Shown here: piece by piece, positions 1 through 32,351 of the stretch
Layout: each line of letters opens with the position of its first letter
Position numbering within the stretch: position 1 is the first letter of the stretch
NCBI GenBank assembly: GCA_003562815.1
Contig: PWTO01000276.1
Coordinates: 1 to 32,351, forward strand
Length of the DNA stretch: 32,351 nt
Reading direction: 5' to 3'
Source: Chromatiaceae bacterium
Lineage (GTDB): Bacteria; Pseudomonadota; Gammaproteobacteria; Chromatiales; Chromatiaceae
Program-made: the position numbers and the translations under genes
The notes under the pieces: model-generated
Told to the model about the DNA's origin: nothing
The model's database searches: none
What the model saw: the letters and a program-made list of their open reading frames with translations, nothing else

Positions 1-189
1 GTGACGGTGCCCGAGGGCCAGTATTTCGTCATGGGCGATAACCGCGATAACAGTAACGATGGGCGCTGCTGGGGCTTCGTACCCGAGGCCAACCTGGTCG
101 GCAAGGCGTTCGCGATCTGGATGAGCTGGGATGGGCGTCGCGACGGTCTGCCAATCGCGTTCGAGCGCATTGGCGATGTCATCCATTGA
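1..189 (+). CDS. lepB: Signal peptidase I, C-terminal fragment (5' end outside window)
   Basis: Contains [11 protein letters not shown], matching the conserved signal peptidase I box GDNRDxSxDSR; followed directly by rnc and era, the usual lepB-rnc-era order. Confidence 0.9.
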
Positions 190-236
190 ACCTGGGCCCA
201 CAAACCCGAGCCCAGCCCGAGCCCAGCGCAAACCGC

Positions 237-920
237 ATGACGACTGATCCCAAGCGCCTGGCAATGACGCTGCTCGGCCATCCGCCAGAATCGATGGCGT
301 TGATCGAGCAGGCCCTGACCCACCGCAGCGCTGGGCCGGTGAATAACGAGCGGCTCGAATTTCTGGGCGACGCCTTGCTCGGTTTCGTCATCGCCGAGGT
401 GCTGTTACAGCGCTTCCCCGGGGCCAGCGAAGGCGATCTGACCCGCCGCCGCGCGACCCTTGTCAATCGCGAGGCCCTCGCCAAGATCGCGCGCGCGCTC
501 AATCTCGGGGACTATCTGCGCCTGGATTCGGGCGCGTTGCGTTCCGGTGGCCATGCGCGCGATTCGGTGCTCTCGGATGCGCTGGAGGCACTGATTGGCG
601 CCATCTATCTGGATCAGGGCTTCGCGCGGGCGAAGCGGATGATCCTCGAGGTCTTCGCCGAGTCCTTGGTCGAGGTGGCCAATCAGGAGGCACGCAAGGA
701 TCCGAAGACCCAATTGCAGGAATGGCTGCAAGCGCGGCGGCGCGCCTTGCCTGAATACGAGGTGACTGACGTCACCGGAGAGCAGCATGCGCAATGCTTT
801 CGGGTACGCTGTCGCCTCCCCGACGATGGCCGTGAATGTCTCGGCGATGGCTCCAGCCGGCGCCGTGCCGAGCAGCAGTCGGCCGAGACCATGCTCGCCC
901 TGTTGAGCGAGGCCGATTGA
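237..920 (+). CDS. rnc: Ribonuclease III
   Basis: NERLEFLGDALLGFVIAEVL signature and a C-terminal dsRBD (DPKTQLQEWLQARRRALPEYEV). ATG at 237 preferred over the longer 186 start. Confidence 0.95.
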   Translation: MTTDPKRLAMTLLGHPPESMALIEQALTHRSAGPVNNERLEFLGDALLGFVIAEVLLQRFPGASEGDLTRRRATLVNREALAKIARALNLGDYLRLDSGALRSGGHARDSVLSDALEALIGAIYLDQGFARAKRMILEVFAESLVEVANQEARKDPKTQLQEWLQARRRALPEYEVTDVTGEQHAQCFRVRCRLPDDGRECLGDGSSRRRAEQQSAETMLALLSEAD

Positions 921-924
921 CCCT

Positions 925-1950
925 ATGAACCAGTCTCAGGACGATCAAGCAGCGGCCTGCGTCGCCGCCGCCAGTGCGCATCCCGGCGCCGATGCCGATG
1001 CCAACCCCAACGCTGGCCCCAACGCCGATCCTGGCAGCGGGCGCTGCGGCTATGTGGCGATCGTCGGCCGACCCAACGTCGGCAAGTCGACCCTGCTCAA
1101 CCGGCTGTTGGGGCAGAAACTGGCGATCACCTCGCACAAGCCGCAGACGACGCGCCACACCATCCTCGGGGTCTCGACCCTGGACGCAGGGCAGATCCTC
1201 TACGTCGATACACCAGGCCTGCATCGGCGCGGTGGCAATGCGCTCAACCGCTATCTGAATCGGGCCGCGCGCGCGATCCTGGCCGATGTCGATCTGGTGC
1301 TGCTGGTGGTCGAGGCGCTGCGCTTCACCGAGGAGGACGCGCTGGCGCTGACCGAGATCGTCAAAGCCGGCACGCCTACCCTGGTCGCCGTCAACAAGAC
1401 CGATCGCGTCGCCGACAAGACAGGCTTGCTACCCTTCCTGCAGTCGGTGTCGGAACGGCATGCGTTCGTCTCCATCGTGCCGGTCTCGGCGCTGAAGGGA
1501 CATCAGGTCGAGCGCCTGGAGGCGGAGATCCTGGCCGCGTTGCCGGCGGGCGAGCCGTTGTTCCCGCCCGATCAGCTCACCGATCGCTCGGAGCGCTTCC
1601 TCGCCGCCGAGCTGCTGCGCGAGCAGTTGATGCAGCGCTATGCTCAAGAGCTGCCCTATCGGACCACGGTCGAAATCGAGTCCTTCACCCTCGAGCAGAC
1701 CAAGGGGACGGATCGCGCCGAAGCACCCAGGGCACGCATCCATGCCGTGATCTGGGTGGAACGCGAGAGCCAGAAGGCGATTATCATTGGCCACCGTGGC
1801 GAGGCGCTGAAGGCGGCGGCGTCGCAGGCGCGCCTGGAGATGCAGAAGCTCTTCGGTCGGCGCGTGCATCTCGAGGTCTGGGTCAAGGTCAAGGACAGTT
1901 GGAGCAGCGACGAGGCGGCGCTCGCGAGCCTCGGTTACGGCGAATACTGA
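925..1950 (+). CDS. era: GTPase Era with low-complexity N-terminal extension
   Basis: GRPNVGKSTLLN (G1), DTPGLH (G3), NKTD (G4) and C-terminal KH domain (IIIGHRGEALKAAASQARLEMQKLF). Confidence 0.95.
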   Translation: MNQSQDDQAAACVAAASAHPGADADANPNAGPNADPGSGRCGYVAIVGRPNVGKSTLLNRLLGQKLAITSHKPQTTRHTILGVSTLDAGQILYVDTPGLHRRGGNALNRYLNRAARAILADVDLVLLVVEALRFTEEDALALTEIVKAGTPTLVAVNKTDRVADKTGLLPFLQSVSERHAFVSIVPVSALKGHQVERLEAEILAALPAGEPLFPPDQLTDRSERFLAAELLREQLMQRYAQELPYRTTVEIESFTLEQTKGTDRAEAPRARIHAVIWVERESQKAIIIGHRGEALKAAASQARLEMQKLFGRRVHLEVWVKVKDSWSSDEAALASLGYGEY

Positions 1951-1988
1951 GCGTCGCGCTCGGCGATGGTCGTCGGGTCGCCTACGCC

Positions 1989-2783
1989 ATGAGCGTGCTG
2001 GCACTCAAGCGCGGCTTTGTCCTGCACCGCCGCGATTATCGTAACAGCAGTCTACTGCTCGAGGTCTTCAGCGCAGAGACAGGTCGACTTGCCTGTCTCG
2101 CCAAGGGGGCGAAGGCGGCGCCCAAGGGGCGTGGCGCCTTGGCCTCGCTGCTGCAGCCCTTTCAGCCGCTCTGGCTGCATTGGGTGGGGCGCGGCGAGGT
2201 CAAGACCCTAACCCGTGCCGAGGCCGCCGGCGCTGCGATCGCGCTCAGCGGTGAGCGCCTCTACTGCGGCTTCTACCTGAACGAGCTGCTGATGCGCTTG
2301 CTTGCGCGCGACGATCCCCAGGAGCCGCTGTTCGTGTTCTATCAGCAGGCGTTGGTGGATCTGGCGACCGAGGCGGTGGACGCGGTGCTGCGGCGTTTCG
2401 AGCTGCGCCTGCTCGAAGAGCTTGGCTACGCGTTCGATCCACGCCGGGATCGCCACGGTACGCCGATCGATCCGCGTCGATGCTATGGTTACAGCCCCAA
2501 CGAGGGGCTGGAGCCGATGCCGGACGTGGATCTGGCCCCTTTGCTTGACCCGAGGCTTGATCCGAGGTTGGCGCCCACGCCAGAGGCTGCGGTTGCTGCC
2601 GACCCCAACCTCGCTCCAGTGGCGCTGGTCAGCGGCGCCACGTTGCAACGGTTGGCTGCGGGAGCCGCGTTGTCGCCGCGCGAGACCCGCGCAGCGCGCG
2701 ACCTGATGCGCGCCGCGCTCGCCCCCCATCTTGGGCCCAAGCCGTTGCGCAGCCGCGAACTGTTTCGCCGGCGATCAGTCTGA
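1989..2783 (+). CDS. recO: DNA repair protein RecO
   Basis: [42 protein letters not shown] is RecO N-terminal OB-fold-like; position between era and pdxJ is classic. Confidence 0.92.
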
Positions 2784-2832
2784 AGCCAGCTCGCCATCCG
2801 TCCGCATCGCTTTCTCAACCGCAGGAATCACC

Positions 2833-3600
2833 ATGTCAGAACCAACCGGGGCGCCGATCCGACTCGGCGTCAATATCGATCATATCGCCACCATTCGCGC
2901 CGCTCGCGGCACCCGTTACCCGGAGCCGATCCAGGCCGCGCTGGTCGCCGAGCAGGCCGGTGCCGATGCCATCACGCTGCATCTGCGCGAGGATCGGCGG
3001 CATATCCAGGATCGCGATGTGCATCTGCTGAAGGGCATTCTGCAGACGCGCATGAATCTGGAGATGGCGGCCACCCCGGAGATGGTCGAGATCGCTTGCG
3101 CCGTGCGGCCGAGCGACTGCTGCCTGGTGCCGGAGCGGCGCGAGGAGCTGACCACCGAGGGCGGACTCGATGTCGCTGGCCATATCGACATGCTCAAAGA
3201 GCAGACCGCGCGGCTCACCGACGCCGGCGTGCGCGTGTCGCTGTTCATCGACGCCGAGGCGGCGCAGCTGGAGGCCGCCGCCGAGATCGGCGCGCCGGTG
3301 GTCGAGATCCATACCGGCCGCTATGCCGACGCCCGCTCGCTGGCGGCGCGCACCGAGGAACTGCAGCGCATCGCCGAGGCGGTGGCGCGGGGACACGCGC
3401 TTGGCCTGCAGGTCAATGCCGGGCATGGGCTCGATTACCCGACTGTCGAGGCGATCGCGGCCTTGCCGGGCGTGCGTGAACTCAACATCGGTCATGCCAT
3501 CGTTGCGCGCGCGCTGTTCTCGGGGCTCGAGCGCGCGGTGGCAGAGATGAAACGTCTGATGGTGCAGGCCGCGCTCTTGGGTCAGCACGCGCGCACTTGA
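2833..3600 (+). CDS. pdxJ: Pyridoxine 5'-phosphate synthase
   Basis: [53 protein letters not shown] and HTGRYAD; conserved order recO-pdxJ. Confidence 0.96.
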
Positions 3601-3740
3601 GTCGCCTGGACGGTCTTGATATCGGTGTCCGACCCCCATGGTTTCGTCGCTGTCATCGAACCAGGGTGGAAAAGGAACGCCGTTTGCTTCATGTTCTGGG
3701 ACATCCTCCGAGACATCCCGCAACCCAAGGTTTTTCGATC

Positions 3741-5336
3741 ATGACTACCACCGCAGAGTCGGCAACCCCGAGGCGCCCGGTCGTCCTGGTCATCCTCGAT
3801 GGCTTCGGCATCAACCCAAGTAAGCTCCACAATGCCATCGCCCAGGCGAGGACGCCACGGCTCGATGAATACTTCTTCCGGTATCCCTTCACGCAACTGA
3901 ACGCCTCAGGCAGTGGCGTGGGCCTGCCGACCGGACAGATGGGCAATTCCGAGGTCGGGCACATGACGCTCGGCAGCGGTAGCCTGCTGCGCCAAGACCT
4001 GGTGCTGATCGACGATGCGATCGCCGAGGGCCGTTTCTTCGAGAACGCGGCCTTGCTCGCGGCGGTCAACGCGGCCAAGGCCAAGGACCGACCTTTGCAG
4101 CTGCTCGGGCTGGTCTCCGAGGGCGGCGTACATAGCCACGTGCGCCACCTGCTGGCCCTGATCGAGCTGTGCCGGCGCGACGGCGTGACCCCATTGGTGC
4201 ACATGGTGACCGATGGGCGGGATACACCGCCGAAGTCGGTGCTCAACGGCCTCGGCGAGATCGAGGAGGCGCTCGACGGGGCGGGCGGGCGCATCGTCAC
4301 CGTCAGCGGGCGCTACTACGCGATGGATCGGGATCGGCGTTTCGACCGCACCGAACGTGCCTGGCGGGCCATCGCGCTTGGCAAGGGACGCAGCGCCCGA
4401 AGCGCACGCGCGGCGATCGATGCCGCCTATGCCGCAGGCGAGGGCGATGAATTCATCCATCCCAGCGTCATCGGCGATTGGCGGGGGCTCGAGGCCGACG
4501 ATCCAATGGTGCTGTTCAACTTCCGTAAGGATCGGCCCCGGCAGATCGCCGCCGCGCTCGCGCTCGACACCTTCGATGGCTTCGATCGGGGCCAGGCGCC
4601 GCGCGCTGCACTGACCTGCATGATGGTCTACGACAAGCGCTTTGGGCTCGCGCATGCGTTCGATCCCGAGGTGCCGGCGATCACCCTGAATCAGGTCGTC
4701 AGCGCCCAAGGGATCGAGCAGTTTCACTGCGCCGAGACCGAGAAGTATGCCCATGTCACCTTCTTCTTCAACGGTGGGCGCGAGGAGCCGGTCGCTGGCG
4801 AGGTGCATCGATTGATTCCGTCCCCGATGGTCAAGACCTATGACTTGAAGCCAGAGATGAGCGCGGTGCAGGTGGCCGATGCCGTCGTCGAGGCGATCGA
4901 GAGCGGGCGCTACGGCTTCATCGTCGTCAACTTCGCCAATGGCGATATGGTCGGCCATACCGGGTATATGGAGGCCGTGGTGCGGGCGGTCGAGGTGGTG
5001 GATCGGCAGGCCGGTCGCGTGCTGGACGCGGCCACGGCCAATGGGTATTCGGCGCTGCTGACGGCCGATCATGGCAATTGCGACATGATGCTGGACCCCG
5101 AGACGGACGCACCGCACACCCAGCATACGACCAATCCGGTGCCGTTGCTGGTGGTGGACAAGGAGCGTTGGGTGCTGCGACCGAGCGGAACCCTGGCCGA
5201 TGTCGCCCCAACGGTGCTTGAGCTGATGGGGCTGCCGGCCGCAGAGGCGATGTCCGGGCGCTCGCTGCTGTTCGAGGCCCTGGCGCCGCAGCCGAATGTC
5301 GCGCACGACCGGCTCGGGCTTGCGCGCACGGGCTAA
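3741..5336 (+). CDS. gpmI: 2,3-bisphosphoglycerate-independent phosphoglycerate mutase
   Basis: VVLVILDGFGIN, TGQMGNSEVGHMTLGSG, VNFANGDMVGHTG, LTADHGNCDMM motifs. Confidence 0.95.
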   Translation: MTTTAESATPRRPVVLVILDGFGINPSKLHNAIAQARTPRLDEYFFRYPFTQLNASGSGVGLPTGQMGNSEVGHMTLGSGSLLRQDLVLIDDAIAEGRFFENAALLAAVNAAKAKDRPLQLLGLVSEGGVHSHVRHLLALIELCRRDGVTPLVHMVTDGRDTPPKSVLNGLGEIEEALDGAGGRIVTVSGRYYAMDRDRRFDRTERAWRAIALGKGRSARSARAAIDAAYAAGEGDEFIHPSVIGDWRGLEADDPMVLFNFRKDRPRQIAAALALDTFDGFDRGQAPRAALTCMMVYDKRFGLAHAFDPEVPAITLNQVVSAQGIEQFHCAETEKYAHVTFFFNGGREEPVAGEVHRLIPSPMVKTYDLKPEMSAVQVADAVVEAIESGRYGFIVVNFANGDMVGHTGYMEAVVRAVEVVDRQAGRVLDAATANGYSALLTADHGNCDMMLDPETDAPHTQHTTNPVPLLVVDKERWVLRPSGTLADVAPTVLELMGLPAAEAMSGRSLLFEALAPQPNVAHDRLGLARTG

Positions 5337-5482
5337 GTTGCTTTCAATCGGCCCGGCCCTGGCTCCTGGCTGATCGGCGCCGCTCCTGCCCCAGTGTAGG
5401 GCGTCTGCCCGCCTGTATGCGCCAGGATGATGCAGATCGGCCGGATGCTGTTGTCGTTGATCTGGAGACCCTGAGACCGTCC

Positions 5483-6730
5483 ATGCCTTCGAAGACACTC
5501 ACCTTCGTATTCGCCGCCGAGCGCGGTACGCCCGCGCCACTGACCGAACATCGCTGTAAGGCCGCAGTGCCGGTGGCCGGCAAGTATCGCGTGATCGATT
5601 TCACGCTGGCCAACTGTCTGCACTCGGGGCTGCGCCAAGTGCTGGTGCTGACACAGTACAAATCGCACTCATTACACAAGCACCTGCGCGACGGCTGGTC
5701 ACTGTTCAACGCCGAGCTGGGCGAGTTCATCACCGCCGTACCGCCGCAGATGCGCTATCACAGCGATTGGTATCGCAATGCAATGGACGCGTTGCGTCAG
5801 AACCGCTACCTGATCGAGCGCAGCCCGTCGGATAGCGTGTTGCTGCTCGATGGCGGTCTGGTCTATCGCATGGACTATGCGGAGCTGATCCGCTTTCACC
5901 GCGAGCAGGGCGGGGGCATTAGCTGCCCGCTGCGCCAGGCCGGGCCCGGCACCGCCAGCGGTGGGATGGCGGTGGAGGTCGATGCCGAGGAGCGGATCAT
6001 CGCCATGCGGCCACCGCCGGAGGCAGGCGACACCTACCGCTCGACGATGGGCGTGGTCCTGATCGACAAGACCTTGCTGCTCGAACGGCTCGAGACCCTA
6101 GCCGAAGCCGGTGAGTCTGGAATGGAAGCGGGGATGGCAGCAGGCATGGAATCGAACGTGGATCTCGTGACCCAGCTCCTGACACCGTTTCTCGATGGCC
6201 GTGCGTTCACGCCGAGCCCGCCGGTCGCCTACGGCTTTGGCGGCGAGCGCGGGCGCGTCAGTCAGGATCGGTATTGGAGCGATCTCGGGTCCACCGACGC
6301 CTACTTTCGCGCCAACATGGATCTGCTCAAGGCCGACTCGCCCTTGGATCTCTACCAGGCCGACTGGCATATCCTGACCTATCAGGGGCAGTATCCGCCG
6401 GCGCGCACCGTGCCTGGACCCAATTCGGGGAACGAGGGCATCTTCGTCAACTCGATGCTGGCGGCCGGAACCGTGATCCGTGGCGGCGGCGTCAGCCATT
6501 CGGTGCTCTATCCGCGGGTGCAGGTCGAGGACAGCGCGATCGTCGACGAGGCGATTCTGTTCGAGGGTGTGCGAGTGGGGGCCAATGCGCGCATCAGGCG
6601 CTGTATTTGCGACAAGGAGGTGGTGATCCCGGCGGGAGCCGTGATCGGCGAGGATCGCCGCGCCGATGCCGAGCGCTTCGCAGTCTCCGACGAGGGCATC
6701 GTGGTGATCCGCAAGGGGCAGTCGCTCTGA
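5483..6730 (+). CDS. ADP-glucose pyrophosphorylase (GlgC)-like protein, probably catalytically impaired
   Basis: GlgC-like over full length (KAAVPVAGKYRVIDFTLANC, SHSLHKHLRDGWSLFNAELGEF, C-terminal beta-helix region with VIGEDRRADAERFAVSDEGIVVI) but key catalytic motifs are altered. Confidence 0.85.
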   Translation: MPSKTLTFVFAAERGTPAPLTEHRCKAAVPVAGKYRVIDFTLANCLHSGLRQVLVLTQYKSHSLHKHLRDGWSLFNAELGEFITAVPPQMRYHSDWYRNAMDALRQNRYLIERSPSDSVLLLDGGLVYRMDYAELIRFHREQGGGISCPLRQAGPGTASGGMAVEVDAEERIIAMRPPPEAGDTYRSTMGVVLIDKTLLLERLETLAEAGESGMEAGMAAGMESNVDLVTQLLTPFLDGRAFTPSPPVAYGFGGERGRVSQDRYWSDLGSTDAYFRANMDLLKADSPLDLYQADWHILTYQGQYPPARTVPGPNSGNEGIFVNSMLAAGTVIRGGGVSHSVLYPRVQVEDSAIVDEAILFEGVRVGANARIRRCICDKEVVIPAGAVIGEDRRADAERFAVSDEGIVVIRKGQSL

Positions 6731-6754
6731 GCCGCGTGCGCACGCGCGCAGATT

Positions 6755-7681
6755 TCAGAAGCGGCAGATGGTCTCGCCGCCGTGCTCGATCCAGCCGTGG
6801 ATCATCTTCTTGGTCGTCATGCCGCTGGCGCAGTGGCCGGTGCGATCGATGCAGATGAGCCCACCGCGACCCTGGACCTTACGGCTGAGATAGGCGAGGC
6901 CGTCATCGACCGCAGAGCGCGCATTACCGCCACAGAGTTCGATCAGGTCCGCGACCGTCTTGGCGAAGACAGTGCGCATGAAGTCTTCGCCGTAGCCGGT
7001 CGCGGAGACCGCGCAGCTGTCATTGTCGGCATAGACGCCAGCGCCGATGATCGGTGAATCACCGACGCGGCCCATGCGTTTGTTGACAATGCCGCCGGTT
7101 GAAGTGGCTGCGGCCAGATGGCCCTGGCGGTCGCGCGCGACAGCGCCGATGGTGCCGTATTTCTGATCTTCGCCCTCGTCGTCATGGTCGAGCGTCATCC
7201 GCCCGCGCAGGCGCGCCTGCTCCAGTTGCTTGATCCGATCGGGGGTGAAGAAGTAGTGATCAGGCGTCAAACGCACCTGGCAATGCTTGGCGAACTGCAG
7301 CGCGCCGTCGCCGATCAGCATCACATGCTCGCTGCCATCCATGATCAGCCGCGCCAACTGCACCGGGTTGGCGATGTTGCCGATGCCGGCGACAGCGCCG
7401 GCGGAGAGATCGCGTCCGTCCATGATCCCGGCATCCATCTCGACCTTGCCGTTCTCGTTCAGCACCGAGCCGCAGCCGGCATTGAAGAGCGGATCATCCT
7501 CGAGCTGCGAGGCGCAGCTCTCGACCGCCTCGACCGCGCTCGCGCCGCGTTCGAGGATGGCGCGCCCGTGCTCGAGGATCACACGGATGCTCTCGAGGTA
7601 GCGTACGGCGGTGCGCTCATCGGCGACGTTGTCGAGCGCGCCCGCGCCGCCGTGGATCATCAGGGAATAGGTATCGGTCAT
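6755..7681 (-). CDS. Isoaspartyl peptidase / L-asparaginase family (Ntn-hydrolase)
   Basis: IHGGAGAL N-terminus, YGTIGAVARD autoprocessing site, TSTGGIVNKRMGRVGDSPIIGAGVYADN. Confidence 0.9.
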   Translation of the reverse strand: MTDTYSLMIHGGAGALDNVADERTAVRYLESIRVILEHGRAILERGASAVEAVESCASQLEDDPLFNAGCGSVLNENGKVEMDAGIMDGRDLSAGAVAGIGNIANPVQLARLIMDGSEHVMLIGDGALQFAKHCQVRLTPDHYFFTPDRIKQLEQARLRGRMTLDHDDEGEDQKYGTIGAVARDRQGHLAAATSTGGIVNKRMGRVGDSPIIGAGVYADNDSCAVSATGYGEDFMRTVFAKTVADLIELCGGNARSAVDDGLAYLSRKVQGRGGLICIDRTGHCASGMTTKKMIHGWIEHGGETICRF

Positions 7682-7694
7682 CTGCTCTCTCTAC

Positions 7695-8852
7695 TCAGAG
7701 GCGCTGGCTGAGGGCTTGCGCCAGTGCCTGCTGTCGCTCGGGCGGGCCGGCGAGCAGCACCAGCAGCTTGCCCACCAGCACCGGCCCCCAATTGACCAGG
7801 ATAACCCCTTCGCCGGTGCTCGGGTCATACTCGATCCCCGTCAGGTCGATCTCCGCGAGCCTTCGATGTTGGGTCGGGAAGGCGCGCGCCAGCCACTGCT
7901 CGATCGCGAGTTTGTGCGCGATCTTGGTTGGGTAGGAGGCGCCATTCCAGCGCGGATTGCACTCGATCGCCAGGTACTCGAGGCCTTGATCGCGATGGAC
8001 CACGGCGACATCGAAGGCGAAGACCCCTTGCATGCCCTGCGCGACGAGCCAGTCGGCCATGGGCTCGACGACCGGCCAGGGTGGCGCCGGAACCGGATGG
8101 CGGTTGCCCTGATGAACACAGCCATCGAGGACCTGCTCGGTTGCCGCGACCCGCTCGGCGCGGCCATCGAGGGCTTCGTACTGGAGATTGAGGAAGCTGT
8201 CGGTAGGCACCTCGTCCTGGATCTGCACCGGCGTGTCGGGCGCGAAGGTCGCGATGGCGGCGCGCAGGGCCTCCTGATGCTCGCAGCGGTAGATGCCCAC
8301 ACCCGAGACCGAGACGGCGGCCTTGAGATAGCAGGGATAGGGCGCGACATGGAGATCGACATCCTTGATCCGCCCAGCCGCCTCGAAGCAGCGGGTGCGA
8401 GGCACCGGCACGCCGAGATCCTCGGCCAGGGCCATGAACTGATTCTTGGAGTTGATGTAATCCACGGCCCGATACCAGCGCTCATCCGGGCGTTTGCGCT
8501 GCTCGGCGGCGCCGAAGTAGAACACCGAGGGCGTATGCTCTGGATAGTCGGCGAGCCGGCCAGGATCGATGTTCCAGATGACCTCGCGGCTGTGGCTGAG
8601 GCCGATGCGCCGGTAATGGTCGCAGATGACCGGCCAGTGGGGCTTGAGATCCGGGTGGAGCTGGATCAGGTCACCGGGATCGCTGACACCGAGGGCGCGC
8701 CCGGAGTAGAGGTGATTGCCGAGCACCCCCTCTGCGGTACAGCCCATGATGTCGTGATTGAGAATCCTCGGCGCTCGCGCCGGTCCGATCATTCCGGCCA
8801 GGTCGGCATTCGAGAGTGGATGTCGAGCCGAGTCATTGATGCTTACACCCAT
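7695..8852 (-). CDS. ATP-grasp domain protein of unknown substrate
   Basis: Lys-containing YPCYLKAAVSVSGVGIYRC segment and C-terminal AIECNPRWNGASYPT (metal/ATP-binding E-x-N-P-R) typical of ATP-grasp ligases. Confidence 0.75.
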   Translation of the reverse strand: MGVSINDSARHPLSNADLAGMIGPARAPRILNHDIMGCTAEGVLGNHLYSGRALGVSDPGDLIQLHPDLKPHWPVICDHYRRIGLSHSREVIWNIDPGRLADYPEHTPSVFYFGAAEQRKRPDERWYRAVDYINSKNQFMALAEDLGVPVPRTRCFEAAGRIKDVDLHVAPYPCYLKAAVSVSGVGIYRCEHQEALRAAIATFAPDTPVQIQDEVPTDSFLNLQYEALDGRAERVAATEQVLDGCVHQGNRHPVPAPPWPVVEPMADWLVAQGMQGVFAFDVAVVHRDQGLEYLAIECNPRWNGASYPTKIAHKLAIEQWLARAFPTQHRRLAEIDLTGIEYDPSTGEGVILVNWGPVLVGKLLVLLAGPPERQQALAQALSQRL

Positions 8853-8966
8853 AACGTCCGTCCATCGAGTTGGTGGCGACTGAGAGACGTCGGGAGTCAG
8901 GCAAGTCCTAGGCCAATGTTCTCGATAGGTCGGTCGAGGCGTGCCGAGGGAAGGCTGTTGGCGCGC

Positions 8967-9908
8967 TTAACCGGGCAGGCCGGAGGGCCGTTCCCGGCGC
9001 AGCCGAGGCTCGATGAAAGCGCGTCGGAATTGATGGCAGGTATCGATCAGCTCACGGCAACTCTTTGGCATGGGAGCGCGTGCGCGTACCATGTGGCTGA
9101 CCAGATCGGTGCTGGATTTTAGGATGCGATTGCCTTCCTGCGCTTCGTGAACCTCTGCCGCTGAGGGCGCCAGCGGCAGATGGGGTTGGATGTTGCGCAA
9201 ACGATCGCCGGCGACGACGAAGGCGGGCCAGACATCGAAGATGGCCGGGTCGGTGCGCAGGATCTCGCATTTGCGCTTGGCGGACTCGCCAAGTTCGGCC
9301 AGCAACGGCGCCAGCCCGCTGACCTGGGTGCTACCCTCGAACGTGGCGGTCAGCGTGGCGGTGATGCGATCGACATCGCGCATGGTCATCGAGATTTTGA
9401 GATAACGGCTGTCATAGAAGGCAGAGATCGGCTGGCTGAAGGCCTTGAATGGCTCCCCCCAGAGTTCGTCGATGCCCTCGTCGCCGCCGCGATGGCGCAC
9501 CATGTGCCCGAGATCCAGGGCTTCGAGCAGGTAGTCCCCACATTCGCGCATGAGGGCGTCGTCGGGCTCGATCTCGACGCCGTCGGCTTGCAGTTCGACC
9601 AGCTTGGTGAAGATGGTCGCGGCGCGGTTGAAGAGCGCACCGGCGAGCATCGCGCCATTGACCCGCTTGCGCTCGGGGTTGGTCTCGGCCTCATAGGCGG
9701 CGCGTGCCTCGGCGAGGCGGATGCCGGGGATGTTGATGCCGTGCTCGACGTGGTTGAACAGGCGCCGGGTCAATGCCTCGATCAAGGCTTTCTTGGCGGC
9801 TAAGGTTTCCGGCGGCGGCTCATAGTATTTGATCCAGTAGCCGTCGTAATGGATGCGGCGTTGGCCCTGCACCTCGGCGATGGTGCCATTTGGGATCTTA
9901 TCGCTCAT
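8967..9908 (-). CDS. Uncharacterised helical protein
   Basis: 313-aa ORF starting MSDKIPNGTIAEVQGQRRIHYDGYWIKYYEPPPE; same strand as and upstream of the ATP-grasp gene; no family recognised. Confidence 0.75.
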   Translation of the reverse strand: MSDKIPNGTIAEVQGQRRIHYDGYWIKYYEPPPETLAAKKALIEALTRRLFNHVEHGINIPGIRLAEARAAYEAETNPERKRVNGAMLAGALFNRAATIFTKLVELQADGVEIEPDDALMRECGDYLLEALDLGHMVRHRGGDEGIDELWGEPFKAFSQPISAFYDSRYLKISMTMRDVDRITATLTATFEGSTQVSGLAPLLAELGESAKRKCEILRTDPAIFDVWPAFVVAGDRLRNIQPHLPLAPSAAEVHEAQEGNRILKSSTDLVSHMVRARAPMPKSCRELIDTCHQFRRAFIEPRLRRERPSGLPG

Positions 9909-10118
9909 CGTGCTTATCGTGCGCTATGCGTCAGGGCCGGCGTGGCCCGGCGTCGCTTGGCGAGGATCGGCGCTGCCTTGAGTGCTAGGGTGGTGCCATC
10001 GCAGCCTGTATCATCGGCGGTGAAGTATCGCAGCATCGCTCCCCTCGCTGCCAGTGCGCGATGCCCAGTCATAGGCGGTTGTTGATGCCTTCTCTCATCA
10101 TCTTTATGGTGTGCTGCA

Positions 10119-10901
10119 ATGCGATGGTTTGTTGCCAATCTGATGCTCTTCGTTATCATCGGCCTCGCCGCGAGCGTCGCCGTTGCCGATGATCTCGCGC
10201 AGGCCAAGGCGGTCACCGAAGACGGCCCGGCCAGGCGCGCCTTGCCGACACCGCCCAGCGGGCCGGTGCCCACTCGCGCGGCGCTCAAGGCCTTGGTGGA
10301 GCGCACAGCCAAACAGTATGGTGTCGATGTCGCTCTCGTCGATGCGGTGGTGATTGCGGAGTCTGGCTATGATCCCAATGCCGTGTCTCGCGTAGGTGCC
10401 GTCGGGTTGATGCAGGTCATGCCGGAGACGGCGGCCGACTATGGGGTCTACTCGATCGAGGCATTGTTCGACCCCGAAACCAATGTCCGCACTGGCGTGC
10501 GGCATCTGAAACGGCTACTCGGGCAGTTCGGGATCGGCAAGGCGGTGATGGCCTATAACGCTGGCGAGGGTGTCTTGAGCCGCCACAATGGCTTCGTCAC
10601 CTATCCGGAGACGCAACGCTATACCTACCGGGTGTTGACGACCTATCTGCGCGGAAAAGGGGTTGCGCCCTATTCGCCGGAAGCCCATGCGCTGACGGGC
10701 ATCAACCTCAGCCCGGCGATGGCCAAGGCAAGCGGTTCGGCTCATGGTCCGGCTCGCGGTTCGCACCTGATCCAACCGCCACGGCTGCGCTTGCGGATTC
10801 GCCCGACCCTGTCCGATCGCGCCTTGGACCCCGGCTTGCATAGTAGCGGGCCGAACAGCCAGCCCATGTTCAAGCTGCAGCCGCCCCAGCCGATCAACTA
10901 G
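10119..10901 (+). CDS. Lytic transglycosylase (SLT domain) with signal peptide
   Basis: Hydrophobic N-terminus; VVIAESGYDPNAVSRVGAVGLMQVMPETAADYG and AVMAYNAGEG match the family 1 SLT fold. Confidence 0.92.
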   Translation: MRWFVANLMLFVIIGLAASVAVADDLAQAKAVTEDGPARRALPTPPSGPVPTRAALKALVERTAKQYGVDVALVDAVVIAESGYDPNAVSRVGAVGLMQVMPETAADYGVYSIEALFDPETNVRTGVRHLKRLLGQFGIGKAVMAYNAGEGVLSRHNGFVTYPETQRYTYRVLTTYLRGKGVAPYSPEAHALTGINLSPAMAKASGSAHGPARGSHLIQPPRLRLRIRPTLSDRALDPGLHSSGPNSQPMFKLQPPQPIN

Positions 10902-10952
10902 CCGATGACTTGGGCAGATCGGTGGGGCGCGCTGCCGGAGCCGGAATGGAGC

Positions 10953-10967
10953 CGGGGTCAGGCCCCG
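10953..10967. terminator. Hairpin between convergent genes
   Basis: CGGGG-TCAGG-CCCCG perfect 5-bp GC stem between the SLT stop (10901) and the hoxF-like stop (10973); no U-tract. Confidence 0.35.
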
Positions 10968-10972
10968 CCCGA

Positions 10973-12601
10973 TCACCGGCCAGCGAGTTTTTCCTCGTAC
11001 TCGTCGCGGAAGTAGCGCAGCGTGCTCATGACCGGATTCGGCGCGCTTTGGCCGAGTCCGCACAGGCTGGTGGCCCGCACCACCTCGCACAACTCCTCGA
11101 GCAGCGCCAGATCGTCCGGCGTGGCATCGGCCTTCGCGATCTTGTCCAGTAAGGCGTGCATCTGCTGGGTGCCGGTGCGACAGGGCACGCACTTGCCGCA
11201 GGACTCGTCCATGCAGAACTCCATGAAGAAGCGCGCGACATCGACCATGTTCGAGGTCTCGTCCATGACGATCATGCCGCCCGAGCCCATCATGGTGCCG
11301 AGCGTCTTGAGGCTGTCGTAATCGACGCCGATGTCGAGATGCTCGGCCGGCACGCAGCCGCCCGAGGGACCGCCGGTTTGCACCGCCTTGAACGCCTTGC
11401 CGTTGGGGATGCCGCCGCCGATCACCTCGATGATGTCGCGCAGGCGGGTGCCCATCGGCACCTCGATCAGGCCGGTATTCTCGATGGTGCCGGCGAGCGC
11501 GAAGACCTTGGTGCCCTTGGAGCGTTCGGTGCCGATGCTGGCGAACCAGCCGCCGCCCTCGTTGACGATGGGGGCGATGTTGGCATAGGTCTCGACATTG
11601 TTGATCAGCGTGGGCCGCCCGAACAGACCGGATTCGGCCGGATAAGGCGGGCGTGGGCGGGGCTGGCCGCGACCGCCTTCGATCGAGGCCATGAGCGCGG
11701 TTTCCTCGCCACAGACGAAGGCGCCGGCGCCGAGGCGGATCTCGACATCGAAATTGAACTGCGTCTCGCAGATATGATGGCCGAGGAAGCCTTGGCGCTT
11801 GGCCTTGCGGATCGCGGTCTTGAGGCGCTCGACCGCGAGCGGGTACTCGGCGCGCACATAGATGTAGCCCTTGTTGGCGCCGATCGCGTAGGCGGCGATG
11901 GCCATGCCTTCGAGCAGGCGATGCGGGTCCGATTCGAGGATCGCGCGGTCCATGAAGGCGCCTGGATCCCCCTCGTCGGCGTTGCAGATGACGTACTTCT
12001 GCTCGCCCGGCATCTTCGCCACCGTCGACCACTTGAGGCCGGTCGGATAGCCGCCGCCGCCGCGACCGCGCAGGCCGCTGGTGGTGATCTCGGCGATGAC
12101 CTCGGCCGGGGTCATCTCGGAGAGCGCCTGCACCATGGCGCGATAGCCGCCGACGGCGACATAGCCCTTGAAGCTATCGGGATCGATCACGCCAGCGTGC
12201 TCCAACACGATCTTTTGCTGGCGCTGGAAGAAGGGCAAGTCGCTTGGGCAGTGCAGCGCGGCGAGCGTCGCCTCGGCGGCCGCCGGGTTCTGGGTCGCCT
12301 CGATCAGGGCCTCGGCATGATCTGCGGTCACCTCGCGGTAGATGCTGGACGCGTTGAGGTCGGCATCGCGCTCACCGACGCTCACCAAAGGCCCGGCCGA
12401 GCACAGACCCATGCAGCCGACGCCCTTGACACGGCAGTTGTCGGCACCTTTGGCCTCGCGCGCCTTGCGCAGCGCGTCCAACACCGGTTGCGCACCGGTG
12501 GATTGGCAGCTGGCCGCCATGCACACGCGCACCTCTTGGGCCACATCAGCGGCTTCCTCGGTATAGCTGCGGGCCAGTTCGTCGAGTTCGTCGAGGTTCA
12601 T
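10973..12601 (-). CDS. hoxF: NADH-binding HoxF/NuoF-like diaphorase subunit with N-terminal 2Fe-2S domain
   Basis: N-terminal [10 protein letters not shown]...[12 protein letters not shown] (2Fe-2S thioredoxin-like), [31 protein letters not shown]-terminal [13 protein letters not shown] (4Fe-4S). ATG at 12601 overlaps the hoxE-like stop. Confidence 0.85.
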
Positions 12602-13092
12602 TCGCGGGTCTCCTCCTCGATACGCTCGACCAATTTGTCGGTGCCGAGCTTGCCGATTACGTTGCCATCGATCACCACGGCCGGTGCCAGTCCGCAGGCG
12701 CCCACGCAGCGCGCGGTCATCACCGACAGGGACTTGTCCTCGGTGGTCTCGCCGGGGTTGACGCCGAAGCGTTGCTCGATGCCTTCGATCAAGGCTCCGG
12801 CCCCCTTGATGTAGCAGGCCGTGCCGGTACAGACCACGCAGGTATGCCGGCCCTGGGGCTTGAGCATGAACAGGTGATAAAAGGTCGCGACTCCATAGAC
12901 CTTGCTCAGCGGCAGGTCGAGCGAGTCGGCGACGAAGGTCATGGCGTCGGTGTCGAGGAAGCCGAAGGCATCCTGCACACTGTGGAGGGCTTCGATCAGC
13001 GCATGCTCGGCATAGCCATTGCGCCGCATGGTGGCGTTGACCAGCTTCCAGCGCTTGTCGGTGCTGGGTAGGTCGGGTCGTTGTCTCTGCAT
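12598..13092 (-). CDS. hoxE: HoxE/NuoE-like 2Fe-2S subunit
   Basis: [11 protein letters not shown]...[15 protein letters not shown] (Cx4C...Cx3C) and [11 protein letters not shown]; 4-nt overlap with the hoxF-like gene. Confidence 0.85.
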
Positions 13093-13225
13093 GGTTGGCC
13101 CCTGTGTTGAGTGCCTGCGGATGGACCTCGGTCAGTACGGCTTCAGTCTGGCTCGATCGCCGCGCGCCATTAGAACGCGTCTCGCGGCTCAGCTCCAAGC
13201 GAAGAATTGCGACTGGTCGAGGCCC

Positions 13226-13255
13226 TTCAACTGTGCCAAGGTGGACGTCTATACT
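13226..13255 (+). promoter_or_regulatory. Putative sigma70-like promoter upstream of pssA
   Basis: TTCAAC (13226-13231), 18-bp spacer, TATACT (13250-13255), about 50 bp before the pssA start. Confidence 0.35.
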
Positions 13256-13303
13256 GGCCCCGCGCCCAGTGCGACCGCTGGACCTCTGCAAGAGCCGACT
13301 CTC

Positions 13304-14101
13304 ATGGCTGATTCCGATTTCGATGCCGACCCGATTGATCCATCCGCCCCGCTGTCCCCCGCTGGCCGTCGTCGCGGCATCTATCTGTTGCCCAATCTGT
13401 TCACCACAGCGGCCTTGTTCGCGGGATTCTACGCGGTCCTGTCGGCCAATGCAGGGCAGTTCGAGGCCGCCGCCCTGGGCATCTTCGCGGCCATGGTGCT
13501 CGATGGCTTCGATGGGCGCATCGCGCGCATCACGCACACGCAAAGCGATTTCGGCGCGGAGTATGACAGCCTCTCGGATATGGTCGCCTTCGGCGTGGCG
13601 CCGGCGCTGGTCGCCTATGAGTGGGCGCTGTCCGGGTTGGGCAAGCTCGGTTGGCTCGCCGCCTTCATCTATACGGCGGCCGCCGCGCTGCGGCTGGCTA
13701 GGTTCAACACCCAGGTCGGGATCGCCGATAAGCGCTGGTTTCAGGGCCTGCCGAGTCCGGCCGCAGCGGCGATCATTGCCGGTGCCGTCTGGATCGGGAC
13801 CGATAATGGCATCGGCGGCGCGAGCGTCAGTCTGCTCATGGCGCTGCTCACGGCCTGTGGCGGCTTGCTCATGGTGAGCAACTTCCGCTACCACAGCTTC
13901 AAGGTGCTGGACCTGCAGGGGCGGGTGCCCTTCATGTTCGTCGTGCTGCTGATGCTCGGCTTCGCGCTGGTGGTGCTCGACCCACCGGTGTTGCTGTTTT
14001 TGATGGCGTTCGGCTACGCGATTTCCGGGCCCATCTTCACGCTGACTCGGCGGCGTCAGCGTCTGAGCGAAGGGCGACGTCGACGCGGCCGTTCGGGCTA
14101 G
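13304..14101 (+). CDS. pssA: CDP-diacylglycerol--serine O-phosphatidyltransferase
   Basis: [29 protein letters not shown]-alcohol phosphatidyltransferase motif, multiple TM segments. Confidence 0.9.
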
Positions 14102-14241
14102 GTCGTTCGGGCGGGGTAAGGCGCTGCCACAAAAAACCTTATCAGTCCATAAAGGATTTCAACCGATAGGGCTCACTACTCGGGCGTCTAAAGAATTAGA
14201 ATATAACGTCATTCTCCCCGAGGCCAGACGAACCAACGCCC

Positions 14242-17148
14242 ATGAAAGACCCTGCCGTGCAACACGATGCCGAGATCGGCCAGACCGAGGTCAAAGAGAC
14301 CACTTGTTACATGTGCGCTTGCCGCTGCGGTATTCGCGTGCACCTGCGCGATGGCCAGGTTCGCTACATCGAAGGCAACCCGAACCATCCGCTGAACAAG
14401 GGCATCCTCTGCGCCAAAGGCTCCTCCGGCATCATGAAGCAGGTCTCGCCGGCGCGCCTGACCAAGCCGCTGCGCCGCAAGGCCAACGCCAAGCGCGGCG
14501 AGTCGCAGTTCGAGGAGATCTCCTGGGACGAAGCGCTGACGATGCTCAGCGAGCGGCTCGGCCATCTGCGCGCGACCGACCCAAAGAAGTTCGCGCTGTT
14601 CACCGGACGCGACCAGATGCAGGCGCTCACCGGCATGTTCGCCAAGCAATTCGGCACCCCGAATTACGCCGCACATGGTGGCTTCTGCTCGGTGAACATG
14701 GCCACCGGCATGATCTACTCGATCGGCGGCTCGTTCTGGGAGTTTGGCGGGCCGGACCTCGATCGCGCCAAGCTCTTCATCATGATCGGCACCGCCGAGG
14801 ACCATCATTCGAATCCGCTGAAGATGGCGCTCTCGAAGTTCAAGCGCGAGGGCGGGCGCTTCATCGCCATCAATCCGGTGCGCTCCGGCTATGGCGCGAT
14901 CGCCGATGAATGGGTGCCGATCAAGCCTGGCACCGACGGTGCGCTGTTCCTGGCCCTGACCCATGAGATTCTCAAGCTTGGCCTGTTCGATCGCGACTTC
15001 CTGATCCAGTACACCAATGCCGCCGAGCTGGTGATCGACGACCCCGCGCGTGACGATCACGGCATGTTCGTGCGTGACGAGAGCATCGATGTCACCCGCG
15101 GCTGTACCGATCCGCAGGACAAGTTCTGGTGGGATCGCAACCGGGGCGCGGTGCTGACCCATAGCGAGGGCGCCGATCCGCGCTTGCTCGGAGGCTACAC
15201 CATGCCCGATGGCACGCCGGTGAAGACCTCGTTCCAGCTGCTGAAGGAGCGGGTCGAGCCCTATACCCCGGAGTGGGCCGAGAGCATCACCGGGATTGCG
15301 GCCGCGACCATTCGGCGCCTCGCCCATGAGATGGGCGTGATGGCGCGCGATCATAAGATCGAGCTGCCGATCAACTGGACCGACGCCTGGGACAAGGAGC
15401 ACGACCGCGTCACCGGCAATCCGGTCGCCTTCCATGCGATGCGCGGCCTGGCGGCGCACTCCAACGGTTTCCAGACCATTCGCGCGCTCAGCATCCTGAT
15501 GACGGTGCTCGGTACCATCGATCGCCCCGGCGGCTTTCGCCACAAGGCCCCGTTCCCGAAGCCGATCCCACCCTGCCCGAAGCCGCCCCACAGCCCGGAT
15601 GCGGTGCAGCCGAACACCCCGCTCGACGGATTGCCACTGGGCTGGCCGGGCCGGCCCGAGGATCTGTTCGTCGACGACAACGGCGAGCCGGTGCGCATCG
15701 ACAAGGCCTTCTCCTGGGAGTATCCGCTCGCGGCCCATGGCCTGATGCACAATGTCATCACCAATGCCTGGCGCGGCGATCCCTATCGCATCGACACCCT
15801 GTTCCTGTTCATGGCCAACATGGCCTGGAACTCGGCGATGAACACGGTCGAGACGCGCAACATGCTCACCGACCGGGACGAGAACGGCGAGTACAAGATC
15901 CCGTTCCTGGTGGTATGCGACACCTTCGCCTCGGAGACCGTCGCCTTCGCCGATCTGGTGCTGCCCGATACCACCTATCTGGAGCGCCACGATGTGCTCT
16001 CGATGCTCGATCGGCCGATCTCCGAGTTCGATGGGCCAGTGGATTCGGTGCGACTGCCGGTGCTGCCGCCGAAAGGCGAATGCCGTCCGTTCCAGGATGT
16101 GCTGATCGAACTTGGTGCCCGCCTTAACCTGCCTGCGTTCACCAACCAGGATGGCTCGGCGAAGTACAAGAATTACCCGGACTTCGTGGTCAACTATGAA
16201 ACCTCGCCGGGCTCCGGGATCGGCTTCCTCGCCGGCTATCGCGGCAAGCATGGCGACAAGTCCCTGAAGGGCGAGCCGAATCCGAACCAATGGGAGCAGT
16301 ACGCAGCCAATCACTGCGTCTTCCACCATGAGCTGCCGCGCAGCTACCAGTACATGCGCAACTGGAACAAGGGCTATTTGCACTGGGCGCGCGCGCATGG
16401 AATGACGCGCTGGGCCGAGCCGATCACCCTGCACCTCTACTCCGAGGTGCTGCAGCGCTTCCGCGCCGCAGCCCAGGGTAAATGGCCTGGACGCCAGCCG
16501 CCGGAGCGTTATCGCAAGCGCATCGAGACCTTCTTCGATCCGCTGCCGTTTTACTACGATCCGCTCGAGACGCAGCGTGTCGATACCAAACGCTTCCCGC
16601 TCACCGCGCTGACCCAGCGGCCGATGGCGATGTACCACAGCTGGGATAGCCAGAATGCCTGGCTGCGCCAGATCCACAGCCACAACTACCTGTTCGTGAA
16701 TCCGAAGATGGCGATTGCGCAGGACATCAAGGACGGTGACTGGATCTGGGTCGAATCGCACCTCGGCAAGGTCAAGTGCATGTGCCGCTATTCCGAGGCG
16801 GTCGAACCCAGCACGGTCTGGACCTGGAACGCCATCGGCAAGGGGGCCGGCGCCTGGGGCCTGAGCGCAAAGGCGGACGAATCGAAGAAGGGCTTTTTGC
16901 TCAACCACATCATCAGCGAGGAGCTGCCGGTGGTGAGCGCCGATGGCAAGCAGGTTCTCTCCAATTCCGACCCGCTCACCGGACAGGCGGCCTGGTTCGA
17001 TACGCGGGTGCGCATCTACAAGGCCGAGGCGCGCGAAGCGCGGGTCACCGAGCCGCAGTTCCCGCCGATGAAGACGCTGCCGGGCCAGCTCGCGCGCCCG
17101 AAGCAGCGTTGGCAGGCCTATGTGGCCGGTCTCTTTGGCCGTCGATAG
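14242..17148 (+). CDS. soeA: Sulfite dehydrogenase (quinone), molybdopterin catalytic subunit SoeA
   Basis: CYMCACRCGIRVHL...GILCAKG 4Fe-4S motif; GGFCSVNMATG probable Mo-Cys ligand; no twin-arginine signal; followed by 4x4Fe-4S and NrfD/DmsC-like subunits. Confidence 0.88.
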   Translation: MKDPAVQHDAEIGQTEVKETTCYMCACRCGIRVHLRDGQVRYIEGNPNHPLNKGILCAKGSSGIMKQVSPARLTKPLRRKANAKRGESQFEEISWDEALTMLSERLGHLRATDPKKFALFTGRDQMQALTGMFAKQFGTPNYAAHGGFCSVNMATGMIYSIGGSFWEFGGPDLDRAKLFIMIGTAEDHHSNPLKMALSKFKREGGRFIAINPVRSGYGAIADEWVPIKPGTDGALFLALTHEILKLGLFDRDFLIQYTNAAELVIDDPARDDHGMFVRDESIDVTRGCTDPQDKFWWDRNRGAVLTHSEGADPRLLGGYTMPDGTPVKTSFQLLKERVEPYTPEWAESITGIAAATIRRLAHEMGVMARDHKIELPINWTDAWDKEHDRVTGNPVAFHAMRGLAAHSNGFQTIRALSILMTVLGTIDRPGGFRHKAPFPKPIPPCPKPPHSPDAVQPNTPLDGLPLGWPGRPEDLFVDDNGEPVRIDKAFSWEYPLAAHGLMHNVITNAWRGDPYRIDTLFLFMANMAWNSAMNTVETRNMLTDRDENGEYKIPFLVVCDTFASETVAFADLVLPDTTYLERHDVLSMLDRPISEFDGPVDSVRLPVLPPKGECRPFQDVLIELGARLNLPAFTNQDGSAKYKNYPDFVVNYETSPGSGIGFLAGYRGKHGDKSLKGEPNPNQWEQYAANHCVFHHELPRSYQYMRNWNKGYLHWARAHGMTRWAEPITLHLYSEVLQRFRAAAQGKWPGRQPPERYRKRIETFFDPLPFYYDPLETQRVDTKRFPLTALTQRPMAMYHSWDSQNAWLRQIHSHNYLFVNPKMAIAQDIKDGDWIWVESHLGKVKCMCRYSEAVEPSTVWTWNAIGKGAGAWGLSAKADESKKGFLLNHIISEELPVVSADGKQVLSNSDPLTGQAAWFDTRVRIYKAEAREARVTEPQFPPMKTLPGQLARPKQRWQAYVAGLFGRR

Positions 17149-17276
17149 CCCACGGTGGCCGGCGTCGAGGCGTCGGCCGCTCAATCACACTCGAAACGCG
17201 CGCGGCCCGCATCAACACTGGCCGGCGCGTGCGCCGACTTCAATGCCTCCGGGCCCGCATGACCCGCGATAGACCC

Positions 17277-17999
17277 ATGACTCAACTTGCCCTCGTCATC
17301 GATCTGAATGTCTGCGTTGGCTGCCACGCCTGCGTGACCTCCTGCAAACAGTGGAACACCTCGGGCTGGGCGGGCCCGATGGTGGACGAAAACCCCTACG
17401 ACGCCAATCCGACCGGCACCTTCTTCAATCGCGTCCAGACCTACGAGATCGGCAGCTTTCCAAGCACCGAGACGGTGCACTTCCCGAAGAGCTGCCTGCA
17501 TTGCGAAGATCCGCCTTGCGTGCCGGTGTGCCCGACCGGCGCCTCGTACAAGCGCGAGGATAACGGTGTGGTGCTGGTCGACTACGACAAGTGCATCGGT
17601 TGCAAGTACTGCTCTTGGGCATGCCCTTACGGCGTGCGCGAACTCGACGAGCAGCAACAGGTGATGAAGAAATGCACGCTGTGCATCGACCGCATCGCCG
17701 ACCACACCTTACCCGAGCCCGAGCGCAAGCCGGCGTGCGTGATGGCCTGCCCGACCAATGCCCGGCTCTACGGCGATGTGCACGATCCCGATTCCGAGGT
17801 CTCGGTGGCGATCCGCGAGCGTGGTGGCTATGCGCTGATGCCGGAGTGGGGGACCAATCCGGCGAATCATTACCTGCCGCGCCAAAAGACGCACATGCAT
17901 GTGACCGAGGAGGATCTGCAGCGCTCGGATAACCCGCTGACCAAGGAGGACATCACCGTCTATCAGGGTGAAGAGACCATGGAAGACGTCACTTGGTAA
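17277..17999 (+). CDS. soeB: Sulfite dehydrogenase iron-sulfur subunit SoeB
   Basis: Four cysteine clusters: CVGCHACVTSC, CLHCEDPPCVPVCP, CIGCKYCSWACPYG, CTLC...CVMACP. Alternative ATG at 17259. Confidence 0.9.
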   Translation: MTQLALVIDLNVCVGCHACVTSCKQWNTSGWAGPMVDENPYDANPTGTFFNRVQTYEIGSFPSTETVHFPKSCLHCEDPPCVPVCPTGASYKREDNGVVLVDYDKCIGCKYCSWACPYGVRELDEQQQVMKKCTLCIDRIADHTLPEPERKPACVMACPTNARLYGDVHDPDSEVSVAIRERGGYALMPEWGTNPANHYLPRQKTHMHVTEEDLQRSDNPLTKEDITVYQGEETMEDVTW

Positions 18000-18038
18000 C
18001 GCGCGCTTTCGCATTCTGACTCTCGACAGGCAATCCCG

Positions 18039-19019
18039 ATGCATCCAGCTTTCTCCGTCATCTTCCTGACCACCCTGATCGGTGCGGGTCAAGGTCTCTT
18101 TCTGGCCCTGTTCACGGGCCAGCTCTACTCGACCGTCAGGCTGGTCGAGCAACAGCCGTCCTCGTTCTACGCGGTGGGTAGCGCCCTGTCCTTGGCGTTG
18201 CTCGTGGGCGGGCTTGCGGCCTCGTTTTTTCACCTTGGGCGCCCCGAGCGGGCCTGGCGGGCGGCCGCGATGTGGCGCACGTCCTGGCTCTCGCGCGAGG
18301 TCATCGTACTGCCGGCGATGATGGGCCTGGTCTTCCTCTACGGCGTTTTTCATTGGGCCGGTTGGACCCAGCCGTGGCTCGTGCTCGGCGAGGGGGCATT
18401 GACCATCGATGCCACCTTCGTGCTCGGCATGCTCGGCGTGTTGGTCGCGTTGGTGCTGTTCGTCAGTACCGGGATGATCTACGCCAGCGTCAAATTCCTG
18501 CAGGAGTGGAGTTCGCCCTACACGATCGCGAATTTCATCTTCCTCGGCACCGCGTCCGGTTTCATGCTGGCGGCGGCGTACTCGGCGCTGATCGGTAACA
18601 ATCTGGTGAGCTTCTTCGGCACCTGGGCGGTGATCGCGACGCTGCTCGGGCTCGGTACCCGTTCCGCCTCCTTGATGCGTAACGCAACGCTCAAGCATCG
18701 CAGCAATCTGCAAACCGCGATCGGTGTCCGTCATCGCGGGATCGTGCAGAAGTCCCAGGGCTTCTCGGCGGATTCGTTCAATACCCGCGAGTTCTTCCAC
18801 CATCAAAGCCTGCGGACCCTGAAGCTGATTCGCGTGGCCTTTTTGATCTTGGTGTTCCCGGTGCCAATCATGCTGGTGCTACTGGGCTATCAGCTGCAAT
18901 CGACGACACTGCCGATCCTGGCCTTTGCGATCCAATACCTCGGACTCCTGGCCGAGCGCTGGTACTTCTTCGCCGAAGCCCAGCACCCGCAGAATCTGTA
19001 CTACCAGCAGGTCTCGTAG
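18039..19019 (+). CDS. soeC: Sulfite dehydrogenase membrane anchor SoeC (DmsC/NrfD-like)
   Basis: 326-aa polytopic membrane protein directly downstream of soeB. Confidence 0.87.
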   Translation: MHPAFSVIFLTTLIGAGQGLFLALFTGQLYSTVRLVEQQPSSFYAVGSALSLALLVGGLAASFFHLGRPERAWRAAAMWRTSWLSREVIVLPAMMGLVFLYGVFHWAGWTQPWLVLGEGALTIDATFVLGMLGVLVALVLFVSTGMIYASVKFLQEWSSPYTIANFIFLGTASGFMLAAAYSALIGNNLVSFFGTWAVIATLLGLGTRSASLMRNATLKHRSNLQTAIGVRHRGIVQKSQGFSADSFNTREFFHHQSLRTLKLIRVAFLILVFPVPIMLVLLGYQLQSTTLPILAFAIQYLGLLAERWYFFAEAQHPQNLYYQQVS

Positions 19020-19029
19020 TCGAGTGGGT

Positions 19030-19057
19030 AGGCCCGAGCGCGAAACGGCTCGGGCCT
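19030..19057. terminator. Probable bidirectional terminator hairpin
   Basis: Perfect 10-bp stem AGGCCCGAGC / GCTCGGGCCT with 8-nt loop GCGAAACG between convergent soeC (ends 19019) and the small ORF (ends 19065). Confidence 0.6.
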
Positions 19058-19064
19058 CGCTCGC

Positions 19065-19265
19065 TCAGTGGTGCGAGCTGAGCATCAACTTGAACATCTT
19101 CAGGTTGATGGCGATGAATCGCCAGAACTGCCAAAGCAGACTGGCGCGCATGTAGCGGGTAAAGGCGGTCGGAACCGGCGGGGAATAGGCCTGCTGATAG
19201 GGTTCTTTATTCTTTGGTTTCGTCGCTGCGGGCGCCGCGTCGTTTAAGGTGACATCGCTGCTCAT
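19065..19265 (-). CDS. 66-aa small protein with C-terminal hydrophobic/amphipathic helix
   Basis: MSSDVTLNDAAPAATKPKNKEPYQQAYSPPVPTAFTRYMRASLLWQFWRFIAINLKMFKLMLSSHH; strong SD GGAGGTCACG-ATG; downstream of and same strand as the SQR-like gene. Confidence 0.7.
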   Translation of the reverse strand: MSSDVTLNDAAPAATKPKNKEPYQQAYSPPVPTAFTRYMRASLLWQFWRFIAINLKMFKLMLSSHH

Positions 19266-19336
19266 CGTGACCTCCGGTTGGTGGTGGTGGACATTGGCAT
19301 GACTGGAGCCTTCAGCTGCGTGGGGAGGCTACCGGC

Positions 19337-20809
19337 TCAGTGCGGTAACAGCGACCAGCCCGGTCTCATCTTCGCCTGGTAGATGAAGACATGATGGAGG
19401 ATGTACTTCAGCCAGTGTCCGGCGAGGCCGATCTCGCCAAAGGTCAGCTCCATGTCGCGACCGTACTCGGGGTAGGTCTCGTAATCCGGCACCACCGGGT
19501 ACACCGTCATGGTGGCGGCCGAGCCTTTAAAGATGTGCATCCCGGTGGAGGCGACACAGGCCGCGCCCATCTCGGCCATCGAGGCGGTGTGGGTCGGTTC
19601 TGGAGCGCCACTGATCAAATCGCAGAGATTCGCGGCGACCGCTTTGCCAATGGTCGCCGCCGGCATGCCGGTGCGCGGTGGCGTCGGATTGATCGGCGTG
19701 CCGTTGGGGCTCTGCATCGGCTTGCTGATCAGATGCGGCGGCGCGAAGGCGATGCCGATGGCGAAGATGTTCTTGTACTTCGGCGTCTGATAGGTCTTCG
19801 GCCAATCGGCCTTGCTCCATTCCTCGTAGGGTTTCGGCGTGTAATCGCCATCGACCTTCATGAAGCCGTTGGGGGCAAACAGCTCGCTGCTGATGTCGCT
19901 GCCGTCTTGCGCGTAGGCTTTCAGCGGCTGACCGGCGAAGGGCGGGATCAGCATCGCGAAGTCGAACGCGAGCGTGTGCTCGGAGCCATCGAGCAGCTCG
20001 TAGTGGAGCGTGCCCGGCTCGATGCGCTTGACCCCGGCGCGCACGATCCACTCCATGCCGCGCTCGACCATCAGAGATTCGGCGAATACCTTGCCGTTGG
20101 TGATATAGCCGCCGCGCTTGATGTGTACGCCGCCCATGCCGAAGTCGCCGAGTTCGTACTCGTTGCTGATCCAGATGATGCGCGCTTTGTCGCGCACGCC
20201 CTTGGTGCGGAACAGGTGCTCGATGTTGTAGATGTACTCAAAGGCCGCGCCCTGACAGGTACACATGCCATGGCCGGTGCCAACCACGAAGGTGCGCGTT
20301 TCGCCGCGTTGCATCGCGGCGATGTTCGCCTGTAGCTCCTCATTGGCATGCAGTGCATGGCTCGGGGTGCAGACCGAGGTGGTGTAGCCCTCGTCTGGAC
20401 CTAAGCCGGGCGTGGCGCCGAAGTTGAGCTTGGGGCCGGTGGCATTGACCAGGTAATCGTAAGTGAGCGTCTCGCTCTGGCCGGCGCGCGCGGCATCGGT
20501 GTATTCAATGGTGACGTAGGGCGTCTTGGCTGCCTCGCCGCCTTCGGGGTGGATCGAGAGCGCCTTGGCTTGCTTGAAGACGGCGCCGAGGCGCTTATAG
20601 ACCGGGGCTAACGGGAAAGTGACCTGGCGTTCGGTCATCTCACCGACGCCGACCCAGATGTTGGAAGGAATCCAGTTCCAGCGCTCGTTCGGCGAGACGA
20701 CGACGATCTCGTGCTTGTCGTTGGCGCGTTTTTCGTTGAGCCATTTGCCGAGCCAGCGCGCAGTGGTGTGGCCTGAGATGCCCGCGCCGAGGATGACGAT
20801 GCGTGACAT
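19337..20809 (-). CDS. Sulfide:quinone oxidoreductase family FAD-dependent oxidoreductase
   Basis: MSRIVILGAGISGHTTARWL Rossmann FAD motif; WNWIPSNIWVGVGE; SVCTPSHA; GTGHGMCTCQGAAFEY; FAIGIAFAPP. Strong SD AAAGGAGG upstream. Confidence 0.85.
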   Translation of the reverse strand: MSRIVILGAGISGHTTARWLGKWLNEKRANDKHEIVVVSPNERWNWIPSNIWVGVGEMTERQVTFPLAPVYKRLGAVFKQAKALSIHPEGGEAAKTPYVTIEYTDAARAGQSETLTYDYLVNATGPKLNFGATPGLGPDEGYTTSVCTPSHALHANEELQANIAAMQRGETRTFVVGTGHGMCTCQGAAFEYIYNIEHLFRTKGVRDKARIIWISNEYELGDFGMGGVHIKRGGYITNGKVFAESLMVERGMEWIVRAGVKRIEPGTLHYELLDGSEHTLAFDFAMLIPPFAGQPLKAYAQDGSDISSELFAPNGFMKVDGDYTPKPYEEWSKADWPKTYQTPKYKNIFAIGIAFAPPHLISKPMQSPNGTPINPTPPRTGMPAATIGKAVAANLCDLISGAPEPTHTASMAEMGAACVASTGMHIFKGSAATMTVYPVVPDYETYPEYGRDMELTFGEIGLAGHWLKYILHHVFIYQAKMRPGWSLLPH

Positions 20810-20976
20810 GCTGTAACCTCCTTTGGTTGGTTTTTCAACTTGAGCCTAGCAGCCGGAGCAGGCAGTGCAAAGCGGTCTAGGTCAAGCATTGGATAGCGCC
20901 GCAGGCCGAGCGTTCAGGACTCCAGCTGCGGTGCATTCGGTCGTCGGCCAGCGCCGCTGGCCGCGCCAAATTTGGG

Positions 20977-23217
20977 TCAATCGCTGGCAACGGCGGTGCT
21001 GCTTACGGCAGGCTGTTCGGCCGTGGCTTCGAGCAAGTGAGGGCGGGGCGGATACATCACCGTCGGCCTGGCCTCGGAGAGCCAGCGCGTCAGGCTCGAC
21101 TCGCCCGCTGGCCATTGGCCTTTGCCGACGTTGGTCGCTGCCGCGCCCTCGAAGAGCAGATAACCGTACTTGCTGTAGTGGGGGAGCCTGCGCGCCAGAC
21201 TGCTGATCGCCTCGGCGCTGTCGGCGCCGATCCAGCCCAAGGGCTGCGCGCCGCGATGCGTGCCGATGACCGGTATCCGCTCGACATGCTCGGTCTCGAA
21301 TAGCCTGAGGCGCCGCTGCGCGGGATCGAGCGCGAACACACCTTGCTCGTCGCCGATCGCCGCCAGCGTGGGCAGCCAGCGGTTGCTCCAGCCCAGCAGC
21401 CAGATGGCCCGATCCGAGGGCAATGTCTCGCGCTCGCTGTCGAGCGCGATGGACCAACCCGCATGGCCGCGCTGCCAGGCCTCGGCCAGCTTGCGATAGG
21501 CGGTGCGCCGTTCGGGTGGCGCATCGGCCGGCACCAGGATCAGCCCGCGTTCGGCACCGAACAGGTTGCTGAAGGTGGTCGTCGCTTCGCCCTCGGCCAG
21601 CGTGCGGAAGCTGTCAAAGCGCGGGTCCACCGCGATCCGGGCTGGACGCGCATCCAGGACCGCCGAGAAATCCGCGCCGCGCGCGTCCATCGCCACCAGC
21701 AACTCGCTGGCCGCGCCGTGTTCATCGAGGAGCGCGATGGGTACTGGCAGCGGGAAGGGATCGGCGGCTTGCGTCTGCTCGAGCCGGCCGCTCAGACGCC
21801 AACGGCCGTCGTTGAGCGGCTCCACGGCGACGCTTTCCAAGGCTAGGCTGGGTGCGCCAGGGCGCGTCGTCCAGGCCTCGAAGAAGGCGTTGAGGTCCGC
21901 GCCGGATTCGGCCTCGAAGGCGCTCTGGATGGCGTCCCAGCCGGCCTCGGAGAAGCGATGGTCGCGGTAGAAGCGCCGCAGTCCCTGGGTAAAGGGCGCA
22001 TCACCGAGCTGCATGCGGAGCATGTGGAAGACCATCAGGGCCTTGCCGTAGCCGATCGCCTGCGAGGCGGCGCCGTGGCGACCCTGGAAGGCGCGTAGCG
22101 GAAAGTCCTGGTGGTCGCGCACATAGTCCGCATAGGCCTTGAGCTGGTCACGACGGTAGTCGCTGCCCTTGCCGGCAAGCTCCTGGTTCAGGTGGTCGGC
22201 CAGATAGGCTGTCAGCCCCTCGCTCCAGTTGCCCTGCGCATCATCGACATAGACGCCGTTGCCCCACCAATTGTGCAAGATCTCATGTGGATAGGATGAG
22301 TGCAGGATGAACGGCAGCCGCAGCACCCTGGGACCCAGGAGGGTGAACGAGGGCATGCCGTAGCCGGTTTCCCAGAAGTTTTCGACCAGCGCGAACTTGG
22401 CATAGGGATAGTCGCCGATCAGCTCGCTGTAGCGCGCGAGATAGGTTGCGGTGGCCTCCAGGTAGCGCGCGGCCAGTGCCTCGTCGGCGCGGCGCAGAAA
22501 AGCCTGCGCCTCGGCCACCTCGGTCGACTCGCGATAGAGCGTGAATGGGGCTGCGATCAGATAGAGTACGTCCTGCGGTGCCGTCTCCCGCCAGCCGACA
22601 CGGACGCGCTCACCGTCGTTCTCGATGCTCGGGCCCGCGCCCTGCGAAACCGCGAGCCAGCCCTGCGGTAGGTCGACCTCGAGCGCGAGGGTCTCGAGGC
22701 TGCCCAGTACGCGTGGATACCAGCCGCTATAGCCAGTCAGAAACACGCCCTCGGGGCTGATGGTGCCGAGCGACTGCTGCCGCTCTCGGCCCATGCCTTC
22801 GCGCACCGCATCGAGGCCGTGACGGATGTGGCCCTGATAGCGCAGATGAATCTCGCGGTCATCGCCGGTGAAGAGTCGATATTGAACGAGATGGCCGCGC
22901 CGCGCGACCCGCTCCAGACGCGCCTTGCCACCGACGACCTCCGCCTCGAGCGCCTGGTGCAGTTGCACCAGCAGCGTCGGGGGCGATGCAGGCGGCAGAC
23001 TCATGTAGTCGGTCGCGCTGAGCAGGCCCGTCTCCGGGTCAAGGACGACCGCGAGCCGATGGGCGACCACCGGCCTGGCCTCGGCGCCTGGCTTGGCCTC
23101 GGCGGCGCTCGGCGCCGTGCCGGGACCGAGCGTCGCGAGCAAGAGCAGCCCCAAAAGGACGGCTGGAATGCGGATCGATTGCCGGAACTTGTTGGAATCG
23201 CGCAGGGTCGCTGTCAT
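20977..23217 (-). CDS. M1-like zinc metallopeptidase, exported, with C-terminal extension
   Basis: Signal peptide MTATLRDSNKFRQSIRIPAVLLGLLLLATLGPGTA; HEILHNWWGNGVYVDDAQGNWSEGLTAY (HExxH...E). Longer ORF to 23325 possible but lacks support. Confidence 0.85.
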   Translation of the reverse strand: MTATLRDSNKFRQSIRIPAVLLGLLLLATLGPGTAPSAAEAKPGAEARPVVAHRLAVVLDPETGLLSATDYMSLPPASPPTLLVQLHQALEAEVVGGKARLERVARRGHLVQYRLFTGDDREIHLRYQGHIRHGLDAVREGMGRERQQSLGTISPEGVFLTGYSGWYPRVLGSLETLALEVDLPQGWLAVSQGAGPSIENDGERVRVGWRETAPQDVLYLIAAPFTLYRESTEVAEAQAFLRRADEALAARYLEATATYLARYSELIGDYPYAKFALVENFWETGYGMPSFTLLGPRVLRLPFILHSSYPHEILHNWWGNGVYVDDAQGNWSEGLTAYLADHLNQELAGKGSDYRRDQLKAYADYVRDHQDFPLRAFQGRHGAASQAIGYGKALMVFHMLRMQLGDAPFTQGLRRFYRDHRFSEAGWDAIQSAFEAESGADLNAFFEAWTTRPGAPSLALESVAVEPLNDGRWRLSGRLEQTQAADPFPLPVPIALLDEHGAASELLVAMDARGADFSAVLDARPARIAVDPRFDSFRTLAEGEATTTFSNLFGAERGLILVPADAPPERRTAYRKLAEAWQRGHAGWSIALDSERETLPSDRAIWLLGWSNRWLPTLAAIGDEQGVFALDPAQRRLRLFETEHVERIPVIGTHRGAQPLGWIGADSAEAISSLARRLPHYSKYGYLLFEGAAATNVGKGQWPAGESSLTRWLSEARPTVMYPPRPHLLEATAEQPAVSSTAVASD

Positions 23218-23340
23218 CTGTATCCCTAGAGGCCGTGATGGGACGATGTCTCTCGCAAGACCTTTCGTTGAGTACCCCGATTTTGAGTACCCAGATGATC
23301 GGATGATCTGGGCGCTGTCAGCCAACCCAAGAGAGTCCTA

Positions 23341-24588
23341 ATGACACCGCGACCCACTCCCGTGCTCCTGCGGCTTCTCATGAACCGGCGTCGGGCGTTG
23401 ATCCCGACCCTTGTGCCCGTGCTATTGGCGAGCGTGTTCTCGCTTGCGGCGGGTGTCACCGGATCGGCGAGCGCGAGTGCTGTCCCAGACTCGTCAAAGG
23501 ATGAGCGCGCCCTGGGTGTCGATCCAGCCACCGACGATCCCGCCACCAAGGTGCTCGATGTCTCTCGCCTTGGCGAACTCGATGGCCTGATCGAGCAACT
23601 GGCCGATGACCGTGTGATCTTTGTCGGCGAGACGCATGATCGCTACGAGGACCATCTGAACCAGCTCGCGATCATGCGCGGTCTGCATGAACGCGGCAAC
23701 CCGATCGCGATCGGCATGGAATTCTTTCAGCAGCCGTTTCAGGACACGCTCGATGCCTATGTCGCCGGCGACCTGAGTGAAGCAGAGCTGCTGCGCGAGA
23801 CCGAATACTTCGAGCGCTGGCGGTTCGATTATCGGCTCTACCGGCCGATCCTGCGCTATGCGCGCGCGCATGGCCTGCCGCTGATCGCGCTCAACCTGCC
23901 GCGCGAGATCACCAGGCAGGTGGGCGATGGCGGTATCGCCTCGCTCGGCCCTGAGCAGGCCGCGATGATCCCGCGCGAGATCGATCGCGACGACTCCGAA
24001 TACCGCGCCTATCTGGAGACGGTGTTCGCCATGCATCCGCACTCGGAAGACGCCTCATTCGAGCATTTCCTTGAGGTGCAGCTGCTTTGGGACGAGGGCA
24101 TGGCCGAGCGCGCGGTACGCTGGCTGCGCGAGCACCCCGACGCGCAACTGATCGTGCTGGCCGGCGCGGGGCATATCGAGTACGGCCGGGGCATTCCATC
24201 GCGGGTCCAGCGGCGCCTAGCGGTGCCGATGTCGATTGTGATGAGCGGCCAACAGCGCCCGCTGGACCCAAGGATGGCTGACTTCCTGCTCTATCCGCAG
24301 CCCGTCAGTCTGCCCAAGGCCGGGGTCATGGGGGTGATGTTGGATACCGAGTCGGAAGGCGAGGGCGTTGCGATCCAGGGCTTCGCGCCGCAAAGCGGCG
24401 CGCGTGAGGCCGGCGTCAAGGAGGGAGATCGAATCGTCGGCATCGGTGACACCCTGGTCGCGTCCTATGCCGATATCCGCATTGCGCTCATGGATAGCCG
24501 CCCCGGTCAACGGATGCCGGTCGCGGTGCTGCGTAATCCGCGCCGTGGCGACGCCGAGCAGCTACGCTTCGAGGTGACCTTGCAGTGA
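23341..24588 (+). CDS. ChaN-like (haem-binding uptake, DUF399) protein with C-terminal PDZ domain
   Basis: RVIFVGETHDRYEDHLNQL, AIGMEFFQQPFQ, LAGAGHIEYGRGIP typical of ChaN; GFAPQSGAREAGVKEGDRIVGIGDTLV is a PDZ. Alternative start ATG 23380. Confidence 0.87.
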   Translation: MTPRPTPVLLRLLMNRRRALIPTLVPVLLASVFSLAAGVTGSASASAVPDSSKDERALGVDPATDDPATKVLDVSRLGELDGLIEQLADDRVIFVGETHDRYEDHLNQLAIMRGLHERGNPIAIGMEFFQQPFQDTLDAYVAGDLSEAELLRETEYFERWRFDYRLYRPILRYARAHGLPLIALNLPREITRQVGDGGIASLGPEQAAMIPREIDRDDSEYRAYLETVFAMHPHSEDASFEHFLEVQLLWDEGMAERAVRWLREHPDAQLIVLAGAGHIEYGRGIPSRVQRRLAVPMSIVMSGQQRPLDPRMADFLLYPQPVSLPKAGVMGVMLDTESEGEGVAIQGFAPQSGAREAGVKEGDRIVGIGDTLVASYADIRIALMDSRPGQRMPVAVLRNPRRGDAEQLRFEVTLQ

Positions 24589-25997
24589 TGTCAGCGCACG
24601 CCCGATCGCGCGGTGTCGCGCCAGCGCCAGCTCCGGCTTCGACCTTTGCCGCGCCCCCGGCCCCGGAGCTGCTCGCGCCCGCAGGTACGCTGCGCAATCT
24701 GCGCTACGCGCTTGCCTATGGGGCCGACGCCGTCTATGCCGGTATCCCACGCTACAGTCTGCGGGTGCGCAATAACGAGTTCGGCTCGCTCGCGGCCCTC
24801 GCCGAAGGGATCGCTGCGGTGCGCGCTGCCGGCAAACGCTTCTATCTGGCCGCGAACCTGATGCCGCACGGCGCCAAGCTGGCGACCTTTCAGGCCGATC
24901 TGGAGCCGGTGATTGCACTGGGTCCAGATGCGCTGATCCTGTCCGATCCGGGGTTGATCCTGCTGGTGCGCGAGCGATGGCCGGAGGTTGCCATCCATCT
25001 CTCGGTGCAAGCCAATACCACCAATGCCGCAGCGGTGCGCTTCTGGCAGCAGCAGGGGCTGCGCCGCGCGATCCTCTCGCGCGAACTCTCGCTCGATGAA
25101 ATCGCCGAGATTCGCGAGGCTTGCCCGGAGATGGAGCTTGAAGTGTTCGTCCACGGCGCGCTCTGCATTGCCTACTCGGGCCGCTGTCTGCTCTCGGGCT
25201 ATCTGAACCATCGCGATGCCAATCAGGGCAGCTGCACCAATGCCTGCCGCTGGTCCTACCGGGTTGGGCAGTCGTCAAGCACGGCGGCGATGGGGCCGCC
25301 GCCAGAGAGGGCGATCGATCAACGCGCGGCTGAGCTGAGCGCGGATGCGGCGCCCGAACGCCATCCCGAGGCCGATCAGGTCTGGCTGCTGGAAGAGGCC
25401 GAGCGGCCTGGCGAGTACATGGCGATGTTCGAGGATGAGCATGGCAGCTATGTGATGAATTCGCGCGATCTGCGCGCGGTCGAGCATGTCGCGCGCCTCA
25501 GCGCCATCGGTGTCGATTCGCTCAAGATCGAAGGCCGCACCAAGTCGCATTACTACACGGCGCGCACCACCTCGGTCTATCGTCGGGCGATCGATGATGC
25601 TGCCGCCGGGAGAGGTTTCGATCGCGGCCTGCTCGACGAACTCGACGGCTTGGCCAATCGCGGCTACACCGAGGGTTTCCTGCGCAGACATGCCCCCTCG
25701 GCGCTGCAAAATTACGCCGCCGGCAGCTCGGTCAGCGAGCGCCGACAGTTCGTCGGCGAACTCGCGCGGGTCGATACCGCAAGCGGCCTCGCCGAGGTGC
25801 GGGTGCGTAATCGCTTCGCACTGGGCGATGAGCTGGAATGGATCACCCCGGCGGGCCTGCGGCGCTTTCGGCTGGAGCAGTTGAGCGCGACCGATGGCCG
25901 GCCCCTTGATGCAGCGCCCGGCGATGGCTGGACAGTGCGCATCCCGCTGCCGGATCAACCGCTTCCGGCGGAGGCGCTCCTCGCGAAGGTGCTCTAA
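24585..25997 (+). CDS. U32 family peptidase-like protein (YegQ/TrhP type)
   Basis: ELEVFVHGALCIAYSGRCLLSGYLNHRDANQGSCTNACRW U32 signature; TGATG overlap with the ChaN-PDZ stop. Confidence 0.88.
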   Translation: MMSAHARSRGVAPAPAPASTFAAPPAPELLAPAGTLRNLRYALAYGADAVYAGIPRYSLRVRNNEFGSLAALAEGIAAVRAAGKRFYLAANLMPHGAKLATFQADLEPVIALGPDALILSDPGLILLVRERWPEVAIHLSVQANTTNAAAVRFWQQQGLRRAILSRELSLDEIAEIREACPEMELEVFVHGALCIAYSGRCLLSGYLNHRDANQGSCTNACRWSYRVGQSSSTAAMGPPPERAIDQRAAELSADAAPERHPEADQVWLLEEAERPGEYMAMFEDEHGSYVMNSRDLRAVEHVARLSAIGVDSLKIEGRTKSHYYTARTTSVYRRAIDDAAAGRGFDRGLLDELDGLANRGYTEGFLRRHAPSALQNYAAGSSVSERRQFVGELARVDTASGLAEVRVRNRFALGDELEWITPAGLRRFRLEQLSATDGRPLDAAPGDGWTVRIPLPDQPLPAEALLAKVL

Positions 25998-26024
25998 GGT
26001 CGTCAGGTCGGCCTGAGTGCCGGT

Positions 26025-27263
26025 CTAGCGGGCATCATCCTGCCCGAGCTGGGCCTTGAGCAGCTCGCCAAGGGTGCCGACGCCGGCATCCTCGTCCTTG
26101 TCCCGCGAGCGACCGCGTTCCTCCGAGCTTGGCGACGAGCGAGACTGCGTGGTACCGGCCTCGGCCGCTTGCAGACGCTCGGGCGCGAGCGAAAGACCGA
26201 TGCGGCGGCGCTCGGTATCCACCTGCACGACCACCGCATCGACCTGCTGATCGACCTGCACCACGTCCTTGGGATGCTCGACGCGGTGTCCCGCGCCGAG
26301 TTCGCTGACGTGCACCAGGCCGGTGAGCCCGGGCTCGAGTTCGACGAAGGCGCCGAAGGGTTCGAGGCGCTCGATGCGCCCGCGCACCTGGGTGCCGGGT
26401 CGGTAGCGCTGCGCGGCGTCGGACCAGGGGCTCTTTGCCAGGGCGCGCATCGAGAGCGCGATCCGCTCCGGGCGCTTGGGGTTGTTGGTCTGCTCGATGC
26501 GCAGGACCGCGACCTCGATCTCCTGACCGATGCTCAACACCTCTTCCGGATGCCGCACGCGACCGAGCGCGAGTTCGCTGATGTGGATCATGCCCTCGAC
26601 GCCGCCGAGATCGATGAAGGCGCCGAATTCTTGTAGTCCAACCACGGTGCCCGGCAGTACGGCGCCGGGCTCGAGCTTGGCGCGCAGCTCAGCGGCGCGC
26701 TCGGCCTGCGCTTCCTCAAGGATGGCGCGACGCGACACCACGAGATTCAGCCGTCGCCCGCCCTCGAATTTGGTGATGCGGAACGAGGCGCGCTCGCCAA
26801 CCAGGCTGGAGAGATCCTCGATGAAGCGCAGATCGGCCTGCGAGGCCGGGCAGAAGGCGCGCTGGCCGGCGATCTGCACTTCGAGACCGCCCTTGGTGGT
26901 GCCGGTGATCTGGCCCTCGACCGGAGTGCCGGCCTGGAACGCGGCCTGGAGCTGATCGGCGCCGTGGGCGTGGCGACCGTGGCGACTGCCAAGCACCAGG
27001 GTGCCGGTGTCGGGATCGACACCGGTGACCGCCGCCTCGATCGGGTCGCCGACGGCTTTGTTCACCTGACCATCGGCGTCGCGCAGGTTGCTGAGTTCCA
27101 GGGTGGCCTCGGCCTTGCCACCGATATCGACGAACGCATGCTCTTCGCCGATCTCGATGATAGTGCCTTGAACCCGGTCACCCACCTTGGGGCGTGCGGC
27201 CAGCGCCTGCTCGGTTTTTTCCAGCTCCTTGAGCAGGGCCTCGAAATCGTTGTCGTCGGTCAT
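26025..27263 (-). CDS. Multi-S1-domain RNA-binding protein (RpsA-like)
   Basis: About four S1 repeats, e.g. PGTVVGLQEFGAFIDLGGVEGMIHISEL and GRIERLEPFGAFVELEPGLTGLVHVSEL; charged Ser/Arg/Asp tail. Confidence 0.87.
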   Translation of the reverse strand: MTDDNDFEALLKELEKTEQALAARPKVGDRVQGTIIEIGEEHAFVDIGGKAEATLELSNLRDADGQVNKAVGDPIEAAVTGVDPDTGTLVLGSRHGRHAHGADQLQAAFQAGTPVEGQITGTTKGGLEVQIAGQRAFCPASQADLRFIEDLSSLVGERASFRITKFEGGRRLNLVVSRRAILEEAQAERAAELRAKLEPGAVLPGTVVGLQEFGAFIDLGGVEGMIHISELALGRVRHPEEVLSIGQEIEVAVLRIEQTNNPKRPERIALSMRALAKSPWSDAAQRYRPGTQVRGRIERLEPFGAFVELEPGLTGLVHVSELGAGHRVEHPKDVVQVDQQVDAVVVQVDTERRRIGLSLAPERLQAAEAGTTQSRSSPSSEERGRSRDKDEDAGVGTLGELLKAQLGQDDAR

Positions 27264-27547
27264 CGATGGGGGGCCTGTCTTCGGGCCGGTCGAAAATGGG
27301 GACGGTAAGCGGTTGCAGGCTGTGAGCCACTGGCGTGGACAACACAGTGAGTAGGGATTCTACTCGGCTGGCAACGCTGGGGGCCAGCATCAGGCAAATT
27401 TTCTACTGATCTGAGGCATTTTTCGGGCGCACAGCCCAACCTGGGGCCGTTGGGCCACAGGGCGGATGGTTTTGGGGCTCGTACCCGCGTTAAGCTAATC
27501 GCCCCGGACGAAAGCGACCACGCATTGACTCAGGAGCCCCCCGACCG

Positions 27548-28516
27548 ATGACCCGCTACGATGTCTTCAATGGCGATGCCGACGGCCTCTGTGCGCTCCA
27601 GCAGCTCCATTTGAGCGAGCCGGACGCCGAGGACGCGGTCTTGATCACCGGCACCAAGCGGGATATCGCGCTCGTCCAGCAGGTGCCAGCGGTCGCGGGC
27701 GATCGGGTGACGGTGCTCGATGTGTCGCTGGACAAGAACCGTGGCCCCTTGCTCGCGCTGCTGGAGCGTGGCGTCAGTGTCCGCTATGTCGATCATCATT
27801 ATCCTGGCGAGATCCCGTCGCATCCGAACCTCAAGGCGCAGATCGATACCACCGCCGATCGGGGCACCAGTCTGTTGGTCGATGAGCTGCTGGCGGGTCG
27901 GCAGCGGGCCTGGGCCGTGGTCGGCACCTTTGGCGATAACTTCGATCGTTCTGCGCGACGCGCGGCCGAGCCGCTCGGATTGGCGCCAGAGGAGCTCGAT
28001 CTATTGCGCGAACTCGGCATCCTGCTCAACTACAACGGCTATGGCGCCACGCTGGCCGATCTGCATGTTCCGCCCGCGACCCTGTTCGCGCGCCTCCGCC
28101 CTTATGCCGATCCGCTCGCGTTCGCGCGCTGCGACGAGACTTTTGCCATGCTACGTGCCGGCTATGCCGACGATATGGCGCGCGCCCGTGCACTGACCCC
28201 GGAGCATCGCAGCGCGACCCATCTATCGATGCTGCTGCCGGCGGCGGCCTGGGCACGTCGGGTCGGCGGTGTTTATGCCAATGCCCTGGCCCAGCAGGCG
28301 CCGAAGCGGGCGCATGCGCTGCTGACGCGGCGCGAACAAGGCGGTTTCCTGGTCAGCGTGCGCGCGCCGCTCGCGCATCCGCAAGGGGCCGACGCGCTTT
28401 GCCGACAGTTCGAGACGGGGGGGGGGCGTCAGGCTGCGGCGGGCATCAACCAGTTGTCCGAGCGCGACTATCCGCGCTTCATCGACGCCTTTCTCGCAGC
28501 CTTTCGCGAGCCCTAA
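27548..28516 (+). CDS. DHH/DHHA1 family phosphoesterase
   Basis: DVFNGDADGLCALQQL (motif I), VLDVSLD, RYVDHHYPGE (DHH), GTFGDN, C-terminal GGGRQAAAGIN (DHHA1-like). Confidence 0.88.
   Translation: MTRYDVFNGDADGLCALQQLHLSEPDAEDAVLITGTKRDIALVQQVPAVAGDRVTVLDVSLDKNRGPLLALLERGVSVRYVDHHYPGEIPSHPNLKAQIDTTADRGTSLLVDELLAGRQRAWAVVGTFGDNFDRSARRAAEPLGLAPEELDLLRELGILLNYNGYGATLADLHVPPATLFARLRPYADPLAFARCDETFAMLRAGYADDMARARALTPEHRSATHLSMLLPAAAWARRVGGVYANALAQQAPKRAHALLTRREQGGFLVSVRAPLAHPQGADALCRQFETGGGRQAAAGINQLSERDYPRFIDAFLAAFREP
28417..28426 (+). repeat. G10 homopolymer inside DHH phosphoesterase gene
   Basis: gagacGGGGGGGGGGcgtcag; encodes the Gly-rich DHHA1 motif. Confidence 0.9.
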
Positions 28517-28564
28517 ACCCTAAACTCTGACATCCTGTGAGACTGGCGGCGGCTGAGGTTTGGT

Positions 28565-29509
28565 ATGCGGCATCTGGTTTTCGTCTATGGCACCCTGTTG
28601 CGCGGCGGGGTCAACCACGGCCTGCTCGCGGCCGCCGAGTGGGTCGGCGAGCACCGTACCGAACCACGCTTTACCCTGCTGCAATTGGGGGCCTATCCGG
28701 GGCTGATCAGCGGTGGCCACACGGCGGTTTCGGGCGAACTGTATCGGGTCGATAATGCCGGGCTCAAGGCACTCGATCGGCTTGAGGACTATCCACGGCT
28801 CTATGATCGGCGCCTGATTGCGACCCGTTTCGGTCCGGCTTGGGCCTATCTCTATCGCGGCTCGGTGCGTGATCGGCGACCGATCCCGAGCGGCGATTGG
28901 CGCACGCTCTCGCAGGCCGCCACCCCCCTGCGCGCGGCCGCGATTCGCGGTCGGCGCAATTCCAAGAACCCGGGTCGCCGGCAGCAAATGCGGTCCCGAC
29001 TCATGGCGACGGAGACATCGATGACTACCGACACCCCTGCTTCGCAGGCGACCGAGGAGGGCCGCTTTACCATCCAGCTCGAGCAGCGCGAGGGCTTCGA
29101 GATCAACGTCGCGTTCGACTGGAAACGCGCTGCCGATCTGCTGATGGACGAGCCGCCGCCACTGGGCGAGACCAATGGCCCCAATGCCTCGCGGCTGCTC
29201 GCGGCGGCGGTCGGCAACTGTCTCTCGGCGAGCCTGCTCTACTGCGTCGGCAAGGAAGAGCCGCCGGCGCGGAGCCTGCGCACCGACGTGACCTGTGTGA
29301 TGGTGCGCAATGAGAAGAAACGCTTGCGCATCGGACGCATGGACGTGCGCATGATCCTGGCGCCGAGCCTGATCGACGCCAAGCGTTTCGAGCGCTGCAA
29401 GACCCTGTTCGAGGATTTCTGCGTGGTCTCGGCCAGCGTCCGACAGGGGATTCCGATGCGCGTCTCGGTGCTCGACGAGGCGGGTAACCTGCTGCATCAA
29501 AGCGACTGA
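28565..29509 (+). CDS. Continuous frame: gamma-glutamylcyclotransferase-like (AIG2/GGCT) domain followed by OsmC-family domain
   Basis: N-terminal FVYGTLLRGGVNHGLL...GELYRV...LDRLEDYP (GGCT) and C-terminal AAAVGNCLSASLLYC...CVVSASVRQGIPMRVSV (OsmC). Internal ATG at 29021 has GGAG 6 nt upstream. Confidence 0.82.
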   Translation: MRHLVFVYGTLLRGGVNHGLLAAAEWVGEHRTEPRFTLLQLGAYPGLISGGHTAVSGELYRVDNAGLKALDRLEDYPRLYDRRLIATRFGPAWAYLYRGSVRDRRPIPSGDWRTLSQAATPLRAAAIRGRRNSKNPGRRQQMRSRLMATETSMTTDTPASQATEEGRFTIQLEQREGFEINVAFDWKRAADLLMDEPPPLGETNGPNASRLLAAAVGNCLSASLLYCVGKEEPPARSLRTDVTCVMVRNEKKRLRIGRMDVRMILAPSLIDAKRFERCKTLFEDFCVVSASVRQGIPMRVSVLDEAGNLLHQSD

Positions 29510-29549
29510 AGTCGCCGTTGTCCAGCCCGCGTTTCACTAGGAGAGCGGC

Positions 29550-31325
29550 ATGATCGGTTTACGACGGCAGCGTCGGGTCTTGTTGCTGGGCCAAGGGGTG
29601 GTTGCCGAGGCCTGCGAGCGGGCGTTGAACGCGGGCGCGCAACGCGCGTTGCCGAGGCTGGACCCAGAGGCGGTCGATGCCCGGCGGCTACGACAGGCCG
29701 ATATCCTGATCCTCGCCGACGCGACGGACCCGCGCGCGTTGTTGGCCGACCTCTCGCCGCGCCTCGCCCAACTCGAACGGCGACGACCCTTGCGGGTGCT
29801 GCTGCTCGATGACACCGCGCGCCTAGATGCCGCGCCGCTGGCCGAGACGGCGGCACAGCAGCCGTCCTGGGTGCGCCTTGAGTCAGTGCCGATCCCGCCC
29901 CGCGCGGCACGCCGATTGCTCGCGCGCTGGCCGCTGCATTGGGGGGCCGACCCGCGCTTTGGACAGCGCGTTCATCTGCTGCTGCTGGGCGAGAGCCGGT
30001 TCGCCGAGGCGCTGCTGGTGCATGCGCTGCGCATCAGCGGTTATGGCGATCCGCGCGCCTGCTTGACGCTGCTCGGCGACAATCCTGCGGCCTGGGAGGA
30101 GCAGTTCACTCGCGCCTATCCCCAAGCGCATCGGATTGCCGAACTGCGTTTTCAGTCGCTGCAAGCCCCTGACTTGGCGGCAGCGCCACCGGTCACCATG
30201 GCGGTGGTCTGCACCACGCCGACCGCAGTGGCTCTGCGTCAGGCGCGAACGCTGATCAGTGAGCTTGCCGAGGCGCAGCGTTGCTCGCCGCCGGTCCTGG
30301 TCGAGGTCGGCGATCTGCGCGCCGATGGCGAGCTAGACGACTGGGATGGCCAACTGATCCCCATCGAGCAGCGGCAATTGGCGCTGGATCGCGCCGTGCT
30401 CCTTGAGGGCCGGGGTGACGAGCTGGCGCAGGTGATCCATGACCATTACCGCGATACCACCGAGGCGCAAGGGCGCGATCCCTCGGTGGCGCCGGCGGGG
30501 CAACCGTGGCCGCTGCTGGCCGCGTCCTATCGGGATGCGAATCGCCATCAAGCCGACCATCTCTGGGCGAAGTTGGCGGTCACCGATTGCCGCGCCGTGC
30601 CCGAGGATCAGGTGGAATCGTTCGCCTTCGCGCCCATCGAGGTCGAGCGGCTCGCGGTCATCGAGCACGCGCGTTGGGCCGCCGACCGGTGGCTCGATGG
30701 CTGGTCGTATGCGCCGACGCGCGATAATGCACGCAAGCATCATCCGCAACTGGTGCCTTATCAGCAGCTCTCGGGGCCGATGAAAGATCTGGATCGCTTT
30801 GCGGTGCGCCTGCTGCCGACCTTGCTCGCGCGCTCCGGGCTCGGGGTACTGCGCATGCTGGTGATTGGACTGGTGTCGGCCGCGCCGGCGGCGCGACAAT
30901 CGGCGCCGCCACCCGCAGGGTTGGATCGGTGGTTTCGACAGGCGCTGAGGCGCTTGGTCGCGCGTTATCCGGATCGCGCGCTGGTGGTGGGCGCCGCGCT
31001 CGACGATCCCAGCGCGCGGCGGTTTGCCGAGCTGGCGAGCGCGCAGTTCGGCGCCAGCGTCTTCGTCTTACTGCAGCAGCCATTGCCGCTGCTGCTGGAC
31101 GGCCTCGAGGCGCGGGCACGCCGTCAGGCGCTGGCCTTATTGACCAGGGCCGAGCGGCGCATTGCGCTCCCGGAGCCGGGCGCCCTCGCGGGTTGGTTGG
31201 ACGCACGCGCCGAGATCCTGGTCGATCTCGGCGCCGATGCGCGCCCGACCGAGGCCGCGCTGCCGGAGCGCAAATGGCTGCGGATCGATCCCACGCATGG
31301 GCTGCGCTGGACCTTCGAGTATTAG
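29550..31325 (+). CDS. Rossmann/TrkA-N-like + RyR domain + possible SLOG-like C-terminal domain protein
   Basis: RVLLLGQGVVAEACERAL and HLLLLGESRFAEALLVHAL Rossmann loops; RyR signature IEHARWAADRWLDGWSYAPTRDNARKHHPQLVPYQQLSGPMKDLDR; C-terminal ALVVGAALDDPSARRFAELASAQFGASVFVLL. Confidence 0.8.
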   Translation: MIGLRRQRRVLLLGQGVVAEACERALNAGAQRALPRLDPEAVDARRLRQADILILADATDPRALLADLSPRLAQLERRRPLRVLLLDDTARLDAAPLAETAAQQPSWVRLESVPIPPRAARRLLARWPLHWGADPRFGQRVHLLLLGESRFAEALLVHALRISGYGDPRACLTLLGDNPAAWEEQFTRAYPQAHRIAELRFQSLQAPDLAAAPPVTMAVVCTTPTAVALRQARTLISELAEAQRCSPPVLVEVGDLRADGELDDWDGQLIPIEQRQLALDRAVLLEGRGDELAQVIHDHYRDTTEAQGRDPSVAPAGQPWPLLAASYRDANRHQADHLWAKLAVTDCRAVPEDQVESFAFAPIEVERLAVIEHARWAADRWLDGWSYAPTRDNARKHHPQLVPYQQLSGPMKDLDRFAVRLLPTLLARSGLGVLRMLVIGLVSAAPAARQSAPPPAGLDRWFRQALRRLVARYPDRALVVGAALDDPSARRFAELASAQFGASVFVLLQQPLPLLLDGLEARARRQALALLTRAERRIALPEPGALAGWLDARAEILVDLGADARPTEAALPERKWLRIDPTHGLRWTFEY

Positions 31326-31395
31326 CGCTTGGGCGTGGTGCCGATCAGGCATGGTGCCAATTGCCGATCAGGGCCGGCTCCGGGCCACCGGCTGT

Positions 31396-31416
31396 GCCGG
31401 CAGTTTGACCGCCGGC
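31396..31416. terminator. Possible hairpin between convergent genes
   Basis: GCCGGC-agtttgacc-GCCGGC between the RyR gene stop and the DUF1249 gene stop. Confidence 0.3.
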
Positions 31417-31934
31417 TAGGGACTGGTAAGCAGCTCGCGTTGTCCGCCAGCGGCGCTCAGGCTGGCGCTGACGGGAAAGCCGTGCCCCTCGCGCAGGCAG
31501 TAGCCAAGCCACTTGGAGACGAACAGGTTGGCGCGCCACTTCGCCGCCAGCGCGGGATGCTCGTAGTGGCTTAGGATCGGCAGCACGGTTTGCCGCAGGC
31601 TCAGCACCTCGACCTGCTCGGCGTCGTGATAGGCACGCAAGAGCGCATCCGGCTCCGATGGCGGCTGCCCACCAGTATGCCCCTGAGGGGTGTCGGCGTG
31701 CAGCAGGTGGGTCAGGCGTAGCGTGCTGGTATAGCGCGACTGCTCAACCACCACCAATAACAGCTCGGCGCCCCCGTCCGGCTTCGAGCGCAAGGGGCCG
31801 CGCAGCCGTGGGAGCGCCGGCGCGAGCCGCATCAGGGCGCCATAATTCTCCTCGCACAGCGCCATCAGGCCGCCGACATCGGGCGCCGCCGCGAGCAGGT
31901 CGAGGCGAGAGAAAACCAACGAGGGTGCCTGCAT
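31416..31934 (-). CDS. DUF1249 family protein (YqiB-like)
   Basis: GGLMALCEENYGALMRLAP, VVEQSRYTSTLRL, LRAYHDAEQVEVLS, NLFVSKWLGYCLREGHGF resemble E. coli YqiB (MRLCEMNFSQLRRLLP, VVESTRYTTLVTI, VRLYHDAMVAEV, FLADWLRYCLAHG; recalled from memory). Confidence 0.85.
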   Translation of the reverse strand: MQAPSLVFSRLDLLAAAPDVGGLMALCEENYGALMRLAPALPRLRGPLRSKPDGGAELLLVVVEQSRYTSTLRLTHLLHADTPQGHTGGQPPSEPDALLRAYHDAEQVEVLSLRQTVLPILSHYEHPALAAKWRANLFVSKWLGYCLREGHGFPVSASLSAAGGQRELLTSP

Positions 31935-31980
31935 CGCGGGTGCGTTCCGAGGTTGACGGGGGTCTTGCGTGGCGGCGCCC

Positions 31981-32055
31981 TGTGGGGCGTGCCTGGCGGA
32001 TCATGCCAGGGCGGACGTGCCCAGGGCCGATCGCGCCCGGGCGGTTCGCGCCTGG
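31981..32055. repeat. 15-bp degenerate tandem repeat, five contiguous units
   Basis: TGTGGGGCGTGCCTG / GCGGATCATGCCAGG / GCGGACGTGCCCAGG / GCCGATCGCGCCCGG / GCGGTTCGCGCCTGG, exact 15-nt register. Confidence 0.8.
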
Positions 32056-32057
32056 CT

Positions 32058-32351
32058 TCAGGCGCTGCCTTGTTGCTTGGCGATATCGGCGCGGACCTGG
32101 TCCATGTCCAGCTCCTTGGCCTTGGTGATCAGCTCGCGGAACGAACTCTCGGGCAGTGCGCCGGGCTGCGAGAAGATGATCACCTGATCGCGGAAGATCA
32201 TCAGCGTCGGGATCGAGCGGATTTGGAAATGAGCCGCGATGCCCTGTGCCTCCTCGGTGTTGACCTTGGCGAAGACGATGTCCTCGTGATCGTTCGAGAC
32301 CTTCTCGTACACCGGTGCGAACGAGCGGCAGGGACCGCACCAGGTCGCCCA
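32058..32351 (-). CDS. Thioredoxin-family protein (5' end outside window)
   Basis: Reverse complement of window end encodes WATWCGPCRSFAPVYEKVSNDHEDIVFAKVNTEEAQGIAAHFQIRSIPTLMIFRDQ; WCGPC active site and cis-Pro IPT. Confidence 0.92.
   Translation of the reverse strand, partial: WATWCGPCRSFAPVYEKVSNDHEDIVFAKVNTEEAQGIAAHFQIRSIPTLMIFRDQVIIFSQPGALPESSFRELITKAKELDMDQVRADIAKQQGSA

Follow-up and report, generated by a model that had tools for sequence, protein, structure and literature searches.

In purple sulfur bacteria of the family Chromatiaceae, a protein with an RyR domain and the MCE protein of an ABC transporter have an identical distribution, both being present in 28 of 117 genomes and both absent from the others (Fisher p 1e-27, a value that ignores the kinship between genomes), and the partnership of the two is well supported. 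The explanation favoured here, and considered fairly probable, is that the RyR protein serves as a soluble adenine-nucleotide-sensing regulator of this dedicated MCE-type transporter. The RyR gene was analysed in a window comprising the whole 32,351-nucleotide stretch of contig PWTO01000276.1 (positions 1 to 32,351, forward strand; assembly GCA_003562815.1) of a Chromatiaceae bacterium, referred to below as G000. It is the last of three plus-strand reading frames (ORF1 to ORF3) separated by gaps of 48 and 40 bp, an arrangement that a preliminary description of this DNA had given correctly, as it had the domains within them, namely DHH motifs in ORF1, GGACT and OsmC domains in ORF2 and an RyR domain in ORF3 (Table 1). 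Because all three proteins are kept at roughly 45-90% identity in relatives, the frames represent genuine genes rather than chance. Between positions 27200 and 31600, promoter-like sites were found on neither strand, and the terminator-like matches were two weak ones on the plus strand, both within the ORFs and in a number near the shuffle level.

Table 1. Genes and domains of the RyR locus and its boundaries, in window positions
Feature	Position	Strand	Remarks
S1-domain protein, divergent upstream boundary	26025..27263	-	
DHH/DHHA1-type phosphoesterase, 322 aa (ORF1)	27548..28516	+	Motif set; adjacency to the cluster limited to this genus plus a few relatives
GGACT and OsmC merged in one frame, 314 aa (ORF2)	28565..29509	+	Profile matches; two genes in most relatives
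GGACT domain, residues 5-113, YGTL at 8	28577..28903	+	
OsmC part, possible internal start at ATG 29021 with GGAG upstream	29021..29509	+	
RyR-domain protein, 591 aa (ORF3)	29550..31325	+	MCE transporter partner by phylogenetic profile
RyR domain, residues 365-420; H373, W376, H398, D415	30642..30809	+	Invariant in 26 homologues
DUF1249 protein, convergent downstream boundary	31416..31934	-	

The RyR domain, which occurs in 63 of 212 genomes and is conserved within one family, is matched in ORF3 by profile PF02026 with 44.9 bits (cut-off 27.4; 1.4e-11), and the same profile matches all 26 members of an alignment of ORF3 with 25 relatives. Throughout these sequences H373, W376 and H398, the equivalents of H75, W78 and H100 in the phage protein RyDEP, are invariant; the first two align with the His and Trp of the RyR1 repeats, in which the third position is His or Asn. 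D415 lies at the same spacing as the catalytic D117 of RyDEP, with the profile alignment leaving either D413 or D415 as its counterpart. Nucleotide binding by RyR domains has been shown for RyDEP and for animal RyR3 (PMC13232231) and, given this precedent along with the profile match and the invariant ligand residues, the earlier proposal that the RyR protein is a nucleotide sensor is probably right, as judged from sequence. ORF3 resembles RyDEP and the animal proteins (PMC13232231) in having the His, Trp and His that contact the ligand, along with an Asp at the RyDEP spacing, but differs from them in being a 591-aa soluble cellular protein, with a single RyR repeat and extra N- and C-terminal regions, and in being linked to an MCE transporter instead of NAD synthesis or a calcium channel. 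Hydropathy analysis predicts no membrane helix in ORF3. The preliminary description had also placed a SLOG/TrkA-type Rossmann domain in ORF3; neither a SLOG nor a TrkA_N profile matches at E<=0.5 in any of the 26 members, and that assignment did not hold. The N-terminal half may nonetheless be Rossmann-like in fold. No family was matched by this half or by the C-terminal third, and an AlphaFold model from the single 591-aa sequence was unusable (pLDDT 37.6).

For the comparison of distributions, presence was called at E<1e-100 for the RyR protein and at E<1e-60 for the MCE protein, with a clear gap in E-value to the remaining matches. The MCE gene lies within 2.5 kb of the RyR gene and on the same strand in 13 of the 28 genomes; in the other 15, among them G000, it lies elsewhere, including on another contig in 12. 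On a tree of 51 genomes built from a single gene, that of the DHH protein itself, RyR presence switches 10 times, with at least 7 of the switches forced by supported branches. In all 7 independent pairs the MCE protein changes together with RyR (p 0.016), whereas OsmC follows RyR in about 2 of them, an LSDAT protein in about 2 and phototrophy in about 1. Phototrophy as the sole cause of the distribution was rejected on the latter count, and also because 11 phototrophs have neither gene. This shared distribution argues for a functional linkage, though not necessarily for the RyR protein acting on the pump. Four genomes (G029, G077, G106 and G005) encode a diverged RyR subfamily, whose gene is followed immediately downstream by a separate MlaE-MlaF-MCE-lipoprotein operon. 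Beside the sparse RyR genes of other Pseudomonadota, Mla/MCE genes are absent.

The partner operon of G000 is located on contig C319 (locus L172) with the gene order MlaE-MlaF-MCE-lipoprotein as in relatives, and a compact operon of this composition exists in most of the genomes with a non-adjacent MCE gene. Orthologues of its products match the Pfam families MlaE (5e-38), ABC_tran (1.9e-23), MlaD (2.6e-6) and ABC_trans_aux (1.6e-13), although the MCE protein scores 40 bits against the MlaD equivalog, which is below the cut-off of 135. Thus composed of an MlaE permease, an MlaF-type ATPase and an MlaD-type MCE protein, the operon is akin to MlaFEDB and other MCE systems of E. coli, and its PqiC-type (PF03886) lipoprotein is a further likeness to known MCE/Mla transporters. 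It departs from MlaFEDB in that no MlaB (STAS) gene was noticed on inspection of the operon, and in being co-inherited with the RyR gene and, in many cases, with one for an LSDAT protein. An uncharacterised protein and a DMT transporter are also encoded in the MCE operon.

When gene neighbourhoods were compared, with genes within 2.5 kb counted as near, the fuller order in relatives proved to be DJ-1, GGCT, OsmC, LSDAT, RyR, MlaE, MlaF, MCE (MlaD) and the PqiC-type lipoprotein. Upstream of RyR there is an OsmC gene, mostly with GGCT and often with DJ-1, in 19 of the 28 RyR genomes and in most of 20 further genomes. This stable OsmC-RyR core is, by adjacency, a stronger pairing than MCE-RyR (13/28). 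The order OsmC-(LSDAT)-RyR recurs in the 20 further genomes, with Mla/MCE genes coming next in 4. Of the 16 family genomes with an LSDAT_prok gene above cut-off (PF18171, a TRPM-type SLOG family), 14 carry it beside RyR; a SLOG-type gene therefore does belong to the neighbourhood in relatives, as had been suggested, but the window contains none. STAND-WD40 genes adjoin several RyR loci and, elsewhere, larger RyR proteins adjoin frames resembling patatin and SLOG proteins.

ORF2 matches both the GGACT profile (94.3 bits, cut-off 22.8; 1e-26) and, over residues 201-300, the OsmC profile (35.5 bits, cut-off 27.5; 1.4e-8), and it retains the two cysteines of OsmC/Ohr proteins (NCL at 218 and DFC at 284). 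Both domains named in the preliminary description are thus present, but their fusion is a local matter: among the genomes examined, the in-frame merger is confined to G000 and G067, and most relatives carry GGCT and OsmC as separate frames. A fused bifunctional GGCT-OsmC enzyme was accordingly rejected as a feature of the system; even in ORF2, the internal ATG could start OsmC alone. Nor did the suggestion that GGCT and OsmC constitute the output of the RyR sensor hold up, since OsmC so seldom tracks the gain or loss of RyR. As part of the explanation favoured here, and with the same fair probability, GGCT and OsmC would owe their position next to RyR to membership of another small cluster, a thiol/peroxide one consisting of DJ-1, GGCT and OsmC.

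ORF1 contains the motifs DADG (10-13), VLDVS (56-60), DHH (82-84), GDN (129-131) and GGG (291-293). With its DHH motif set and DHHA1-like end it resembles the DHH/DHHA1 phosphoesterases of the NrnA/RecJ superfamily, yet it has no match to Pfam DHH and only a weak, sub-threshold one to DHHA1 (14.1 bits, E 0.068). The preliminary description envisaged a single operon in which the DHH enzyme degrades the ligand of the RyR protein while GGCT and OsmC provide thiol/peroxide outputs. Such a module would fit the tight same-strand spacing of the trio, the presence of a DHH homologue in every RyR genome, and the adjacency of DHH to the cluster in G000, G067, G777, G779 and G780 (the genus of G000) as well as in two genomes of genus g39. 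However, DHH homologues are present in 64 of the 117 genomes, including 36 without a canonical RyR protein; they lie within 2.5 kb of the RyR gene in only 4 of the 28 RyR genomes, and their usual site in relatives is among ndk, rlmN, pilF, rodZ and hisS. These neighbourhood data largely refute the module, which is now highly improbable, and with it the role of DHH as a ligand-degrading partner. What survives of the self-contained unit is the OsmC-RyR core; DHH mostly lies elsewhere, and the MCE partner is outside the window.

Other explanations give the RyR protein a different setting or a different activity. In a redox or carbonyl-stress unit, it would sense NAD(P)- or ADP-ribose-type metabolites together with OsmC, GGCT and DJ-1, leaving the MCE transporter as a co-regulated envelope-repair arm. 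The conserved OsmC-RyR order suits such a unit and, since purple sulfur bacteria use glutathione amide, a gamma-glutamyl enzyme in it is plausible. However, DJ-1 occurs with GGCT and/or OsmC without RyR in four genomes (G102, G033, G074 and G015), no OsmC match was tallied in five RyR genomes, and the gains and losses of RyR are not mirrored by OsmC. This explanation appears unlikely.

A nucleotide-signal conflict system of the anti-phage kind, in which RyR and LSDAT proteins sense an alarm nucleotide and the membrane proteins act as effector, draws on the occurrence of RyR and SLOG domains in conflict systems such as that involving phage RyDEP (PMC13232231), and on the STAND-WD40, patatin-like and SLOG-like neighbours mentioned above. 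It is distinctly unlikely, for none of the three proteins matches any PADLOC family and the RyR domain is a widely occurring, conserved feature of a single family; moreover, MCE transporters are known for moving lipids, not for killing. TIR_2 genes are present in 14 of the 28 RyR genomes as against 49 of 89 others, and G000 has none; with no association between TIR_2 and RyR, the idea that TIR genes supply a cADPR-type ligand was rejected. It is also very unlikely that the RyR protein is an enzyme rather than a sensor, i.e. a RyDEP-like glycosidase hydrolysing an ADP-ribose-type metabolite. The catalytic His and Asp of RyDEP do have counterparts at equal spacing, H373 and D415, but the Asp is ambiguous by about two residues, the other RyDEP homologues tested left cADPR isomers uncleaved while most bound them, and the strict linkage to a transporter suits a regulator better.

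As a sensor-regulator, the RyR protein would bind an adenine nucleotide, either ATP/ADP or an ADP-ribose-type ligand, through its RyR domain and would then control the MlaE-MlaF-MCE-lipoprotein transporter, probably coupling the transport of a lipid or other hydrophobic substrate to the energy or redox state of the cell, whichever direction its control of the pump may take. In many relatives the RyR gene immediately precedes the transporter genes, usually together with an LSDAT gene whose product would be a second sensor. Alternatively, the RyR protein may target the substrate pathway, or the DMT transporter and uncharacterised protein that the MCE operon also encodes. A more specific version, in which the MCE lipid transporter of purple sulfur bacteria is gated by RyR and LSDAT acting as a joint adenine-nucleotide/ADP-ribose sensor, is possible but rather doubtful. 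In animals, the relatives of the RyR and LSDAT proteins are found among ryanodine and TRPM calcium channels.

Bacterial nucleotide-sensing systems of the SLOG/LSDAT and RyR type were reportedly proposed from comparative genomics by Burroughs and co-workers in 2015. The loci described here share with those systems an LSDAT_prok gene beside RyR in family genomes, but ORF3 differs in having neither membrane helices nor a recognisable TrkA_N domain and in being partnered with an MCE transporter instead of a patatin or channel. A literature search found no paper linking RyR and MCE; an earlier mention is possible, the 2015 study being outside the reach of the search. To our knowledge, no function has been established for bacterial RyR-domain proteins other than those of phages, and the control of MCE transporters is poorly understood. 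An identical distribution over 28 genomes, maintained across seven or more independent events of gain or loss and at any chromosomal distance, offers the RyR protein a concrete and testable partner. If the proposed regulation is true, RyR and TRPM-type sensor domains would be tied to lipid transport, and MCE transporters would gain a nucleotide-binding regulator that places lipid transport under the control of a small nucleotide signal.

The conserved RyR protein encoded by ORF3 is inherited together with one MCE-type ABC transporter, whether or not the two are adjacent, and LSDAT, a TRPM-type SLOG domain protein, is a frequent third member. Re-reading of the coordinates bore out three plus-strand frames, the first two 48 bp apart and the last two 40 bp apart, and profile searches agreed with the GGCT/OsmC and RyR assignments of the preliminary description; its DHH phosphoesterase is backed by the motifs, with DHHA1 scoring under the cut-off, and its SLOG/TrkA-like Rossmann fold was not recovered, SLOG and TrkA_N being absent by profile search from ORF3 and 25 relatives. 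PADLOC models gave no match to ORF1, ORF2 or ORF3. Among the genomes examined, the in-frame merger of GGCT and OsmC occurs only in the window species and G067; an ATG at 29021, preceded by GGAG, lies within the merged frame, such that OsmC could still start there separately.

Features of the window and of the partner transporter operon elsewhere in its genome (G000 contig C319, locus L172)
Feature	Position	Strand or orientation	Description
ORF1	27548-28516	+	DHH-type motifs; score under DHHA1 cut-off
ORF2	28565-29509	+	GGACT and OsmC matches
ORF3	29550-31325	+	RyR the sole profile match
S1-domain gene	flanks ORF1-ORF3	divergent	
DUF1249 gene	flanks ORF1-ORF3	convergent	
MlaE	C319 about 895-1632		partner operon
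MlaF	C319 1656-2381		partner operon
MCE	C319 2409-3524		partner operon
Lipoprotein	C319 3509-4183		partner operon
Uncharacterised 460-aa protein	C319 4187-5572		partner operon
DMT transporter	C319 5575-6477		partner operon

Within a family sample of 117 species, in which the window genome is a draft assembly, searches detected the RyR protein in 34 genomes (28 with E<1e-100), DHH homologues in 64 and GGCT/OsmC homologues in 68; flanks of homologues were fetched and their genes clustered for comparison. The full order in relatives is DJ-1/PfpI, GGCT, OsmC, LSDAT_prok, RyR, MlaE, MlaF-type ATPase, MCE/MlaD-type protein and PF03886 lipoprotein, followed in several genomes by an opposite-strand STAND-WD40 gene. 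Same-strand neighbours within 2.5 kb of RyR were OsmC in 19/28, MCE in 13/28 and DHH in 4/28 genomes, and DHH usually adjoins ndk, rlmN, pilF, rodZ and hisS. The earlier proposal that a DHH enzyme degrades the ligand sensed by the RyR protein, with GGCT/OsmC as outputs, is not supported. LSDAT exceeded the cut-off in 16 genomes, all with an RyR protein (two of the diverged subfamily), and belongs to the RyR locus in 14, including G050, where the locus is divided between two contig ends and LSDAT was assigned to it. Twenty further genomes from a later search beyond the sample, compared for loci only, keep the gene order: nearly all have OsmC/GGCT and RyR, many have LSDAT, and in four Mla/MCE comes directly after the RyR cluster. 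Among them DHH adjoins the cluster in just three, all additional members of the genus to which the window belongs. In another member of that genus (G099 contig C6 9470-30493; L112 and L149), the DHH-GGCT and OsmC-RyR pairs lie about 17 kb apart, and the outer flanks (S1; DUF1249-Trx) are retained. Proteins of ~1600 aa, DUF4062-like/STAND-WD40, lie beside the RyR-Mla locus in L117, L122, L124, L125 and L091.

Strong MCE matches (E<1e-60; next best 4e-17) fell in exactly the same 28 of the 117 genomes as the RyR protein at E<1e-100; the genes are apart in 15, on different contigs in 12 of these. Most separate MCE loci are compact MlaE-MlaF-MCE-lipoprotein operons, often with two extra genes, for a DMT-type transporter and the 460-aa protein; the latter occurs in 18/117 genomes, every one with an RyR protein, carries an invariant NCDP-x-T-x-DRES-x-QA-x-KQFHLHL motif and matched no Pfam family or solved structure (PDB). 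On a single-gene tree of the DHH protein (51 genomes), RyR presence requires 10 changes, at least seven on supported branches, and MCE differs in the same way as RyR in 7/7 independent pairs (p 0.0156), compared with about two of seven for OsmC, about two for LSDAT and about one for phototrophy, scored by reaction-centre genes (PF00124); joint absence is seen in G080 versus G108, G102 versus G071, and G074 and G104 versus G027. A functional link between RyR and MCE is highly probable.

By the same reaction-centre genes, 41/117 genomes are phototrophs, as are 26 of the 28 RyR genomes, the remaining two being incomplete assemblies. Four more phototrophs encode a diverged RyR protein (~34-39% identity), and a diverged MlaE-MlaF-MCE-lipoprotein operon follows its gene directly. 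Genomes of genus g29 have second, diverged RyR genes that score 68 bits (G029:C1:1588216-1588440 and G106:C1:3836582-3836806). In other Pseudomonadota the RyR domain is rare (8/399 genomes); several of these proteins are about 720-840 aa, and hydrophobic stretches mark the N-terminus of some. At L200 7051-12427, L201 3327-8742 and L203 3833-9260, RyR proteins of 710-800 aa adjoin frames resembling, by eye, patatin and SLOG. Mla/MCE genes were absent beside these larger genes at the loci inspected, and this is a separate RyR arrangement.

Residues H373, W376, H398 and D415 are invariant across 26 homologues, the diverged subfamily included, with the spacing (0, +3, +25, +42) of H75, W78, H100 and D117 of the phage protein RyDEP, which bind and cleave 2'/3'cADPR (PMC13232231). 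The alignment allows D413 or D415 as the Asp counterpart; against RyR1 repeats, His and Trp do not vary, and either His or Asn occupies the third position. Since six of eight tested phage homologues bound cADPR isomers and RyDEP alone cleaved them (PMC13232231), binding is the safer prediction for the window protein. TIR_2 genes, a possible source of cADPR-type ligands, showed no association with RyR in the family genomes and are absent from G000, and therefore ATP, ADP, ADPR or NAD is at least as likely a ligand as a TIR product.

In purple sulfur bacteria, a unit that combines RyR and MCE with LSDAT supersedes the DHH-GGCT/OsmC-RyR circuit as the reading of this locus; no description of it was found in the literature searched, and comparative domain work may contain an earlier mention. 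PMC7790496 and PMC5561183 give lipid as the family precedent for the transporter's substrate. In the canonical Mla system MlaB acts on the transporter, whereas no MlaB was recognised among the partner genes by reading gene content, and the RyR protein would occupy its role. In the cytosol it would bind an adenine nucleotide, and it would switch the MCE transporter on or off, nucleotide-gated control that is a tentative proposal with slightly less than even prospects.
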